Positions 1 to 64,000 of a DNA stretch of 64,000 bases are shown here, in pieces. Below the pieces are notes generated by a model. That model ran no database searches. It had not been told where the DNA came from and saw only the letters and a program-made list of their open reading frames with translations. This stretch comes from Acidobacteriaceae bacterium (lineage in GTDB: Bacteria; Acidobacteriota; Terriglobia; Terriglobales; Acidobacteriaceae): NCBI GenBank assembly GCA_003131585.1, contig PKVW01000074.1, forward strand, positions 1 to 64,000, in the 5' to 3' direction. The translations under genes and the position numbers were made by a program. Each line of letters begins with the position of its first letter. The first letter of the stretch is position 1.

Positions 1-1038
1 GGCCAGGCCATGTCGAAGTCCCGGGGCAACGATGTGGACCCGGTCGATATCGCCGATCGTCTCGGAGGAGAAATCGTGCGGCTCTGGGTAGCGTCCGTCG
101 ACTTCCGCGAAGACGTAGTCGGCTCCGAGGCGCTGATGCTGCGCGTCGCAGAAAACTACCGCAAGATTCGCAACACCTTCCGCTACATCCTCGGAAATCT
201 GGGGGACTTCGACCCGCGGGCTGACGCGGTTCCCTTCGAGAGCATGGAAGCCCTCGATCAGTACATGCTGCGCCAGACTTGGGCTTTCGCCTCTGACGTG
301 CGCGGCTGGTACGACGAATTCGCCTTCCACAAAATCTATCACCGCCTCAATCACTTTTGCATCGTTGACCTGAGCGCCTTCTACTTCGATGTGCTCAAGG
401 ACAGGCTTTACATCTCTGCGCCTAAGTCGCAAGCCCGCCGCAGCGCGCAGACCGCGATCTGGCGCATCGGAGAAGCGCTGGTGCGGCTGCTCGCGCCCAT
501 CATGAGCTTCACCTCGGAAGAGGTTTGGGACTATCTGCCCAAGTCCGCGGGGCGCGGCGAAAGCGTGCACCTCGCGACGTTTCCCTCCGCGGCGGACATT
601 CTGGGCGATGCGAACAACGCGGAGAACGATTCCCGATCCGTCGACGGGGGATCTCGCGAAGAGAAGACCGGCCAAGATTGGACGACGCTTCGTTCGGTGC
701 GCGACCAGGTTCTCAAGGCGCTCGAAGAGGCCCGCAACAACAAGCTGATCGGCACCGGCCTCGAGGCCCATGTCACCGTGGCTGCGCCCGACCCGGTTTA
801 TTCGGTGCTATCTCGCCACGCGGGCCAGCTCCGCTACCTATTCATCGTCTCCGCGGTGACGCTCACCCAAGCCTCCGGCAATGGCACCGGGGGCGTGCAC
901 GTCGAGGTCAAGAAGGCCGACGGAGCCAAGTGCGAGCGTTGCTGGAATTACTCGACCCACGTCGGCGAAGACAAGACGTATCCCACAGTCTGCGAGCGTT
1001 GCAGCGCCGTGCTGAAAGAACTGGAACCCTCCCAGTAG
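1..1038 (+). CDS. ileS: Isoleucyl-tRNA synthetase, C-terminal part (5' end outside window)
   Basis: Frame 1 is open from the first base, so the gene begins upstream. The visible 345 residues start three residues before the class I signature MSKSRGN, whose lysine loop stabilises the aminoacyl-adenylate transition state. The anticodon-binding helical domain follows (RKIRNTFRYILGNL, then the FTSEEVW region). A C-terminal zinc finger closes the protein, with two CxxC pairs (CERCWNY and CERCSA), as in bacterial IleRS. The enzyme charges tRNA-Ile in the cytoplasm. The usual neighbour lspA is absent; a CuA protein follows after 12 bp. Identification is secure; only the N-terminal catalytic half is missing from view. 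Confidence 0.97.
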   Translation, partial: GQAMSKSRGNDVDPVDIADRLGGEIVRLWVASVDFREDVVGSEALMLRVAENYRKIRNTFRYILGNLGDFDPRADAVPFESMEALDQYMLRQTWAFASDVRGWYDEFAFHKIYHRLNHFCIVDLSAFYFDVLKDRLYISAPKSQARRSAQTAIWRIGEALVRLLAPIMSFTSEEVWDYLPKSAGRGESVHLATFPSAADILGDANNAENDSRSVDGGSREEKTGQDWTTLRSVRDQVLKALEEARNNKLIGTGLEAHVTVAAPDPVYSVLSRHAGQLRYLFIVSAVTLTQASGNGTGGVHVEVKKADGAKCERCWNYSTHVGEDKTYPTVCERCSAVLKELEPSQ

Positions 1039-1050
1039 ATCGAGCGACCT

Positions 1051-1575
1051 GTGAACTGGCCAAAGCTGCGAACGTTCTTGCTCACCGTGCTGGTTCTGTG
1101 TCTCATCCCCGCCACCCGCTATTACCAGATCGATGTGCCGCTGCTGCGCTTTCTGAGAGGCTCCCACCACGTCGACCCTTTGTCGCTTCACCTGTCAGGA
1201 GAGTTTGTCGAGAACAATCTTGGAACCGAACAAGAACCGGATGGCTCGGTGATCGTGCGCATGATCGCGCAGCAATACTTGTTCATCCCGCACTGCGTTC
1301 TGGTTCCTGCCGGAGTCGCGGTTCATCTCCGCATTACCAGTGCCGACGCCGTCCACTCCCTTACCTTCAACGGAACGGACTACGCGGTAAAGGTCCTGCC
1401 GGGTACGATCAGCGAGGCTCAACTTCAGTTTCCGCGTCCGGGCGAATACAAGATGCCTTGCCGCGAATTCTGCGGTGCGGGTCACTATGCCATGCGATCC
1501 GAACTAAAAGTCGTACCTCGCGACCAGTTCCCTGCCTTGCGGCCCGAAGAAAGGGGAAACTGTGCAGCGCAATAA
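1051..1575 (+). CDS. Cytochrome c oxidase subunit II-like CuA protein
   Basis: 174 residues with a GTG start. One N-terminal membrane helix (about residues 8-25) is followed by a periplasmic cupredoxin domain. The full binuclear CuA ligand set is visible: a His in VHSL near residue 108 and CREFCGAGHYAM near residues 140-151 (Cys, backbone Glu, Cys, His, Met). Family knowledge: CuA accepts electrons from cytochrome c and passes them to haem-copper oxidase subunit I. Here no subunit I or III is nearby, and the protein has one helix rather than two, as in ba3-type or stand-alone subunits. Its 3' end overlaps the di-haem cytochrome c gene by 14 bp, which suggests the two are made together and exchange electrons. 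The upstream Shine-Dalgarno sequence is weak. Confidence 0.85.
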   Translation: MNWPKLRTFLLTVLVLCLIPATRYYQIDVPLLRFLRGSHHVDPLSLHLSGEFVENNLGTEQEPDGSVIVRMIAQQYLFIPHCVLVPAGVAVHLRITSADAVHSLTFNGTDYAVKVLPGTISEAQLQFPRPGEYKMPCREFCGAGHYAMRSELKVVPRDQFPALRPEERGNCAAQ

Positions 1576-2347
1576 CCGATTTTCCTCTGTCCTCGGAAGA
1601 TCTGCGTGGCCTCCTGCCCTCCTTACTTTGAGTCTTGCGCTGATCGCTGGTCTGACGGCGAGTTCGCTCAACCTTCAGGCGCGGGACAATCCTCCAGATC
1701 GAATCCCCTCTTATGTGGCGTGGACGCCGGAGACGATAGCGGCAGCCTCGGGCGGAGATGCCTTTCGCGGCATGCTCCTCGCGAAGCGCTGCGATCACTG
1801 CCATGGAGCGGAAGGCTTCAGCCCCATCGCTTCAACTCCCAACCTGGCAGGCATGGACAAGCTTGCAACTTGGAAACAACTGGAGGATTTCCGAACCCGT
1901 AAACGGCTATCCCGCGTGATGGAGCCGATCGCGACTTCGCTTTCATCGCGGGACGTAGCAGACGTGGTCGCCTATTACGCGGCTCTCCCCGTCCTTCCAG
2001 ATCCGCAGGACAACCGAACCTTTCCTCAGTCCCAGGCCGATCCCGGTCATGCGGCAATCGCATCGCGTCTGATTTCGTTTGGCGACGGCGAGCGCGGCAT
2101 TCCGCCCTGCCAAGCTTGCCATGGTCCGGTTGCCTATCGTACCGGAGTCCCATCGCTTGCGACCCAGAACGCCGCCTACGTTCTGAACCAGCTCGAAGCA
2201 TTCGCGAACCGAGCTCGCACCAATGACATCAACATGCCCATGCGCACCATCACGGCGCTGCTCACCGAGGGCGAAAGGCAGGCCATTGCGGACTATTACG
2301 GTTCCGGCCTTGGGCTTCAGCCCGCAAGTTCAACCGCGCCGAAGTAA
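1562..2347 (+). CDS. Secreted di-haem cytochrome c (c4-like)
   Basis: 261 residues with a GTG start inside the end of the CuA gene. An N-terminal hydrophobic segment (about residues 17-35) looks like a signal peptide or anchor. Two CxxCH haem sites are seen, CDHCH near residue 78 and CQACH near residue 182, each starting a small cytochrome c fold with a later Met (the second has NMPMRTIT). Two tandem class I domains fit the cytochrome c4 family, periplasmic electron carriers to terminal oxidases. The 14-bp overlap with the CuA gene points to a two-gene electron-transfer unit. The oxidase core they serve is not in the window. Confidence 0.88.
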   Translation: MQRNNRFSSVLGRSAWPPALLTLSLALIAGLTASSLNLQARDNPPDRIPSYVAWTPETIAAASGGDAFRGMLLAKRCDHCHGAEGFSPIASTPNLAGMDKLATWKQLEDFRTRKRLSRVMEPIATSLSSRDVADVVAYYAALPVLPDPQDNRTFPQSQADPGHAAIASRLISFGDGERGIPPCQACHGPVAYRTGVPSLATQNAAYVLNQLEAFANRARTNDINMPMRTITALLTEGERQAIADYYGSGLGLQPASSTAPK

Positions 2348-2703
2348 GCCGTGATCGCCAGCTCCGGCGATTGCTCCCTTAGCAGGCCAGGGAAGAAAAC
2401 CCCGAAACCCTGTACGGATCGGGAAGGGCACGAAGTTCACTCGTGCCAAATCAAGCTGTGATCGGGCGCGGCGTTAGCCGCTGAGGTCCACCGCTCGAGT
2501 TCACCCTTCGCGAACAGCACGTGAAAAATGGGAAGCCTCGCTGGTGCTAGCTAGAAGGACGAATTCGGACACGGGCTGGCCAGATGTCACCCACGTGGCA
2601 AGTAGACCAGGCTAGTCGTTAGTGCTTACATCGAAAGTCGCACTTGAAAGCGGTTCCTCCGGGGTATAATGCGTCCTGCTACGTCCGCAAGGAGAATAAG
2701 TGA
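2348..2703. other. Intergenic region, 356 bp
   Basis: No convincing ORF. It contains a perfect 7-bp stem at 2427-2433/2441-2447 (GGCACGA/TCGTGCC) without a T-run, so it is not a clear terminator. A sigma-70-like promoter lies at its 3' end (listed separately). Confidence 0.5.
2644..2670 (+). promoter_or_regulatory. Putative sigma-70-type promoter for the 2704 gene
   Basis: TTGAAA at 2644-2649 and a perfect TATAAT at 2665-2670, spaced 15 bp (slightly short). The start codon at 2704 is 33 bp downstream, preceded by an AAGGAG Shine-Dalgarno at about 2689-2694. Inferred from sequence only. Confidence 0.45.
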
Positions 2704-3186
2704 ATGCGACGAAAATATGCAGGACTCGCGGTCGCTCTATCATTGCTGATTATTTGTGCGCTCGTGTCTCTGCAAGGGAGTGCGGTTCCGGCTCCGGCTC
2801 AGGACCCTTTAGTGGGCACTTGGAATTTGACGGGCACCAACCCCAACTATCCATTTATTGCCGTCATGTCGTTTAATCTCGGGGGAACAACGGTTGAATA
2901 TGACTCCCAGGGTACTAATTCATCAACCGGCGAAAGCATAGACCTGGGCAAGTGGAGAAAGACAGGGAATCTTGCTTACACATTCAAGCAACAGAACTAC
3001 ACCTACGATCCTTCGGGGAATCTGTCTTTGATCGGAATCGCGAGTTGCGACCTAACTCTGGCCTCAACTAGGACGAGCTTTAGCGACACGTGCGCCGTCA
3101 ACTTTTACAACTGTAGTCTTTCCTCTTGTCCCGGCAGCCTCGTTTCCGGGCCCACGACAGCCACGGCGACCGGGACTCGGTTTTGA
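2704..3186 (+). CDS. Secreted hypothetical protein, possible lipocalin-like fold
   Basis: 160 residues starting at ATG with a good AAGGAG ribosome site. A signal peptide is clear (basic MRRK, hydrophobic to about residue 25, then a VPAPAQ-like cleavage region). The mature part opens with DPLVGTWNLTG, a typical start of lipocalin-like or secreted beta-sheet domains of Acidobacteria. It has four Cys residues in the last 60 positions that could form disulfides in the periplasm. It stands alone between intergenic regions with its own promoter. I do not recognise a specific family and assign no function. Confidence 0.7.
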   Translation: MRRKYAGLAVALSLLIICALVSLQGSAVPAPAQDPLVGTWNLTGTNPNYPFIAVMSFNLGGTTVEYDSQGTNSSTGESIDLGKWRKTGNLAYTFKQQNYTYDPSGNLSLIGIASCDLTLASTRTSFSDTCAVNFYNCSLSSCPGSLVSGPTTATATGTRF

Positions 3187-3364
3187 ACGATAGCCAAAGC
3201 GACTGAGGCATCAGAACTCGGTTCGGTGCTGGAAGAGAGAGCGCGGGCATCTCATAGTGAATCAGAGATGCATCTCCCGGCTCCTCAGGGGCTTTAAAGC
3301 CCGCGTTTTGAGCCGGAACGCCTTGCGCGGCGCTGTCCGGCCGAATCGACTCAGCGGGAAAAGA

Positions 3365-4534
3365 CTATGGCTCGACCTTGTACAACGTCACCATGCCGAC
3401 GTCCATGTGATCCTCGACGTGGCAGTGATACAGCCAAATGCCAGGATCGTCGGGAATCATGTCCACGGTTTCCATCTGAGCTGGCCCCAGAAACACGACA
3501 TCGGAGCGCCTTCCATGGTTGACCACAACGTTTCCGTGCCAGTGCGGAGTGTGGAAGTTGAAGCCTTCTCCCATGGTCAACAGGTACCAACGCACGCGTT
3601 CGCCTTTCTTCATCGTCACCATCGGTCCGTTGGCGTAAAGGTAGCCGTTGATCGTGGCCTTGACATTGGCGGCCGCGAAACCACTTCCCGCGAGCGAGAA
3701 TCTTCCCTGGTCATCGATGGGCACGAATTCCAGTTTGTTCACTCCTTTGGGATCGCCGGCGTAGGCCTGGATGTTGTGATCGAGATACCAGCTTGTGTTT
3801 TCGTCGAAAATCATAAACAGACTGACGAACTCACGATCCACATCTTTAGGTTTGCCATCGGGACCAGCCATGCCCCGCGCGGTGACGATGATCGCGCCGA
3901 TCAGACCGCTCTCCAGGGCCGTATTCCCGTGGGAGTGATAAAGCCAGACTAACGAACTGGGATCACCCGGAGCCGGGCCGGCACGCTCGGGCACTTGCCA
4001 GGTATAGACGTGGGTCTTTCCCGGCGGCACGTCATCATCGGCTTTGTCATTGCCCGAGGTGCCATCGTCGTAGCTGGCACCCTCGGAGTCCTTGTTATAG
4101 AAGACGCCGTGGGAATGCATGCTGGCGGGATGAGTCGCGTTGTTCTTGAAGACCACGCGGATTGTATCGCCCACTTCGGCGCGCAGGATGGGCCCGAGAA
4201 TCCCCGCATGCTCCCACTCCGGTGCCCGCGGCTTCAGCTTGGTGAACGTCTCGTCGGTGTATTCGCGGTAAAGCGCCTTGCGATACGCCGTTCCGATGCG
4301 ATGCGGACCCTGTTCGGTGAAGACTTTGGCATAGCCCTCGAACTTCATGCCCATCATCTTGTTCACGCCGTCCGGCGCGTAGTTCCATTCCACTTCGTCG
4401 GCGGCGATGTAGTAGGTGTGGACTTTCCCTGGAGGCGCGGGCGCTGCGGGGTTTGCATTCGACCCGGTCGCGGCGGCACAGAGAAGCAAACTTAACGAGG
4501 CAATGATCGCGAGATGGAACAATCTGCTGGCCAT
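3365..4534 (-). CDS. Secreted multicopper oxidase (ceruloplasmin/hephaestin-like)
   Basis: 389 residues. The ATG at 4534 is preferred over the open frame further upstream because AGGAG lies just before it and a signal peptide follows (MASRLFHLAIIASLSLLLCA). All four copper-ligand motifs are present: HSHG (about residue 139), YHSHG (about 202), HTPHWHG (about 330), and HCHVEDHMDVGM near the C-terminus, where Cys, His and Met would make the type 1 site and the His residues the trinuclear centre. The phrase VPERAGPAPGDPSS with YHSHG resembles the ceruloplasmin/hephaestin side of the family. Expected role: periplasmic oxidation of a metal or phenolic substrate with reduction of O2 to water. It is monocistronic; the substrate is unknown. 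Confidence 0.9.
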   Translation of the reverse strand: MASRLFHLAIIASLSLLLCAAATGSNANPAAPAPPGKVHTYYIAADEVEWNYAPDGVNKMMGMKFEGYAKVFTEQGPHRIGTAYRKALYREYTDETFTKLKPRAPEWEHAGILGPILRAEVGDTIRVVFKNNATHPASMHSHGVFYNKDSEGASYDDGTSGNDKADDDVPPGKTHVYTWQVPERAGPAPGDPSSLVWLYHSHGNTALESGLIGAIIVTARGMAGPDGKPKDVDREFVSLFMIFDENTSWYLDHNIQAYAGDPKGVNKLEFVPIDDQGRFSLAGSGFAAANVKATINGYLYANGPMVTMKKGERVRWYLLTMGEGFNFHTPHWHGNVVVNHGRRSDVVFLGPAQMETVDMIPDDPGIWLYHCHVEDHMDVGMVTLYKVEP

Positions 4535-4725
4535 GATCGAACTCCTAAATTGAGGTGAACTTCGCCCGGCGGGAAACGCGGCCAAAGGATACCACGAATG
4601 TCGATCCCATGGGGCGCTTTCGCAGTGGGTGAACAGCATCGGGTCGAAAATGCCGGATGAATAAAAGACCCTCCACTCGGAGAAGTCTTCCCTTGAGACT
4701 TGAGACTCGAGCCTGGAATCTCGGC

Positions 4726-5777
<1,052 letters not shown>

Positions 5778-5778
<1 letters not shown>

Positions 5779-7616
5779 TACTTGCCCTCCATGGTGCTCA
5801 ATTCGTCGGTCACGGAGCGCGCATCAAGCGGCAGCCCGTCGAGATGGCTGATGCTGCGCAGCCGCGTAATCAGCTCCGGCTTCAGGTCGAGCTTGAGCAG
5901 GCTGAGCATCTGCGCATCGCGGTTCTGCTCGACCACATAGATGCGCTCGTGTTGCTCGATGAATTCATGCACCTCGCGGGTGAAGGGATAAGCCCTCAGC
6001 CGCAGGTAGTCCGTCTCCAGCGCGTACTCGTTGCGCAACTGGTCGCGGCTTTCGATGATCCCCCAATGCGACGTTCCATACGCGACGATTCCGATCTTCG
6101 CGTTCGCGCCCTTGAGAATCTCCGGCCGCGGCACAAACGACCGCGCCGTCTCGAACTTGCGGTTGAGCCGCTCCATGTTGTCTTCGTAGTCGTCGGGCCG
6201 CTCGCTGTAATCGGATTTATCGTTGTGGCCGCTGCCCCGCGTGAAGTAGGCGGCCGCGGGATGTTCCGTTCCCGGCAGCGTGCGGTAGCCCACGCCGTCG
6301 CCATCTAGATCCTTATAGCGGGCAAATCCGCCCAGCTTCGCCAGCTCTTCTTTGCCCAGCACTTTGCCGCGCTTGATCGGCGTCGTCGGATAGTCGAATG
6401 GGTCGGACATCCAATTGTTCATTCCGAGATCCAGATCGGACATGACGAAAATCAGCGTCTGGAACTGCTCTGCCAGATTGAAGGCCTCGGCCGCCATGCT
6501 GAAGCACTCCGCCGCCGAGCACGGGATCAGCATAATGTGCTTGGTATCGCCGTGAGAAAGAAAGGCCGTGGCAAGAATGTCGCCCTGCGAAGTTCGCGTG
6601 GGCAACCCGGTCGACGGCCCGACGCGCTGGATGTCCCAGATCACGCCCGGGATTTCCGCGTAATAAGCCAACCCGGCAAACTCCGACATCAGCGAAATTC
6701 CCGGGCCCGCGGTCGCGGTCATGCTGCGCGCCCCCGCCCAACCCGCGCCAATCACCATGCCGATTGCAGCCAGTTCATCCTCCGCTTGAACAATGGCGAA
6801 AGTTGCTTTGCCGTCAGGGCCGACACGGTACTCTTTCATGTATTCGATCATCGTTTCCACCAGCGAAGACGATGGCGTGATGGGATACCACGTGACCACC
6901 GTGCATCCGGCAAACATGCAACCGAGAGCCGCGGCCGAGTTGCCGTCAATGATGATCTTGCCGGCGGTCTTGTCCATGCGCTCGATGTAGAACACTCCGC
7001 GCTTCTGCAGACTGGCTTTGGCATAGTCGAACCCCGCCTGCGCTGCAGCCAGATTCAGGTTGGCGGCTTTCGCCTTGGTGGCAAACTGCTTGCGAATCGC
7101 CTTCTCCACCTCGCCCATCTCAATTTCGAGCAGTTGAGCGATCACGCCCACGTACACCATGTTCTTGACCAGTTTGCGCAGCTTCGCCTCGGGGCAAACA
7201 GTCGCCACCAGCTTGTCGTAAGGGACCGAATAGAAAATCAGGTCGTCGCGCAGCTTTTCGAGGGCAAGCGGTTCGTCATAGAGCACGGCCGCGCCCGGAG
7301 CCAGCGACATTACGTCGTCCTGGGCGGTTTCGGCGTTCATGGCAACCAGGAAATCAATTTCCTTCTTCCGACCGATGTAACCGTCCTTGTTGGCGCGAAT
7401 CGTATACCAGGTCGGCAGACCGGCGATGTTCGAGGGAAACAGATTCTTGCCCGAAATCGGCACCCCCATCTGAAAGATGGAACGCAACAATACCGTGTTC
7501 GAACTCTGCGACCCCGAGCCATTCACCGTGGCAACCTGAATGCTCATGTCATTGACGATGCGCTTGCGCCCCAATTGCCCGCCCGTACCCTGGGGCACGA
7601 CATCCGTAGTGGCCAT
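5778..7616 (-). CDS. korA: 2-oxoacid:ferredoxin oxidoreductase, fused gamma-alpha subunit
   Basis: 612 residues from the ATG at 7616, chosen because AAGGAAGG sits about 7 bp upstream; the frame is open further upstream. The gamma domain comes first (roughly residues 25-215; GSGSQSSNTVLLRSIFQMG, then the GKNLFPSNIAG region). The alpha domain follows (GNSAAALGCMFAGC, WYPITPSSSL, TATAGPGISLMSEFAG, later HWGIIESRDQ). This gamma-alpha order is standard for the two-subunit KorAB type. It is transcribed before korB with a one-base stop/start overlap. The enzyme acts in the cytoplasm in 2-oxoacid metabolism with ferredoxin. Confidence 0.93.
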
Positions 7617-7777
7617 CCCAACACCTTCCTTTGAGTAAGCGGCGGAATGGATCCGCCTAACCCTCAACACGAGGCAAACAGATGATTATACGGCGGCGGC
7701 GTTCCACCAGCACGCCAAATCGCCCGTCCGAGGGCCGGGGAACCTGTTTGGGAACGAGAAGATAGATCGCTCCGGAC

Positions 7778-8734
7778 TCAAGACTCTTTGAAAAACTGGG
7801 CGATGCTGCGGAACTTATTATATCGTGACACGATTAAATTCGCCGGCGGGATCTTCTTCAGCTCCGAGAAGTGCTTCTGCAAACTGACATCCAGCAAGTT
7901 CGCCGCGGCTTCGTGATCCCGGTGGGCTCCGCCTTCGGGTTCAGGCACGATATCGTCGATGCAGCCCAGTTCGCTGAGATCGGTCGCGGTGATCCGCATG
8001 GCTTCGGCTGCCAACTCCTTCTTGGTGGCGTCCCGCCACATGATGGCCGCGCAGCCTTCGGGAGAAATCACCGAGTAAATCGAGTTCTCCATCATCAGCA
8101 CACGGTCGGCCACGGCGATCGCCAGGGCCCCGCCGCTGCCCCCAACCCCAATTACCGTCGCGATGATGGGCACTTCGAGGCGCGCCATTTCGCGCAAGTT
8201 GTGCGCAATCGCTTCGGCTTGGCCGCGCTCCTCCGCATGAATTCCAGGGTAGGCGCCGTCGGTATCCACCAGCGTAAAAATCGGCCTGCGAAACTTTTCC
8301 GCGACCTGCATCGCGCGCAGCGCCTTGCGATACCCCTCCGGGTTGGGCGTCCCAAAATTGCGGTACACCCGCTGCTTCATGTCCCGGCCCTTCTGGGTGC
8401 CCACCACCAGGACCTCCTCGCCATGAAAGCGAGCCATCCCGCAAACAATCGCCGGATCGTCCCCAAACCCCCGGTCCCCGTGAATCTCGCTCCAGTCCGT
8501 GAATAGCCGCTCGATATAGTCGAGCGTCTGCGGACGCTGGGGATGCCGGGCCAGCTCCGTTTTCTGCCAGGCGGTCTGCGACGCCTTCATCTCCTGCCTC
8601 AGTGTATGGACGCGCTCCTGAAGTTTCCCGAGCTGGCGGCGAGTCTCCTCGCTCCGCCCTGCCGTCGCCTCGATCAGCGCCACCTGCCGCTCGATCTGCT
8701 CCAACTCCTGCTGTGCTTTTTGGGTTGCTTCCAT
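7778..8734 (-). CDS. accA: Acetyl-CoA carboxylase carboxyltransferase, alpha subunit
   Basis: 318 residues, the normal AccA length. It begins with the alpha-helical leader seen in AccA and continues into the crotonase-type carboxyltransferase core: HGDRGFGDDPAI, GTQKGRDMKQRVYRNFG, DTDGAYPGIHAEERGQ, GVGGSGGALAI and SPEGCAAIMW. With AccD (not in the window) it transfers CO2 from carboxybiotin to acetyl-CoA, giving malonyl-CoA for fatty acid synthesis. It lies 47 bp downstream of dnaE in the same direction. No Shine-Dalgarno is visible: the bases before its ATG belong to a 15-bp tandem repeat that also covers the end of dnaE. Confidence 0.96.
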   Translation of the reverse strand: MEATQKAQQELEQIERQVALIEATAGRSEETRRQLGKLQERVHTLRQEMKASQTAWQKTELARHPQRPQTLDYIERLFTDWSEIHGDRGFGDDPAIVCGMARFHGEEVLVVGTQKGRDMKQRVYRNFGTPNPEGYRKALRAMQVAEKFRRPIFTLVDTDGAYPGIHAEERGQAEAIAHNLREMARLEVPIIATVIGVGGSGGALAIAVADRVLMMENSIYSVISPEGCAAIMWRDATKKELAAEAMRITATDLSELGCIDDIVPEPEGGAHRDHEAAANLLDVSLQKHFSELKKIPPANLIVSRYNKFRSIAQFFKES

Positions 8735-8793
8735 GATTTAACTGATCGTGATTTAACCGATCGTGGTTTAACGAATCCCGTTCAACTGATCAC
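8734..8793. repeat. 15-bp tandem repeat, four units, across the dnaE-accA junction
   Basis: On the + strand the units are tgatttaactgatcg (8734-8748), tgatttaaccgatcg (8749-8763), tggtttaacgaatcc (8764-8778) and a decayed cgttcaactgatcac (8779-8793). The accA start codon sits at one edge; the dnaE stop and last codons lie in the fourth unit. Confidence 0.85.
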
Positions 8794-11700
8794 GCGGACA
8801 CTGCCGCGCCCGCACAATTGTTCGACTCGCGCGATGAAGTTGCGATCTGGCAGCACATTATAACCTTCCGCCTCCATCACCACCATGAAATCGCCCGCGC
8901 GTTCCACGTCAAACAACACCCGCGCCTCGCCCGTGTGCTCCTTGAAAAGCGCGTGAAGATCGTCCACGGTAGTCTCACCTGCGTTTTCCAGCGGCACTCG
9001 AATGCGAATTGCGCGCGGCAGCGGGACCTTGGCCTCTTCCAGCGGCATAATTTCAGCCGCGGTAATCTTTGCATTGGCTCCTTCTTCGATTCTCACCCCG
9101 GCCCTCACCAGCACCGGAACTTCCAGCTTCACCCTCTCCTGCAGCCGCTTGTACGCTTCCGGGAAGACGATCATGTCGATCGAGCCTGACATGTCCTCTA
9201 GCGTGGCTTGCGCGTAGAAATCGCCGCGCTTGGACTTGAGCACGCGCAGGTTGCCGATGATCCCGGCCGTCGCGATGGTCTCGTCCTTGCCAGTGGAGTT
9301 CTTCATTGCGGCCAGTTCCACGATGCTCAGGGCCTGCAGGTCCTGCAGCTTGTCCTTGTATTTCTCCAGCGGATGCCCGCTGATGAAGAATCCCAGGATT
9401 TCTTTCTCCGCCGTCAGCCGCGCCTGCTCGTCCCAGTCGGGAACGTTGGGCAGTTTGTCGTTGTGGGCCCCGGACTCTTCCTGCTGAAACACCCCGAACA
9501 ACCCGTGCTGTCCCGATTCCGCGTCGCGCTGCGCCTTCTGAGCGCGCTCCATGGCGCGATCCAGCACACTCATCAATTGCGCGCGCCGGCCCAGCGAATC
9601 CATCGCTCCGCTCTTGATCAACGACTCCAGCACGCGCTTGTTGAGCAGCCGCAGATCGACGCTCTCGCAGAATTCGTAGATCGACTTGAAGCGGCCCAGC
9701 TTCTTCCGCGCCGCCACAATCGACTCAATCGCATTGCCGCCGACATTCTTCACCGCCGCCAATCCAAACCGGATGGCTTCGCCATGCGGCGTAAAGTTCG
9801 CATCCGACACGTTGATATCCGGCGCTTCGACCGCAATGCCCATCTCGCGGCATTCGTTGATGTACTTCACCACGTCATCGGTGCTGCCCGTAAGCGATGT
9901 CAGCAAAGCCGCCATGAACTCGACCGGATAGTGGGTCTTCAAATACGCCGTATGATAGGCCAGCAGCGCGTAAGCGGCCGAATGCGACTTGTTGAAACCG
10001 TATCCCGCAAACTGCGCCATCAGGTCAAATATCTTCTCGATCTTCTTCGCCGGAAACTTCCGCTGCGCCGCTCCTTGCACAAAACGCTCGCGCTGCTGCG
10101 CCATCTCCGCGGCGTTTTTCTTGCCCATGGCGCGCCGCAGCAGGTCCGCTTCGCCCAGCGAGTAGCCCGCCAGCCGGTTCGCGATCTGCATGACCTGCTC
10201 CTGATACACAATCACGCCCAGCGTCTCTTCGAGAATCTCTTTCAGCTCCGGCAGTTCGTATTCCACTCGCTTGCGCCCGTGCTTGCGGTCGACGAAATCG
10301 TCGATCATTCCGCCCTGAATCGGTCCGGGACGGTAAAGCGCATTCAGCGCGGTCAGATCTTCAATCGAATTCGGCTGGTACTTGCGCAACACGTCCCGCA
10401 TGCCGTGCGATTCAAACTGGAACACGCCTGAGGTCAATCCCTTGTGGAAGACTTTTGCATAAGTCTCCGCATCCTCCAGGGGAATCTGTTCGAGCGTGAT
10501 CGGCGTTCCGCGAGTCTGCGCGATCAGCTTCAGCGCGTCGGTGAGAATCGTAAGGGTGGTTAGCCCAAGAAAATCCATCTTCAGCAGGCCCATCTTCTCG
10601 ATGGCAACCATGTCGAAAGCGGTCACGATTTCGTCGTTCTTGGTACGGTGCAGCGGAACCAGCTCCGTCAGAGGGCGCGGCGAAATCACGACGCCCGCGG
10701 CGTGCACTCCGGAGTTGCGCACCATTCCTTCCAGCTTTTTCGCGGTTTGGATCAACTCGCGGATCTGCCCATCCTTTTCTATCGCTTCGCGCAGTTGGGG
10801 CGAGTCCTCGATGGCCTGATCGAGCGTGATATTGAGCTGCGTGGGAATCATCTTGGCGATGCGATCCACATCGCCGTAAGGGATGTCCATGGCGCGCCCC
10901 ACATCCTTGATCGCGGCCTTGGCCGCCATCGTCCCAAACGTGATGATCTGCGCCACGTTGTCGCGTCCGTATTTTTGCGTGACGTAGTGGATCACTTCGC
11001 CGCGCCGGTTCATGCAGAAATCGATGTCGATATCCGGCATGGAAACGCGCTCGGGATTCAGGAAGCGCTCAAACAGCAACTCGTGCTGCAGGGGATCGAT
11101 ATCGGTGATGCCCAGCGCATAGGAAACCAGCGATCCGGCCGCCGACCCGCGCCCTGGCCCCACGGGAATCTCCCGCTCTTTGGCATAACGAATGAAGTCC
11201 CACACGATCAGAAAATAGCCGGCAAACTTCATCTGCTGGATGATCCCGAGCTCCCGCTCCAGTCGCTGCTCGTAATCCGCGATCGAATGCTTCAACCTGC
11301 CCTGCTCGTGCAGCGGTCGCAACGCCTCTAACCGGCGCGCGAAGCCCTCGCGGGAAACGTGCACGAAATAACTGTCAATCGTATAGCCCGGTGGAACCTC
11401 GAATTGCGGAAACGGCGTCGCCACTTTTTCCAACCGCAAGCTGCAGCGCTCGGCGATGTCGAGAGTGCGCGTCAAAACTTCGGGCGAGTCCTTGAACACG
11501 CGATACATCTCGTCGTGGCTCTTGACGAAGAACTGCGTCCCCTCAAACTTCATGCGCGCCGTGTCGTGAATCGACTTGCCCGTCTGGATGCACAGCATCA
11601 CGTCCTGGGCGTGTGCATCGTCCTCGCACAGATAGTGGCTGTCATTGGTCGCAACCAAAGGCAGCCCGAGATCTTTTTCCAGTTGAAACAGGCCGGGATG

Positions 11701-12264
11701 AATCCGGTGCTCCATCGCCAAGCCCTGATTCTGGATCTCGAGATAGAAATTGTCCTTGCCGAAAATGTCGCACAACGATCCCGCTGCCGCGCGCGCGGCG
11801 TCGTAGTTCCCTTCCGTCAACCGCTCCGCCACCTCGCCTTTGAGGCATCCCGAAAGCCCGATCAGCCCGCGGGAATGCTCCGCCAGAAACTTCTTGCTCA
11901 CCCGGGGCTTGTAGTAAAACCCGTGCAGAGAGGCTTCCGACGTAATTTTCACCAGATTTCGGTAACCCTCTTCGTTCTCGGCCAGCACCAGCAGATGGTT
12001 ATAGGTATCGCCTTCGGGCGGCGTGCGCTTGGTGTTGTGATCGTCCTTCTTGCAGATGTAAAGTTCGCAGCCCACAATCGGCTTCACGTCGTACTTGTGT
12101 GCCGCATTGACGAAATGCACTGCGCCAAAAATATTCCCGTGGTCGGTCATCGCCACGGCGGGCATGCCCAGCTCTTTCACGCGCTGGCAAAGTTTCTCCA
12201 CATCGCAGGCGCCATCCAGCAGGGAGTAATCGGTATGGAGGTGCAGGTGGACGAATTGGGGCAT
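8782..12264 (-). CDS. dnaE: DNA polymerase III, alpha subunit (replicative, DnaE1 type)
   Basis: 1,160 residues from the ATG at 12264 (a TTG three codons upstream is possible). The N-terminal PHP domain opens with FVHLHLHTDYSLLDG. The polymerase family C active site is visible: PDIDIDFC near residues 408-415 gives two catalytic aspartates and MDFLGL near residue 561 the third. GPGRGSAAGSLV and the tandem helix-hairpin-helix region follow (FNKSHSAAYALLAYHTAYLK), then a C-terminal OB fold. Length and domain order match E. coli DnaE. It copies the chromosome as the catalytic core of the holoenzyme. accA lies directly downstream, as in many bacteria. Confidence 0.97.
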   Translation of the reverse strand: MPQFVHLHLHTDYSLLDGACDVEKLCQRVKELGMPAVAMTDHGNIFGAVHFVNAAHKYDVKPIVGCELYICKKDDHNTKRTPPEGDTYNHLLVLAENEEGYRNLVKITSEASLHGFYYKPRVSKKFLAEHSRGLIGLSGCLKGEVAERLTEGNYDAARAAAGSLCDIFGKDNFYLEIQNQGLAMEHRIHPGLFQLEKDLGLPLVATNDSHYLCEDDAHAQDVMLCIQTGKSIHDTARMKFEGTQFFVKSHDEMYRVFKDSPEVLTRTLDIAERCSLRLEKVATPFPQFEVPPGYTIDSYFVHVSREGFARRLEALRPLHEQGRLKHSIADYEQRLERELGIIQQMKFAGYFLIVWDFIRYAKEREIPVGPGRGSAAGSLVSYALGITDIDPLQHELLFERFLNPERVSMPDIDIDFCMNRRGEVIHYVTQKYGRDNVAQIITFGTMAAKAAIKDVGRAMDIPYGDVDRIAKMIPTQLNITLDQAIEDSPQLREAIEKDGQIRELIQTAKKLEGMVRNSGVHAAGVVISPRPLTELVPLHRTKNDEIVTAFDMVAIEKMGLLKMDFLGLTTLTILTDALKLIAQTRGTPITLEQIPLEDAETYAKVFHKGLTSGVFQFESHGMRDVLRKYQPNSIEDLTALNALYRPGPIQGGMIDDFVDRKHGRKRVEYELPELKEILEETLGVIVYQEQVMQIANRLAGYSLGEADLLRRAMGKKNAAEMAQQRERFVQGAAQRKFPAKKIEKIFDLMAQFAGYGFNKSHSAAYALLAYHTAYLKTHYPVEFMAALLTSLTGSTDDVVKYINECREMGIAVEAPDINVSDANFTPHGEAIRFGLAAVKNVGGNAIESIVAARKKLGRFKSIYEFCESVDLRLLNKRVLESLIKSGAMDSLGRRAQLMSVLDRAMERAQKAQRDAESGQHGLFGVFQQEESGAHNDKLPNVPDWDEQARLTAEKEILGFFISGHPLEKYKDKLQDLQALSIVELAAMKNSTGKDETIATAGIIGNLRVLKSKRGDFYAQATLEDMSGSIDMIVFPEAYKRLQERVKLEVPVLVRAGVRIEEGANAKITAAEIMPLEEAKVPLPRAIRIRVPLENAGETTVDDLHALFKEHTGEARVLFDVERAGDFMVVMEAEGYNVLPDRNFIARVEQLCGRGSVRVIS

Positions 12265-12370
12265 AGGGCTCAATTTGATTTTACGTTGGCGTCATTCTAA
12301 CGGGAAACGCGCTCGCGCCAGCGCCAAGTTATCCACAGAGCGGCGTTACGCGCAGGGTTCGCGTGAGAAG

Positions 12371-13108
12371 CTACTGACCTTCATGCGCGCTGGGCACGCG
12401 GAAATCCACGCCGCGCTCGTCGTTCGCCTTGGTTGTGGCCGGAAGGTCGAGGTCGGAGAGCGGAATCTTCTCCGTATGCTGCGGAGCAAAGTTCCACAGC
12501 GTTTGGCCTACGATGGCATAATTCTGAACTTCCTGCTTGCGCAGATCGCGGAAAACCAGCACCGTGGCCGGCGCAGCCTCCGTGCGTTCTTCTTTGTGCG
12601 GCGGCGGAGGCGCTGACTTCGCATAGACATCTTGATCGCCCTGTTCGCGCATCCTCTGCTCCTCGAGGCTCTGCGCGTTCATCTCGTTTGCCAGGCCAAT
12701 CTCGTTTTGCTGATCCTGTTCGTAGGACGAACCAGAGTTCCACCACCAATACGGATCGAATGCGCCCGCATACCACCACGGAAACGCACGTCCGCGACAG
12801 CCGCCACCGAAGCAGCTGTTCCTGAAGCCGTTGGTTCGGATTCGCAGACCGACGCCAGCATGGTTGAAGCCGCGATTGAAACCCCGCGAGGAGATCGGAC
12901 GATGGGAAGAGGAGCCGCCCGCGGAAGGACGAGCCGCGAAACCTGCGCCGGAGTGCATCCCACTGACAGCGCGCCCGCCCGAATGCCCGGCCATCCCGCC
13001 GTGTCCGCCGTGTCCGCCGGCGGAAGCATGCCCTCCGCCGTGCTGCGCGGAAAGCTGCACAGACGCCACCACAAGTATGAAGGCCACAATGAAAAGCGGA
13101 CGATGCAT
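12371..13108 (-). CDS. Secreted Gly/His-rich hypothetical protein
   Basis: 245 residues from the ATG at 13108. Signal peptide MHRPLFIVAFILVVASVQLSAQ is followed by a low-complexity stretch rich in Gly, His and Ser (HGGGHASAGGHGGHGG) to about residue 90, then a Cys-containing aromatic region (CFGGGCRG, PWWYAGAFDPYWWW). The C-terminal half looks globular and carries VLVFRDLRKQEVQNYAIVGQTLW, which resembles the short beta-rich ends of related acidobacterial secreted proteins. No catalytic motif is recognised; the His/Gly run could bind metal. It lies upstream of dnaE in the same direction but 106 bp away. Confidence 0.75.
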   Translation of the reverse strand: MHRPLFIVAFILVVASVQLSAQHGGGHASAGGHGGHGGMAGHSGGRAVSGMHSGAGFAARPSAGGSSSHRPISSRGFNRGFNHAGVGLRIRTNGFRNSCFGGGCRGRAFPWWYAGAFDPYWWWNSGSSYEQDQQNEIGLANEMNAQSLEEQRMREQGDQDVYAKSAPPPPHKEERTEAAPATVLVFRDLRKQEVQNYAIVGQTLWNFAPQHTEKIPLSDLDLPATTKANDERGVDFRVPSAHEGQ

Positions 13109-13114
13109 ACCCCC

Positions 13115-13120
13115 ATTATA
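13115..13120 (-). promoter_or_regulatory. -10-like TATAAT just before the 13108 start
   Basis: A perfect TATAAT on the reverse strand whose 3' end is 6 bp from the ATG. With usual -10 to +1 spacing, transcription would begin at or near the start codon, giving a leaderless mRNA. A TTGCGC lies 15 bp upstream. Inference only. Confidence 0.3.
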
Positions 13121-13166
13121 TGCCGGATTCAGGCCGCGCAATCCAGAAATTGGGACTACCGGGGGC

Positions 13167-14783
13167 CTATCGTTTCTTGCCCTTTGCCTTCTTGTGAGGC
13201 GACTTCTTCCGCTTTGCAGGGTGTTTCGCGGGCCGTTTAGCGGTATTTCTTGCAGGTTTTTTCTTGGCTTTCGCCGGAACAGGCTTCGCCCGGGGCTCCG
13301 GCTTGAGGCTCACTTTCGGTTTCGCCTTCGTGGGCGGCGTGGGTACGGAAGCCGCAACTGGCGCCACCGGCGGCGCGACCGCGGCCGTACTCTTCCCCTT
13401 GCCCTTCGGCACTTCACCCTTCTTAGCTGGAATCCCCGTGACCGGAGCCGTTGCGACGACCGCCTTAGGCCCACGCCCGCGCCGGGGTGGCGGCGGCGGA
13501 GGCGGCGGCGGCGGCGCGAAGGGCTTCAGAAACTTCAAAGTCTCCGTCCGCGAACGCAGTCTCCCATCCAGCAGCAGCATGAACACGTCGCGTGCAATCT
13601 TCGGATATTCCGGCAGCTGCGGCGTGATGAGCAGTTCCGTCATCTCCGGCAATGGAATTCGCCGTTGCACCAGCCGCCACTTGGTCAAGAAGTTCTTGAT
13701 CTTCTGCGCCACGGTCTGATGCCGCGCCGTTACTGCCAGAAACAAAACCATCTCGGGCCGCGCCGCGGATAAAAGATTCCACGTCCTCGATGGCGTCGCC
13801 GCTTCCTTCCCGGTCAATCGCTTCGCCAGTTCCTTGGCGCGATCCTCGAGGTCGCGCCATGCTTCGGTCAAATCCTTGCGCGGGATCTGCCGCCGCAGAT
13901 CGCAGATGTCTTTGTCGGAAAGCCGCGCCGTCAGGAAGTGCATCACCGCCGGCGACGGATCGACGGTGTACCCCAAGTCCACCATCTGCTGGCGCGTTTT
14001 CATCAACTGCCCCAACCCGCTCGTGTCCACTTTGGCCGACGACCAGTGCGGATGCAGCACCTTGAGCCAGTTTTCCTTTTCCAGGATGCGCACCACATTC
14101 AGCGGATCGTCTTCATGCGCCAGCTGCCCAATCTCATGTCCCACCGCGCTGCGCGAAATGTGCTCGATGTAATTGTTTTCCTTGGCCGCGTTGTAGCGCT
14201 GCTGCGTGCGCTCCTCCATCGGCCAGTGAAAGCGCGCCGCAAAACGCGTGGCGCGAATCAGCCGGGAGGGATCTTCCACAAACGAATAGTTGTGCAGGAT
14301 CCGAAGCAGCTTCGCTTCGATGTCCGCCACGCCGTTGAACGGATCGAGCAGCAGTCCGCGCGAGCCCTCATTCAGCGACAGGGCCATGGCGTTCACGGTA
14401 AAGTCTCGCCGGCGCAGATCTTCCTGAATGCTGGCCGGCGCAATCACCGGCGGCTTGCCCACCTTCTCGTAATGTTCGGTACGCGCCATGCCGATCTCGG
14501 CGCGCACATTGCCCGGCAGCACCAGAAATAGCGTGCGGACTTCTTCGTCGTGGCCCGCCAGTTGCGCGCCCGCCCGTTCGAAGTCCTTTTGCAGCTTGAG
14601 GGGATTGCCCTGAACCGTGAAGTCCAGGTCGCGGATGGTGAACCCGCTGATAATGTCGCGAATCGCGCCACCGGTCAGGTAGAGAGTGATTCCCGCGGCG
14701 CGGGCTACTTCTTGCACCAGATTGACGCCTTTCGACTGATCCGGCGTCAACCGGATTTCCATTGTGTAAATGTAATCAGCCAT
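13167..14783 (-). CDS. CCA-adding/poly(A) polymerase-type tRNA nucleotidyltransferase with basic H1-like tail
   Basis: 538 residues. The class II nucleotidyltransferase head shows LTGGAIRD (about residue 37), the metal-binding DLDFTVQG and RRDFTVNAMA, then EDPSRLIRATRFAARF in the neck. The helical body runs to about residue 420. A run of ten prolines (about residues 422-431) then introduces roughly 105 residues made almost only of Lys, Pro, Ala and Arg, like the C-terminal tails of histone H1 or bacterial Hc1-type proteins. The enzyme should complete or repair tRNA 3' ends, or act as a poly(A) polymerase; eye inspection does not separate these. The tail is the odd feature: it could tether the protein to RNA or DNA. 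Confidence 0.88.
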   Translation of the reverse strand: MADYIYTMEIRLTPDQSKGVNLVQEVARAAGITLYLTGGAIRDIISGFTIRDLDFTVQGNPLKLQKDFERAGAQLAGHDEEVRTLFLVLPGNVRAEIGMARTEHYEKVGKPPVIAPASIQEDLRRRDFTVNAMALSLNEGSRGLLLDPFNGVADIEAKLLRILHNYSFVEDPSRLIRATRFAARFHWPMEERTQQRYNAAKENNYIEHISRSAVGHEIGQLAHEDDPLNVVRILEKENWLKVLHPHWSSAKVDTSGLGQLMKTRQQMVDLGYTVDPSPAVMHFLTARLSDKDICDLRRQIPRKDLTEAWRDLEDRAKELAKRLTGKEAATPSRTWNLLSAARPEMVLFLAVTARHQTVAQKIKNFLTKWRLVQRRIPLPEMTELLITPQLPEYPKIARDVFMLLLDGRLRSRTETLKFLKPFAPPPPPPPPPPRRGRGPKAVVATAPVTGIPAKKGEVPKGKGKSTAAVAPPVAPVAASVPTPPTKAKPKVSLKPEPRAKPVPAKAKKKPARNTAKRPAKHPAKRKKSPHKKAKGKKR

Positions 14784-15213
14784 TCGTCTTCAGGCGACCA
14801 TTCCAAGCAATCCAGCGGGTCGCAGTTTCTTGCACATCCTGGCGTTCCCGGGCTGGACAGTTCGAACGATTCTCACAGGATTTCCACAGACCGCCGCGGC
14901 CCAGACCATCCCAATCTCGGCCAATCCATACTCAAGCCGTTAAATACAAAGCACTTAAATCGGCTTTAGTCACGCCAAGGCAACTTAAAGGAATAACACA
15001 ACGTTTACAATTTGGCTACTGCCAACGTGGATTCGCGCGATTTCTCCCAATTTAATGCGAGAATGGGTCGATTCTGCGGTTCAGTCGCGAAGCGACGGCA
15101 TTCATTAGCCCCGGACGTAAGTCTGGGGTACAGGCGGAATACAGGAAGGAGTCCCGAAAGGGACGGCACCCGCTTCCCCGAAGCCCGAAAGCCGAAGCCC
15201 GAAGCCCGACTCC
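14784..15213. other. Intergenic region between divergent genes, 430 bp
   Basis: No supported gene. The left 300 bp look unstructured and are more AT-rich near 14940-15020, a likely promoter area. The right part is occupied by short hairpins and a GAAGCCC tandem repeat (listed separately). Confidence 0.5.
15084..15209. repeat. REP-like hairpin cluster plus GAAGCCC tandem repeat
   Basis: Three small palindromes follow each other: GTCGC/GCGAC at 15084-15096, CCCCGGAC/GTCTGGGG (one mismatch) at 15109-15128, and GTCCC-GAAA-GGGAC at 15151-15164. From about 15177 a degenerate tandem of cgaagccc units runs up to 5 bp before the ATG at 15214, taking the place of a Shine-Dalgarno. Confidence 0.65.
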
Positions 15214-15693
15214 ATGCCCTCGACCCACAAGAAAGTCATCGTCCGCAAGATGGACCGGGACTCCGTCTCCGGCTACGTCTCGCCCGCGCAGTTCGTGAAC
15301 GAGGGCAAACTCGAACTCCTCAACACCACCGGCAATGTCGTCGCCATGGACCTGCGCGAGATCAAGGGTGTTTACTTCGTGCGCGAGTTCGGCGACTCCG
15401 AATCGCTCACCCGCAAGACCTTCACTTCCCGCCCCCGCTCCGAAGGCCTGTGGGTGCGCCTCCGTTTCAAGGACAACGAAATCCTCGAAGGCCTAATGCC
15501 CTCCGACCTAACCCAAAACCTCCCGGAAGGCTATCTCGTCAACCCTCCCGACCAGCGCTCGAACACGCAACGCATCTTCGTCCCCCGCACCGCCCTGGAG
15601 TCGCTGACCGTTCTAGCCGTAATCGGTGCCACCCGCCGCCCCCGCCGCAGTCCCACCGGCGACCAGCGCCAGGTCCCCATGTTCGAGGAGTAA
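15214..15693 (+). CDS. Conserved hypothetical protein, possible regulatory beta-barrel
   Basis: 159 residues, no signal peptide, so probably cytoplasmic. The sequence is mostly beta-type: VIVRKMDRDSVSGYVSPA, LELLNTTGNVVAMDLREIKGVYFVREF, LWVRLRFKDNEILEGLMPSDL. The pattern of a short barrel that tests a value (LELL..GN.....L..IKGVYFVREF) is common in Acidobacteria proteins of unknown role and recalls small PilZ- or Sm-like barrels. The C-terminus is basic and Pro-rich (GATRRPRRSPTG). The ATG directly follows a tandem repeat and has no evident ribosome site. It is divergent from the nucleotidyltransferase gene. I do not assign a function. Confidence 0.7.
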   Translation: MPSTHKKVIVRKMDRDSVSGYVSPAQFVNEGKLELLNTTGNVVAMDLREIKGVYFVREFGDSESLTRKTFTSRPRSEGLWVRLRFKDNEILEGLMPSDLTQNLPEGYLVNPPDQRSNTQRIFVPRTALESLTVLAVIGATRRPRRSPTGDQRQVPMFEE

Positions 15694-15701
15694 GTTTCGA
15701 A

Positions 15702-15790
15702 TTGTCATCCTGAGGAAGCGGAGTCCTGCGCGCCGCGCACAGGACTCCCGACGAAGGATCCCCTGGCGGATAGCCTGTCTGACAGCTCAC
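15702..15790. repeat. Interspersed repeat, TCATCCTGAGGAAGCGGAG type
   Basis: It starts with tcatcctgaggaagcggag and contains a perfect 8-bp stem GAGTCCTG (15721-15728)/CAGGACTC (15740-15747), then cgaaggatcccctgg. A second, shorter member (ccatcctgagcgaagcgaaag) lies at 38593-38617. The 203 bp before the next gene hold nothing else evident. Confidence 0.6.
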
Positions 15791-15893
15791 GACGTGAGCC
15801 ATTCTGCACAGTATTACGCTGCCCTAATGAGCGAACCTATTGACGCTTCAAGAGAGCAGTTTTGCGCGTGAACATTTTAAGGAGAAGAATCGA

Positions 15894-16214
15894 ATGAAAT
15901 CCAAGAAGCTATTTGCTGTTGTCTTTGGGTCGCTCGTCGTGCTTGCACTGTCGCTGCCGGTAATGGCACAGGACACCACGCAATCCACCACCACCACGAC
16001 GACACAACCTCCCGCTCAAACGCAGAGCACCACCACTACGACAACACAACCTCCCGCTCAAACGGAGAGCACCACGACTACAACGACTCCGGCAACTCCG
16101 CCGCCAACCCAAACCACTCAGACGAACGAGAGCACCACGAAGTACAAGCACCATCACAAGAAGGTGAAGACGGAGAAACAAACAACGACCACTACCACGC
16201 CTCCGCCGCAGTAA
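15894..16214 (+). CDS. Small secreted Thr/Gln/Pro-rich repeat protein
   Basis: 106 residues from the ATG at 15894, which has AAGGAGA 8 bp upstream; the open frame starts earlier without a ribosome site. Signal peptide MKSKKLFAVVFGSLVVLALSLPVMAQ is classic. The mature protein consists of near-identical 14-residue units (TTTTTTQPPAQTQS, then TTTTTTQPPAQTES) and ends in a basic His/Lys patch (YKHHHKKVKTEK) and TTTTTTPPPQ. Such Thr-rich chains are natively unfolded and may coat the cell or bind polyanions; this is inference. A perfect 10-bp inverted repeat (16224-16233 with 16265-16274) lies right after the stop, without a T-run. Confidence 0.72.
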   Translation: MKSKKLFAVVFGSLVVLALSLPVMAQDTTQSTTTTTTQPPAQTQSTTTTTTQPPAQTESTTTTTTPATPPPTQTTQTNESTTKYKHHHKKVKTEKQTTTTTTPPPQ

Positions 16215-16394
16215 TTCCGGGAAGTCGGTCTGAAATGCTCATGGGTGAGATTGCACACCGATGCTCAGACCGACAACCTTGCTAGTCTATGAGCTTGTTG
16301 AAAGTACCCTCTCGCGCGATATTTTTGAGCCGAAGGGGCTGGCCCAGTTGTCTGCGATGGCATTCATCCGCGCGAGAACTTTGCCCACCAATCA

Positions 16395-16648
16395 TGAGGC
16401 TGCCCCACCCTTCGCGCTGTTCGACGGGTGGGCACTGCGAACTCGGATTCCATATGTTCACTCGTCACAGGTGGGGGCAGCTCGGTCGTGGTGCCGCAAA
16501 GATGGGCCAGCCCCCTGGCTTCTTGTCACATTTCCCTCGGGTTGGGATCGCCCTGAACGGAAGTGTGCTGCATTTTCACTATTGCTGCAGCATTTTCGTC
16601 CGAGCCCCTGTCACGTGCCTGAATTGAACGATTGCGATTGAACGGCTG
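16395..16648. repeat. Duplicated block, copy 1 (upstream of the 16658 gene)
   Basis: Starts with gaggctgccccacccttcgc and ends gattgcgattgaacggctg. It is closely matched by 17329-17688, which has about 90 bp more in its middle. The left part forms a hairpin (CCCACCCTTCG with CGACGGGTGGG). The block ends 9 bp before the ATG of the next gene and fills most of the 443-bp gap from 16215; two short open frames here are repeat-derived. Confidence 0.8.
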
Positions 16649-16657
16649 GCCGAACAC

Positions 16658-17275
16658 ATGAAAAAATTCATCTGGATTGCGATTGCAGTTCTTGTAGCTG
16701 GGGCGATCTTCCCATTTGAACTTGCAGGCCACGAGCGCCGCCTGGCTCAGTCGGTTATCGGCGAATTTGATACTATCGCCGTTGGTACTGCGGACATCCG
16801 CGTCGTGCGCCATCTGTTGGATAAATGTGGGGCGGCGTGCTCTCAGAGTCAACAATGCAACGAACAGCTCTGCGAAGTGACATTCAAGTTTGAAAATAGT
16901 CCTCTTTGGGAACTCAGGCTTGCTCCCTTTACCCACCTCGGGGGTTCGATCACTCTTCGCAATAACGTAGTTGACTACGAAGCTCTTGTGTATCGTGTGG
17001 GCTGCGGGCGGCTTCAACTTTCATCTGGAATTAGTATCGAACAGTTCCCCGCGTCTCCGGCCGAGCTCCCTTTCCAAGTATCAGTGGACCCTGTTGAAGG
17101 GAAACCCCCTACTGTTTTCGTCAGGATGACGTCTGCTGTAAGCCCTAGGCAAAAGGCGAGTGTATTCGCCCTGAACTTCTCATGCTTATCTCGAATCGGG
17201 GGCTGTTCAGGAGTTTCTGAGCTTGCGCCCACCTTAGAGACCCGCAAACCATTAGTCTGCCAGGACAAGGGCTAG
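16658..17275 (+). CDS. Hypothetical single-pass membrane or secreted protein
   Basis: 205 residues. The N-terminal MKKFIWIAIAVLVAGAIFPFEL is a signal anchor or signal peptide. The rest is predicted extracytoplasmic, with seven Cys, four of them in a cluster near residues 58-72 (CGAACSQSQQCNEQLC), suggesting disulfides. No family is recognised. The start codon is 9 bp after repeat copy 1 and the gene is bracketed by a second copy downstream, so it may have been carried or duplicated with the repeat. No good Shine-Dalgarno is seen. Codon usage is less GC-biased than in the core genes. Confidence 0.65.
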   Translation: MKKFIWIAIAVLVAGAIFPFELAGHERRLAQSVIGEFDTIAVGTADIRVVRHLLDKCGAACSQSQQCNEQLCEVTFKFENSPLWELRLAPFTHLGGSITLRNNVVDYEALVYRVGCGRLQLSSGISIEQFPASPAELPFQVSVDPVEGKPPTVFVRMTSAVSPRQKASVFALNFSCLSRIGGCSGVSELAPTLETRKPLVCQDKG

Positions 17276-17328
17276 CAAACACGTCGTGTGACCTAATGGG
17301 GGCTGACCCACCTTTGCGCCATCACAAA

Positions 17329-17688
17329 TGAGGCTGCCCCACCCTTCGCACTGTTCGAAGGGTGGGCACTGCGAACCCGGACTCCATATGTTTACTCGTC
17401 ACAGGCGGGTGGCACATCTCCGGATGAGCCGCAAAGAGCCGGACTTCATGTGCGGGACGTAGCCTGATACCGTCAGCGGAAATCCCCACCTTTCGAAAAC
17501 CACGAAAGGTGGGGCAGCCTCATTCGTGCCGCCGCGAAGTTGGGCCAGCCGCCTGGCTTCTGGTCACATTTCCCTCGGCCTAGAATCGCCCCTGCACGGA
17601 AGTGTGCTGCATTTTTCACTATTGCTGCAGCATTTTCGTCCGAGCCCCTGTCACATGCCTGAATTGAACGATTGCGATTGAACGGCTG
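17329..17688. repeat. Duplicated block, copy 2 (upstream of the 17770 gene)
   Basis: Direct copy of 16395-16648: 17329-17410 matches its left part and about 17505-17688 its right part (shared ending gaacgattgcgattgaacggctg). The extra middle holds a perfect 12-bp stem CCCCACCTTTCG (17484-17495)/CGAAAGGTGGGG (17503-17514). It fills most of the 494-bp gap between 17276 and 17769. Confidence 0.8.
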
Positions 17689-17769
17689 CGCTACCTGTGG
17701 TTAACTGAATCCCGAGTCGTTAAGCCATTCTTAAAGAATCCAAAGATTACGAAAAGACCCAAGAAGAAT

Positions 17770-18948
17770 ATGCGGATGTCGGTTAAGTACTGTTTATCGC
17801 GTGGTGCGACGGCGCTCCTTTGGATTTGCGTGGCGAGCAGGTTTGCCGCGGGCGCGAGCCAGCCTCATTACTTGGTTACGAATGACGATGCGCCCTCGTC
17901 AAACAGTGTGACCTTTTATACCGTGGGTGCGGACGGTCTCCTCACCCTGAAGCAACAGGTTCTAACCGGCGGCTTCGGCATTGGAGGCGGTTATTTCGCG
18001 GCGAGCCGTGTCACCACGCTCGACAGCGGAAGCGAACAGTGCGTCTACGCCTCCGAAGCCTCAACCGGCGACGTCGTTGGAATCGACGTCGGCACGCTGC
18101 AAGTTGGCGGCAGCGCTTTTGGTTCCGCGACCGATGGCGGCTCTTCCAATGGCATCGGGTTAGCGAACAACGCCCGCTATCTCTATGCCAGCTTCACCGA
18201 CTCGAACACCATTGGAACCTTCCAGCTTCAGCCCGGCTGCAGCCTCACATTTGTGAATGACGTCTCCGTTGCCGGGCTGCAGGGCGGAATCATCGATGGT
18301 ATGGCGATACACGGGAAAATGCTGGTCGCCACCTATGGAGATGGCTCGATCGAGTCCTTTGACCTCTCCTCGGGGACGCCGGTATCGAATGGTGACGAAC
18401 AGAGTTCCACCGCTTATCTCAAGTCGCACGGTGCCACCTATCCCAATAGCGTAGAAATTACAAAGGACGGACGCTATGCCCTGTTCGGCGACACTTCGAC
18501 GTCTACGGTGGTTGAAGTTTCCGCGATTTCTTCCGCCAAGTTGACCGCGACGGTCGTATTTTCCCTGGGACGTTCAGCCAGCTCCAGCAACATTATGCTC
18601 AGCCCCGACGAGACCCTCCTATACATCAGCAACACGCAAGGAGACAGAATCACCGCTGCGTGGTTTGACAAGAGCACCGGCCAACTTTCGGCCGGTTGCG
18701 CTTCCAACAAACTTAAGGGCTACAGCTCGTCCTGGTCCTATCTCGCGGCTTTGGCGCCGGAAACGGATAAAGGGACTGGCGGAGTATTGTATGTTGCCGA
18801 GTTTGGCTCGCCGTCCTCCATTGGAATGGTTCGGATGAAGTCGACTGGCGGGAAGTGTAGTCTGAAAGAATTATCCGGCTCCCCCGTCGCTGACCCAAAT
18901 AGTCCGGGGCTGTTGTCGATTGGCACTTTCCCCCCGCGGTCCTTCTAG
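17770..18948 (+). CDS. Secreted beta-propeller protein (lactonase/YncE-like)
   Basis: 392 residues. A signal peptide precedes HYLVTNDDAPSSNSV. The body repeats blades of the form VTFYTVGADGLLTL, NARYLYASFTDSNTIGTFQL, DGRYALFGDTSTSTVVEV and DETLLYISNTQGDRITAAWFD, the seven-bladed style of 6-phosphogluconolactonase-like or YncE-like propellers common in Acidobacteria. Such proteins are often binding scaffolds; enzymatic activity cannot be inferred here. The start (ATGCGGATG) follows repeat copy 2 after 82 bp. The next gene, a multicopper oxidase, is 59 bp downstream in the same direction, so the two may be co-transcribed. Confidence 0.78.
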   Translation: MRMSVKYCLSRGATALLWICVASRFAAGASQPHYLVTNDDAPSSNSVTFYTVGADGLLTLKQQVLTGGFGIGGGYFAASRVTTLDSGSEQCVYASEASTGDVVGIDVGTLQVGGSAFGSATDGGSSNGIGLANNARYLYASFTDSNTIGTFQLQPGCSLTFVNDVSVAGLQGGIIDGMAIHGKMLVATYGDGSIESFDLSSGTPVSNGDEQSSTAYLKSHGATYPNSVEITKDGRYALFGDTSTSTVVEVSAISSAKLTATVVFSLGRSASSSNIMLSPDETLLYISNTQGDRITAAWFDKSTGQLSAGCASNKLKGYSSSWSYLAALAPETDKGTGGVLYVAEFGSPSSIGMVRMKSTGGKCSLKELSGSPVADPNSPGLLSIGTFPPRSF

Positions 18949-19007
18949 GAAGTTAAGGTAGTGTTTGAAATCAGATCCTTTCGGCCGGGCTTTAGGAGTC
19001 GTGATAT

Positions 19008-20591
19008 ATGCGCACCATCTCTCGATGTTTGCTGGCAATCCTCGTTTGCGGATTTTCTTTTCTAGGAGCTGGGGCACAGTGTCCCGCGCGCCCCGCCGCC
19101 GGTTCCGTAGTTCAGGATGTCCTGAGCCTTTCGTCGCAAAACGGAACCCTTAACGCAAGGTTCGCGATGGGATACTCGGTCGATACCTACGGCTATTCGC
19201 ACTACTGCTACAAGTACGAGACCGCCACTGGGGCCGTCGAATCCCCTACGTTGCGGCTCAACCCCGGCGACCGGTTGCTCCTGGACGTTAAGAACCGCAT
19301 CCAGGGCGATGGCGCTGACTCGATGAGCGGAATGGAAAACATGCAGGGCTCGCCCGCCGCAGTCTGCGGCGACGGCGGTAACATGACCGTGCAGTCCACC
19401 AACGTTCACTTTCATGGTCTCAATGTTTCCCCCACCTGCCACCAGGATGACGTGCTCACCACGTTGATTCAACCCGGTACGCCGGGATTTGAATATAGTA
19501 TCCAGATTCCGACGACGGAGCCGCCGGGCCTGTATTGGTACCATCCGCACGTGCATGGCTTCACAGAGTTTCAGGTGAACGGTGGCGCTGCCGGCGCGCT
19601 TGTGGTCGAGGGGATGGAAAAGGTACGTCCTGAAGTGACTGGACTGACGGAGCGAGTCTTCGTCATTCGCCAGCAGTACCTGGTTCCCTGGGTGCCGGGA
19701 CCCTACCAACTGACTCTGAACTACCAGACCGCCGTTGCCCCCAACTTCCCCTCTCCTGTCATCCAAATGAAGCCGGGTGAGAAACAGTTTTGGCGGGTTG
19801 CCAATGCGAGCATCCAGGATTTCATGCCGTTGCAGGTATGGATTAACGGTACGCCGGAGCAACTGCAGTTGATCGCGCTCGACGGCTACCCCTTGACCGC
19901 GACTCGGCTCGTCGAGACCATCCTTGTGCCTCCGGCGGGACGGGCGGAATTTATTGTGCAGGGCCCGGCCACGGGATCGAATGGCCAGTTCATCTCCCTG
20001 GCTTATTCAACCGGTCCCACCGGCAACCAGGATTTCGAACAGCTACTGGCGGATATCGAACCCACCGGCGCCAGCGAAATCAAGAAAGAGGTGGCGAAGC
20101 CGCTTGCAGCCGCTCCCAAAATCTCCATCGCGGGCCTTAAATTCACGGGGCTGAAGGAGCAGACGCCCACCGCCACGCGCAGCCTCTACTTCTCCGAGGA
20201 ATTTGGCGGAACCAACGGACCGATTCAGTTCTACATCACCGTCGAAGGACAAAAGCAACAGGTCTTCGAACCCAACGAGAAGCCGGTGATCACCACCAAG
20301 GTAGGAGCGGTAGAAGACTGGACCATCGAAAACCGCGCCCTTGAAACCCACGCCTTTCACATCCATCAGATCCACTTCATGATGCTGGAAGTCGACGGAA
20401 AACCGGTCACCGACCAGGATCTTCGCGACACGATCGAAATCCCTTACTGGTCTGGGACCGGTCCCTTCCACAGCGTGAAGGTGCGTATGGATTTCCGCGA
20501 CCCAACCATCGCAGGCACTTTCGTGTTCCACTGCCATATCCTGCTGCACGAGGATCTCGGCATGATGCATAAGATCCTGGTCCAGCCCTAG
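19008..20591 (+). CDS. Secreted multicopper oxidase (laccase/CueO-like)
   Basis: 527 residues with a signal peptide (MRTISRCLLAILVCGFSFLGAGAQ) and AGGAG 9 bp before the ATG. Three cupredoxin domains are implied by four copper motifs: HFHG (about residue 138), HPHVHG (about 182), HAFHIHQIHF (about 452) and FHCHILLHEDLGMM near the end, giving type 1, 2 and 3 sites. A Met-containing stretch (MSGMENMQG) near residue 105 could help bind Cu(I). The protein should oxidise Cu(I), Mn(II) or phenols in the periplasm and reduce O2. It differs in subfamily from the oxidase at 3365. Confidence 0.92.
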   Translation: MRTISRCLLAILVCGFSFLGAGAQCPARPAAGSVVQDVLSLSSQNGTLNARFAMGYSVDTYGYSHYCYKYETATGAVESPTLRLNPGDRLLLDVKNRIQGDGADSMSGMENMQGSPAAVCGDGGNMTVQSTNVHFHGLNVSPTCHQDDVLTTLIQPGTPGFEYSIQIPTTEPPGLYWYHPHVHGFTEFQVNGGAAGALVVEGMEKVRPEVTGLTERVFVIRQQYLVPWVPGPYQLTLNYQTAVAPNFPSPVIQMKPGEKQFWRVANASIQDFMPLQVWINGTPEQLQLIALDGYPLTATRLVETILVPPAGRAEFIVQGPATGSNGQFISLAYSTGPTGNQDFEQLLADIEPTGASEIKKEVAKPLAAAPKISIAGLKFTGLKEQTPTATRSLYFSEEFGGTNGPIQFYITVEGQKQQVFEPNEKPVITTKVGAVEDWTIENRALETHAFHIHQIHFMMLEVDGKPVTDQDLRDTIEIPYWSGTGPFHSVKVRMDFRDPTIAGTFVFHCHILLHEDLGMMHKILVQP

Positions 20592-20627
20592 TAGCCCGCG
20601 GCTGCCAAAAAAGGAAGGTTGCAACCC

Positions 20628-21038
20628 ATGCGAAGAACGACTCTGCTCGTCGTGAGCGCTACCCTATTGACGATAGCCGGCTACTGGTACGGAAATAGGG
20701 ACGTCACAGTGGCCTACGCCGGATCCCCTATACGGGGCACTGTCCCGAAATCGTATGGACGCCTCGTTGCGGCCATTCCAGACCAAATCGGTACCGGACT
20801 CATTTTCGAAGATGGCGAAGGTGTGATTCGCTTCGTCAGCATGACTGGCATGAAAGAAGGCGAACTCGCGCGCTACGACCAAACTCCCACCCATGGCGGA
20901 ATCCCCAGATCATACGGTCATCTCGTGGCGGCGGTGGTGAACTCTGAGGGCACCGGCCTGGTTTTCGAGGACAGCCAGGGCGTGATTCGTTTCGTCACAA
21001 TAACCGGCAAGCAAGAGGCAGAACTAACCCGCAATTGA
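20628..21038 (+). CDS. Small exported protein with a duplicated 44-residue unit
   Basis: 136 residues from the ATG at 20628, with AAGGAAGG 9 bp upstream. An N-terminal hydrophobic segment (about residues 5-20) is a signal peptide or anchor. The rest is two copies of one unit: VPKSYGRLVAAIPDQIGTGLIFEDGEGVIRFVSMTG-type and IPRSYGHLVAAVVNSEGTGLVFEDSQGVIRFVTITG-type, each ending KxxELxR. The unit looks like a small beta domain. I know of no named family; it may be an accessory of the oxidase 36 bp upstream, judged only by position. Confidence 0.68.
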   Translation: MRRTTLLVVSATLLTIAGYWYGNRDVTVAYAGSPIRGTVPKSYGRLVAAIPDQIGTGLIFEDGEGVIRFVSMTGMKEGELARYDQTPTHGGIPRSYGHLVAAVVNSEGTGLVFEDSQGVIRFVTITGKQEAELTRN

Positions 21039-21060
21039 ATGAACGGCGCCCGGTGGAAGA

Positions 21061-21108
21061 GCGGCGCTTCAGCGCCGCGTAAAGCCTCTAAAATCAGCGC
21101 AGGCTTTA
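21061..21108. repeat. Two adjacent hairpins before the truncated RHS gene
   Basis: GCGGCGC-TTCA-GCGCCGC (21061-21078) and TAAAGCCT (21080-21087)/AGGCTTTA (21101-21108), both perfect. This is the REP-like kind seen elsewhere in the window, and it lies exactly where the RHS frame loses its expected N-terminal part. Confidence 0.6.
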
Positions 21109-21115
21109 GCCCCAG

Positions 21116-22501
21116 TTGGTCGCATTTTGCGTCCAGCAGTACGGCTACGACAAAGGTTCCAACCGCACCTCAATGACCGATCCACAAAGCGTACCCACCA
21201 CTTACGGCTACGACACCCTGAACCGCTTGAACAGCCTGACCTATAACGGGCAGACTCCGAACTTTACTTTCGGCTATGACGCCCTCAGCCGCCGCAACTC
21301 GCTCACCCGCCCCAACGCCGTGGACACCACCTACGGCTACGACCCCGTGTCGCGCCTGCAAAGCGTGCTGCACAAGCTGGGTACGACCATGCTCGATGGC
21401 GCCACCTATACCTATGACGGTGCCGGTAACCGCCTTACCCGGACGGACAAGCGCCTGGGTACAACCCTCACCTATGGCTACGACACCATCTACCAGTTGA
21501 AAACGGCCAAGCAGGGGACTACGACCAAAGAGAGCTACACTTACGACTCGGTGGGCAATAGACTCAGTTCCTCAGGCGTGAGCCCCTACAACTACAATTC
21601 GTCGAACGAGCTGACCTCGATCCCGAGCGGCAGCTACGGCTACGACAACAACGGCAACCGCAAGACCGACCCCAGCGGCACGCAGTACAGTTGGGACTTC
21701 GAGAACCGGCTGACGCAGGTGATTCTGCCTGGAACCGGCGGCACGGCAAATTTCAAGTACGATCCGTTCGGGAGGAGAGTGCAGAAAGCGTTCACGCAGA
21801 ACGGGACGACGACTACCACGGATTATTTGTACGATGGCGCAAACATTCTGGAAACGATGAACCAGAGCGGGACCGTTCTGTCACGCTACACAGGCTCGCT
21901 GAACATTGACGAGCCGCTGTCTGAACTGATCTCTGGGACAACCAGTTACTACGAACAGGACGGTCTCGGCTCGGTTAGCTCACTGAGCAATTCGGCGGGG
22001 GCCCTGGCTAACACCTATTCGTATGATTCCTATGGCAAGATGATTGCGTCGACAGGCACACTCGCTAATCCGTTCCAGTACACCGGGCGCGAGCTCGATC
22101 CCGAGAGTGGAATCTACGAGTACAGGGCGCGCTATTACGACCAAAGCGTCGGGCGGTTCCTCAGCGAAGATCCAATCAGGTTCAAGGCCGGCGTCGATTT
22201 CTACACGTACGTATTAAACAATCCTCCCAACTTCGGCGACCCGAGCGGCCTCCAAAGTGGGAGCTCCGTTATCGACCATCACCTGAATGTCTGCCCGAGA
22301 GCGGGGAGAATCGAAGACCAGTGCAGGTGCCACTGCATCTACACCGGCGATATCGAAGCGTGCATAAAAACCTGCACGAACTGCTTCTCGTCCAAGAATC
22401 CTAAGGCCCACGACGTTTGCATCTGCACATGTGAAACGGCCAAACAGGCCGGAGCACCCATAAACGCATCCTGTGACTGCGTGTGTAAGAGTGTGAAATG
22501 A
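21116..22501 (+). CDS. 5'-truncated RHS/YD-repeat protein with Cys-rich C-terminal tip
   Basis: 461 residues; the only start in this frame is a TTG with no ribosome site, and the frame opens at once into YD repeats (YGYDKGSNRTSMTD, YGYDTLNRLNSLTYN, YTYDGAGNRLTR). These are the 3' part of an RHS shell, so the gene has lost its beginning, perhaps through the hairpin repeat just upstream. The core ends at the usual boundary (YEYRARYYDQSVGRFLSEDP, then DPSGL at about residue 382). Beyond it is an unrelated tip of about 80 residues with 13 Cys, in CxC and CxCxC patterns. It overlaps the next gene by 4 bp (ATGA). It may be an orphan rhs end, silent or expressed by coupling. Confidence 0.75.
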   Translation: MVAFCVQQYGYDKGSNRTSMTDPQSVPTTYGYDTLNRLNSLTYNGQTPNFTFGYDALSRRNSLTRPNAVDTTYGYDPVSRLQSVLHKLGTTMLDGATYTYDGAGNRLTRTDKRLGTTLTYGYDTIYQLKTAKQGTTTKESYTYDSVGNRLSSSGVSPYNYNSSNELTSIPSGSYGYDNNGNRKTDPSGTQYSWDFENRLTQVILPGTGGTANFKYDPFGRRVQKAFTQNGTTTTTDYLYDGANILETMNQSGTVLSRYTGSLNIDEPLSELISGTTSYYEQDGLGSVSSLSNSAGALANTYSYDSYGKMIASTGTLANPFQYTGRELDPESGIYEYRARYYDQSVGRFLSEDPIRFKAGVDFYTYVLNNPPNFGDPSGLQSGSSVIDHHLNVCPRAGRIEDQCRCHCIYTGDIEACIKTCTNCFSSKNPKAHDVCICTCETAKQAGAPINASCDCVCKSVK

Positions 22502-22971
22502 GCAGAATCATCGTATTCCTTGCCTCCCTGATGCTCGTCTCGTGCACAACGGGCGGACATAAAACCGCCGCATCGGTAGTCCTGCCGGATCCGAGCCTCT
22601 TGAGGTGCGGGGCGGGCGCCCACTCCCGTCTCTGGAAGGACTCCGCTATTGCCAAGGACGCCATCTTTCCTAAACAGCTGACCGTTGATCTTGAAAATGA
22701 GTGCATCCCTGCACTGACGGCGGTGTACGATAAGGGCGTCCCCACCTCTGAGATAAGATCCGCCATCGATGCGAACTACGGTAAGTGGGCCTTCTCGGCG
22801 ACGTCCGCTGCACCGTCGAACCTATGGCTGTGGCGAATCGAACCTGAGAAATTCGCTATCAGCCTAACTGTGGACGATGACGGCACTAAGAAGATTCACT
22901 ACCTAGCCTTCCAGAAGAACGCGAAGGTGTTCAAAGACTGGACGGACGCCTTGACCGGCGGGCCCAAATAG
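22498..22971 (+). CDS. Putative lipoprotein, candidate partner/immunity of the RHS tip
   Basis: 157 residues. MSRIIVFLASLMLVSC has a lipobox (LVSC, Cys16), so the protein should be lipidated and held in a membrane facing the periplasm. The mature part has no motif I recognise; it carries two Cys (near residues 34 and 62) that could pair. Its ATG overlaps the RHS stop (ATGA), the arrangement usual for toxin-tip and immunity pairs. No homologue can be named, so the immunity role is only suggested by position and predicted location. Confidence 0.7.
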   Translation: MSRIIVFLASLMLVSCTTGGHKTAASVVLPDPSLLRCGAGAHSRLWKDSAIAKDAIFPKQLTVDLENECIPALTAVYDKGVPTSEIRSAIDANYGKWAFSATSAAPSNLWLWRIEPEKFAISLTVDDDGTKKIHYLAFQKNAKVFKDWTDALTGGPK

Positions 22972-23061
22972 GAGGGCGGGTGGCCCACCTTTATTGCTAC
23001 CGACAATGTAAATTCCAGCCCAACCCGCTTAAGATTCCCGGAGTCTGCTGGAGCATCGCCG

Positions 23062-23490
23062 ATGGCCGCTGACAAGCGTATTCTCCTTGCGGTCCGCGGG
23101 GGCGTGGTCTGCGCCATCCTCGGATCCCTGATCGGCGGCTCTGCCGTCCTGCTAATCTCAGCGATCCGCGGAAACTTCGGACTGGCGGCGCTCTCCCTGA
23201 TTCCGATTGCTTTCGTCTACGCGGCAGTCACCGGGGTCCCCTTCGGGTTTGTCGCGGGTATAGCTGGCACTTTGTGGATCGCCGCTCGCGCACAGCACGT
23301 CTCGGGAAAGCGCCTCTACTATGAGGCAGCAGGGGCCGGTGTGCTGATTGGGGCTTTATATCCACTAGCTCTGACGGTTTTCGGATGGGGCCCCCTGGAA
23401 AATCTCCTGTCCGAACTACCAATCTCCATCGGGGCCGGGGTCGTATGCGGGCTGGCACTTTCCCGAGAAGTGCAAAAAGGGACTGCATAA
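23062..23490 (+). CDS. Hypothetical four-helix membrane protein
   Basis: 142 residues with a GGAG ribosome site 9 bp before the ATG. Four hydrophobic stretches are visible (about residues 12-35, 40-60, 62-75, 88-110, with a further GAGVVCGLAL segment near 120-132), Gly/Ala-rich and with few charges, so this is an inner-membrane protein. There is no recognised domain. It follows the RHS-lipoprotein pair by 90 bp and precedes a block of interspersed repeats; it may be part of the same cassette or an unrelated orphan. Confidence 0.6.
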   Translation: MAADKRILLAVRGGVVCAILGSLIGGSAVLLISAIRGNFGLAALSLIPIAFVYAAVTGVPFGFVAGIAGTLWIAARAQHVSGKRLYYEAAGAGVLIGALYPLALTVFGWGPLENLLSELPISIGAGVVCGLALSREVQKGTA

Positions 23491-23503
23491 GAGGTAATTC
23501 GGA

Positions 23504-23733
23504 CGGGTGGCCCAGGCTTTCGATCTTGCCGGGTGCGGAGGAATGCGGGGACAGGAATGGCGGGTGGCCCCACCTTTAGCGGTTTCTGTGTGCATCAATC
23601 CCACAGAGGGTGCCCCATCCTTGCGTTTTTTGCAAGGGTGGGCGACGGTGCTGCCTGTGCTACGGGGTTTGTCATGCCAAAAAGTGCGGGATGATCAACC
23701 CAATTGCGCAAGCATTCCCGACTCCCGCCCTTC
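23504..23733. repeat. Mosaic interspersed repeat, copy 1
   Basis: Segments shared with 55444-55592: gggtggcccaggctttcgat (23505-23524), a hairpin around gtgccccatccttgc/gcaagggtggg (23609-23643), and an inverted stretch agtgcgggatgatcaaccca with the bases that follow it. Short open frames here and at 55346 share the peptide AQAFDLAG because of this repeat. With the next repeat it accounts for much of the 560-bp gap 23491-24050. Confidence 0.7.
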
Positions 23734-23860
23734 GCCTCCCGTAAGGTCTCGAAAAAAAACTCAGCGATTGTGACATCTGACCTTGTCATCCACAGCTCCA
23801 ATCGCCGATCCTGTTCGCGGAGCAGTGCGGCGCCAAGTTTCATCGCCCGTCTGCCCCAGC

Positions 23861-23972
23861 TAAGTCCTTTGTTTTCCGGATTATGATGTCTAAGTCCTTT
23901 GTTATGCAGATTTTGCGAGGATTTTCTTGCCAACTCCATGATTCCAATAGGCCCAGGGGGAGGGGGGTACCC
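23861..23972. repeat. 112-bp interspersed repeat, copy 1
   Basis: Contains two tandem taagtcctttgtt units (23861 and 23891), then gattttgcgaggattttctt, catgattcca and a G-run. It is the inverted counterpart of 49812-49925. It ends 78 bp before the lpxD start. Confidence 0.8.
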
Positions 23973-24050
23973 CGTTATAAAAAGGTAAACACCGGCGGAG
24001 GCCAGCTCTGGAACTGGTGTAGGATTTACTTCGCGCCTTATCCATCGACG

Positions 24051-25055
24051 ATGAAACTTTCCCATATCGCCTCCGCCCTGAACGCGCGCCTCGACAACGG
24101 CTCCCCCGATACCGAGATCACGGGACTCAATGGCATTGAGCAGGCTGTGCCCGGAGAAATCACCTTCGTCGCCAACTCCAAGTATGCCGCCGCGGCCCGG
24201 CTTACCAAGGCCGCAGCCGTGATCGTTGCCGAGAACTTTCCCGTCATTCCTGCGGCCACGCTGCGCGTAAAGGATCCGTATCTCAGTTTCGCGCGCGCTC
24301 TCGAGCTCTTTCATCAACCACTTCGCTACGCGCCGGGAGTGCATGCCACGGCAGTGATTCATCCCACCGCAAAGATTGGACGCGACGCCCACATCGGACC
24401 TTACGTGGTTGTGGACGAAAACGTCGAGATCGGCGACCATGCTGTGCTGTTGGCGCACGTGGTGATCTATCGCGGGGTAAAGATCGGCGATAATTTCTTC
24501 GCCCACGCACACGCTGTGGTCCGCGAAAACTGCCGCATCGGCCACAACGTGCTGCTGCAGAACGGCGTCGTGATCGGCGCCGACGGCTTCGGCTTCGCCA
24601 AAACTCACGACGGACATTGGCACAAAATTCCTCAACCTGCGCCGGTCGTCATCGAAGACGACGTGGAAGTCCAGGCAAACTCCTGCATCGACCGCGCCAG
24701 CGTCGGCGAAACCCGCATCGGGCGCGGCGTTAAGATCGACAATCTCGTGCAGGTCGGCCACGGCTCGCAGGTCGGCGAAGACGCGTTACTCTGCTCCCAG
24801 GTCGGCCTGGGTGGTTCCACGGAAATCGGCAACAAAGTCATTCTGACCGGTCAGGTCGGAGTCGTTGGCCACTGCAAGGTCGGGGAATCCGCCATCGTCA
24901 CGCCGCAGAGCGGTGTGGCGAATGACGTTCCCGCCGGCGCTCTGGTCAGCGGCGCTCCCGCCGTCGATCACAAATTGTGGTTGAAGTATTCTGCCATCCT
25001 GCCTAGATTGCCGGAGATCGCACGCGCGGTCCGGGCGAAGATCTCAAGAAAATGA
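24051..25055 (+). CDS. lpxD: UDP-3-O-(3-hydroxyacyl)glucosamine N-acyltransferase
   Basis: 334 residues from the ATG at 24051; the longer open frame upstream is repeat sequence. The N-terminal uridine-binding domain ([37 protein letters not shown]) is followed by a left-handed beta-helix of hexapeptide repeats ([19 protein letters not shown], through [10 protein letters not shown] and [14 protein letters not shown]) and a short C-terminal helix. The enzyme adds the amide-linked hydroxyacyl chain in lipid A synthesis, so this is a diderm with LPS. It is convergent with plsC, 24 bp apart. Other lpx genes are not in the window. Confidence 0.95.
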
Positions 25056-25079
25056 GCCCGGAAATTCGCTGTTGCGGAC

Positions 25080-25841
25080 TCAACGCCCCGCATTTCTTCT
25101 GTGCGCTTCCGTGACCTCCGTGGTCGCAGAGATCTCCTGCCGAAACTCCTCCGGCAATCCGCTATCAATCGCCGCCCGCACTTTCTCCATCAAACATTCC
25201 CGGCTGCCGAAATCTTTCGGCTCGATCGGCGGATGAAAAATCACCGTTGCCGTTCCCGGCTTGATTGCGAACCTTCCCTTCGGCATCAAGTAATGCGTGC
25301 CTGCAATGGTCACAGGAACCACCGGCACATCGCACTCCATCGCCAAATAAAATGGTCCCTTCTTGAACGGCAGCAGCCTGCCATCGAACGAGCGATGGCC
25401 TTCCACATAGATCGTCATGTTGATCCCCTGCTGCACGACCTGCTTTGCGGCGCGCACCGATTCAATTCCAGCGTCACGATTGCCGCGGTCGACCGGTACC
25501 AGCGAGCCCATACGCATCGCCCGACCCAGGATGGGATAGCTAAACAATTCCTTCTTCACCATCACCGAAGTGCGCTTCGGAATCAGCGGGATCGTAATTG
25601 GCGGGTCCAGGTTCGACACGTGGTTCGACATGAAGATATAGGTGCGCGCCGAATCTAGTTTGTCGAGCCCGACGGTTTGCACCCGCACGCCGGTCAGGCG
25701 GACTCCATTCCACGCGCCAATCATGAACATGCGGTACAGCAGGCTGACGTCTCCGGTGAGAAGCGTCCAGGGAAATCCGACGAGCGCCGCCACGGGCGCG
25801 GCCAGTCCCCAGAAAATCAGCATCACGAGGGTGCGGATCAT
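25080..25841 (-). CDS. plsC: 1-acyl-sn-glycerol-3-phosphate acyltransferase
   Basis: 253 residues. The acyltransferase motifs are NHVSNLDPP (HxxxxD near residue 73), VPVDRGNRDAG, YVEGHRSFDG (the usual EGTRS with His in place of Thr) and VPVVPVTIAG. A hydrophobic N-terminal segment anchors it at the membrane. It makes phosphatidic acid from lysophosphatidic acid. The gene is last in the reverse run mgtC-dapF-ldcA-mpl-M61-plsC; the 58 bp between it and the peptidase gene are 15-bp tandem repeats that run up to its ATG, leaving no normal ribosome site. Confidence 0.9.
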   Translation of the reverse strand: MIRTLVMLIFWGLAAPVAALVGFPWTLLTGDVSLLYRMFMIGAWNGVRLTGVRVQTVGLDKLDSARTYIFMSNHVSNLDPPITIPLIPKRTSVMVKKELFSYPILGRAMRMGSLVPVDRGNRDAGIESVRAAKQVVQQGINMTIYVEGHRSFDGRLLPFKKGPFYLAMECDVPVVPVTIAGTHYLMPKGRFAIKPGTATVIFHPPIEPKDFGSRECLMEKVRAAIDSGLPEEFRQEISATTEVTEAHRRNAGR

Positions 25842-25842
25842 T

Positions 25843-25915
25843 GTGAGTTTGCCCCCGTTGAGTGTGCCCCCGTCGAGTGTGCCCTAGTGTGAGTGTGCTT
25901 TAGTGCGAGTGTGTC
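25843..25915. repeat. 15-bp tandem repeat between plsC and the M61 gene
   Basis: About five units of the form g(t/c)(t/c/g)gagtgtgccccc, decaying to gtgcgagtgtgtctc. The repeat touches the plsC start codon and includes the stop and last codons (THSH) of the M61 peptidase. Confidence 0.8.
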
Positions 25916-27726
25916 TCTGGCGGAACCTGCGCCTCGCCCTTCAGCCACGCGGCACGGCGCGCCCGCTGTTCCGCGGTAATGTTCTCCATGTCTTTGAGCT
26001 CGTACGTGATTTCTTCGCGGCTTCCTGCCTTCCACTTCAATTCGCGCTCCCCGCCGCGCCGGCCGCGGATCTTCAACGTGATTGTGTCGCCCGGATTCAA
26101 CCGAGCCATCTGCTGTGACAATTCCTGTCCGGCCGCGCTGCCGTCGATTTCCAGAACCGTATCGCCCGCGTGCAGACCGGCGCGCTCAGCCTCGCTGCCC
26201 GCGGTCACCTCCGCCACAGTCATTGGACCGTCAAAGTTTCGCGAGGCCACAAATCCCGCATCCGCTAAAGTGTTCTTTCCTTCCGCCAGACGCAGTCCCA
26301 CGCCGCGGAAGAAGTCGTTCCACGGAATCTCCTCCGTGCCCGCGACATACTTCACGAAAAACCACCCCAGATCGGCGTGGCTCACCGCCTCCGCAGCCTC
26401 GCGCACGCCCTCCGAATCAGAAAACAACCGTCCGCTCTTCGCGTAATTCTGATTCATCCATTGAAAGACCTCGCGCAGGGAGGCCTGTCCGTGGCTGGCC
26501 TCGCGCACCGCCAAATCCAGCGTGATGCCCAACAACTCGCCTTTGTTGTAATAAGAAATGCTGCGCTCCGGACGACGGTAATATGCGTCGCCCTCCAGCC
26601 ACGCATCCAGACTCGACTCTTCCGCCGACTGCGTCAGGTGCGCGGGACGCCGTTCGAGTTCGCCGATCCCTGACGCCAGCTCTTGCTCGAAGTGGCCCTC
26701 GTCGAGCAGTCCACCGCGCAACTGGATCATGTCTGCCGCCGTGCTGGTGCAGCCCTCGCTGAACCAAAGCGCCCGCGTATAATTTTCTCTCGTGTAATCC
26801 ACCGGCTCGAGGGTCTGTGGGCGGATGCGCTTCACGTTCCACAGATGAAAAAACTCGTGCGCCGTCACCGAAGCCAGCACCTCGGGAGCCCGCGCCAGCA
26901 CATCCGCATTCACCGCAATCGCGGTCGAGTAGGAGTGTTCCATGCCACCGCCCGCGGGCCCGCGCGGAAAGTGATAGAGAAACATGTAGTTGTCGAAGGG
27001 ACGATCGTCCATCCAGTTAGTCGCGGCCGCGACGATCTTGTGCAGCATGGCGGAAATCTTTTCCATATCGTAGTCGCCAGACTGGGCGTCAACCACCACT
27101 CGATAGTGTCCGCCGCCTTCGTCGAAATCAGATTCCTGGAACATTCCGATCTCGACCGGAGAATCCACCAGCCGGTCATAGCTTTCCGCGCTAAACCCGC
27201 CCTCGGGTATTGACGCCAGCGGCGTGGCGACGTGCCATCCCTCGGGGACTTGGTTGAAGCGCACGACCACCGGCCTCTTGCGCGCGTCCACGGGATACAT
27301 CAGCACCTGAGCGAGATTAAAGAATGCATGCTGCGAATTGAACTGAGCGCCGAATGGCCCGGGCGAATCTACAAAGATCCGATACTCAACGACGGCGCCG
27401 CCCTCCGCATCCTCAATCTGCCATCGGCTCTTGTCCAACTGGCGCACGGCGAGCGGCCGGCCCGTACGGTCTCGCGCGCGCACCCAGCTCACGTATTGCG
27501 CGAAGTCGCGCACCTGATACAGCGCGTTCCACACCGGAAGCTGCAACTCCCGCTGCGCCGACCCTTCCGGCAGCAGAATCCGCACCTCCACCAGATGCTG
27601 GCTGGAGTTTGCCAGAGAAATTGTGTAGTTGGTTGCAGCGTAGGAAGGCGCGAGAGCCATCCACATGAGCAGAGCGAAGCGAAGAATCTGCCGCTTGAGG
27701 CCTCGCCTCGTGGTGGAACGCCTCAT
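25900..27726 (-). CDS. Secreted M61-family metallopeptidase with PDZ domain
   Basis: 608 residues. A signal peptide (after basic MRRSTTRRGLKRQ) precedes the N-terminal beta domain. The gluzincin site is HEFFHLWN (about residues 289-296), with the third zinc ligand Glu in WFSEG about 30 residues later, as in glycyl aminopeptidase-like M61 enzymes. GGGMEHSYS just before it is also conserved. A PDZ domain lies near residues 490-560 (AGLHAGDTVLEIDG). Family members cleave peptides, often next to Gly or acidic residues, in the periplasm. Its start overlaps the mpl stop by 4 bp (ATGA); co-expression with murein-peptide genes suggests a role in envelope peptide turnover, which is inference. The last codons are supplied by a tandem repeat. 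Confidence 0.9.
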   Translation of the reverse strand: MRRSTTRRGLKRQILRFALLMWMALAPSYAATNYTISLANSSQHLVEVRILLPEGSAQRELQLPVWNALYQVRDFAQYVSWVRARDRTGRPLAVRQLDKSRWQIEDAEGGAVVEYRIFVDSPGPFGAQFNSQHAFFNLAQVLMYPVDARKRPVVVRFNQVPEGWHVATPLASIPEGGFSAESYDRLVDSPVEIGMFQESDFDEGGGHYRVVVDAQSGDYDMEKISAMLHKIVAAATNWMDDRPFDNYMFLYHFPRGPAGGGMEHSYSTAIAVNADVLARAPEVLASVTAHEFFHLWNVKRIRPQTLEPVDYTRENYTRALWFSEGCTSTAADMIQLRGGLLDEGHFEQELASGIGELERRPAHLTQSAEESSLDAWLEGDAYYRRPERSISYYNKGELLGITLDLAVREASHGQASLREVFQWMNQNYAKSGRLFSDSEGVREAAEAVSHADLGWFFVKYVAGTEEIPWNDFFRGVGLRLAEGKNTLADAGFVASRNFDGPMTVAEVTAGSEAERAGLHAGDTVLEIDGSAAGQELSQQMARLNPGDTITLKIRGRRGGERELKWKAGSREEITYELKDMENITAEQRARRAAWLKGEAQVPPETHSH

Positions 27727-29198
27727 CGCTTCCCCGCCGCATTCGCCGAATTGACACTCGCAGCTTCGCCCGCCAGCGCCCTCAACCGCGCCGGCAGTTT
27801 CTCGTAGATCCCGCCAAAGCCGCCGTTGGAAAGAATCGCCACCACATCTCCGCCGCGCATCTCCGGAGCGACGATCCGCACGATTTCTTCCGCATCCGCA
27901 AGCAACCGCGCATGACTGCCATGTCTCTGAATATCCGCCGCCAGTTCCGGCAACTCCAGCCGCTCATGCACCGGCACCGCGTCCGACCGGAATACGGCCG
28001 CCACGATGACTTCGTCCGCCAGGGCCAGACTCCGCGCCAGCTCGCCCTGCAGCACGCGCCGCCGCAGCGTGTTCGATCGCGGCTCCAGAATCGCCCACAG
28101 ACGAGCGCCCGCATAACGAGCCCGCAACGCCTTCAGTGTGCCCGCAATCGCCGTGGGATGATGCGCGAAGTCGTCAATGATGGTGATGCCATTTACCTGC
28201 GCCGTCACTTCCAAGCGTCGCTTCACGCTCTTGAACGTCTTCAGAGCCGCTGCGATCTCCTCTTTCGAGATGCCGTACGCCGCAGCCAGGGCCGCGGCCG
28301 CGGTTGCGTTCCACACGTTGTATTCGCCCGGAAGGGGGAACTCGAGATCCGCCCAGGCTCGGCCCTCATGCAGCACCGACCACGAAGTGCGCGCCGCCTC
28401 CAATTTCAAGTTCGCGATTCGCCATTCCGAGCGCGCCGCCGCACCATACCGCTCTACCGGGCAAAATGCCTTGCTCAAGCAGCTTTCAAGGCTTGGGCTT
28501 TCCCCAGTCTCGCCAGCCATTCCGTCGAAAGCGATAAGCCGCCCGCGCCGCGGAATCAGATTCACCAGCCGCTTGAACGCCGTCTCCACGGCGTCCAGAT
28601 CTTTATAGATATCGGCGTGATCGAACTCCACGAACGTCAGAATCGCGGCATCGGGGAAGTAATGCAGAAACTTCGGTCCCTTGTCGAAAAACGCGGTGTC
28701 GTACTCGTCGCCTTCCAGAATGAAGTGTTTTCCCTGTCCCAGATGAAAGCTCGATCCAAAGTTCTCGGCGATGCCGCCGATCAGAAACGACGGCTGCATC
28801 CCCGCCGTGTGAAAAATCCATGCCAACATCGAGGTGGTCGTGGTCTTGCCGTGCGTCCCCGCGACCACCAGCACTTCCTTGCCGCGCAAGAATTCCTCGT
28901 GCAGCAGTTGCGGCAACGAGCAAAACGGAATGCGCTGGTCGAGCAGTTGCTCCAGTTCGGCATTTCCCCGCGAAATCGCGTTGCCTACGACCACCAGATC
29001 GGGACGAGGCTCCAGATTCCGCGCGTCAAAAGGCTGCGCCACCGGAATTCCGAGTTGCGCGAGAAAATCCGACATTGGGGGATACGCCGCCGCGTCCGAC
29101 CCACTCACACGAAATCCGCGCTGTTTCAGCATCCCCGCGAGCGACGCCATCGCCGTGCCGCAGATGCCAATCAAATGAATGTGCTTTTTGGGATCCAT
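27723..29198 (-). CDS. mpl: UDP-N-acetylmuramate:L-alanyl-gamma-D-glutamyl-meso-DAP ligase
   Basis: 491 residues, a Mur ligase. The N-terminal Rossmann-like domain opens with HIHLIGICGTAMASLAGMLK; the P-loop is VAGTHGKTTTTSML (about residue 113); LEGDEYDTAFFDKGPKFLHY and EFDHADIYKD are typical of Mpl rather than MurC; IIDDFAHHPTAI and LEPRSNTLRR follow. Mpl reattaches the recycled tripeptide to UDP-MurNAc. ldcA lies 11 bp upstream and the two act in sequence in murein recycling, since LdcA trims tetrapeptide to tripeptide. Mpl versus MurC is judged by these motifs and length. Confidence 0.9.
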   Translation of the reverse strand: MDPKKHIHLIGICGTAMASLAGMLKQRGFRVSGSDAAAYPPMSDFLAQLGIPVAQPFDARNLEPRPDLVVVGNAISRGNAELEQLLDQRIPFCSLPQLLHEEFLRGKEVLVVAGTHGKTTTTSMLAWIFHTAGMQPSFLIGGIAENFGSSFHLGQGKHFILEGDEYDTAFFDKGPKFLHYFPDAAILTFVEFDHADIYKDLDAVETAFKRLVNLIPRRGRLIAFDGMAGETGESPSLESCLSKAFCPVERYGAAARSEWRIANLKLEAARTSWSVLHEGRAWADLEFPLPGEYNVWNATAAAALAAAYGISKEEIAAALKTFKSVKRRLEVTAQVNGITIIDDFAHHPTAIAGTLKALRARYAGARLWAILEPRSNTLRRRVLQGELARSLALADEVIVAAVFRSDAVPVHERLELPELAADIQRHGSHARLLADAEEIVRIVAPEMRGGDVVAILSNGGFGGIYEKLPARLRALAGEAASVNSANAAGKR

Positions 29199-29208
29199 GT
29201 TTCTTCGG

Positions 29209-30177
29209 TTAGCTTCTTCCTGCCGCCGCCGTCACCGCCCCTTCCAGGATCTTCAAACTCACGTGTCCATCGCGCACTGTCAACCCAGCCCGTACTCCAA
29301 TCGGCAGCGTAATGTTGCCCGCCGCCACATGTCCCGACCGCATCCCATACGCCACTGGCACTCCCAACTCGCCCACAATGCGCAACACCACTTCTTCCAG
29401 CGTGTAGCCTTGATTCGCAGTCTGCACGCATTCCGGCATCTCGCCAAACACGATTCCCCGCACGCCATCCAACTTGCCAGACAGCTTCAGCTGCATCAGC
29501 ATGCGATCAATTTGATAGGGCTTCGCCGCCACGTCTTCAATCAACAAAATCGTACCTGCCGTCCTGATCTCGTAGGGCGTTCCGAGCGAGGCCACCAGGA
29601 TCGAGAGGCAGCCTCCGTAAAGAATTCCCTCGGCCACGCCCTCCACCAACCCACTCGCTTTAGAAGCCGCACCCGGATTGGGTTCCCAAGCCGCCGTGCC
29701 AGTCAGCGCCGCCTGCCACGAAGCCAGATCCACGCCATCTTCATGCGCCCAATCTTTCGCCACCATAGGCCCGTGGAAGGTCACCCAACCCAGAGCGTCG
29801 GAAAAGTAAGTGAGCAGCGCAGTCAGGTCGCTATAGCCCACAAAAATCTTGGGGTGCGCCTCGATCTTCTCCAGGTCCAGTGCTTGCAGCAGATAGTTCG
29901 CGCCGTACCCGCCGCGCGCGCAAACAATCGCCCGCACTTCCTCACGCGCAAACATTTCTTCCAGTTCGTGCGCGCGACGCTCGACCGATCCGGCAAAGTA
30001 ACGGTCTTGATCGAGAATGGAATCGAAATAAAACGGCCGGTAGCCCGCGCGCCGCAGTCCCTCGCATCCAGCCTCCAGATCGCCGCGCCTGAGGTTGCTG
30101 GCCGGCGCCACAATGCCGACGGTGTCGCCCGGCCGAAGGGCGGGCGGCTTCACGCGCGGAACTGTCGATAAAGACAT
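29209..30177 (-). CDS. ldcA: Muramoyltetrapeptide (LD-) carboxypeptidase
   Basis: 322 residues from the ATG at 30177; the frame is open 26 codons further but without a better start. S66 peptidase features: PPALRPGDTVGIVAPAS at the N-terminus, ARGGYGANYLL, the nucleophile Ser in FVGYSDLTALL (about residue 114), the Glu in LLIEDV and the His in RSGHVAAG. It removes the terminal D-Ala from the recycled tetrapeptide in the cytoplasm, feeding Mpl, whose gene follows directly. dapF is 93 bp upstream in the same direction. Confidence 0.92.
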   Translation of the reverse strand: MSLSTVPRVKPPALRPGDTVGIVAPASNLRRGDLEAGCEGLRRAGYRPFYFDSILDQDRYFAGSVERRAHELEEMFAREEVRAIVCARGGYGANYLLQALDLEKIEAHPKIFVGYSDLTALLTYFSDALGWVTFHGPMVAKDWAHEDGVDLASWQAALTGTAAWEPNPGAASKASGLVEGVAEGILYGGCLSILVASLGTPYEIRTAGTILLIEDVAAKPYQIDRMLMQLKLSGKLDGVRGIVFGEMPECVQTANQGYTLEEVVLRIVGELGVPVAYGMRSGHVAAGNITLPIGVRAGLTVRDGHVSLKILEGAVTAAAGRS

Positions 30178-30270
30178 GCAGTCAGAAGCCTGTTTCGCGA
30201 AAACGAAAAGCTGGCCAGCGCAGATGAGATCACGAACAACAAAGTTGCGTCCCACAACAAAGTCCGCAGG

Positions 30271-31086
30271 CTAACTCAGAAAAAACTCGCCCCGGCACAC
30301 CAACCGCGCCGTCCCGCGAAGAAACACCAGATTCTTTTCCTGGCGCACTGTCTGCGTACCGCCGGGAGCATGCACGCGAACCGGCGATTCCGCCTTGCCC
30401 ATCGCCATCGCCGCCACCGCCGACGCGCAAGAGCCCGTCCCGGAGGATTGCGTCTCTCCCACGCCACGCTCGAAAAAACGAGCCTCCACATCGTGTTTGC
30501 CGTCGATCACAACCAGTTCAACGTTGACGCCCCACTTGAATTCAGAATTGCGCTGAAGTTTTGCCGCCTCGTCCCGCCAGTTCTCGGAAAACTTTGGTAC
30601 GAACACCACGCAATGCGGACTTCCCATCGAAACCGGAATTCCCCGCACCTCGCTCGCGCCCAACTTGACCGCCAATTCCGCTCCCACCGCAGCCTCGCCC
30701 ATTTCGACCTCAAACTCGTACTCGGATTCGCTCCGTCCCATCAGCACGCACGTCTTCAGTCCCGCCCCGGTTTGGATCGTAAGCTTCTCTTTTCGCCGCT
30801 CCGCGCAAATATACGCCGCCACACAGCGCGTACCATTGCCGGAAATCTCCGCCGGGGAACCGTCGGCGTTAATCAGGCGAATCTCCACGTCCGCAGCCGC
30901 GTGCGAATACATCCATTCCACTCCGTCCGCCCCCACGCCCTGATGCCGGTCACATAGACGCCGCGTAAGCGCTGCCATGTTCGCAGGAGCTAGAGCGCCT
31001 TCAACGGACAAAGAATCGATCAGCAGAAAATCATTGCCGCACGCGCTGGCCTTCACAAACGGAATCACCACGGAGGGTAGGCTCAC
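30271..31086 (-). CDS. dapF: Diaminopimelate epimerase
   Basis: 271 residues if translation starts at the GTG at 31086, which overlaps the mgtC stop (GTGA) and puts the family N-terminus (VIPFVKASACGNDFLLID) close to the start; the frame is open 30 codons further. Both catalytic cysteines are present: GNGTRCVAAY (about residue 88) and SSGTGSCASAV (about residue 226). It converts LL- to meso-diaminopimelate for lysine and peptidoglycan. Placement next to ldcA and mpl, which recycle DAP-containing peptides, is functionally sensible. Confidence 0.93.
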   Translation of the reverse strand: MSLPSVVIPFVKASACGNDFLLIDSLSVEGALAPANMAALTRRLCDRHQGVGADGVEWMYSHAAADVEIRLINADGSPAEISGNGTRCVAAYICAERRKEKLTIQTGAGLKTCVLMGRSESEYEFEVEMGEAAVGAELAVKLGASEVRGIPVSMGSPHCVVFVPKFSENWRDEAAKLQRNSEFKWGVNVELVVIDGKHDVEARFFERGVGETQSSGTGSCASAVAAMAMGKAESPVRVHAPGGTQTVRQEKNLVFLRGTARLVCRGEFFLS

Positions 31087-31790
31087 TCCAACTCCACCGG
31101 CCCCAACGAAGTCACGCCCCCGAGCACAGACGATACCTTCAGTTGCCGCAGCAACCCCTTCTGATCCCGGTTGCACCCAGCCACATCAAACTGCAGCCGG
31201 ACGTGCTCGCCCGTGCTGCCGCTCACAACATTCTGCATCATGCGATGTTCGTGCTCGAGGATGCGGTTCACCTCCCGACTAATCTCTTCCTCGCTCGCGC
31301 CCGTCACTTCATAGCTGGTAAGCAGCGTCTTCAGGTTGAAGGTTTGCTCCAGATGGCCCAGAGCGAACAGCGCCATCAGGACCACGGCCGTGGCAAAGAC
31401 TGCGGTCACGTAGAGTCCTCCGCCGGCAGCCATTCCCACCGATGCCACCACAAACAGAGTTGCCGCCGTAGTCAGGCCCGTGGTGAGGCCGCGCGTATGC
31501 AGAATCGATCCCGCGCCGATAAACCCAATGCCGGGGATGATCTGTGCCGCGATGCGCGTGTGATCGCCGAGGTGTTCCACCGCCAGCGCATCCGACAGCA
31601 CCGTGAACAGCGCCGCGCCAAAACAGATGAACATATTGGTGCGCAGTCCCGCTGGCCGGTGTCTCAGTTCCCGCTCCAGCCCGATGGCCCCGCCCAAAAT
31701 CGCCGCCAGCACCAGGCGCGTCAGGGAGGTCGCAACCACGCCGCTCGCCATCTCTCCGTGCAGCAAATCGAAAATGTGTTGCCAGTTCAT
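31083..31790 (-). CDS. MgtC/SapB family inner-membrane protein
   Basis: 235 residues. Four or five membrane helices in the first 145 residues carry the MgtC signature: LTRLVLAAILGGAIGLERELRHRPAGLRTNMFICFGAALFT, then AAQIIPGIGFIGAGSIL and GLTTAATLFVVASVGMAAGGG. The C-terminal cytoplasmic part is a small ACT-like domain. Relatives affect growth in low Mg2+ and membrane potential. It heads the reverse-strand envelope operon and is translationally coupled to dapF. Confidence 0.9.
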   Translation of the reverse strand: MNWQHIFDLLHGEMASGVVATSLTRLVLAAILGGAIGLERELRHRPAGLRTNMFICFGAALFTVLSDALAVEHLGDHTRIAAQIIPGIGFIGAGSILHTRGLTTGLTTAATLFVVASVGMAAGGGLYVTAVFATAVVLMALFALGHLEQTFNLKTLLTSYEVTGASEEEISREVNRILEHEHRMMQNVVSGSTGEHVRLQFDVAGCNRDQKGLLRQLKVSSVLGGVTSLGPVELE

Positions 31791-31895
31791 GGATTTGATC
31801 CAAGGATTTGATCGGATGTTCGGAAAGGCCTTGGATGGCCGGATTTTATCACCGGAACAGTCGCCCCCAACCGGCGCCAGCGTTAACCCGGCTGA

Positions 31896-33632
31896 TTACC
31901 GCGTGCTGCCTGGCGGAGGGCGCTGCGTTCGTTCTTGCGTTCGGAATTGCGTTCGGCCTTGCAGTCGGCCTTGCGTTCGGCCTTGAAAGATCACCGCGCG
32001 CGGCTGACCCCAGGTGTGTATCTCGACCAACTCCGTCAAACGCTGGCCTTTCGCCACGTTCCACACTCGGTCACCCTCGAATCCTACAACGTAATCCGCG
32101 TACTCCGCCGGGTCCGCCAGCGCGCGCTCCCATAACCCTTCAGTATCGACCGGCTGCTTCCACACCCGATGATTGCCTTCGTTGATGACCCGCCGCAACG
32201 GGATCCCCGCCTGCTCCAGCGCGCCCACGTGCTCGCCCAGATACATCAGCAGCGTGGAATTCTGCGGCAAGGATTTGATCCAGTCCGCCACCTGCCCATC
32301 CAGAGCCACGCGCCCGCGCATGTTGATCGCAGCCTCGCGATAACAGATCGGCTCCGCGCGCCAGGTCGCACCATAAGTGGCGACCGCCAGAACAAAGACA
32401 CCCACCATCGCCGCCGCGCCCGTCCAGCGGCGCCATGAAACATCAACGCGCGGGATGTTTGTTGCGGATTGGACAAGGAAAAAAATCCCCAGCGGCACAA
32501 ACATCGCGAACGCCGGAAGCAGTTGCAGCCCGTAGCGCAGGTTGTAATAGGAAAACGGCCACCACCCCGGTACGAAGATCGGAACGCTCCCATACGCCAC
32601 GGATAAAGCGTAAAACGGCAGCGGCGCCCACAGCAGCAGTGTGAGCCGGCCGCGGCGGCCAAACCACGACACCAGGCTTCCCAGCAGAGCCAGGACCAGC
32701 CACAGGCGTCCTTCCCAGCTCGCCTCGGCCACATTCAGTTCGGCCGCTTTCAGAAAATACGAGCCGGCAGCCAACAGATTCCCCTTCGCCGGATTCACCG
32801 TCGCGGTCTTTTGCTCGATCGCTTTCGCCGAGTAAGGTCCGTTCGCGAACTCCAACGGATTTCCATAGACCGCCGCGTTATACCCCAGCCAGAGAACCGG
32901 AGCCGCCGCCACGATCAAAACAAACTTCACAAGCGCGATCCGCGACGGCGGGAGAGAGAACTTGGTTGCCCCATCCTGGCCTACTTTGCGAAGATGGGAG
33001 CTCATTACCACGGCCCCAACCACCAAAACCGCAGCCAGAAACCATCCGTCATACCGTGTCAAACACGCCGCCGCCAGACACAGCCCGCACTTCGTAAGCG
33101 CCTTCGCCCCGCCCCGCGCGAACTCCGCGAAATACACCACGACCCAGATGAACAGCGCGAGATACAATGACTCGCCCATCGCGGTCGCCTGCATGTAGAT
33201 GAGATTCGGATTCGCGCCGTAGACAATCGCCGCGGCCCACGCCACGATCCTTGCTGCGCCATCCGCTTCTCCATCGCGGCTCAGCGCCGCGCGCGCCAGC
33301 CGGAACACTCCCAGCACGCCAAACACGTACGCCGCCATCGACGGAATCGAGCCGCCCGCGCCGCTTTGCCACATCTGCTTCGACACGATGAACGGCATGA
33401 TCAGCAGATGCGGCAGCGGCAGCCATACCGTCCCTAACTGCAGCAGCCCGGGAGTTTTCGAGTCGAAGACGCGGCGCGCGATGTTGATGTGCGCCACGGC
33501 GTCGCCGTAGAGCAACACGTCTCCGTGCCGGTAGTAGAAGAGAAAAGAAAACACTGAGACAAAGATGGCCAGCCATACCAGCCGCACAACTTCAATCTCG
33601 GAAAGCGCCTTCTGCGTTTTCTGCGGCTTCAT
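31896..33632 (-). CDS. Membrane glycosyltransferase-like protein (GT39/ArnT/PMT type)
   Basis: 578 residues with about ten membrane helices. The first periplasmic loop contains YGDAVAHINIARRVFD with an acidic residue and LLQLGTVWLPLPHLL, the GT-C layout of lipid-linked sugar transferases. LTRYDGWFLA and WLGYNAAVYGNPLEFANGPYS are further family-like segments. The likely role is transfer of a sugar from a polyprenyl-phosphate donor in the inner membrane. It overlaps the pfkB gene by 4 bp (ATGA). The last about 25 residues (QGRTQGRLQGRTQ and so on) are coded by a low-complexity DNA repeat of (ttg/ttc)cg units and are unlikely to be part of the original fold. Confidence 0.8.
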   Translation of the reverse strand: MKPQKTQKALSEIEVVRLVWLAIFVSVFSFLFYYRHGDVLLYGDAVAHINIARRVFDSKTPGLLQLGTVWLPLPHLLIMPFIVSKQMWQSGAGGSIPSMAAYVFGVLGVFRLARAALSRDGEADGAARIVAWAAAIVYGANPNLIYMQATAMGESLYLALFIWVVVYFAEFARGGAKALTKCGLCLAAACLTRYDGWFLAAVLVVGAVVMSSHLRKVGQDGATKFSLPPSRIALVKFVLIVAAAPVLWLGYNAAVYGNPLEFANGPYSAKAIEQKTATVNPAKGNLLAAGSYFLKAAELNVAEASWEGRLWLVLALLGSLVSWFGRRGRLTLLLWAPLPFYALSVAYGSVPIFVPGWWPFSYYNLRYGLQLLPAFAMFVPLGIFFLVQSATNIPRVDVSWRRWTGAAAMVGVFVLAVATYGATWRAEPICYREAAINMRGRVALDGQVADWIKSLPQNSTLLMYLGEHVGALEQAGIPLRRVINEGNHRVWKQPVDTEGLWERALADPAEYADYVVGFEGDRVWNVAKGQRLTELVEIHTWGQPRAVIFQGRTQGRLQGRTQFRTQERTQRPPPGSTR

Positions 33633-34552
33633 TCGAGGTGGGTGAGTTCACGAAAAATCTGAAAGCGCGCGTCAATTTCATCCCGTGTCAGCGACTGCAG
33701 CCGCTCCGTGCCAAAACTTTCCACCGCGAACGATCCCATCACTCCGCCGTAGAAAAGCGCCCGCTTCAGCACATCGCGATTCAACTCCTCCTGCGACGCC
33801 ACATAGCCCATGAATCCGCCGGCAAACGAATCGCCCGCTCCCGTAGGATCTTTCACTTCATCGAGCGGCAAGGTCGGCGCGCGAAACGGATGGCGCCCGA
33901 TCCCAAACGCCCCCTCGCGAAAGAAAATCGTCGCTCCGTATTCGCCGTGCTTGATCACCAGCGCCTGGGGGCCCATGGCCAGCACTTTCTGCGCGGCGCG
34001 CGGCAGGTTTTTTTCGTCCGCCAGCATCTTCGTCTCGGTATCGTTGATCAGCAGCACGTTCACCAGCTTCAGAGTCTCAGCCAGCTCCTTGCGCGCGCCT
34101 AGGATCCAGTAATTCATGGTGTCGCATCCGGTCAGCCGCACTCCGCTCATCTTCCGCCGCACATTGGCCTGCAACGTGGGCTGGATGTTGGCCAGGAACA
34201 GGAATTCGGTATCCTCATACTCCTTCGGAATCCGCGGCTGGAACTTTTCAAACACATTCAGATCGGTAAAATTCGTTTTAGCCTCGTTGAGGTTTTCGGT
34301 GTATGTCCCGCCCCAGCGAAACGTCTTTCCGGCGGCGCGCTCGATACCGCGCGTATCCACGCCGCGCTTCTTCAGAACATTTTCGTGCTCCTCCCCAAAG
34401 TCCTCGCCCACCACCGCCACCATGCGCACTGGAGTGAAGTAACTGGCGGCCAGCGAAAAGTAAGTCGCCGCCCCGCCCAAAATTCCTTTCACGCTGCCCG
34501 AAGGCGACGTAATGTCGTCAAACGCAACCGAACCGACAACCACAATGCTCAT
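33629..34552 (-). CDS. PfkB-family sugar or nucleoside kinase
   Basis: 307 residues. The ribokinase fold is shown by the N-terminal GSVAFDDITSPSG, GGAATYFSLAASYF, the LLINDTETKML segment and the C-terminal signature DPTGAGDSFAGGFMGY (about residues 237-252), whose Asp is the catalytic base. GAGR-like substrate loops do not reveal the sugar. It precedes the membrane glycosyltransferase gene and overlaps it by 4 bp, so the kinase may supply a phosphosugar for the same glycan route, which is inference. GAGGAGA lies upstream of the start. Confidence 0.88.
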   Translation of the reverse strand: MSIVVVGSVAFDDITSPSGSVKGILGGAATYFSLAASYFTPVRMVAVVGEDFGEEHENVLKKRGVDTRGIERAAGKTFRWGGTYTENLNEAKTNFTDLNVFEKFQPRIPKEYEDTEFLFLANIQPTLQANVRRKMSGVRLTGCDTMNYWILGARKELAETLKLVNVLLINDTETKMLADEKNLPRAAQKVLAMGPQALVIKHGEYGATIFFREGAFGIGRHPFRAPTLPLDEVKDPTGAGDSFAGGFMGYVASQEELNRDVLKRALFYGGVMGSFAVESFGTERLQSLTRDEIDARFQIFRELTHLE

Positions 34553-34576
34553 TGCGAGTCCGTCTCTCCTCGGTCA

Positions 34577-34678
34577 AGTGGCCAGTAGTCAGTGGCCAGT
34601 AGTCAGTGGCCAGTGATCAGTAAAACCTCTAGCGATAGCGTTTTTACTGGCCACTGACCACTGATCACTGACCACTGC
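34577..34678. repeat. AGTGGCCAGTAGTCAGT palindromic repeat
   Basis: The left arm is made of repeated agtggccagtagtc units (34577-34625); the right arm (34635-34678) is their approximate inverse complement, actggccactgaccactgat. The arms surround cctctagcgatagcg. A related copy is at 42785-42873. The mtnP stop codon and last two codons are within the right arm. Confidence 0.8.
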
Positions 34679-35540
34679 CTTCCACGTACTTCCCAATAAT
34701 CAGCTTCAGCTTCTTCCGCGCCGCCGCCGGAATTGTCTTGTGATCCGTCAAAATCGCATGCGCCAGCGCCGTCCCGCACCCGCACGACCGCTCCCGCGGC
34801 ATTGCCGCGACGGTCTCGCGCACAACTTTCGTTGCGTTCTCCGCATTCTTCAGCAGCACCGCTACAATTTGATCCACCGTCACCGAATCGTGATGCGGAT
34901 GCCAGCAATCATAATCCGTCACCATCGCCACCGTGACATAGCAAAGCTCGGCTTCGCGCGCCAGCTTCGCCTCTTGCAGGTTGGTCATGCCGATCACGTC
35001 CATCCCCAGCCCGCGATACACATTCGATTCCGCCCTGGTGGAAAACTGAGGCCCTTCCATGCACAGATAAGTCCCGCCGTGTCTGCCGGTGACGCCGACT
35101 CTCTCGCACGCAGCCTCGACCACTCCCGCCAGTTCGGCGCATACGGGATCGGCAAAAGCGACGTGCGCCACTACTCCGCCCCCGAAAAACGTATCGACGC
35201 GATGCCGCGTGCGGTCGAAAAACTGGTCCGGGATCACGAAATCCAGCGGCTTGTGTTCTTCCTTCAGCGACCCCACGGCGGAAACCGAAACAATCCTCTC
35301 GACTCCAAGCTGCTTGAACCCATGAATATTCGCGCGAAAATTCAGCTCGCTCGGAAGAATGCGATGCCCGCGTCCATGCCGCGCCAAGAACGCCACCTTG
35401 CGCCCTTCCAAAGTGCCACAAACATACGCATCCGAAGGCGCGCCGAATGGCGTCTTCACCCGCACTTCCTTCACCTTGCTCAGCCCCGGCATGGCGTAAA
35501 GCCCGCTGCCGCCGATAATCCCAATCTCCGCCTGTGCCAC
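34665..35540 (-). CDS. mtnP: S-methyl-5'-thioadenosine phosphorylase
   Basis: 291 residues from the GTG at 35540 (a TTG one codon before is possible; GGAGG is 4-5 bp upstream). The phosphorylase family is clear: [14 protein letters not shown] (phosphate-binding), [34 protein letters not shown] (about residue 177) and [15 protein letters not shown], with TDYDCWH near residue 225. It splits methylthioadenosine to adenine and methylthioribose-1-phosphate in methionine salvage. The C-terminal SGQ and the stop are read from the palindromic repeat, so the original 3' end was probably altered by it. Confidence 0.93.
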
Positions 35541-35735
35541 CAACCCTCCAGAAGTTCAGCCCACAGAAATCTTCCGCGCGAGAGACTCAAACCCGTGATT
35601 ATACAAGACACATCCGTGTACCCTGTGCACTTCGGCGTCCTCTGTGGGCGGTTCAAGATGTTCCATCGCGTGAACTGGCGCAGCCGTGGGTTCTTGACGT
35701 CGTCGCTGGTCTCACCAACCCGCTACAATCTTCCT

Positions 35736-37007
35736 ATGCGCACGGGCCTTCTCGTCCTTATTCTCACGACCGCTGCCTTCGCGCAGAACGCGCCCAAACT
35801 CGCCCCTCACCCCGAGGCGAAATCCGTCACAGTTCCAATCGCACTCGATCACAACCGCGTCGTTGTCGTCCTGGACCTTCCGCTGCCCGGCGGCTCGGCC
35901 CAGCGCGTCCGCGGCTGGATCGATAACGGCAATCCCGATCTCTACCTCTCCCGCCGAGTAGCTACGCTCATGGGACTTGCCGTCACCTGCGACGACAAAG
36001 CCTGCTCCGCTCCACCCCCGCATGAGATCACGATTGGCGGCATGAAAATCTCTCTTGCCGCTGTGAAGGAAGCGAAAATTCCGCTCAAGCCCGTCAACGC
36101 CGCATCCGTCATGGCACCCGGCCTGTCCGCAGAAATGAACATTCCTTCTACCGTCCTACGCAACTATGACGTGCTCATCGATTTCCCCGGCCACGAACTC
36201 ACCATCGCCCAACCCGGCAGCCTGAAGTTCAAGGGGGTGAAGGCAAAGGTGATCGTGAACCCCGAGAACGGCCTGGTCCAAGTCCCCAGCCAGATTGAAA
36301 ACAAGAAATACAATCTTGCCCTCGACGTTGGCGCGTCCATCAGTTTCTTGTCGGGAGAATTGTTCGACAGGCTTGCTGCCGCTCACCCCGACTGGCCGCA
36401 CATGACCGGCGCCATCGGCCCCGCCAACATGTGGGGTCAGGATGATGAGACGAGATGGAAGCTGATGCGCGTGGACCGCGTCCAATACGGCCCGCTCTTT
36501 CTCACCGATGTAGCTGTGGTCGGCTTGCCCAAGGAGCGGATGAACACTTTCGAAAAGCGCGCCGGCATTCCCACCGCCGGACTGCTCGGCGCGAATACCC
36601 TGATGAACTACCGCGTCGGCCTCGACTACGCGCACTCCACCGTCTATTTCGACATCGGACGCTTGTTCAACTTTCCCGACTTCGATGTCGTCGGCCTCAT
36701 CCTGCGCCCCGAAGATGACGGGCGCTTCACCATCATCGGCATCGCCGACTACGACGGCAAACCGTCCGTGCCTGAAGGCCAGAACGGCGTTCAGGCGGAC
36801 GATCACCTCGTCGCCGTCAACGGCATCCCCATCCCCAGCGCCACCATGGGACAAGTCTGGTCGATGCTCGGAGGTGAGCCCGGCACAGAACGAACGCTCA
36901 CCATCGAGCGCGGCGGCAAGCAGTTTACGGTCGTCGCCAAAGTGCGGCACTTCCTGGGAGAAACAGACGGAAACGACGAATCGAGGAGGAAGTCGCGCAA
37001 GAATTAA
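35736..37007 (+). CDS. Secreted retropepsin-like aspartyl protease-fold protein with PDZ domain
   Basis: 423 residues from the ATG at 35736, where a signal peptide begins (MRTGLLVLILTTAAFAQ); the open frame upstream is antisense to mtnP and not coding. A clan AA-like beta domain spans about residues 60-300. The expected D-[ST]-G site reads ALDVGASISFL (about residue 196) with Val replacing Thr, and the first half has WIDNGNPDLYLS (about residue 66). LLGANTLMNYRVGLDYA resembles the second psi-loop. A PDZ domain follows (about residues 335-410; GVQADDHLVAVNG). Catalysis is uncertain because of the altered motif; it may be a binding protein. Confidence 0.75.
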   Translation: MRTGLLVLILTTAAFAQNAPKLAPHPEAKSVTVPIALDHNRVVVVLDLPLPGGSAQRVRGWIDNGNPDLYLSRRVATLMGLAVTCDDKACSAPPPHEITIGGMKISLAAVKEAKIPLKPVNAASVMAPGLSAEMNIPSTVLRNYDVLIDFPGHELTIAQPGSLKFKGVKAKVIVNPENGLVQVPSQIENKKYNLALDVGASISFLSGELFDRLAAAHPDWPHMTGAIGPANMWGQDDETRWKLMRVDRVQYGPLFLTDVAVVGLPKERMNTFEKRAGIPTAGLLGANTLMNYRVGLDYAHSTVYFDIGRLFNFPDFDVVGLILRPEDDGRFTIIGIADYDGKPSVPEGQNGVQADDHLVAVNGIPIPSATMGQVWSMLGGEPGTERTLTIERGGKQFTVVAKVRHFLGETDGNDESRRKSRKN

Positions 37008-37053
37008 CGGGAAACTTTCGTCTCGGCGTCCTCTGTGCTTTGCTTCACTGCAT

Positions 37054-38589
37054 TCACTTCGCCCCAAACACTTCCCGCTCCAGTGTCTCCGTCGTGGCTG
37101 AGTCCAAACTCTCGCTCACCAACACGGTATCGCCCTGCTCCTCGATCACCACGGTGCCTTCCTCCGTGGTCCACGCATGCCGCCCCGTCAGCACCTCAAC
37201 TTTGTACTCCGGATGCTCCGGCGCGGATTGGCCGGAAGAGGGACTGCCTACCTCCTCCGCTTTCTTGTACCGCTGCGCGAGCGACCGGGCATAAATCTCC
37301 GCGAACTCAGACGCCTTCTCCGCGCTCGACCAGCGCGACACATACATCAGCCCGAGAGGCGCCGCCGCGTCGCTTTTAGGACGCGCCGCGTAGTAATACC
37401 CGCCCCGCCACTCCGGATACAGGCGCTTCGACAATTCCTTTCCCGCATACTGCTCCACCAGCACCGCGACATCGAACTCGCCCATCGCTCCGATATCGAA
37501 CTTCACGTAATCCTTGAAGTCGCGCTTGAATTCCGGCACGCGCATGAGCTCGATCTTCTCACCCGACAGGTAAGTCTCCGGCTGCATGATCTGCCGCGTG
37601 GTGTGCGGGGGATTGGCCAGCACTCCGGCAAACGCCTTCTCCTTGCCGCCCCTCTCCATCAGCTTCACCACGAACTTCATGCCATAGCTGTAGGGAAACG
37701 TCAGCGATTCCTTCAGGAAGATCGGAGCGTCCTTGAAGACCCTCGAGTCGTCCGTCCCATTCGCCATCTGCGATTCCATGGATTCAACCAGATCCGGAGA
37801 ATCGGCAATCGAGCGCCCTACCGGCGCCAGTTCGTACTCCAGCATGACGGTCTCGGCCTGTCCCTCGATCACCGCCTCGCGCGCGTTGTCCATCTCGTCG
37901 TTCTCGATGTCGGCCGGCGTTGGATCTTTCCTGATCTCACCCAGATCCCTCTCGCCCTTCTTCATCCACTTCTCGAGACCGATCGCCTGGTCCTGCAGCG
38001 CATGCGTTAACTCGTGCGCCATCACCGGTTCCTGCTCTTCCATCGGAACCCAATCCAGCAGGTTCACCGTTTTCGTCTTCGGATCGTAATAGCCTGCCAC
38101 TTGCTCGCGCAGCAGAGCCACCAGCAATTTTTCGAGATCGAAATCGCGCGGCAGCAACCCAAACTTCTTCAGCACCAGCTCCGACCGCTGCAGCCGCTGC
38201 ACATCTTCGTCCTTCATGTGCTTGGTGAGATACCCGGACACCTCATCGCGGCTGGTCAGCCGGCGCTTGACCTGCTTCTTAATCGGCAGTCCCGTCTGCT
38301 TGCTGTCGAAGACCAGAATCTCATCGACGGAGTGAAACAGTTCCTCCGCCTCCCGCGGCGTGATCTTGACTTCGGGTTTAGTAGCGCCGGCGTCCTCGCC
38401 GGCAGGTTTCTGATCCCGCTCAGAAGGCGCTTGCGTGGAAGGATCTTGTGTGGAAGGTACTTGTGTGGGGCGGACACTCTTGTCCGCCTGCCCTTGATTA
38501 TCTTGTACCTTGCTGTCTGATTGCGTCTGCGCCCACGCCGCGCTGCCCAACAGCGTCAGAAGTACCGCGAAACTCGCCAACTTTTTCAC
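37054..38589 (-). CDS. Secreted HELTH-motif metalloprotease-like protein
   Basis: 511 residues from the GTG at 38589 (AGGAT upstream), giving a signal peptide (KKLASFAVLLTLLGSAAWAQ). A low-complexity stretch of QDPSTQAPS type follows. The core holds GYYDPKTKTVNLLD and AHELTHALQDQ (about residues 187-197), a gluzincin HExxH helix; REAVIEGQAETVMLEYEL about 70 residues later offers a Glu ligand (EGQAE). This is a family of acidobacterial zinc-protease-like proteins with unknown targets. The periplasm is its likely site. It is convergent with the PDZ protein and preceded by a 23-bp TCATCCTGAG-type repeat in its leader. Confidence 0.8.
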   Translation of the reverse strand: MKKLASFAVLLTLLGSAAWAQTQSDSKVQDNQGQADKSVRPTQVPSTQDPSTQAPSERDQKPAGEDAGATKPEVKITPREAEELFHSVDEILVFDSKQTGLPIKKQVKRRLTSRDEVSGYLTKHMKDEDVQRLQRSELVLKKFGLLPRDFDLEKLLVALLREQVAGYYDPKTKTVNLLDWVPMEEQEPVMAHELTHALQDQAIGLEKWMKKGERDLGEIRKDPTPADIENDEMDNAREAVIEGQAETVMLEYELAPVGRSIADSPDLVESMESQMANGTDDSRVFKDAPIFLKESLTFPYSYGMKFVVKLMERGGKEKAFAGVLANPPHTTRQIMQPETYLSGEKIELMRVPEFKRDFKDYVKFDIGAMGEFDVAVLVEQYAGKELSKRLYPEWRGGYYYAARPKSDAAAPLGLMYVSRWSSAEKASEFAEIYARSLAQRYKKAEEVGSPSSGQSAPEHPEYKVEVLTGRHAWTTEEGTVVIEEQGDTVLVSESLDSATTETLEREVFGAK

Positions 38590-38592
38590 GCT

Positions 38593-38617
38593 GCCATCCT
38601 GAGCGAAGCGAAAGACC
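38593..38617. repeat. Short TCATCCTGAG-type interspersed repeat
   Basis: ccatcctgagcgaagcgaaa matches the start of the 15702 repeat (tcatcctgaggaagcggag). It sits directly upstream of the 38589 start codon and would supply its ribosome site. Confidence 0.5.
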
Positions 38618-38722
38618 CGTGCAACTTGACGCTCATCACAAAGCCGCGATCGAATTCTCTGGTGCACCCTGACTGGTGCTCCCTGATCTTAACAGCACGC
38701 CGCACGCCAGGCCCGCTCCTAC

Positions 38723-39805
38723 TCAGAGTTTATCCGCGGCGTTCGCCACCCACTCGCCAGCTTCCCTAGTCCCGAGCGTTCCGCCGACGTCCTGCGTGGT
38801 CTTTTTTTGCCGCACCGCTTCCAGCACAGCAGCTTCGATCTTCTCCGCCTCTCTCGTTAATCCCAAATGCTCCAGCATCATGGCCGCAGTCAGAATCGCG
38901 CCAAACGGATTCGCCACATCTTTCCCCGCGATCGGCGGCGCGGAACCATGCACCGGCTCGAACATCGACGTCTTCCCCGGATGGATATTCCCGCTGGCCG
39001 CCATGCCTAGTCCGCCCTGCAATCCGGCGGCGAGGTCGGTGAGGATGTCGCCGAACATATTATTGGTCACGATCACATCGAACGGCCGCGGATCGCGGAC
39101 CATCTGCATGCACAGCGCGTCCACGTACATGTGCTGGGCCGCGATCTGCGGATGCTCGCCGCTCACTTCCTTGAACACGCGCTGCCACAAACCGCCGGCA
39201 TGGGTCATGGCATTCGACTTGTCGCACATGAGCACGCGCCGCCGCGCCGCGCCGTCAATCTTCGTATGGCGCTCGCAATACTGGAATGCGTAGCGGATGA
39301 TGCGCTCCACGCCCTTGCGCGTGTTGATGTCTTCCTGAATCGCGATCTCATCCGGCGTGCCCTGCTTGAAGACTCCGCCGGCATCGGTATAGACGCCTTC
39401 CGTGTTTTCGCGGATGACCACGAAATCCACATCCCTGGGCTCGACGCCTTTCAACGGACACAGCGCCCCATCGAGCAGCCGCACCGGCCGGACATTGGCG
39501 TAGAGATCCATCTTGAAGCGCATGCCGAGCAAAATCTCTTTGGCGTGGATGTTGGTGGGGACGCGCGGGTCGCCGAAGGCGCCGGCCAGGACGGCATCGA
39601 ACTCGCGCCCGAGCATGGCGAAGCCGTCGGGAGGGACGGTCATTCCATCGCGGAGATAGCGATCCGCGCCCCAGTCGAACTCACTCAACTCAACATCGGC
39701 TCCCGATGCCCTTATAACCTTGAGAGCTTGAGGGATTACCTCTTGGCCAATCCCGTCTCCGGGGATGACGGCAATGCGTTTTTTGGAAGGCTTTTGCGGG
39801 TCCAC
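38723..39805 (-). CDS. Isopropylmalate/isocitrate dehydrogenase family enzyme
   Basis: 360 residues with a GTG start. The beta-decarboxylating dehydrogenase fold is shown by IAVIPGDGIGQEVIPQ, LLGMRFKMDLYANVRPV, RENTEGVYTDAGG (about residue 133), CDKSNAMTHAGGLW, the metal-binding VTNNMFGDILTDLAAGLQGGLGMAASGNI and the NAD-loop FEPVHGSAPPIAGKDVANPFGAI. The length and PVHGSAP(P)IAGK loop fit LeuB-like NAD enzymes, but RENTEG is nearer to isocitrate or homoisocitrate types than the usual RELTGG of LeuB. It thus oxidises a 2-hydroxyacid such as 3-isopropylmalate; the exact substrate is open. No leuACD neighbours are present. Confidence 0.85.
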   Translation of the reverse strand: MDPQKPSKKRIAVIPGDGIGQEVIPQALKVIRASGADVELSEFDWGADRYLRDGMTVPPDGFAMLGREFDAVLAGAFGDPRVPTNIHAKEILLGMRFKMDLYANVRPVRLLDGALCPLKGVEPRDVDFVVIRENTEGVYTDAGGVFKQGTPDEIAIQEDINTRKGVERIIRYAFQYCERHTKIDGAARRRVLMCDKSNAMTHAGGLWQRVFKEVSGEHPQIAAQHMYVDALCMQMVRDPRPFDVIVTNNMFGDILTDLAAGLQGGLGMAASGNIHPGKTSMFEPVHGSAPPIAGKDVANPFGAILTAAMMLEHLGLTREAEKIEAAVLEAVRQKKTTQDVGGTLGTREAGEWVANAADKL

Positions 39806-40044
39806 GGCAGAAAACTAACACACGCCGAGCGGAATGAGTAGGTTGGGGCTAGCATTCTCTTATAGCTATACTTGGAGGCTTGGGCAGGTTGAAGAATCCT
39901 CCGCTCGCTGGTCGGCGCATTTGTAAGATCGACGTTAAGGCAGCTAAAAAGCACGCAGAGCGACTTTTCCGGCGGGTGCGGGATATCCGTACCGAGCCAG
40001 CCGAAGAGGATTGCGCGCTCGCTTCGCTTATAATCGAATGTTCA

Positions 40045-41184
40045 ATGACTTACACCCCACTCCAAGACGCGCTTCGTGCGCAACCGGGGAACCAGGCGCA
40101 ACCGCTTCCCTTGGCGGACTATCGCGGAGCCATGACTGCGGCGCGCTTTACCGATCCGCAAGTGGAGTTCGCTGCCCTGCTGAACGCTTGTGGAATCTAT
40201 GACCTGGACTTCCGCGCCAGGATTTCCCTGACCGGCGGCGACCGGGTGCGCTGGCTGAACGGCATGGTCACGAACAACATTCGCGAGCTCGCCGCCGGAC
40301 GCGGCGTGTACGCTTTCCTGCTCAACCCGCAGGGCCGCATCCTCGGCGACATGTTCGTCTACAACCTGGGTGAGACGCTCGTGGTGGAAACCGATCGCAG
40401 CCAAGTCGAGGAGATCGTCGCTACCTTCGATCATTACATCATCATGGACGACGTTGAAGTGACGAACGTCAGCGAGCAACAGACCGCTCTGGGCCTGGCG
40501 GGACCAAAGTCACCCGCCATCCTGAACGCCGCGGGCATCGAAGTTCCAGAACTGCGGCCATTGCAGATGATCACTCCGCAATGCACCTGCGAATGCGGCT
40601 GCGCGAAGTGCACCGTGGTGCGCGGCGAGGATGGGCAGGAATCCTACGAGATTTGGCTCGCGCCCCAGGATGTTTACAAGACCTGGCAAGCTCTAATCGC
40701 CGCCGGAGCAACTCCAGTGGGCAGCGAGGCGCTGGAAATGCAGCGCATCGTGGCCGGCATTCCGCTCTACGGCGTCGACATTCGCGAGCGCGACCTGCCG
40801 CAGGAGACCGAACAGATGCGCGCCCTCAACTTCAACAAGGGCTGCTACGTGGGCCAGGAAATTGTGGAGCGCATTCGCTCTCGCGGAAACGTGCATCGCA
40901 AGTTCACCGGCTTCCTGGCGGAAGGCGCAGGGACTATCGCGGCGGGAGCAAAGATCATCGGAAAATCCGCAGAAGGCGAAAAAGAAGTGGGCGAGATCAC
41001 CAGCGTCGCGGTTCTTGGCACGCCGGCCGGCGAGCGGACGGTGGCCCTGGGATACATTCGTCGCGAGGCGGGAGTACCGGGGCGCGAGGTGACGATTGGC
41101 GCCGCCAAGGCGACCGTGATTCAGTTGCCGCTCGAAAGCTTCGCGCCTGGACCGGCGGAGAATGCTTTGCTGCACCAGATGTAA
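40045..41184 (+). CDS. ygfZ: YgfZ/GcvT-family folate-binding protein with Cys-rich insert
   Basis: 379 residues from the ATG at 40045; the frame is open upstream, but the family N-terminus fits here. Its identity rests on the YgfZ signature KGCYVGQEIVERIRSRGNVHRKF (about residues 264-286, shown in part) and on the GcvT-like core (LTGGDRVRWLNGMVTNNI, YAFLLNPQGRILGDM). YgfZ proteins help repair or assemble Fe-S clusters in MiaB-like enzymes using tetrahydrofolate. The oddity is PQCTCECGCAKCTVV near residues 177-191, five Cys in eleven positions, inserted between GcvT-fold strands where I know of no such cluster. A TATAAT ends 10 bp before the ATG. Confidence 0.85.
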   Translation: MTYTPLQDALRAQPGNQAQPLPLADYRGAMTAARFTDPQVEFAALLNACGIYDLDFRARISLTGGDRVRWLNGMVTNNIRELAAGRGVYAFLLNPQGRILGDMFVYNLGETLVVETDRSQVEEIVATFDHYIIMDDVEVTNVSEQQTALGLAGPKSPAILNAAGIEVPELRPLQMITPQCTCECGCAKCTVVRGEDGQESYEIWLAPQDVYKTWQALIAAGATPVGSEALEMQRIVAGIPLYGVDIRERDLPQETEQMRALNFNKGCYVGQEIVERIRSRGNVHRKFTGFLAEGAGTIAAGAKIIGKSAEGEKEVGEITSVAVLGTPAGERTVALGYIRREAGVPGREVTIGAAKATVIQLPLESFAPGPAENALLHQM

Positions 41185-41254
41185 GAAGAAGCGTTTTAAC
41201 CGTGAAGGTCGCCAGGGGGTGCGCCAAGGACGCAAAGAAAAATTTCATCGGGAT

Positions 41255-41302
41255 TTTGACACTCTAGCAATTTGACACTCTGGCAATTTGGCACTCTAGC
41301 AA
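41255..41302. repeat. 16-bp tandem repeat, three units
   Basis: tttgacactctagcaa (41255-41270), tttgacactctggcaa (41271-41286), tttggcactctagcaa (41287-41302). It lies 24 bp before the DUF1844 gene. Confidence 0.9.
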
Positions 41303-41325
41303 AGAGATTTACAAGGACAGACGCT

Positions 41326-41955
41326 ATGGCTGAGAAGAGACGAGAGTCAGGTTTCACTGTAAACGACCGTCGCTTGTTCACGGAGGACGGAGAGTTGCGC
41401 AACAATGTTCCCGAGGAAGTAGAGCCACCGAAGGCTGCGACGCCTCCAGCCCCGGCGCCCGCCTCACCGCAAACCGCGGCCAAGGAAACGGCGCAGGCTG
41501 TCAGCCCCGTGGCGGCATTTCCCGCGGAGGAAGACGGAATTGTGGGGCAAGGCATGCCCGCGGCCCCGACCGCGGCCGAGCAACAGGCGCAGGCCGATGC
41601 CTACCGGGAATTGTCGCAAGAACTGGACTCGCGCGTGGAGCTCAGCGGCCGCTCCGCCAAAGAGTTTGAGATGACCTTCGAGCGCTTCCTGGCGTCGCTG
41701 TACATGACGGCGATGCTGCAGTTGGGATTGATGCATCAGCAGGGTGAGCAGCCTCGCCTTGACATCATCGGGGCGCGCCAGACCATCGACACGCTCTCCC
41801 TGCTGGCGGAAAAAACCAAGGGCAATCTGACCCCGACGGAAGAAGCCTTTCTGCAGAATAGCCTCTATGAAGTACGCATGGCCTATGTGGAGGTGACCAA
41901 CGCGCTGTCGCGTCCGCCGCAGCCCGGAGCGGCCACGGGAACCACCGGACGTTAG
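41326..41955 (+). CDS. DUF1844-type hypothetical protein
   Basis: 209 residues from the ATG at 41326 with AAGGA upstream. The N-terminal half is disordered and Pro/Ala-rich (PPKAATPPAPAPASPQTAAK). The C-terminal half is helical: EMTFERFLASLYMTAMLQLGLM, RLDIIGARQTIDTLSLLAEKTKGNLTPTEEAFLQNSLYEVRMAYVEV. That pattern matches DUF1844, a small helical domain of unknown function widespread in Acidobacteria and Deltaproteobacteria. It is probably cytoplasmic. The next gene begins 54 bp downstream. Confidence 0.85.
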   Translation: MAEKRRESGFTVNDRRLFTEDGELRNNVPEEVEPPKAATPPAPAPASPQTAAKETAQAVSPVAAFPAEEDGIVGQGMPAAPTAAEQQAQADAYRELSQELDSRVELSGRSAKEFEMTFERFLASLYMTAMLQLGLMHQQGEQPRLDIIGARQTIDTLSLLAEKTKGNLTPTEEAFLQNSLYEVRMAYVEVTNALSRPPQPGAATGTTGR

Positions 41956-42009
41956 AATCCCAGAGCGCGAAGGTTAAAGCATGAGGATCGAGAGTATGAA
42001 CGTCCAAGC

Positions 42010-42783
42010 ATGAAGGCCACGCTCACGGTGCTGGGCAGCGGCACGTCGATGGGCGTGCCTACACTCGGCTGCGACTGCGCGGTCTGCCGCTCCAGCGATC
42101 CGCGCGACCGCCGCACCCGTCCCTCGGTGATGATCGAGTACGCGGGCAAGGTTGTGCTCGTCGATACCTCGCCCGATTTTTACGCGCAGGCCATCCGCGA
42201 GCGCATCACGCGCGTCGATGCGGTGTTTTACACGCATACGCACGCCGACCACATCCTGGGCATCGACGATTTGCGCCCGCTCAGTTACCGCCACAAGCCG
42301 GAGAAGTTGCCGCTCTACGCGCGTCCGGACGCGGCCGCTTTTCTGCGCAAGATGTTCAGCTACATCTTCGACGCCGAGTACAAGTACGGCAGCTTGCCGC
42401 AACTGGATTTGCGGCCGATTGACGGTCCGGTGGAACTGTTCGGGGCGCGATTCGAGCCGGTGCGGTTGATTCACGGCGAGGCGGAGATTTACGGCTACCG
42501 CTTCGGAAGCGCGGCATATCTCACCGACCACAGCGAAATTCCCGAGGCCTCGTTCCATCAGTTGGAAGGGTTGGACATTCTTTTTCTGGATGCGCTGCGG
42601 CACAAGCCCCACCCGACGCACTCGACGGTGGAGAATTCGCTGCGCATTGTGGAGCGGGTCAAAGCGAAGCGGGCGTTCTTTACCCACATTTGCCACGATC
42701 TGGCGCATGAGGCGACGAATGCCACCCTGCCGCCGCATGTGCGGCTGGCGTATGACGGGATGAAGCTGGAATTTGAAATCTAA
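42010..42783 (+). CDS. PhnP-like metallo-beta-lactamase-fold phosphodiesterase
   Basis: 257 residues. The metal-binding MBL motif THTHADHILGIDD is near residue 75, with further ligands in LTDHSEI and FTHICHD. The N-terminal LGSGTSMGVPTLGCDCAVCRSSDPRDRRTRPS, with three Cys, is the mark of PhnP/YcbX-type cyclic phosphate phosphodiesterases, where Cys residues bind a structural zinc. The likely reaction is opening of a cyclic ribosyl phosphate or a related phosphodiester; no phn genes are around, so the substrate is open. The stop is followed after 1 bp by a palindromic repeat. Confidence 0.88.
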   Translation: MKATLTVLGSGTSMGVPTLGCDCAVCRSSDPRDRRTRPSVMIEYAGKVVLVDTSPDFYAQAIRERITRVDAVFYTHTHADHILGIDDLRPLSYRHKPEKLPLYARPDAAAFLRKMFSYIFDAEYKYGSLPQLDLRPIDGPVELFGARFEPVRLIHGEAEIYGYRFGSAAYLTDHSEIPEASFHQLEGLDILFLDALRHKPHPTHSTVENSLRIVERVKAKRAFFTHICHDLAHEATNATLPPHVRLAYDGMKLEFEI

Positions 42784-42784
42784 A

Positions 42785-42873
42785 CTCAGTGGTCAGTGGC
42801 CAGTGATCAGTGGTCAGCGAGATCCTGCAGAACACTGACTTTCTGACCGCTGGCCACTGCCCACTGACCATTG
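42785..42873. repeat. CAGTGGTCAGTGGCCAGT palindromic repeat, second copy
   Basis: The left arm (cagtggtcagtggccagtga, 42787-42806) and right arm (gaccgctggccactgcccac, about 42845-42864) are imperfect inverted copies. It belongs to the same family as 34577-34678. It occupies the whole gap between the MBL gene and ribF and ends 2 bp before the ribF ATG. Confidence 0.8.
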
Positions 42874-42875
42874 CT

Positions 42876-43829
42876 ATGCAGGTTTTTCACAAACTCGAAG
42901 ACATTCCGGCGGACTTTGGGCCTTCACTGGTGAGCGTGGGGAACTTTGACGGAGTGCACCGCGCGCACGCCTACGTGTTGGGCGAGATTGTGCGGCGGGC
43001 GCGGCAGAGCGGAGCCAAAGCCGCGGCGGTGACGTTTGAGCCGCATCCGGCGCGCATCCTGCGGCCGGACTCGGGACTGAAGCTGCTCACTCCAGCTCCG
43101 GAAAAACTGCGTTTGCTCGAAGGCACAGGCATCGACGCGGTGCTGATGCTGCCCTTTGGTCGCGATCTTTCGCTGATGACGCCGCGGCAGTTTGCCGGGC
43201 GCATCCTGAAAAAGAAGTTGCATGCACGCGAAGTGCATGAAGGCTTCAGCTTCCGCTTCGGGCACAAGGCTGCCGGCGACACGAATCTGCTGGCGCAATT
43301 CGGACGGGAGATGGGATTTGAAGTAAAGGTCTACCCGGAGCAGACGCTGCGCGGCGAGCCCGTTTCCAGCAGTCATATCCGGAAATTGATTGGCGAGGGG
43401 CGGGTGAGCCGGGCGCGGCATCTGCTGGCGCGTCCGTTCTGCATTTTAGGCGCGCCGGGACGAGGGCGCGGGCTGGGCTCGAAATACACCGTGCCGACTA
43501 TCAATCTGGCGCGCTATGAAGAACTTGTTCCCAAGGATGGCGTCTACATCACGTGGACGCGCGTAGGAACGGAGCGGTTCGATTCCGTCACAAACGTGGG
43601 CAATCGCCCGACGTTTGGGGCGGATTCGTTTGCCATCGAGACCCACCTGCTGAACTTTCATCCCATTGACCTGGCGCCGGAGAGCGAAGTCGAGATCTGT
43701 TTCCTCGCCCGGGTGCGCGATGAGATCAAGTTTCCGTCGGTGGAGGCGTTGCGGGAGCAGATTGGGCGCGATGTAAAGCGGGCGAGAAGATACTTCCAAC
43801 TGCTGGAGCGCGGCGTGAATGATCGTTGA
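42876..43829 (+). CDS. ribF: Bifunctional riboflavin kinase/FAD synthetase
   Basis: 317 residues from the ATG at 42876; the frame is open through the repeat upstream, but the family starts here (MQVFHKLEDIP). The FAD synthetase domain shows VGNFDGVHRAHAYVL (nucleotidyltransferase, about residue 22), TFEPHPARIL and EGFSFRFGHKAAGD. The C-terminal riboflavin kinase domain shows GRGLGSKYTVPTINL, DGVYITW, NVGNRPTFG and VRDEIKFPSVEAL. It makes FMN and FAD. The last codons and stop lie in a 15-bp tandem repeat. Confidence 0.95.
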   Translation: MQVFHKLEDIPADFGPSLVSVGNFDGVHRAHAYVLGEIVRRARQSGAKAAAVTFEPHPARILRPDSGLKLLTPAPEKLRLLEGTGIDAVLMLPFGRDLSLMTPRQFAGRILKKKLHAREVHEGFSFRFGHKAAGDTNLLAQFGREMGFEVKVYPEQTLRGEPVSSSHIRKLIGEGRVSRARHLLARPFCILGAPGRGRGLGSKYTVPTINLARYEELVPKDGVYITWTRVGTERFDSVTNVGNRPTFGADSFAIETHLLNFHPIDLAPESEVEICFLARVRDEIKFPSVEALREQIGRDVKRARRYFQLLERGVNDR

Positions 43830-43862
43830 TGGAATGATCGCTGATGGAATGATCGTTGATGG
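43818..43862. repeat. 15-bp tandem repeat over the ribF stop
   Basis: aatgatcgttgatgg (43818-43832), aatgatcgctgatgg (43833-43847), aatgatcgttgatgg (43848-43862). The first unit encodes the last ribF residues (NDR) and the stop (43827-43829). Nothing else is evident up to 44004. Confidence 0.9.
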
Positions 43863-44004
43863 CTGGAATTGGCTGACCTTGAACCTCGCGTGCCCTTGGG
43901 ATTGAAAATCTCCGGGCGGATGTTCATTCAATGCGAAACCCGAAATTGACAGATCCTTTGCCGGAACAGGCCCGCACGACGAGCGCGTCCCGCTTGACTT
44001 CACT

Positions 44005-44559
44005 TCATTGTGGGCGCCAGGTCAGATCCACGCGAATGGGAATGTCGTTCTTCACCGGCATCGTCAAGAGTGTTGGTGGGTCGATGTTGAAATCGGTGAG
44101 CGTGGCTGCAATTGTTCCGGTGATGCGGATTTGGTTGCCTTGCGTCACCAGTTGGAACGGGACCTTCTTGTACTGGGCGGTCTGCCCGGCGAACTGTATT
44201 TCCAGATCGGCCTGAACGGTTGCGGAAGCAGAGGCCGACTCGGGCAAGCGCGTGCGCACGGTGACCATGGGAAATTGCGCGCCGCGGGTCACCTGAATCA
44301 TGTGGAGGTCGCGGTTGCTGTCGCCCGAATCGAATGACTTGACCGGTACGGCGATCAGAAAATCGCACTGTCCGGCGTGGCAAATTCCCTTGCCGCGCGC
44401 CTCATGGCTGACGCCTTCGCTCTGGTGCAGAGGGTGGGACACATGGTAGGTGAGAGTGCCTTGTTGCAGAATCCATTGGCTATCGGCGGCTCGAGCGAGT
44501 GGCGCAAGCGCGAAAAGCAGGCAGACAGCAACGGTCCTCATCGTCATAAGCGTTGTCAT
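44005..44559 (-). CDS. YceI-family periplasmic protein
   Basis: 184 residues from the first ATG (MRT at 44541 is an equally likely start). Signal peptide VAVCLLFALAPLARAA is followed by the YceI lipocalin-like barrel: WILQQGTLTYHVSHPLH, CDFLIAVPVKSFDSGDSNRDLHM, FPMVTVRT, IQFAGQTAQYKKVPFQL and IRITGTIAATLTDFNIDPP. YceI folds bind polyisoprenoid chains in a hydrophobic pocket. It follows the His-rich membrane protein gene by 6 bp, which recalls the E. coli yceJ (cytochrome b561)-yceI pair. Confidence 0.85.
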   Translation of the reverse strand: MTTLMTMRTVAVCLLFALAPLARAADSQWILQQGTLTYHVSHPLHQSEGVSHEARGKGICHAGQCDFLIAVPVKSFDSGDSNRDLHMIQVTRGAQFPMVTVRTRLPESASASATVQADLEIQFAGQTAQYKKVPFQLVTQGNQIRITGTIAATLTDFNIDPPTLLTMPVKNDIPIRVDLTWRPQ

Positions 44560-44565
44560 AGGCGG

Positions 44566-45300
44566 TCAGAACTTAACCGATACCGAAAGAAGGGCAGCCC
44601 CAAACGCGCCCGCCGTCACGATCGCCACAGGCCCATGCGCGGCGGCGATGCCATGAACTTTCTCTCCTTTGCTTTTTTGATCGAAAGCCATGATCCCCAG
44701 GATGGGTGTCAGAATCATTCCGGGGCCATGTATCCAAGCCATGGCCTTGTGGAAACGGATCGGCCCGCGAGTTTCGGTTCCAGGTACCCTGGGCGCGCGG
44801 ATGGCATAGTAAGCGCTCGCAAAATACAAGTCCCCTGCGAGGCCGCCCAGAGCGGCATGCAGATCACGCGAGGTGGTGCTGGTGCTCTTGCCACCGGCGC
44901 CGAGGGAAGTGATAACCGAGGCGGCGATAGGTACTGCGGCAATCAAACCCAGCCGTTGATGGATCTTCAGCATGTGCGTACGCTTATCGAGCAACGCCTG
45001 TTGTTTGGCATCGCCTTGCGCCTGGGACGCGGAAAAACCCAAGTCTTCGAGAGAAGGTTCTGTCTTGCTGCTGGAAGGCGCATTCGGCAAATCGCCGGGA
45101 GGGGTCGCGGTTTGCGGATTCTGTGAGCCGACTTGCGTCTTGTCCTGCGGCTCTGGAGGAGCTTTCGGGTCCTGAGCCGCCGCTGGCTTCTGAGCGTCCT
45201 GAGGCGCGGGCGTTGCCGTGGCAGCTGTCTGAGCGAGCGACAGGAATGGAAGCACAAGGAAGCACAAGGCAGTTGGTGCGATGGTTCTGAGCCGAATCAT
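44566..45300 (-). CDS. His-rich four-helix membrane protein, possible b-type cytochrome
   Basis: 244 residues from the ATG at 45300. A signal-like helix is followed by a long Pro/Ala/Gln-rich linker (about residues 25-95). Four hydrophobic helices then carry in or near them the histidines KIHQRLGL, RDLHAALG, RFHKAMAWIHGP and KVHGIAAAHGP. That spacing could provide axial ligands to one or two haems, as in cytochrome b561 or related proteins; I cannot prove the family. A co-directional yceI-like gene follows after 6 bp. If it binds haem it would move electrons across the inner membrane to the periplasmic lipocalin's quinone-like ligand. That is inference. Confidence 0.65.
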   Translation of the reverse strand: MIRLRTIAPTALCFLVLPFLSLAQTAATATPAPQDAQKPAAAQDPKAPPEPQDKTQVGSQNPQTATPPGDLPNAPSSSKTEPSLEDLGFSASQAQGDAKQQALLDKRTHMLKIHQRLGLIAAVPIAASVITSLGAGGKSTSTTSRDLHAALGGLAGDLYFASAYYAIRAPRVPGTETRGPIRFHKAMAWIHGPGMILTPILGIMAFDQKSKGEKVHGIAAAHGPVAIVTAGAFGAALLSVSVKF

Positions 45301-45612
45301 TCTCACGACGATTCTAGACCTCCGGCAAAAAATGTATCGACTGGATTGAAACGGACCCCGAGAATATTGAGGATAGATGCGACGCATCAAGTCCGGGATG
45401 CCTACCCCGCTATTCGTATGCCTCGCCTGCTGCAACCTGCGGTGAACTCGGGCATCATCGGGCGATGATGACAACGCGGTTGCCGGGGACGCCGTGGAAG
45501 AAGCTGGATTAGTGGCACGAGACCCGCGGGCGGGTCTCCGGCCCACTCGCCTTGATCAGTATTCAAGATTGCCCGTCATAGGACATAATCGGAAAAGGAC
45601 GAGAAATTACGC
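45301..45612. other. Divergent intergenic region, 312 bp
   Basis: No gene supported. It holds a perfect palindrome GAGACCCGC-GG-GCGGGTCTC at 45519-45538, without a T-run. Promoters for both neighbours should be here, but none is clear by eye. Confidence 0.45.
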
Positions 45613-46428
45613 ATGAGTGTGAGAAGGTGGGCGGAACTGATGAGTCGGGGGGTGGTCCTGCGGCGGCGTCTGCCCCCTGAATTCCAGAATCTGCCGATCT
45701 ATGTTTCCCCAGAGGCAAGTCTGCGCTATTGGCGGCAGGATCTGGCGAAAGTGGACCCCATGCTCTGTGACATGGCGCGGGAGATGGTAAAGGGCGGCCA
45801 CGTGGTCTGGGATGTGGGGGCGAACGTCGGGCTATTCAGTTTCTGCGCGTCTGCTCTCGCCGGCTCATCCGGGTATGTCCTGGCTATCGAGCCGGATTTT
45901 TGGCTGGCGCACCTGCTGACCCGTTCGGCGCAGGAACTGCCTAAGCATGGCCGCGCGGCCGCTCCAGTGGCCGTACTCTGCGCGGCCGTGGCGGAGAACA
46001 CCGGGGTCAGCGAGTTCCAGATCGCGGAGCGCGGACGCGCAGCGAACCACCTGGCCGAGACGCCGGGGTCGAGCCAAGCAGGCGGGAACCGCTATTCCCA
46101 GCAGACCATCACCGTATCCCTGGATTTTCTCCTGGAGCACTTTCCGTCTCCATCGGTTTTGAAGATTGATGCCGAGGCTGCAGAAGTCAAGGTATTGCAA
46201 GGGTCGGCGAGACTGTTGCGCACGGCGCGACCCGTCATCTGGTGTGAGGTGGCCCCGGAGAATTCGGAGGCGGTGGCTGAGCTCCTACACCAGGCCGACT
46301 ATGAAATTTATGCCGCCGCACTGCCCCAGTCCGGGCGTACCGCGCTGCGACGCGCTTCATGGAACACCCTTGCCATTCCCCGCCCGCTGGAAGTGAACGC
46401 CCCCGCCGTCCAACGGAAGGGCGTCTGA
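45613..46428 (+). CDS. FkbM-family methyltransferase
   Basis: 271 residues. The SAM-binding motif DVGANVGLFSFCAS is near residue 68, then YVLAIEPDFW (motif II acidic residue), VAVLCAAVAENTGVSEF, SLDFLLEHFPSPSVLKIDAEAAEVKVLQGS and CEVAPEN. LKIDAEAAEVKVL corresponds to the usual LKIDvEGhE element of FkbM, with Ala in place of Gly. Family members O-methylate sugars or natural-product scaffolds. It is an isolated gene between two reverse-strand blocks; the substrate is unknown. Confidence 0.87.
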   Translation: MSVRRWAELMSRGVVLRRRLPPEFQNLPIYVSPEASLRYWRQDLAKVDPMLCDMAREMVKGGHVVWDVGANVGLFSFCASALAGSSGYVLAIEPDFWLAHLLTRSAQELPKHGRAAAPVAVLCAAVAENTGVSEFQIAERGRAANHLAETPGSSQAGGNRYSQQTITVSLDFLLEHFPSPSVLKIDAEAAEVKVLQGSARLLRTARPVIWCEVAPENSEAVAELLHQADYEIYAAALPQSGRTALRRASWNTLAIPRPLEVNAPAVQRKGV

Positions 46429-46462
46429 AGCTGCTCGGGCGCACCCAACGCCGCCGGTATTT

Positions 46463-47332
46463 CTATTCGATCGGCTCCACCACTACGGAGTCTTTCGAGG
46501 CGACGCTGCGACCCGGGCGCTGCACGATCACGATGGCGGCGAGCACAAAGACGATCCCCAAAGTTTGAATCGGGTGCAGCACTTCGCCCAATAGCAGGGC
46601 CGCGAGAAGAATGGAGAACACCGTCTCCAGGCAGCTGGCGATGATGGCGCGAGTGGGTTCCAGATGTTGCAGGCCGAGGAAGTAGAGCGAGAATGCTCCC
46701 AGCACCGAGATCATCGAGAACACGAACAGGAACAGCCATTGCGCGGGAGCGTAGTGGGCGGCGGCGATTTTCCAGGGAGGGTTGACGACCAGCCAGAAGG
46801 CGGCGGCGGCGGCGAGCGTCCAGACGAGCACGCGCCAGCGGTCATGGCGGGCGAGGATGCGGTGCCCGGCGACGTTGTAGAAGGCGAAGGAGAACGAGGC
46901 CAGCAGCGCGGCGATAAGGCCGTAGGGATCGAGGTGGAGCGCTGAATGAGAGCGGGCTCCGAGAAGATCGATGACCAGGGCGATTCCGGTGACGGCCAGG
47001 GCGACGGCAGAGACTTTTTGTGGCGTGAGCTTTTGCTGGCCGCGGGCCACCACATAGAACAGAACCCACACGGGAGCGGTGTATTGCACGATGATGGCGG
47101 TGGCGACACTCGTTCTTTGGATCGCGACATAATAGAAATAATTCGAGACGGCCACGCCCAGCGTGCCCAGAACGAAGCAGTAAGCGAGATCGCGCGCGGG
47201 CAGCTTGATCCGCTGCCAGCCCTGTGAGCCCACGAGAATAAGAAGCAGCACGAGCAGGGAGAATGTGGTGCGGGTTTGCGACAGAATGAGGGGATCGATA
47301 GGATGGAGAGCGGGGGAGAGCGCGGCGCTCAA
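46463..47332 (-). CDS. EamA-family (DMT) transporter; true N-terminus unclear
   Basis: 289 residues from a TTG at 47332. Nine hydrophobic helices with two EamA halves are visible (ATAIIVQYTAPVWVLFY and YFLGLQHLEPTRAIIASCLETVFSILLAALLLGE). The family helix 1 is missing from this start, yet codons upstream in the same frame encode it (YFFIAAAAFLWGVSAVLGR, to about 47422). That frame runs back without ATG, GTG or TTG to the stop of the thioredoxin-like gene at 47491. A CTG at 47422, a frameshift from an ATG at 47514, or a sequence error could explain it. The expected role is export of a metabolite across the inner membrane. Confidence 0.8.
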   Translation of the reverse strand: MSAALSPALHPIDPLILSQTRTTFSLLVLLLILVGSQGWQRIKLPARDLAYCFVLGTLGVAVSNYFYYVAIQRTSVATAIIVQYTAPVWVLFYVVARGQQKLTPQKVSAVALAVTGIALVIDLLGARSHSALHLDPYGLIAALLASFSFAFYNVAGHRILARHDRWRVLVWTLAAAAAFWLVVNPPWKIAAAHYAPAQWLFLFVFSMISVLGAFSLYFLGLQHLEPTRAIIASCLETVFSILLAALLLGEVLHPIQTLGIVFVLAAIVIVQRPGRSVASKDSVVVEPIE

Positions 47333-47488
47333 CGGCAGTTTTCCGGTAAAAACGGCGCGGCCCAGGACGGCGGAGACTCCCCACAGAAAAGCGGCGGCGG
47401 CGATAAAGAAATAGCCGCGCAGAGGGTGCGGGCGCGAGCTTTCGAGATTTGTGTGCGGGATGGTGAGCCCTCGCGAATCGCTTGATGA

Positions 47489-47740
47489 TCAGGCAGCGGA
47501 GAGGAACTGGTCAAGGCGGTCGGGATCGAAGCCTTCGATCACCTCGGCGCCGGCCGGGGTGAGAATCACCACGGTTGGGGCGGTGCGGCTGTGGTAATTT
47601 TCAAGCAATTCGACGCGCGCCGCAGGGTCGCGACTCATATCGCGCTCTTCGAAAGCGACCGCCTTCGCTTCCAGAAATATCTTCATCACTTCGCAGTTGA
47701 GGCAGCCGGGCTGGGTGAAAAGGAAGATCTTAATCGGCAT
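47489..47740 (-). CDS. Thioredoxin/glutaredoxin-like protein
   Basis: 83 residues. A short thioredoxin fold has the CxxC site CLNC at residues 13-16 after KIFLFTQPG. Then comes FEERDMSRDPAARVELLENY with cis-Pro in RTAPTVVI (about residue 54) and a C-terminal helix. The length and TAPTVVI resemble glutaredoxin/NrdH-like reductases. It lies 15 bp downstream of the OsmC gene, so it may reduce that peroxidase. Its stop is in frame with the EamA gene downstream. Confidence 0.85.
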   Translation of the reverse strand: MPIKIFLFTQPGCLNCEVMKIFLEAKAVAFEERDMSRDPAARVELLENYHSRTAPTVVILTPAGAEVIEGFDPDRLDQFLSAA

Positions 47741-47755
47741 AGGTTTATGGCTGTC

Positions 47756-48157
47756 CTACGCGTCCATGTATTCGATCTCGGCGGTGATTTTCGCGGTCTT
47801 GCCGAGCATGGCTGAGACCGAACAGTATTTTTCTTTCGACAGGCGGACCGCATCTTCGACGGCCTTGCGAGATACTTTACCACCGACGCGGTAGATCAGC
47901 TTGATTTCCGTGTAGACGGAGGGCGGGTCGGCCGCGCGCTCGGCTTGGGCGCGCACTTCGAGGCTGGTGAAAGGCTCGCGCTTCTTTTGCAGGATGGAGA
48001 CTACGTCATAACCGGTGCAGCCGCACAGTGCGATAAGAACAAGTTCCATGGGACTGTTCCCCGCGCCCTTGTCCCCATCGACGACAACGGAGTGACCGCT
48101 GCCGGCAATCCCGTTGAAGCGCTGATTCTCAATCCATCTACTGCTGGCTTCGGTCAT
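47756..48157 (-). CDS. OsmC/Ohr-family peroxiredoxin
   Basis: 133 residues, normal for the family. The two active cysteines are in ALCGCTGYDVVSIL (about residues 45-48) and KYCSVSAML (about residue 111). GNSPMELVLIALCGC is typical of OsmC. Such proteins reduce organic hydroperoxides with thiol donors in the cytoplasm. It sits between a CDF metal transporter gene (22 bp upstream) and a thioredoxin-like gene (15 bp downstream), suggesting a stress-response unit. Confidence 0.9.
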   Translation of the reverse strand: MTEASSRWIENQRFNGIAGSGHSVVVDGDKGAGNSPMELVLIALCGCTGYDVVSILQKKREPFTSLEVRAQAERAADPPSVYTEIKLIYRVGGKVSRKAVEDAVRLSKEKYCSVSAMLGKTAKITAEIEYMDA

Positions 48158-48179
48158 AAGCTTTCACTCCGCTGGAGTT

Positions 48180-49610
48180 TTACCTGCGGTTGTCCGTGCT
48201 GGGCTCGGGATGAATGAGCACGCGGAAGAGTTCGGGCGCGGCCTGTTTGAAGTGGATTTCAAGCTCGGTCTGAATGTCGTGGACGCGGGCAAGCGGCAGT
48301 TCGTCGGAGAGCGTGCAGTGGCAGGAAACGTAAAGGCGTCCACGAACCCGGGTGATGACGAAATCATGAACGTCAAGGATCTCGGGGAACTGATTGGCGA
48401 CCGCTTTGAGCTGGTGCTCGAGAGCGGCGTCGCGAATCAGTTCCTCCGGTTTCTCTATAGTCGCAGGCTCGCTCTCGATATGGGTGAGGATCTCGGCGAT
48501 CTCGGGCAAGTCGCGGCGCATGTCAGCTTCGAGTTCGGTGACCTGATCGTGCGCGCTCTTCAGGGTCATGCGCTCGTCGAGTTCGACGTGCTGCTCGACG
48601 TGCAGGTGGCCGGCGAGATCCTGCACGCTGATGTCGTGGACGTTGAGGTTGTGGCGGGTGGCAACGGCGCGAATCCGGTCGAAGATATTTTCCGAGCGTT
48701 GCGCGCGCGACAGCGGTTGCACAGTGACATCGGCATTAGGAAGAATGCCGTGGACCGCGGCCGTGACCGCCTCGACTAACTGTTCGGAGCGCTGGAAGGT
48801 AACCGTGCGAGCCAAACCGACGGCAAGATCGGCGAAGTAGTGGTTGCCGGAGCGGCGAATGCGCACCCGGTTGACTTCAAGCACACCATCCACGCGCCGG
48901 ACTGCATCGATGATCTGAGCGCGGACTCCAGCGGGAGCGGCGTCGAGTAGAGCGTCGATGGTGCGACGCGCCAGGCGCCAGCTCACGGAAACGATGACGC
49001 CGCCCACGAACAGCGCGGCGATTGGGTCGGCAAAGCGAAGCCATTCTAGATGGTAGATGCGCCCGGCCTGAATCAGCGCGAGGCCGATTACTACGACACC
49101 GGCTGACCAGATGTCGGTGGAAAAGTGCAGGGCGTCGGCTTCGAGAGCCTGGCTCTCATACTTGGTGGCGATGCGGCCGAGAGCGCGGGAACGCCACCAG
49201 TCCACAGCCATGGAAACCAGCATCACGACGAATGCCCAGATTGAGGGTTCGACGTCAACCCTCCGGTAGAACAGGCGCACAACCGCTTCGTAAATAACCC
49301 AGGCGCAGGCGATTAGAAGCAGGGCGGTTTCGACGAAGGCCGAGAAGTTCTCGACCTTGCCGTGGCCATATTGGTGGTCCGCGTCGGCGGGCTTGTCGGA
49401 GACTCCTACGGAGAAATAGGTAAGCAGCGCCGCAATCAGATCCAGCGCAGAGTGCGCGGCTTCGGAGAGGATTCCGAGGCTGCCCGTGGTAACGCCGACA
49501 ACGATTTTTCCGCCGGTGATGACGAGGGCGGCGAGCACGGAATTTCCGGCTACCGCGCGCTTTTCGGCGCGCATTGCATTGGGCGAGTAAAGCGCCGGCG
49601 TCCCGGACAT
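48180..49610 (-). CDS. Cation diffusion facilitator transporter with three C-terminal domains
   Basis: 476 residues. Six membrane helices fill the first 215 residues; metal-site pairs are HSALD in helix 2 (about residues 53-57) and HFSTD in helix 5 (about 162-166). HQYGHGKVENFSAFVE is the conserved helix 2-3 loop. The C-terminal part is about 260 residues, far longer than the single metallochaperone-like domain of ordinary CDFs. It reads as three successive copies, each with a VHDI/VHDF or VNRV strand and a hydrophobic last strand ending in a His or Gln-Pro (residues about 220-300, 305-385, 390-470). It should export Zn2+, Co2+, Cd2+ or Fe2+ in exchange for protons. Confidence 0.92.
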   Translation of the reverse strand: MSGTPALYSPNAMRAEKRAVAGNSVLAALVITGGKIVVGVTTGSLGILSEAAHSALDLIAALLTYFSVGVSDKPADADHQYGHGKVENFSAFVETALLLIACAWVIYEAVVRLFYRRVDVEPSIWAFVVMLVSMAVDWWRSRALGRIATKYESQALEADALHFSTDIWSAGVVVIGLALIQAGRIYHLEWLRFADPIAALFVGGVIVSVSWRLARRTIDALLDAAPAGVRAQIIDAVRRVDGVLEVNRVRIRRSGNHYFADLAVGLARTVTFQRSEQLVEAVTAAVHGILPNADVTVQPLSRAQRSENIFDRIRAVATRHNLNVHDISVQDLAGHLHVEQHVELDERMTLKSAHDQVTELEADMRRDLPEIAEILTHIESEPATIEKPEELIRDAALEHQLKAVANQFPEILDVHDFVITRVRGRLYVSCHCTLSDELPLARVHDIQTELEIHFKQAAPELFRVLIHPEPSTDNRR

Positions 49611-50343
49611 GATAGGATTATCGCTGGTAAGCGGAACTTGCGCCAGTTGTCCAGAATGTTTTCACTGGCCGGTTCGCTGCGCAGGAGCCACAGCCGCGGA
49701 GCGCATTCGAGCTGTGGATTTCTCACCAAAATAAAAGTTCGGCGGGGTCACAGCGTCAGGAATACTCGGTCTGTTTTGCCCAGGATGCGCCCGGTCTATA
49801 CCCTTCTTCTCGATACCCCCCTCCCCCCTGGGGTCTAGTGGAATCATCGGGTTAGCAGGAAATTCCCCGCAAAATCCGGATGACAAAGAACTTAGAGGTC
49901 ATAATCCGGAAAACAAAGAAGTTAGGACCGGATGATGTTCCCGCTCGCCTCAGTGAGCGGTAACTGCCTCTGCTGGGGCAATGATGAACGAATTTTTGTA
50001 GAGGCGCAAGGTTAGATGTCACAAGGGCGCGCTGTGCGGAATGTGCGGAGATCAAAAGCGCCGCCCCTTCCGGCTCCCCCCTCGACTTCGCTCGGGGCTT
50101 CGGCAAAACAGGGCAGGCTCTGTCTCTGCAAAAAACGCAGAGACCCAAGGACGGGGCAACCCAAAGTAAATTTGCAGCGGAAAGGCTGGGTCAGCCCCCT
50201 TGACTCTCAATACGAAACTCTCTAGATTGTTGTGCACGAGTGCTTCGCCGAGCATCGCGCTCGGTCTCATTGGGCGGGCCAGAACCAAACACTCTTCCCA
50301 TACTAACGGTCAAATTCTCACCGGGAACGTTAGGAAGAGGATC
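49611..50343. other. Long intergenic region before the large RHS gene, 733 bp
   Basis: No supported gene. It contains the inverted interspersed repeat (49812-49925, listed). Further right are a palindrome-rich stretch with tctctgcaaaaaacgcagaga (about 50121-50141) and a GC-rich run ctcgacttcgctcggggctt near 50082. The frame of the RHS gene is open from 50200, but without a ribosome site before 50344. Confidence 0.5.
49812..49925. repeat. Interspersed repeat, copy 2 (inverted relative to 23861)
   Basis: Its reverse complement reads taacttctttgttttccgga, followed by a second ctaagttctttgt unit, then the gattttgcggggaatttcct and gatgattcca segments, matching 23861-23972 segment by segment. The two copies are 26 kb apart in opposite orientation. 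Confidence 0.8.
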
Positions 50344-53300
50344 ATGAGGCCTAAACTATTCGTGGCATTGACGATACTGTCCACATCTCTGTTCTGCTTC
50401 AGTCAGGCTGGTACGACCAACGTCGGCCCTGATACCACCGTACAGGATTTCGCCACCGACGCAATCAATCTCATGAAATTGGGTATCAGCATAAAGGCAG
50501 CCATCCGTGATAAAGGCGGCCCAATACCTTTTCATGACGCTTTCACTGTTGCTAACTCTTGCACTGTACAGGTATATGACATCCCACCCCACGATGTTGG
50601 TCACCGGTGGTCATGCGGTACCTCAGCCTACCCTACAGGTCCTAATAATTTCTTGGGGGCGGCCTTGGAGGCCACAACTAAAAATGTACTTTGCCCAGGT
50701 AGTCAAACCCACGCCACCGAAAAATTTGAATATTTTATTCTTTATAACCTTGACAGTGGCACAACCTGGAAGTTCCCTCCTACCGTTATTCAAGATAGTG
50801 AGGGATGCTTGGTTCCCAAAGGTGTCACTACACAGTCAATTGATGGTTCTGGTGTAACCCTTGTCATTTCTAGCACATGGACTGGTGAACCGAGTGGATT
50901 TGCCTACACGGCTAACGGAGTTTACGCTGCTGTCTTCGGCGGTGGACAAAATGGCACGTCCCTCACCGATTCAAACGGCAATTCTCTTTCTTCCTCAGCA
51001 AGCAATCGCGTCGTAACGTATACCGACGCTTTTGCCACGAATCCGGAAACGTACGACCAGGATGCGAATGCGGCAACATGGCAAACTCCGTTAGGACAGG
51101 AGCCTGTTACGGTAAGCACCGCCGCGTTCACTTATCAGACAGATTTCGATACTAACTGCGCACATAATACTAGTCCCGCGACCGTAACTTGGCCTACTTC
51201 CATAAACTATCCTGACGGCACGACTCTTGGAATCGGGTATGAGCAGGCTTCTGGATACTACACAGGGAGGTTGGGCTCCCTAACGTTACGTACCGGCGGT
51301 ACAATTACTTACAGTTATGGGGACATGAGTTGTAACGGTTCGTACACTCCGATCCTGTATTCACTGTCGCGTACAGATGCTAATGGCACAACAACTTACT
51401 CGACACAAATTACTAATTCCTGCTGTAATCCGAGCAATATTACTACGACTGTACTTGATCCGGGAAACAACAAGACAGTCTATTATTTCACTGGTGTTAT
51501 ATTAGGTGGTACCGTGTACCCGCCCCCTTACCCAACGTATGGGTCTGTGTTGACTGAAGTCCAAAGGTTTCCTAATACCGGGACACCTTCTGGCCCCTCG
51601 TATGCCACTACACCGGCTGTAGACAATCTCTATTGCTATAACAATGTGCTGACGGGTTGTCAGACAGCATTAGTTGCTTATCCCATCACTCAGAAGGACA
51701 TTTATCACACTATCTCTGGTGTATCTACTGCAAGGATGTCGATTAAGCTTGATGCTTATGGCAACCAAACCTCAGTTGCTCGATATGATTTTGGAGGCTC
51801 GTCGCCCTCGTTTACTGACGTAACGGCTTTTGGTTCATGGAATGGATCGACTTGCACAGCGATAGGAAGTCATGTCAATGACAAACCGTGCCAGATAATC
51901 AACTATGATGCAAGCAACAACATCATTGGAGACCGCTTTTTTACCTATGATACACATGGCAATCTACTGACAAGTAGCAAGTATACTGGAGCTCGGTGGC
52001 TCTCTACTTCTTATCAATACAACTCAAACGGCACGGTGAAGCAGCAGACAGACCCGAATGGTACGATAACGTACTACAACTACGGCGACTGCAATGGTTT
52101 GTTGCCGACCCATATTCAAGTAAGCCCTGCAAGCGGCGACACATTGACCACTTTGGAAAGCTGGGACTGCAATGGAGCGGTTCCGTCCACATCCACAGAT
52201 GCGAGCGGCAATGTGACTCAGTTTACCTACAACGATCCATTTTATAGAGTCACGGGCGTCCTTTATGGGGCGGCCGAAACAACCAGTACTTCATATGGCC
52301 CAAACACGGTATCGACCACGGATTCTTCAAGCTCGGGGCCTACAGTCGAGCACAACATCGACCGGGATGGCTTGGGAAGAACCATTGATTCACAAACGCA
52401 ATCGTCCTCTAGCAATTACGATACTGTCTCTTCCATATACACGTGGAGCGGAGTCTTTAGGGAAACGGAGACTTCGGCCCCGTGCTCTAAAGGACTCAAT
52501 CAACAGTGCACGTCGGCTTATGGCTATGTGCTGCGAGACATGCTTGACAGGCCGGTGTCTAAAGTCCTACCAAATGGCGTGACAACTACGTCCTATTCTT
52601 ATCCTGACAACGATATTCTCTCGACCCTCAGTCCGGCTCCATCTGGGGAAAATGTGAAGAGCACACAGGCTGAGTATGATGCATTTGGTAGGACTAAATC
52701 TAGTTGCGCGATTTCCAGCGCTACAGGGTCTACTTCTTGTGGGCAGAACAATTCTAAAAATGGAGTCGTTACGAACTACGCGTATACATCATCCCCAACG
52801 TTTTTGACCACGACTGCTACGCTTGGTTTAGAAACGAGAACGGATGCAGTTGATCTTCTTGGAAGAACCATATCCGATATCAGCCCAGAATCGGGCACCC
52901 AGACGACGACCTATGACGTGGCAACTTCACATTGCTCCTCGGCAACTATGGGAGACATGGTTGAGGTTGACTATGCCAACGGCGACTACCTTTGCTACAA
53001 ATACGATGGCATACATCGAGTGACCGATGTGACCCCAAACAGTCCGAGCGCGACTAATGTTTGTCGTCGTTTTCGTTACGACAATTCAGCAGGCGTGACA
53101 GGTGCCATTCCAACTGGGATATCGTTGTCAAATTACGAAGGCCAGATGGTGGAGGCTGAGACTGACAACTGCTCTACGCCATTCACACCGATCACGGACG
53201 AGTGGTTTAGCTACGACGTTGCAGGAAGACTGACCGATGTCTATGAAATGACGCCACATTCTTCTGGGTACTATCACACAACAGTGGCGTTTTATCCGAG

Positions 53301-55113
53301 CGGTCTAGTTCACACCTTTTCTGGAATTCCAGGCTGGGCCAATGGGCTGACTTACAGTTACGATTATGAAGGACGTTGGTTGTCTGTTGCTCAGGGGAGC
53401 TCGACTCTTGTCAGCGCTGTTGCTTATAACGCGGCGGGGCAGGTAACTGAAGTTGATATAGGCAACGCTGGCGACAAGGATGCATATGCTTACGACCCGA
53501 CCTCCAACAATACAGGGTTGATGGCTACTTACACGTTTTCGGTCAAATCCATTACGGACGTAGGCACCTTATCGTGGAATGGAAATGGAACCCTCAACCA
53601 GCTTTCCATCAGTGACGGATTCAACTCTGGAGGAACGCAAACGTGCACTTTCTCCTATGATGACCTTGTGAGGCTTCTGACGGATAATTGCGGTTCTGTT
53701 TGGTCACAGACTTTTGTGTACGACCAATTTGACAACATCACGAAATCTGGAAGCATTAGTTGGGCACCGGGATACAACACTAAGAATCAGTACACTACTA
53801 TTGGGGCGACCTACGATGCCTCGGGGAATCTCGGATATGACAGTTTCAATTCGTACACATGGGATTCTTACGGCAAGATGAATGCTGTCACACCGGGAAA
53901 AGCTGCCATCACATGCGGTAGCACGGGTACTTGCGTCACCTATGATGCATTGGGTCGCACGGTTGAAAAGAACAACGCTGGGACATCCATCGAGGAGGTT
54001 TTGTATGGACCTTCTGGACAAACCGCTCTGATGAACGGGCAAACTGTAGTGGACGCTTGGATTCCTAGTCCGGGCGGTTCGAAGGTGCTAGTTATTGGTG
54101 CTAATCAATTCTACCAGCACTTGGATTGGCTAGGTAGCGCACGCGCAGCGTCGTCTATAGCCGGTCAAACGGTGTACTACGATAAGGCGTTTGCTCCTTA
54201 TGGAGAAATTTATGACACATTCGGAAACACGAATGTTGATTTGGTCGATTTTACAGGGGATCGTCAAGCAATCGTCCCGGGTTTGTATGACACTCCGAAC
54301 AGAGAGCAGGCTCCTAATCAAGGCCGATGGATTTCTCCCGACCCCGCAGGGTCTGGCTGGAATCTTTATGCATACAGTGCCAATCCAAATAGCGAGACAG
54401 ATCCAACTGGGTTGGCCAATGGCCAACATCTTCAAAAAACTGGTTGTATTGATGGTTTTGACATAGTTACCTGTGGTGGTTCCACTAATCAGCCTTCGGA
54501 CGGTGTTACAGTGACGGTTAACGGGCAAGATTCAACACAGGCAGTTCCGCCGACGCCGGATGCTAATAACCAGCCTGCTAACTCGGCGCAAAATGCGGCA
54601 CCACCGAGCGGGAACGGCTCTACTTCGATCGTAACCGTATCGGCTACGTCATCTGCTCCTGGCACCCTTCTTGGAGGTCTTATAGGTGAATTGATCGAGC
54701 CTGTGGGTGGTGGAATCCCGGGAGCCATTCTGGGCAGTTTTGTAGGTACGGGTGTAAACGTATCTAATGTGCCGTCCACTGATTCGTGGTACGCCGGGCC
54801 AACGGTGAGCTTTACACCTGCCCTGTTCGGCGGCAACGGGGTTAGCGCAAGTGATGTAATCGTTCCTTCCGGGCAGAGCGCGAACTCGATTGCGAACGGT
54901 ACAAGCTACTCGGTCACATTCCAGCCAACGCCGCTAACTGGCTCAACAGTCACAAAATCTCCTGGAAGTGGTCCGGCTGTCGCTGGGCCATCTGTTGGAA
55001 CAAAGGTCCCTCTTTCCTTCAGTGCGTCCCATAACTTTGACATAACGCAAACCGTTCATAGTCTGACCAACATGATGAACAGCGCCATCAAAACTGTTCA
55101 AAACTGGTTCTAG
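50344..55113 (+). CDS. Giant secreted RHS/YD-repeat protein
   Basis: 1,589 residues from the ATG at 50344 (AGGAAGAGG upstream). A signal peptide (MRPKLFVALTILSTSLFCFSQ) is followed by a unique N-terminal region to about residue 600 and then many YD repeats (FTYDTHGNLLTSSKYTG, YQYNSNGTVKQQTDPNG, YSYDYEGRWLSV, FTYDQFDN-like). The shell-closing element is LYDTPNREQAPNQGRWISPDP with NLYAYSANPNSETDPTGL (about residues 1317-1358). The tip of about 230 residues is unlike that of the 21116 gene: Gly/Ser/Thr-rich, with a glycine-zipper stretch GTLLGGLIGELIEPVGG. Base composition is markedly more AT-rich than in neighbours, a sign of transfer. It may be a surface adhesin or a toxin carrier. Confidence 0.88.
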   Translation: MRPKLFVALTILSTSLFCFSQAGTTNVGPDTTVQDFATDAINLMKLGISIKAAIRDKGGPIPFHDAFTVANSCTVQVYDIPPHDVGHRWSCGTSAYPTGPNNFLGAALEATTKNVLCPGSQTHATEKFEYFILYNLDSGTTWKFPPTVIQDSEGCLVPKGVTTQSIDGSGVTLVISSTWTGEPSGFAYTANGVYAAVFGGGQNGTSLTDSNGNSLSSSASNRVVTYTDAFATNPETYDQDANAATWQTPLGQEPVTVSTAAFTYQTDFDTNCAHNTSPATVTWPTSINYPDGTTLGIGYEQASGYYTGRLGSLTLRTGGTITYSYGDMSCNGSYTPILYSLSRTDANGTTTYSTQITNSCCNPSNITTTVLDPGNNKTVYYFTGVILGGTVYPPPYPTYGSVLTEVQRFPNTGTPSGPSYATTPAVDNLYCYNNVLTGCQTALVAYPITQKDIYHTISGVSTARMSIKLDAYGNQTSVARYDFGGSSPSFTDVTAFGSWNGSTCTAIGSHVNDKPCQIINYDASNNIIGDRFFTYDTHGNLLTSSKYTGARWLSTSYQYNSNGTVKQQTDPNGTITYYNYGDCNGLLPTHIQVSPASGDTLTTLESWDCNGAVPSTSTDASGNVTQFTYNDPFYRVTGVLYGAAETTSTSYGPNTVSTTDSSSSGPTVEHNIDRDGLGRTIDSQTQSSSSNYDTVSSIYTWSGVFRETETSAPCSKGLNQQCTSAYGYVLRDMLDRPVSKVLPNGVTTTSYSYPDNDILSTLSPAPSGENVKSTQAEYDAFGRTKSSCAISSATGSTSCGQNNSKNGVVTNYAYTSSPTFLTTTATLGLETRTDAVDLLGRTISDISPESGTQTTTYDVATSHCSSATMGDMVEVDYANGDYLCYKYDGIHRVTDVTPNSPSATNVCRRFRYDNSAGVTGAIPTGISLSNYEGQMVEAETDNCSTPFTPITDEWFSYDVAGRLTDVYEMTPHSSGYYHTTVAFYPSGLVHTFSGIPGWANGLTYSYDYEGRWLSVAQGSSTLVSAVAYNAAGQVTEVDIGNAGDKDAYAYDPTSNNTGLMATYTFSVKSITDVGTLSWNGNGTLNQLSISDGFNSGGTQTCTFSYDDLVRLLTDNCGSVWSQTFVYDQFDNITKSGSISWAPGYNTKNQYTTIGATYDASGNLGYDSFNSYTWDSYGKMNAVTPGKAAITCGSTGTCVTYDALGRTVEKNNAGTSIEEVLYGPSGQTALMNGQTVVDAWIPSPGGSKVLVIGANQFYQHLDWLGSARAASSIAGQTVYYDKAFAPYGEIYDTFGNTNVDLVDFTGDRQAIVPGLYDTPNREQAPNQGRWISPDPAGSGWNLYAYSANPNSETDPTGLANGQHLQKTGCIDGFDIVTCGGSTNQPSDGVTVTVNGQDSTQAVPPTPDANNQPANSAQNAAPPSGNGSTSIVTVSATSSAPGTLLGGLIGELIEPVGGGIPGAILGSFVGTGVNVSNVPSTDSWYAGPTVSFTPALFGGNGVSASDVIVPSGQSANSIANGTSYSVTFQPTPLTGSTVTKSPGSGPAVAGPSVGTKVPLSFSASHNFDITQTVHSLTNMMNSAIKTVQNWF

Positions 55114-55125
55114 GGAGGTGCCCAA

Positions 55126-55368
55126 GTGAAGCAGGTAATCGGGATGGTTTGTTTTATCGTTACTGTAGTGGCGGTCGTTAGCAACGCCACGCTTATGCTT
55201 ATCTCGCCCCGAATATGGTTCCGAATCCCACACTGGGCCAGACTTAGCGGCAGTCTGAGTGAAACGAAGTATAGCAGCGGATGGGGTGCCGTTCAGATGC
55301 GCGTGTTGGGAGCGTGCTTCCTTGCGATAATGATTTGGTTCCTGCGTGGCTGTGTGTCCGGCAGGTAG
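55126..55368 (+). CDS. Small two-helix membrane protein downstream of the RHS gene
   Basis: 80 residues from a GTG with a strong AGGGAGGT site 6 bp upstream, 12 bp after the RHS stop. Two membrane helices are evident (about residues 5-27 and 58-75) with a polar loop between them containing IWFRIPHWARL. It shares the lower GC content of the RHS gene and is probably co-transcribed. A small inner-membrane partner after an RHS tip is the usual place for an immunity protein, but no homologue can be named. Confidence 0.7.
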   Translation: MKQVIGMVCFIVTVVAVVSNATLMLISPRIWFRIPHWARLSGSLSETKYSSGWGAVQMRVLGACFLAIMIWFLRGCVSGR

Positions 55369-55443
55369 GATGGAGGGTGGTCACACAAGCGCCTCTTTCG
55401 CCGTAGTTGGCGCAAAATCAGACGCCCGCCCCCAGCCCGCTCC

Positions 55444-55592
55444 CACCGATCCTCAAACCGGGCGGGTGGCCCAGGCTTTTGATCTCGCCGGCATCAGCAA
55501 CATTAGTGGGTGCCCCGTCCTTCGCGTTCTTTGCGAAGGGCGGGAGGCGGAAATGCCTGCGCAATTGGGTTGATCATCCCGCACTTTTGAAA
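55444..55592. repeat. Mosaic interspersed repeat, copy 2
   Basis: Matches 23504-23733: gggtggcccaggcttttgat, the hairpin gtgccccgtccttcgc/gcgaagggcgggag, then tgcgcaattgggttgatcat, which is the inverse complement of the copy 1 segment. The rest of the 419-bp gap 55369-55787 shows no gene; open frames there are repeat-derived. Confidence 0.7.
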
Positions 55593-55787
55593 TCCGGGGC
55601 CAGACGGGACGTTCCCCAGTTCTCCGAAGATTAGCGACGGCCCGGAAGTACGGCCAGTTTCAGCGGCTGCCTGTTTCACCAGCCGCTACTGCATGGGGCG
55701 GTTCAACGATGAATTTAGGCCGCTATGCTAGGATGCTAGGTTCGGGTTGTCCAACTTCCTGATGTACCAATCCTGGAGGAATCTTGT

Positions 55788-57029
55788 ATGGGTAAGAGTT
55801 GGTTGCTGTGTGTGCTTTTGGGAACGCTGGCCTGGGGACAGGCACAGCCGGGGATGACTCCGGCACAGCCGAGCCCGGCTCAGGCTCCGAGCGCTGCCGC
55901 TAAGGAGCCGGAGCCGGCAGCGGAAGTGCCGGAGAGTGCGGTTGTGCTGACGATCAAGAGCGTGTGCCCGATGGGGCCGAAGACGGCGGCTGCGTCCAAG
56001 GCCGGCGCCGGCAAGACGGCTGCGGCAGCGAAGAAACCGGCGGACTGCAAGACGGAGATCACGCGGGCACAGTTCGAAAAGATTGCCAGCGGGCTTTCGG
56101 CGAACGTCACGCCGCAATTGAAGCGGCAACTGGAATCGGCGCTTCCGCGCTTCATGGCCATGTCGGAAGCGGCCAAAGCGAAGGGTCTCGACAAGAGTCC
56201 GCGATTCCTGGAGACGCTGAAGATTGCCAAGATGCAGATTCTGACCACAGAGCTGCAGCGCACGGTGCAGGAGGAGGCGGACAAAATTCCGCCGCAGAAG
56301 ATCGCCGAATACTACAAGAATAATCCGGAAGCCTACGAGCAGCTTTCTCTTGATCGGCTGTTCATCCCCCGCGACAAGCAGGCGGAGGCTGAGGACAAAG
56401 ACGACGCGAAAGAGCCGGAGAAGCTGACCGAAGAGCAGCAGAAGGCCAAGGAGGCCGCGGATAAGGCCAAGCAGGAGACAGGCGAGCAGGAATTGAACAA
56501 ATTGGCCGACAGCCTGCGGGAACGGGCGGCGGCGGGCGAGGATTTCGCCAAGCTGCAGAAGGAAGCGTTCGAAGCGGCGGGCACAAAAGTGGATAACCCG
56601 ACGGTGAACCTGCCCAAGGTGCGGCGCACGGGACTGCCTCCGGCGCAGGCTTCGGTGTTCGATCTGAAAGTGGGCGAGGTGTCGGCGGTGATCAGCGACA
56701 ATGGCGGGCACTACGTGTACAAGGTGGTGAGCAAAGAAGTTCTGCCGCTGGACCAGCAGTTAGAAAACGAAATCCATAACAAGCTGAAGAGCGAGCGCAT
56801 GAAGGAAATGATGGACAAGTACACGAACTCGTTCCAGGCGGTACCCAACGAGGCGTATTTTGGACCGGCAGGGCTCCCGGGGGGGCGGCCGGGGCCGCCG
56901 CATATGCGTCCGCAGATGCCTGTGCCACAGGCACAGCCGCAGGGTGCGCCACAGCAGAGTTCGCCACCGGCTACGAACGCACCGGCGCCGCCCCCGGCGG
57001 CAGCGGCTCCCCCCTCAAAGCCGAACTGA
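55788..57029 (+). CDS. Secreted parvulin-type peptidyl-prolyl isomerase (PpiC/SurA-like)
   Basis: 413 residues with GGAGG before the ATG. A signal peptide (MGKSWLLCVLLGTLAWGQAQ) is followed by a Pro/Ala linker. A SurA-like N-terminal chaperone helix region covers about residues 90-190 (ITRAQFEKIASGL, LPRFMAMSEAAKAKGLD). The parvulin domain is split by a charged coiled coil rich in Glu/Lys/Ala (about residues 210-245): it opens with LSLDRLFIP and closes with LRERAAAGEDFAKLQKEAF, KVGEVSAVISDNGGHYVYKV. A Pro/Gln-rich tail ends it. It should assist outer-membrane or periplasmic protein folding. The next gene starts in its stop (TGATG). Confidence 0.88.
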   Translation: MGKSWLLCVLLGTLAWGQAQPGMTPAQPSPAQAPSAAAKEPEPAAEVPESAVVLTIKSVCPMGPKTAAASKAGAGKTAAAAKKPADCKTEITRAQFEKIASGLSANVTPQLKRQLESALPRFMAMSEAAKAKGLDKSPRFLETLKIAKMQILTTELQRTVQEEADKIPPQKIAEYYKNNPEAYEQLSLDRLFIPRDKQAEAEDKDDAKEPEKLTEEQQKAKEAADKAKQETGEQELNKLADSLRERAAAGEDFAKLQKEAFEAAGTKVDNPTVNLPKVRRTGLPPAQASVFDLKVGEVSAVISDNGGHYVYKVVSKEVLPLDQQLENEIHNKLKSERMKEMMDKYTNSFQAVPNEAYFGPAGLPGGRPGPPHMRPQMPVPQAQPQGAPQQSSPPATNAPAPPPAAAAPPSKPN

Positions 57030-58114
57030 TGGCGAGCGAGAAGCCTGTCGTCGTGGTCACCGGCATTGCGGGAAACCTGGGATCCCGGCTGCTCCCGCTG
57101 CTGGGGAATTTCTCGGTGATTGGGGTGGACCTGAGTCCGCCCCAAACCGATTTTCCGTTGCGGTTCGAGCGCATGGACCTGGGCGAGGAGTCCTCTACGC
57201 GCCTGCTTTACGAACTGCTGCGCGATACGCGACCGGTCTCGGTGGTGCATCTTGCGTTCGTGGTCGATCCGGTGCGCACGGGCGTGCTGGATGTCGAGCG
57301 AATGTGGCAGATCAATGTGGCGGGCACGGCCCGTGTGATGGAGGCCGTGACAGAGGCGAACCGCACGGCGGATTCCCCGATCAAGCAATTCGTCTTTCCC
57401 AGCAGCGTTTCCGCCTATGGCCCCAACCTGCCCGCGCCGGCGACGGAAGATTCTGTGTTGGCGGCACATACGCTGCCGTACGCAATTCATAAGAAGCAAT
57501 CCGACGAGGTGGTGCAGCAGCGGGCGCCGGCGCTGCGAGGGTGCAGCGTATATATTCTGCGTCCCCATATTTTTGCCGGCGCCAGCGTTGAGAATTACCT
57601 GCTGGGAGCGTTTCGCGGCACTCCGAACGGCAAGGGCGCGCGTGCGGAGAAAATGCGGAGCGAAGGCAAGCGGCTGCCGTGCATGCTGCCGCGCGGGCAA
57701 CAGTATCTCGACAACAAGATTCAGTTTGTGCACGTGGACGATATGGCGCGGCTGATCGCGCACATCCTGCACCGCGATCCGGAGGCGCAACGGCTGACCG
57801 TCCTGAACGTGGCTGGACGCGGCGAACCGCTTACGTTCGGCCGCTGCATTGAGATGGCACAAGCGAAACTGGTGCGCGTTCCCGGAAAGTGGGCGATGCG
57901 GCTGGTGCTGCAATTTCTATGGAAGCGGCGGATCTCGGCGATTCCGCCGGAGGCGCTCCACTACATGAGCGGCGAGTACATCATGAATACGGACCGGCTG
58001 CGGAGCTACCTGGGCGGGGAGTATGAGAACGTAATGCGTTACACAATCGCCGACGCGTTCGCGGACAGCTTCAAGACCGCTCCCGCACAGGCCCAGAGCG
58101 CGAGCGCAAAATAG
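57029..58114 (+). CDS. NAD-dependent epimerase/dehydratase-family protein (extended SDR)
   Basis: 361 residues. The nucleotide-binding glycine motif is VTGIAGNLGSRLLPLL (about residues 10-25); the catalytic region has FPSSVSAYGP and YAIHKKQSDE (YxxxK near residue 151). QFVHVDDMARLI and VLNVAGRGEPLTF follow, as in nucleotide-sugar epimerases. The C-terminal part (KRRISAIPPEALHYM, YLGGEYEN) resembles SDR proteins near lipid or sugar metabolism genes. The substrate is not evident. Its start overlaps the PPIase stop by one base, so translation is coupled. Confidence 0.87.
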   Translation: MASEKPVVVVTGIAGNLGSRLLPLLGNFSVIGVDLSPPQTDFPLRFERMDLGEESSTRLLYELLRDTRPVSVVHLAFVVDPVRTGVLDVERMWQINVAGTARVMEAVTEANRTADSPIKQFVFPSSVSAYGPNLPAPATEDSVLAAHTLPYAIHKKQSDEVVQQRAPALRGCSVYILRPHIFAGASVENYLLGAFRGTPNGKGARAEKMRSEGKRLPCMLPRGQQYLDNKIQFVHVDDMARLIAHILHRDPEAQRLTVLNVAGRGEPLTFGRCIEMAQAKLVRVPGKWAMRLVLQFLWKRRISAIPPEALHYMSGEYIMNTDRLRSYLGGEYENVMRYTIADAFADSFKTAPAQAQSASAK

Positions 58115-58136
58115 TTTTTCCTTACCCGTCAGTTTC

Positions 58137-58916
58137 TCACTTCCATCCGCGATACAACCCGGCAATGCCGAAAGTGTAGGGCGTCCAACTAGCTTCGCGG
58201 AAGCCGGCGTTGCGCATACGGGCCAGCATTTCCTGCGGCTCGGGGAAGCGTTCGACCGAATCGGGGAGATAGGTGTAGGGCCCGCGCACGCCCGAAAGCA
58301 TGGTGCCGACCCGCGGGAGAACCTGCTTGAAGTAGAGGCGGTACAAATGGCCGATCGCGCCCTTGGGCTCGCTGAAGTCGAGGATGCCGCACTCCCCTTC
58401 GGGGCGCAAGACGCGAACGATCTCGCGCAGGCCGGCATCGTAGTCCGCCAGATTGCGGAATCCGAAAGCTGAGGTAACGAGGCTGAAGTGCCGGCTGGGA
58501 AATGGAAGGCAGAGGGCGTCGGCTTCGATCCAGTGCGGGATTGCAGACTTGCCGTTGGTTGAGATCTTGTCGAGAGACTTCGACCGGGCGCGCTGCAGCA
58601 TGGCATGCGAAAAGTCGGCTCCCAAAAGCTGCGGAGCGTGGTCACCCGCCTGCTTGCGCAAGGCGAAGGTCATGTCCCCGGTGCCGCAGCAGAGATCCAA
58701 AACTCGAGCGTCCGGCTGGGCGAGGATCTGCGCGAAGGAGCGCGCCGCGCGGCGCCACCATAGGCGATCGATGTTGAACGACAAGACATGGTTGAGCAGG
58801 TCGTAGCGCGGGGCGATGGAGGTGAACATTTCGCGGACGGCGCGCGCGGCAGAACGAGCGTCACTGGCACCCTCCGGAGCGGCACCGACCACGGTTGACC
58901 TTTGGGTTTCAGCCAC
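58137..58916 (-). CDS. menG: Demethylmenaquinone methyltransferase
   Basis: 259 residues with a GTG start 6 bp after the aroB stop. UbiE/MenG signatures: VREMFTSIAPRYDLLNHVLSF, VLDLCCGTGDMTFAL (SAM motif I, about residue 72), VTSAFGFRNLADYDAGLREIVRVLRPEG and ILDFSEPKG, then YTYLPDSVERFPEPQEM. It performs the last step of menaquinone (or ubiquinone) synthesis. Acidobacteria use menaquinone, hence menG rather than ubiE. Between residues 105 and 120 lies a slightly longer loop (KSLDKISTNGKSAIP) than usual. Confidence 0.93.
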   Translation of the reverse strand: MAETQRSTVVGAAPEGASDARSAARAVREMFTSIAPRYDLLNHVLSFNIDRLWWRRAARSFAQILAQPDARVLDLCCGTGDMTFALRKQAGDHAPQLLGADFSHAMLQRARSKSLDKISTNGKSAIPHWIEADALCLPFPSRHFSLVTSAFGFRNLADYDAGLREIVRVLRPEGECGILDFSEPKGAIGHLYRLYFKQVLPRVGTMLSGVRGPYTYLPDSVERFPEPQEMLARMRNAGFREASWTPYTFGIAGLYRGWK

Positions 58917-58922
58917 TGCGTT

Positions 58923-60038
58923 TCACTTCCCCCAGTCCCAGCCGCCGCGGGACAGGCGGCGCAATTCTTCGACGGCATCGATCACGACGCTATCCGGCAC
59001 ATCGGCGGCGATTTCGACCTTCCCGATCTCGCGGGGCAGCACGAAATGGACCACGCCGCCTTGCGTCTTCTTGTCGGCCTGCAGGCGCGCGAGAATCTTG
59101 CGGGCGCTCACCTTGAGCTCCGGCAGGCGGCCCAGGCCGAGGACGGCGTCGGCGATGCGGCCGGCGGTCACGCTGTCCGTGCGCCCTACTGCGAGGGCAA
59201 TGTTGGTCGCAGCGATCAGGCCCCAGGCGACAGCCTCGCCGTGAAGCAGGCTCCGGTAGCCGGTTTCCGCCTCAAGTGCGTGTCCGATGGTGTGGCCGAG
59301 GTTGAGCACGCGGCGCAAGCCGTCTTCGCGCTCGTCGGCCGAGACGACTTCGGCTTTCAGTTTCACGGACTGCGCGATGAGCCACTCGAGTTCCAGCGGA
59401 TCGCGCCTGAGGATCTGGGCTCGTTTCTGTTCGAAGCGGAGAAAAAGATCGCGATCCCCCACTACGCCGCACTTGAGCGCTTCGTATAGGCCCGCGCGAA
59501 ACTCGCGATCGGGTAGCGTCCGGAGCACTTCCGTGTCGATGAGGACGGCGCGGGGATGATGGAATGTTCCGAGCAAGTTCTTCCCTGCCCCGAGGTTCAC
59601 GCCGGTCTTGCCGCCGACCGACGCATCCACCTGGGCCAGGACCGTGGTTGGAATCTGCACCAGTTCCACGCCGCGCATGTAGAGGGAGGCCAGCAGCCCA
59701 GTGACATCGCCGACTACGCCGCCGCCAAACGCGATCAGAACCGCTTTGCGGTCGGCGCCCAGGCGGGACAATCTTTCGGCCAGCATTTCAATTGTCCTCA
59801 GCTTCTTGGCAGGCTCTCCGTCGGGCATCTGGACTACCTGGGGCTTGAAACCCGCGGAGACCAGGGAGCGGACCAATTTTGATCCCCAGCGCAGGCGCAC
59901 GGGCGGAACGGTTACTACAAATACCTTGCTGGCTTGCGGCAGCAACTCCGCCAGCAAAATTCCAGCCCGCGCCAGCAAGCCGTTCTCAATCCGGGCCTGG
60001 TAGGGCCGTGGCGGGACATGGATGGTGACCTGCGCCAT
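58923..60038 (-). CDS. aroB: 3-dehydroquinate synthase
   Basis: 371 residues from the ATG at 60038 (GGAA just upstream); the longer open frame beyond is not coding. The signature region is complete: DGEPAKKLRTIE, GGGVVGDVTGLLASLYMRGV (NAD-binding, about residue 110), PTTVLAQVDASVGGKTGVN, GKNLLGTFHHPRAVLIDTEVL, EALKCGVV, and metal-binding LNLGHTIGHALE with LLHGEAVAWG. It is the second shikimate step, from DAHP to 3-dehydroquinate. menG follows after 6 bp; both serve quinone and aromatic supply. Confidence 0.95.
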   Translation of the reverse strand: MAQVTIHVPPRPYQARIENGLLARAGILLAELLPQASKVFVVTVPPVRLRWGSKLVRSLVSAGFKPQVVQMPDGEPAKKLRTIEMLAERLSRLGADRKAVLIAFGGGVVGDVTGLLASLYMRGVELVQIPTTVLAQVDASVGGKTGVNLGAGKNLLGTFHHPRAVLIDTEVLRTLPDREFRAGLYEALKCGVVGDRDLFLRFEQKRAQILRRDPLELEWLIAQSVKLKAEVVSADEREDGLRRVLNLGHTIGHALEAETGYRSLLHGEAVAWGLIAATNIALAVGRTDSVTAGRIADAVLGLGRLPELKVSARKILARLQADKKTQGGVVHFVLPREIGKVEIAADVPDSVVIDAVEELRRLSRGGWDWGK

Positions 60039-60172
60039 GGGAATTCCATCATAGCCTATGAGCACTGCGGCTTTGATCGCGGCAGGCCAGGAGGTCGACG
60101 CCAAAAGCGGGGGGGTGATGCAAGCGCCTCCTGGAAGCGGTAGAGTTTCCCGTTCATTTCTCTTTCTCTTTG

Positions 60173-61093
60173 CTAGTCTTCCCTCCTTTCCGGATACATT
60201 ACCGATGCGGCTACTGAGATTGCCAGCACTCCAGCCACTACGCCCAGCGTCGCCATTGTCGGGACGGGGAAACGATCCGCGGTGATCATTTTCAGGCCCA
60301 CCAGGGTCAGCACCAGCGCCAGCCCTGTGTGGAGGAAGCGGAACAATTTCATCAGTCCGGAGACGGCGAAATACATCGAACGCAAGCCAAGAATGGCGAA
60401 TACGTTCGAGGTGTAAACGATGAATGCGTTGAGCGTGACGGCGAGGACCGCCGGAATGGAGTCGACGGCGAACAGCACATCCGTGGTTTCGATTACCGCC
60501 AGAACTATTAACAACGGCGTGGCATAAAGCCCCGGATTCCCTTTCCATCCGCGAACGAAGAAGCGGCCACGCTGGTAATCATCCGTCACCGGCATCCAGC
60601 GGCGCAGAGCTTTCACCGCCGGGTTCGTCGATGGATCGATTTGATGTTCACCCATGAATCCAAGCCGGATGCCGCTGTAGATCAGCAGCGCCCCAAAGAC
60701 GTAGAGAATCCAGTGGAAGCGGTGGATCAGGCCGAGCCCGGCAAGGATGAAGAGGCCGCGCATCAGGAGCGCGCCAAGGATTCCCCAAAACAACACGCGG
60801 TGCTGGTGCTGCTCGGGCACGGAGAAATATCGGAAGATCAGCAGGAAGACGAAGAGGTTGTCCACGCTGAGGGAAAGTTCGAGCACGTAGCCGGTGACGA
60901 ACTCAAGCGCGACCTGGCGCCCTTGCCAGAACAAAACCAGCCCGGCGAAGGCCACGGCGAGCCCGATCCACATGGCGCTCCAGGCGAGGGCCTCGCGCGG
61001 GCGCACAACGCGGCCGCGGCGGTGGAAGACGAGGAGATCCAGCACCAGCATGCCCAGCGCGAAGAGGTTGAAGAGAATCCAGAAGTAGCGCAA
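60173..61093 (-). CDS. TerC-family membrane protein (Alx-like)
   Basis: 306 residues with a TTG start at 61093 (no ATG is in frame close by). About eight helices carry the TerC signature: LELSLSVDNLFVFLLIFRYFSVP (acidic metal-site residue) and VLAVIETTDVLFAVDSIPAVLAVT, where the two Asp/Glu clusters would bind Mn2+. The ORF runs in the Alx type with GNPGLYATPLL before it. Relatives export Mn2+ or act with secreted proteins. In many bacteria a yybP-ykoY riboswitch precedes such genes; I could not identify its conserved core in 61094-61231. Confidence 0.9.
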   Translation of the reverse strand: MRYFWILFNLFALGMLVLDLLVFHRRGRVVRPREALAWSAMWIGLAVAFAGLVLFWQGRQVALEFVTGYVLELSLSVDNLFVFLLIFRYFSVPEQHQHRVLFWGILGALLMRGLFILAGLGLIHRFHWILYVFGALLIYSGIRLGFMGEHQIDPSTNPAVKALRRWMPVTDDYQRGRFFVRGWKGNPGLYATPLLIVLAVIETTDVLFAVDSIPAVLAVTLNAFIVYTSNVFAILGLRSMYFAVSGLMKLFRFLHTGLALVLTLVGLKMITADRFPVPTMATLGVVAGVLAISVAASVMYPERRED

Positions 61094-61231
61094 CGGGCAT
61101 CTCTGTGGGAACCAAGAATGTTGATGGCTGATTTATCGACTGTCAATTGAAAAGCCCTGGGACGCCGAGGTTTTCATTTAGCGATCGATAATCAACAATT
61201 AATCTCAGTTGAATCTATGCAACTAGCCGGT

Positions 61232-62749
61232 TCACTTCTGCCGTCCCAAGTGCCCGCTCTCCCAGGCATCCCACAGGCCAAAAGCTTTAAACATTTCGTC
61301 GGTGTGAGTTTCACGCAAGCTCCGCTCGATCTGCGGGCGAGTGAAGCGCGGGCCGATCTTTTCCGGAAGATTGGCCAGCGCGAAGCTGAACTCGGCAGCC
61401 TCGGCTACGTGTTTCTTGAGTTGCGCGAAGTCCACTTTGTCGTAGGTATCGGAGACGGCATGGTAGTTTTCCAGATAGTTCGCTTCCTCCTGATCGGCGA
61501 CGAATGTGGGGACACCTTCCAGCATGAAATCAAAGTGGTCGGTGCCCCACTCCATGTCGGTTTTCAGTTCTGTCACGCCAAACTGTTGCAGCGGGGCGAT
61601 GAGGCGCTGGGCGGTATCGAGCACGTCCTTGCGGCCGCCGACGGAGAAGCCGGTTGTCTTGCCCGTGCCGGCGTCGTAGATGATGACTCCAGCAGCCTTA
61701 TCGAGTTCGGGCCGGTGCGCGACGGCGTAGGCGCGCGAGCCGAGCAGTCCTTCCTCTTCGCCGGAAAAAAGAATGAAGCGGATCGAGCGGCGAGGTTTCA
61801 ATCCAGACGCCTTGATCGCACGCAGCGCGTCCACCACCAGCGCGGCGTTGCAGCCGTTGTCGAGCGCGCCGGTGCCGAGTTCCCATGAGTCCAGATGCGC
61901 GCCCAGAATGACGAATTCGTCGGACTTTTCGCCGCCTTTGATTTCCGCGATCACGTTGGCGGCTTTGATCGGTCCGCCGAGTTGGTTGGGGATGCTCAGA
62001 TCCGCCCACACCGGATGCCCCGAAGCCAGCAGGCGTCCGATGCGCTCGCCATCTTCGCGCGCCACCAGCACCTGGGGAAGGCGGTCGATTTCTCCCTCCG
62101 AAGAATTGGTGTGACGGTAGAGGATGTCGTGCTCGCGCGTGGCGATGAAAGCGACTGCCTTGGCCTTTCCTTTCATGGCCGCGGTGATCACGGGCGGCGC
62201 GTTCGTATACTCGGCGAAGAGATCGTCCCACGTCTTCAGCACCACCGAATGGACCAATATGACTTTGCCAGAAATGTCGCCCGCCTTCTTAAAGTCGGCG
62301 GGACTGCCTTTGCCCACATCAACGACCGGCACATGCTTGGCCGGAGCCAGCGCGGGCGCCCACGCGATGGAGACACAGCGGACGCGAAACTCGACTTTAG
62401 GGATCTGCATGAGTTTAGGATCAAGCGCGGTGCCCGTGGCGCTGACGGTCATTTCCGTCGCGCCCTCCGCCCAGGAATGCGGGATGGTGAATTCTTCGGT
62501 CTGAACGCTGTCCGCGCCGGCATCCTTGAACATTCGAACGCCCCATTCGATGGCGCGCTGCATGGCGGGCGTGCCGGGCACGCGGCCGCCGATTTCGTCG
62601 GTCAACTGGCGCAGGTTGCTTTCGAGCGGGGAGGGTTGCAGGGCGGCCTGAATGATGCGGGCCGCATCGTCGGTCTCGGCAGGAGGCGTGGCGGCAAGAC
62701 AGATGGCACTCAGGATGAAGCACAGCCACAAAACTTTCAGGTTTCGCAT
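61232..62749 (-). CDS. Secreted M28-family aminopeptidase with PA domain
   Basis: 505 residues. A signal peptide (MRNLKVLWLCFILSAICLAA) is followed by a PA-type inserted domain (about residues 130-240). The co-catalytic zinc site is intact: GAHLDSWELGTGALDNGCNAA (His and Asp near residues 282-284, bridging Asp near 294), FSGEEEGLLGS (Glu-Glu), IYDAGTG (Asp) and ENYHAVSDTYDKVD (His, about 447). It should remove N-terminal amino acids from peptides outside the inner membrane. It follows another M28 gene by 87 bp in the same direction. Confidence 0.92.
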   Translation of the reverse strand: MRNLKVLWLCFILSAICLAATPPAETDDAARIIQAALQPSPLESNLRQLTDEIGGRVPGTPAMQRAIEWGVRMFKDAGADSVQTEEFTIPHSWAEGATEMTVSATGTALDPKLMQIPKVEFRVRCVSIAWAPALAPAKHVPVVDVGKGSPADFKKAGDISGKVILVHSVVLKTWDDLFAEYTNAPPVITAAMKGKAKAVAFIATREHDILYRHTNSSEGEIDRLPQVLVAREDGERIGRLLASGHPVWADLSIPNQLGGPIKAANVIAEIKGGEKSDEFVILGAHLDSWELGTGALDNGCNAALVVDALRAIKASGLKPRRSIRFILFSGEEEGLLGSRAYAVAHRPELDKAAGVIIYDAGTGKTTGFSVGGRKDVLDTAQRLIAPLQQFGVTELKTDMEWGTDHFDFMLEGVPTFVADQEEANYLENYHAVSDTYDKVDFAQLKKHVAEAAEFSFALANLPEKIGPRFTRPQIERSLRETHTDEMFKAFGLWDAWESGHLGRQK

Positions 62750-62836
62750 ATCGGGTGCATTAGAAATGAAATTCTGGAAAAGAGCAAAAGGTCACCGCGG
62801 AGATCGCGGAGAACAGCCGCGCGTTTTTTCGTACCC

Positions 62837-63874
62837 TCACTTCGGCGGCAACGGATCCATTCTGTCCAAAATGCCGACCATCTCCAGCATGGTGCTGCCT
62901 ACAATTTCCAGGCTCTTGGGGCTGAGCTTGTCCACCGTGTCCTGGGTCGTGTGCCAGAATACGTCGTTATAGCCATAGTTGAAGTCGATGAGATCGGCGG
63001 AGGGCACGCCTCGCTTTACGAAAGGAATGTGATCGTCACTGAGCCCCGGCAGGGTCCGCGCGAAGAAATGTGATTGATATCCCAGCCGACTCGCCGCCTG
63101 GTACACGACCTCTTCCAGCCAAGGTGTCGAGTTCAGGTCGCGATCGATGTTGAGATCCGCGTCTCCGATCATATCCGCTAACAGGAAGGCCTTGATCTTC
63201 TTCAGGGTTCCGTCGGCTTGCCATTTCTCCGCCAGATGACGGATGCCGTAGAGGCTGTCATCGAGGAAAGCGACTTCGGTATCGGGTTTTATCGCCTCCT
63301 CGGCGTCGTCCCACACCAGCCAGACGCTATAACCCTGACGCTTCTTGCCGCGGAGCTGATTGGCGATCTCCAGAAGGAGCGCGCTGGAAGATCCCCCGTC
63401 GTTGGCGCCGACATAGGAGGTTCCGCGCAGCGGATAGTTCGTGTCGTAATGGCTGGCCATCACGATAATGCCGTCGCGCGTGCCGGGAAACTTCGCGACG
63501 ATGTTTCGCACGGGAAACTTGCCTTCGGGCGTATCCGCCGTGAACTCATCCTCTTCGACCGCGTCGCCGTTCAGATGGGAGGTGATGTAGTTCTCCACCT
63601 TCTTGTGATTCGCGCTGCCGATGGGCCGCGGGCCGAAGGCTACGATCTCCTTCACGTACTGCATGGCGCGGACGGAATCGATCGCCGGTGGCGGGCCGTT
63701 GTCGGGCGGGAGCGAAAGCTTGGGGAGAGTTGTGTCAGCGGGAGCCGTTTGAGCCGGGGCCTGCGCTCCAGTTGGATTGACGTCCTTATCATGGTCGCAG
63801 GCCGCGAAGGTGACTGCGAACGAGAGCAACACAACCGGGAGAGAGATCATCTTGCCTATTTTTCTCGATATCAC
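62837..63874 (-). CDS. M28-family metallopeptidase, lipoprotein (glutaminyl cyclase-like)
   Basis: 345 residues. The GTG at 63874 is preferred to the ATG at 63850 because it adds the basic n-region (RKIGK) of the signal peptide. The lipobox is FAAC (about residue 25), so the protein is probably lipidated. The zinc-site residues are ASHYDTN (about 140-146), VGANDGGSSSALLLE, WDDAEEA, LADMIGDADLN and the His in VFWHTTQDTVDKL. The DDAEEA and PWLEE features are nearer to the glutaminyl-peptide cyclotransferase branch than to standard aminopeptidases, so it may form N-terminal pyroglutamate or cleave peptides. Confidence 0.88.
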   Translation of the reverse strand: MISRKIGKMISLPVVLLSFAVTFAACDHDKDVNPTGAQAPAQTAPADTTLPKLSLPPDNGPPPAIDSVRAMQYVKEIVAFGPRPIGSANHKKVENYITSHLNGDAVEEDEFTADTPEGKFPVRNIVAKFPGTRDGIIVMASHYDTNYPLRGTSYVGANDGGSSSALLLEIANQLRGKKRQGYSVWLVWDDAEEAIKPDTEVAFLDDSLYGIRHLAEKWQADGTLKKIKAFLLADMIGDADLNIDRDLNSTPWLEEVVYQAASRLGYQSHFFARTLPGLSDDHIPFVKRGVPSADLIDFNYGYNDVFWHTTQDTVDKLSPKSLEIVGSTMLEMVGILDRMDPLPPK

Positions 63875-63934
63875 TGCAAAAACCTCGGCACGAAGCTCGG
63901 AATCGACGCTAAGGTAACCGTAGAACGACCTCGC

Positions 63935-64000
63935 TTATGTTGCCTTTTTTTCTTGCCGTGCCCGGCGCCGCGTGGGATGGACAAACCAGGCGATTCCAAT
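63935..64000 (-). CDS. Possible C-terminal end of a further gene (partial)
   Basis: On the reverse strand 21 codons are open from the window edge to a TAA at 63937-63935, reading IGIAWFVHPTRRRARQEKKAT. A basic tail after a hydrophobic piece would suit the end of a membrane protein. It is too short to identify. The 60 bp between it and the M28 gene show nothing else. Confidence 0.3.
   Translation of the reverse strand: MGIAWFVHPTRRRARQEKKAT

Follow-up and report, generated by a model that had tools for sequence, protein, structure and literature searches.

An orphan RHS cassette with a cysteine-rich tip and an adjoining lipobox gene in an Acidobacteriaceae genome

Introduction

Displaced 3' ends of rhs genes have been described in Salmonella, where, according to PMC3967940, an rhs fragment without initiation or export signals lies beside an immunity gene, and expression is gained by recombination with the main rhs. 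The locus described here was found in a stretch of 64,000 nucleotides (hereafter the window), positions 1 to 64,000 of contig PKVW01000074.1, from an Acidobacteriaceae bacterium whose assembly (GCA_003131585.1) comprises 3.93 Mb in 75 contigs and is 96% complete. It resembles the orphan rhs-CT/rhsI modules of Salmonella (STM0292 and its relatives) in being a 3' fragment of rhs with a DPxGL boundary, a variable tip, a linked small gene, and no initiation or export signals. However, the Salmonella fragment follows a main rhs with which it has a near-identical 522-bp stretch in common, whereas the cassette in the window is alone in its assembly and follows no main rhs of similar core. It starts instead at a dispersed repeat, and its partner is a lipobox protein.

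A second group of related systems comprises the Sec-exported RHS toxins, which Zhang et al. 2012 (PMC3482391) described together with standalone cassettes, naming Acidobacteria among the carriers of several toxin types. Full-length relatives of the core in the window share with these toxins their signal peptides (recognized by eye), RHS repeats, exchangeable tips, and an adjacent gene. In contrast, the copy in the window is without its entire 5' part, and its tip and partner match no family in the libraries searched.

The third group is that of the bacterial teneurin-like proteins, in which, according to PMC13018210, a YD/RHS shell surrounds a small C-terminal toxin and an immunity gene lies just downstream. 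The cryo-EM structure of such a toxin from B. inaquosorum has C2216 of the tip disulfide-bonded to C719 of the N-terminal plug. One full-length relative of the window's core, scanned whole, contains DUF6531 and RHS repeats, reaches 28.7 bits against TEN_YD-shell (cut-off 50), and has no NHL match at E ≤ 0.01. Tips of the Tlde1/YkuD type, which are peptidoglycan toxins (PF10908, PF03734), occur as sister tips on the window's core; the tip in the window is not as long as these, and a comparison with them gave no convincing similarity. Cysteines also matter in certain periplasm-acting toxins of type VI secretion systems, which, according to PMC5792426, carry three cysteines each and depend for their activation on the target cell's DsbA.

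Results

Gene order and the truncated RHS core

The features of the locus are collected in Table 1. The 461 codons of the RHS frame contain no internal stop, and the frame matches the RHS repeats (PF05593, E 3e-15) and, at residues 303-379, the RHS-associated core (TIGR03696, E 4e-23), which ends in ...RARYYD...GDPSGL. Compared with a 1384-aa full-length RHS protein of the congener G011, the core is 67% identical to residues 888-1261, the match beginning at 21122, and the sequence 21122-22252 is the 3' third of an RHS shell. The first-pass annotation of this DNA had described an RHS core that lacks its beginning and is closed by the RARYYD...DPSGL boundary, and the comparison with the full-length relative bears this out. 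Repeats and a core ending in DPxGL are therefore present as in RHS polymorphic toxins, and an export signal, an intact shell, and an own start codon are absent.

Table 1. Features of the RHS cassette, in positions of the window
Feature	Position	Strand	Basis or remark
RHS-containing ORF	21116-22501	+	461 aa, from the TTG listed as start
Dispersed repeat, 73 bp, with inverted core GCGGCGCTTCAGCGCCGC	21053-21125	.	Touches the broken 5' end of the RHS core
RHS core, 3' part only, with DPSGL at its end	21122-22252	+	PF05593, TIGR03696; 67% identity to congener
Tip of 82 aa with 13 Cys	22253-22498	+	Sequence and Cys count
ATGA overlap of RHS stop and lipoprotein start	22498-22501	+	Sequence and ORF coordinates
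Lipobox protein (LVSC), 157 aa, putative immunity partner	22498-22971	+	Member of a rare exported-protein family

The break coincides with a repeat that occurs in at least 43 places in the same genome, the window copy included; this is a lower bound, as 40 of 75 first-look candidates were scored. Many of the copies are 85-98% identical over query positions 18-90, and the inverted core is present as a single copy within the window at up to three mismatches. Because the repeat extends beyond the TTG listed as the start of the frame, that codon is repeat sequence and the RHS gene has no start of its own. A further copy (85%) lies some kilobases ahead of another RHS gene on contig C15 of the same genome (G000:C15), and one at 82% is found in the congener G004. 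In the genome's own assembly, the search for a full-length rhs to match this core came back empty, the next-best core matches having 30-38% identity over part of the core only.

The tip and the lipoprotein gene are tightly joined, as the first-pass annotation had noted: the ATG of the latter begins at 22498 and the RHS stop codon TGA occupies 22499-22501. The same ATGA-type offset of -4 between tip stop and partner start is seen in several sister cassettes. Third-position GC is 0.68 in the tip and 0.72 in the lipoprotein gene, with 0.62-0.77 in the neighboring genes. A scan for promoters of the sigma-70 type, the only type covered, found none within 20550-23700.

The neighboring frames are ordinary: a multicopper oxidase (19008-20591), LpxD (24051-25055), an acyltransferase (25080-25841), and an M61 peptidase with a PDZ domain (25900-27726). 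Just upstream, ORF 20619-21038 encodes 139 aa that open in a signal-like manner and contain a PKSYGRLVAAIPDQIGTGLIFEDGEGVIRFVSMTG-like unit twice; it has no match in Pfam and weak matches only in NCBIfam.

The cysteine-rich tip

The tip had been described as some 80 residues with 13 cysteines in arrays, and this count holds for the 82 residues past the boundary. Cysteines make up 15.9% of the tip, the highest density in a set of 117 complete RHS tips, each 60 aa or longer, in which the second reaches 9.7%; by this rank its cysteine richness exceeds chance. The cysteines form three CxCxC groups (CRCHC, CICTC, CDCVC) and one CxxxCxxC (CIKTCTNC). A model built from the single sequence, of low confidence (pLDDT 58), has the order strand-helix-strand-strand and places the CxCxC groups on the strands and the CxxxCxxC on the helix.

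A domain search, as proposed at first pass, assigned the tip to no family: no match reached E ≤ 1 in Pfam, NCBIfam, or the PDB sequences, or E ≤ 0.1 in PADLOC and PHROGs, and hence none to a metal-binding family in these five collections. The proposed search for the same tip in other genomes was equally fruitless. Among 399 genomes of the class, only the genome itself matched at E ≤ 1e-3, no credible homologue was found in 61 relatives or in 398 genomes of the family (the three samples overlap), and plasmids and viral contigs gave no match. All frames of the tip region were also compared with 122 other tips, and nothing convincing emerged (best E 0.001). The weak matches from permissive searches (E up to 1 and 0.05) all scored at most 20.1 bits and were rejected as chance or wrong-frame matches; 24 of them were read in frame and the others were judged on score. 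The best of these outside the genome itself at E up to 0.05, in G436, overlaps an RHS stretch in another frame. Because no credible homologue was found, it is the position of the tip that suggests toxicity.

The lipoprotein gene

The protein encoded downstream begins with MSRIIVFLASLMLVSC, in which a hydrophobic stretch precedes the cysteine of an LVSC lipobox, as judged by hydropathy and pattern. It has no match to a family in the searched libraries. With a profile built from five sequences, its own family was found in 7 of 398 genomes of the Acidobacteriaceae, the source genome included, and the six homologues in other genomes are 28-37% identical to the window copy. A contig scan for this family recovered four loci, and those records that bear names are metagenome genomes of Acidobacteriaceae/Terriglobia. 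N-terminal hydrophobic stretches are common to the homologues, as is a CxxxxC pair; the window protein keeps the first cysteine of this pair and has lost the second.

Neither an RHS core nor the tip of the window was found at E ≤ 0.01 near the other six members, in stretches of 7-18 kb that end 0.8 kb upstream of the gene in G011 and 0.3 kb downstream of it in G446, where the contigs stop; G011:C24 served as the positive control. Their neighbors, named by eye, are proB-like, desaturase, kinase, uvrA-like, or transposase-like genes. Homologues recurring beside RHS tips, as expected of a dedicated RHS immunity family, were therefore found in none of six cases, and none of 54 other RHS partner ORFs resembles the window lipoprotein. 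Since the family stands without RHS at all six other sites, the lipoprotein gene may be a resident of the locus. At first pass it had been reasoned that a common gene unlinked to RHS would speak against the pairing; the family proves to be unlinked and, being confined to 7 of 398 genomes, rare rather than common.

The model of the lipoprotein (pLDDT 71) weakly resembles DcrB, a candidate for the DcrB/PsbP/Mog1-like fold (6e8a; VIA Z 6.5, rmsd 4.1 over 104 residues), and has no Foldseek match at E ≤ 0.001. Resemblance to SciW and EagT6, chaperones of Rhs/Tse effectors, came just behind at VIA Z 5.2-5.4, which is below the level that the tool treats as meaningful and too weak for interpretation. 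Nine weak profile matches to PDB sequences, at E 0.04 or worse and mostly to WD-repeat proteins, were set aside as chance.

Related cores and their cassettes

The same core was recovered from 11 of 45 genomes of the genus (E ≤ 1e-30) and 36 of 398 of the family (E ≤ 1e-35), the source genome being counted in both. Where core identity reaches 45% or more, there are 46 complete tips with a length of 60 aa or above, the window included, and they fall into 37 clusters. These 46 remained from 64 rows of the family sample after removal of 8 truncated tips, 7 with cores below 45%, and 3 that were short and had 3, 3, and 0 cysteines. Judged by these counts, the core is conserved and the tips are exchangeable among relatives, with many unrelated tips in the genus and the family. 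Three of 15 sister tips searched against Pfam exceeded the cut-off, with Tlde1_dom (E 3e-13), YkuD (E 6e-5), and DUF7689 (E 2e-12); M15_3 stayed under the Pfam cut-off, the tip of the 1384-aa G011 protein has a sub-threshold M15 match, and HExxH motifs were seen in further sister tips when read by eye.

For 45 of the 46 tips, that of the window among them, an ORF begins no more than 60 nt away from the tip stop. By a crude hydropathy test on the longest ORF near each tip stop, 22 partners have a signal peptide, 12 a signal peptide and membrane segments, 3 are membrane proteins, 8 are soluble, and 1 is absent, and since the longest ORF was chosen each time, some may be chance ORFs. With 37 of 46 exported or membrane-bound, such a partner is the usual case in the clade. 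Lipobox-like sites were flagged in 6 of 46, the window included, some of them doubtful. The first-pass remark that a cysteine-rich tip with a lipidated partner is an unrecognized pairing thus gives way to a pairing that is not exceptional for this clade.

Tandem cassettes were found in G011, G014, G441, and G028, each joining a core end of roughly 600 bp to a different tip and a different small gene. Most of them begin near core residue 170-177, shortly past the preceding partner gene, and in G011 and G014 the repeated piece follows directly behind a long rhs frame. These cassettes with their common 5' boundary (loci L070, L073, L074, and L076) are likely a unit of recombination. Such tandems do exist in sister genomes, though the source assembly offers no acceptor rhs.

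Odd cysteine counts in the tips

A pattern of odd cysteine counts was noticed in tips of the genus, with no prior hypothesis, and then examined outside the genus. All complete tips with a length of 60 aa or above (53 rows from the family and 64 from the phylum) were binned by core identity, for which 209 residues were compared in the family sample and 101 in that of the phylum. Where the core is 45% or more identical to window positions 21626-22252, 59 of 60 tips bear cysteines, the number being odd in 55 of the 59; counted by cluster, 40 of 44 are odd (binomial p 8.5e-9). The fraction is 15 of 20 behind cores of 40-45% identity and 16 of 27 below 40%. Within the clade, odd counts occur in 15 of 15 tips from the genus after filtering, 28 of 31 from the rest of the family, and 12 of 13 from the phylum. 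Of these last 13 tips, a single genome, G763, supplies 5, and another is from G014, which belongs to the window's own genus.

The even exceptions have 10, 6, and 4 cysteines in the family and 10 in the phylum, and the family tips with 6 and 4 have one further cysteine each in the core piece. The core segment is free of cysteine in 57 of 64 rows, and mature signal-peptide partners, crudely cut, have an even number in 17 of 21 cases. Neither the first nor the last tip cysteine was found at a fixed position. With odd tips, a cysteine-poor core, and mostly even partners, each tip seems to have one cysteine beyond those that are paired. A pairing of this extra cysteine with the shell is suggested, like that in the solved teneurin-like toxin.

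In the shells themselves, with the signal peptide removed by eye, 7 of 9 complete examples have an odd count (p 0.09). The odd ones are G011 (11), G023 (3), G429 (13), G763:C63 (23), G763:C221 (7), G756:C101 (5), and G799 (7), and the even ones G014 (12) and G703 (4). The count covers neither the N-terminally incomplete shells G528 (3), G763:C312 (9), and G756:C98 (3) nor G854 (3), whose tip runs off the end of its contig. Beyond the clade, G442 has two shells with an even count (6), both with 3-Cys tips, and the shell of G076 has 3 cysteines and its tip 0. A shell parity of 7 in 9 is suggestive but no proof, and we treat the tip-shell disulfide as a proposal.

Discussion

The locus is an orphan RHS cassette, a kind already known, with a tip and a lipoprotein that match no family in the libraries searched and an immunity gene that is uncertain. 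On balance, we consider it probable, by a modest measure, that this is a solitary displaced rhs-tip cassette, i.e., the 3' end of a Sec-type Acidobacteriota RHS toxin that was severed at a dispersed repeat and retained its tip and the adjoining gene. The truncation at the repeat and the lack of a sigma-70-like promoter around the locus agree with this, as do the many unrelated tips on the same core, the tandem cassettes of sister genomes, and the Salmonella orphan cassettes that lack initiation and export signals beside an immunity gene (PMC3967940). With no main rhs of similar core in the assembly, the cassette is stranded.

The first-pass annotation had taken the variable tip for a toxin and the next gene for its immunity. 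The clade context favors this: known toxin-type domains of the Tlde1/YkuD kind in some sister tips and partners that are mostly exported or membrane-bound, a few of them lipobox-like, mean that tip and lipoprotein fit a toxin/immunity pair outside the cytoplasm. From position and clade, we infer that the tip may be toxic and the lipoprotein protective. The tip would be a small disulfide-rich (or metal-binding) toxin acting outside the cytoplasm, and the lipoprotein an envelope-anchored immunity protein translated by coupling. Because the export and start signals are missing, the tip would at present go undelivered. If the locus is maintained at all, it may be because it confers immunity or can donate DNA to a full-length rhs by recombination through the common core. 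Against the stranded cassette speak the failure to find a credible tip homologue in the searched genomes, plasmids, and viral contigs, the six other family members of the lipoprotein with neither RHS core nor tip nearby, which leave the immunity half of the first-pass proposal without a linked family, and the loss of the second cysteine of the CxxxxC pair. Among the 46 partners, moreover, eight look soluble, one tip has none, and some may be chance ORFs.

The failure to find a tip homologue and the unlinked lipoprotein family, together with the missing start, sigma-70-like promoter, and full-length counterpart, could describe a dead remnant, in which an rhs tail left by repeat-associated rearrangement carries a decaying tip and the lipoprotein gene is an unrelated resident. 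We regard this as rather unlikely, however, as the frame has stayed open over its full length, the third-position GC of both tip and lipoprotein resembles that of the neighboring genes, and the tight ATGA overlap recurs in several sister cassettes.

It is improbable that the tip, instead of being a toxin, binds metal or serves as a redox module, with three strands bearing CxCxC arrays and the lipoprotein as its co-worker at the cell surface. The spacing of the cysteines and their placement on strands and helix in the model invite such a reading, but the model is of low confidence and was built without an alignment, no metal-binding family was matched, and an odd cysteine number is common to dozens of clade tips, several of them enzyme-like. 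Least probable of all is the first-pass idea of an active recombination reservoir, in which the fragment swaps its tip with a full-length rhs in the same cell: despite the tandem cassettes behind long rhs frames in two sister genomes and the Salmonella precedent (PMC3967940), the search of the source genome found no acceptor, its other cores being too distant for homologous exchange.

Whether stranded or not, the cassette belongs to a clade whose odd cysteine counts call for an explanation. A tentative one, which we hold to be less likely than not, is that the tips of this clade, whatever their enzyme, are disulfide-tethered to their own shell and that reduction in or on the target cell would free the toxin. 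The 13-Cys tip would then be an extreme member with six internal pairs and one tether, now orphaned. In the teneurin-like toxin (PMC13018210) such a bond was seen by cryo-EM, whereas in the clade of the window it is cysteine counts that suggest it. A search by title found no literature on an odd-cysteine pattern in RHS tips, which is no proof of its absence.

The locus adds an unmatched cysteine-rich tip and an unmatched lipoprotein to the known displaced RHS cassettes. The comparison with its clade, in which some tips are of peptidoglycan type and partners are mostly exported, is more useful than the locus itself, and the part most worth following is the clade-wide odd-cysteine pattern. If the odd counts reflect a tip-shell disulfide, a single cryo-EM observation would be extended to a general and testable release mechanism for exported RHS toxins.
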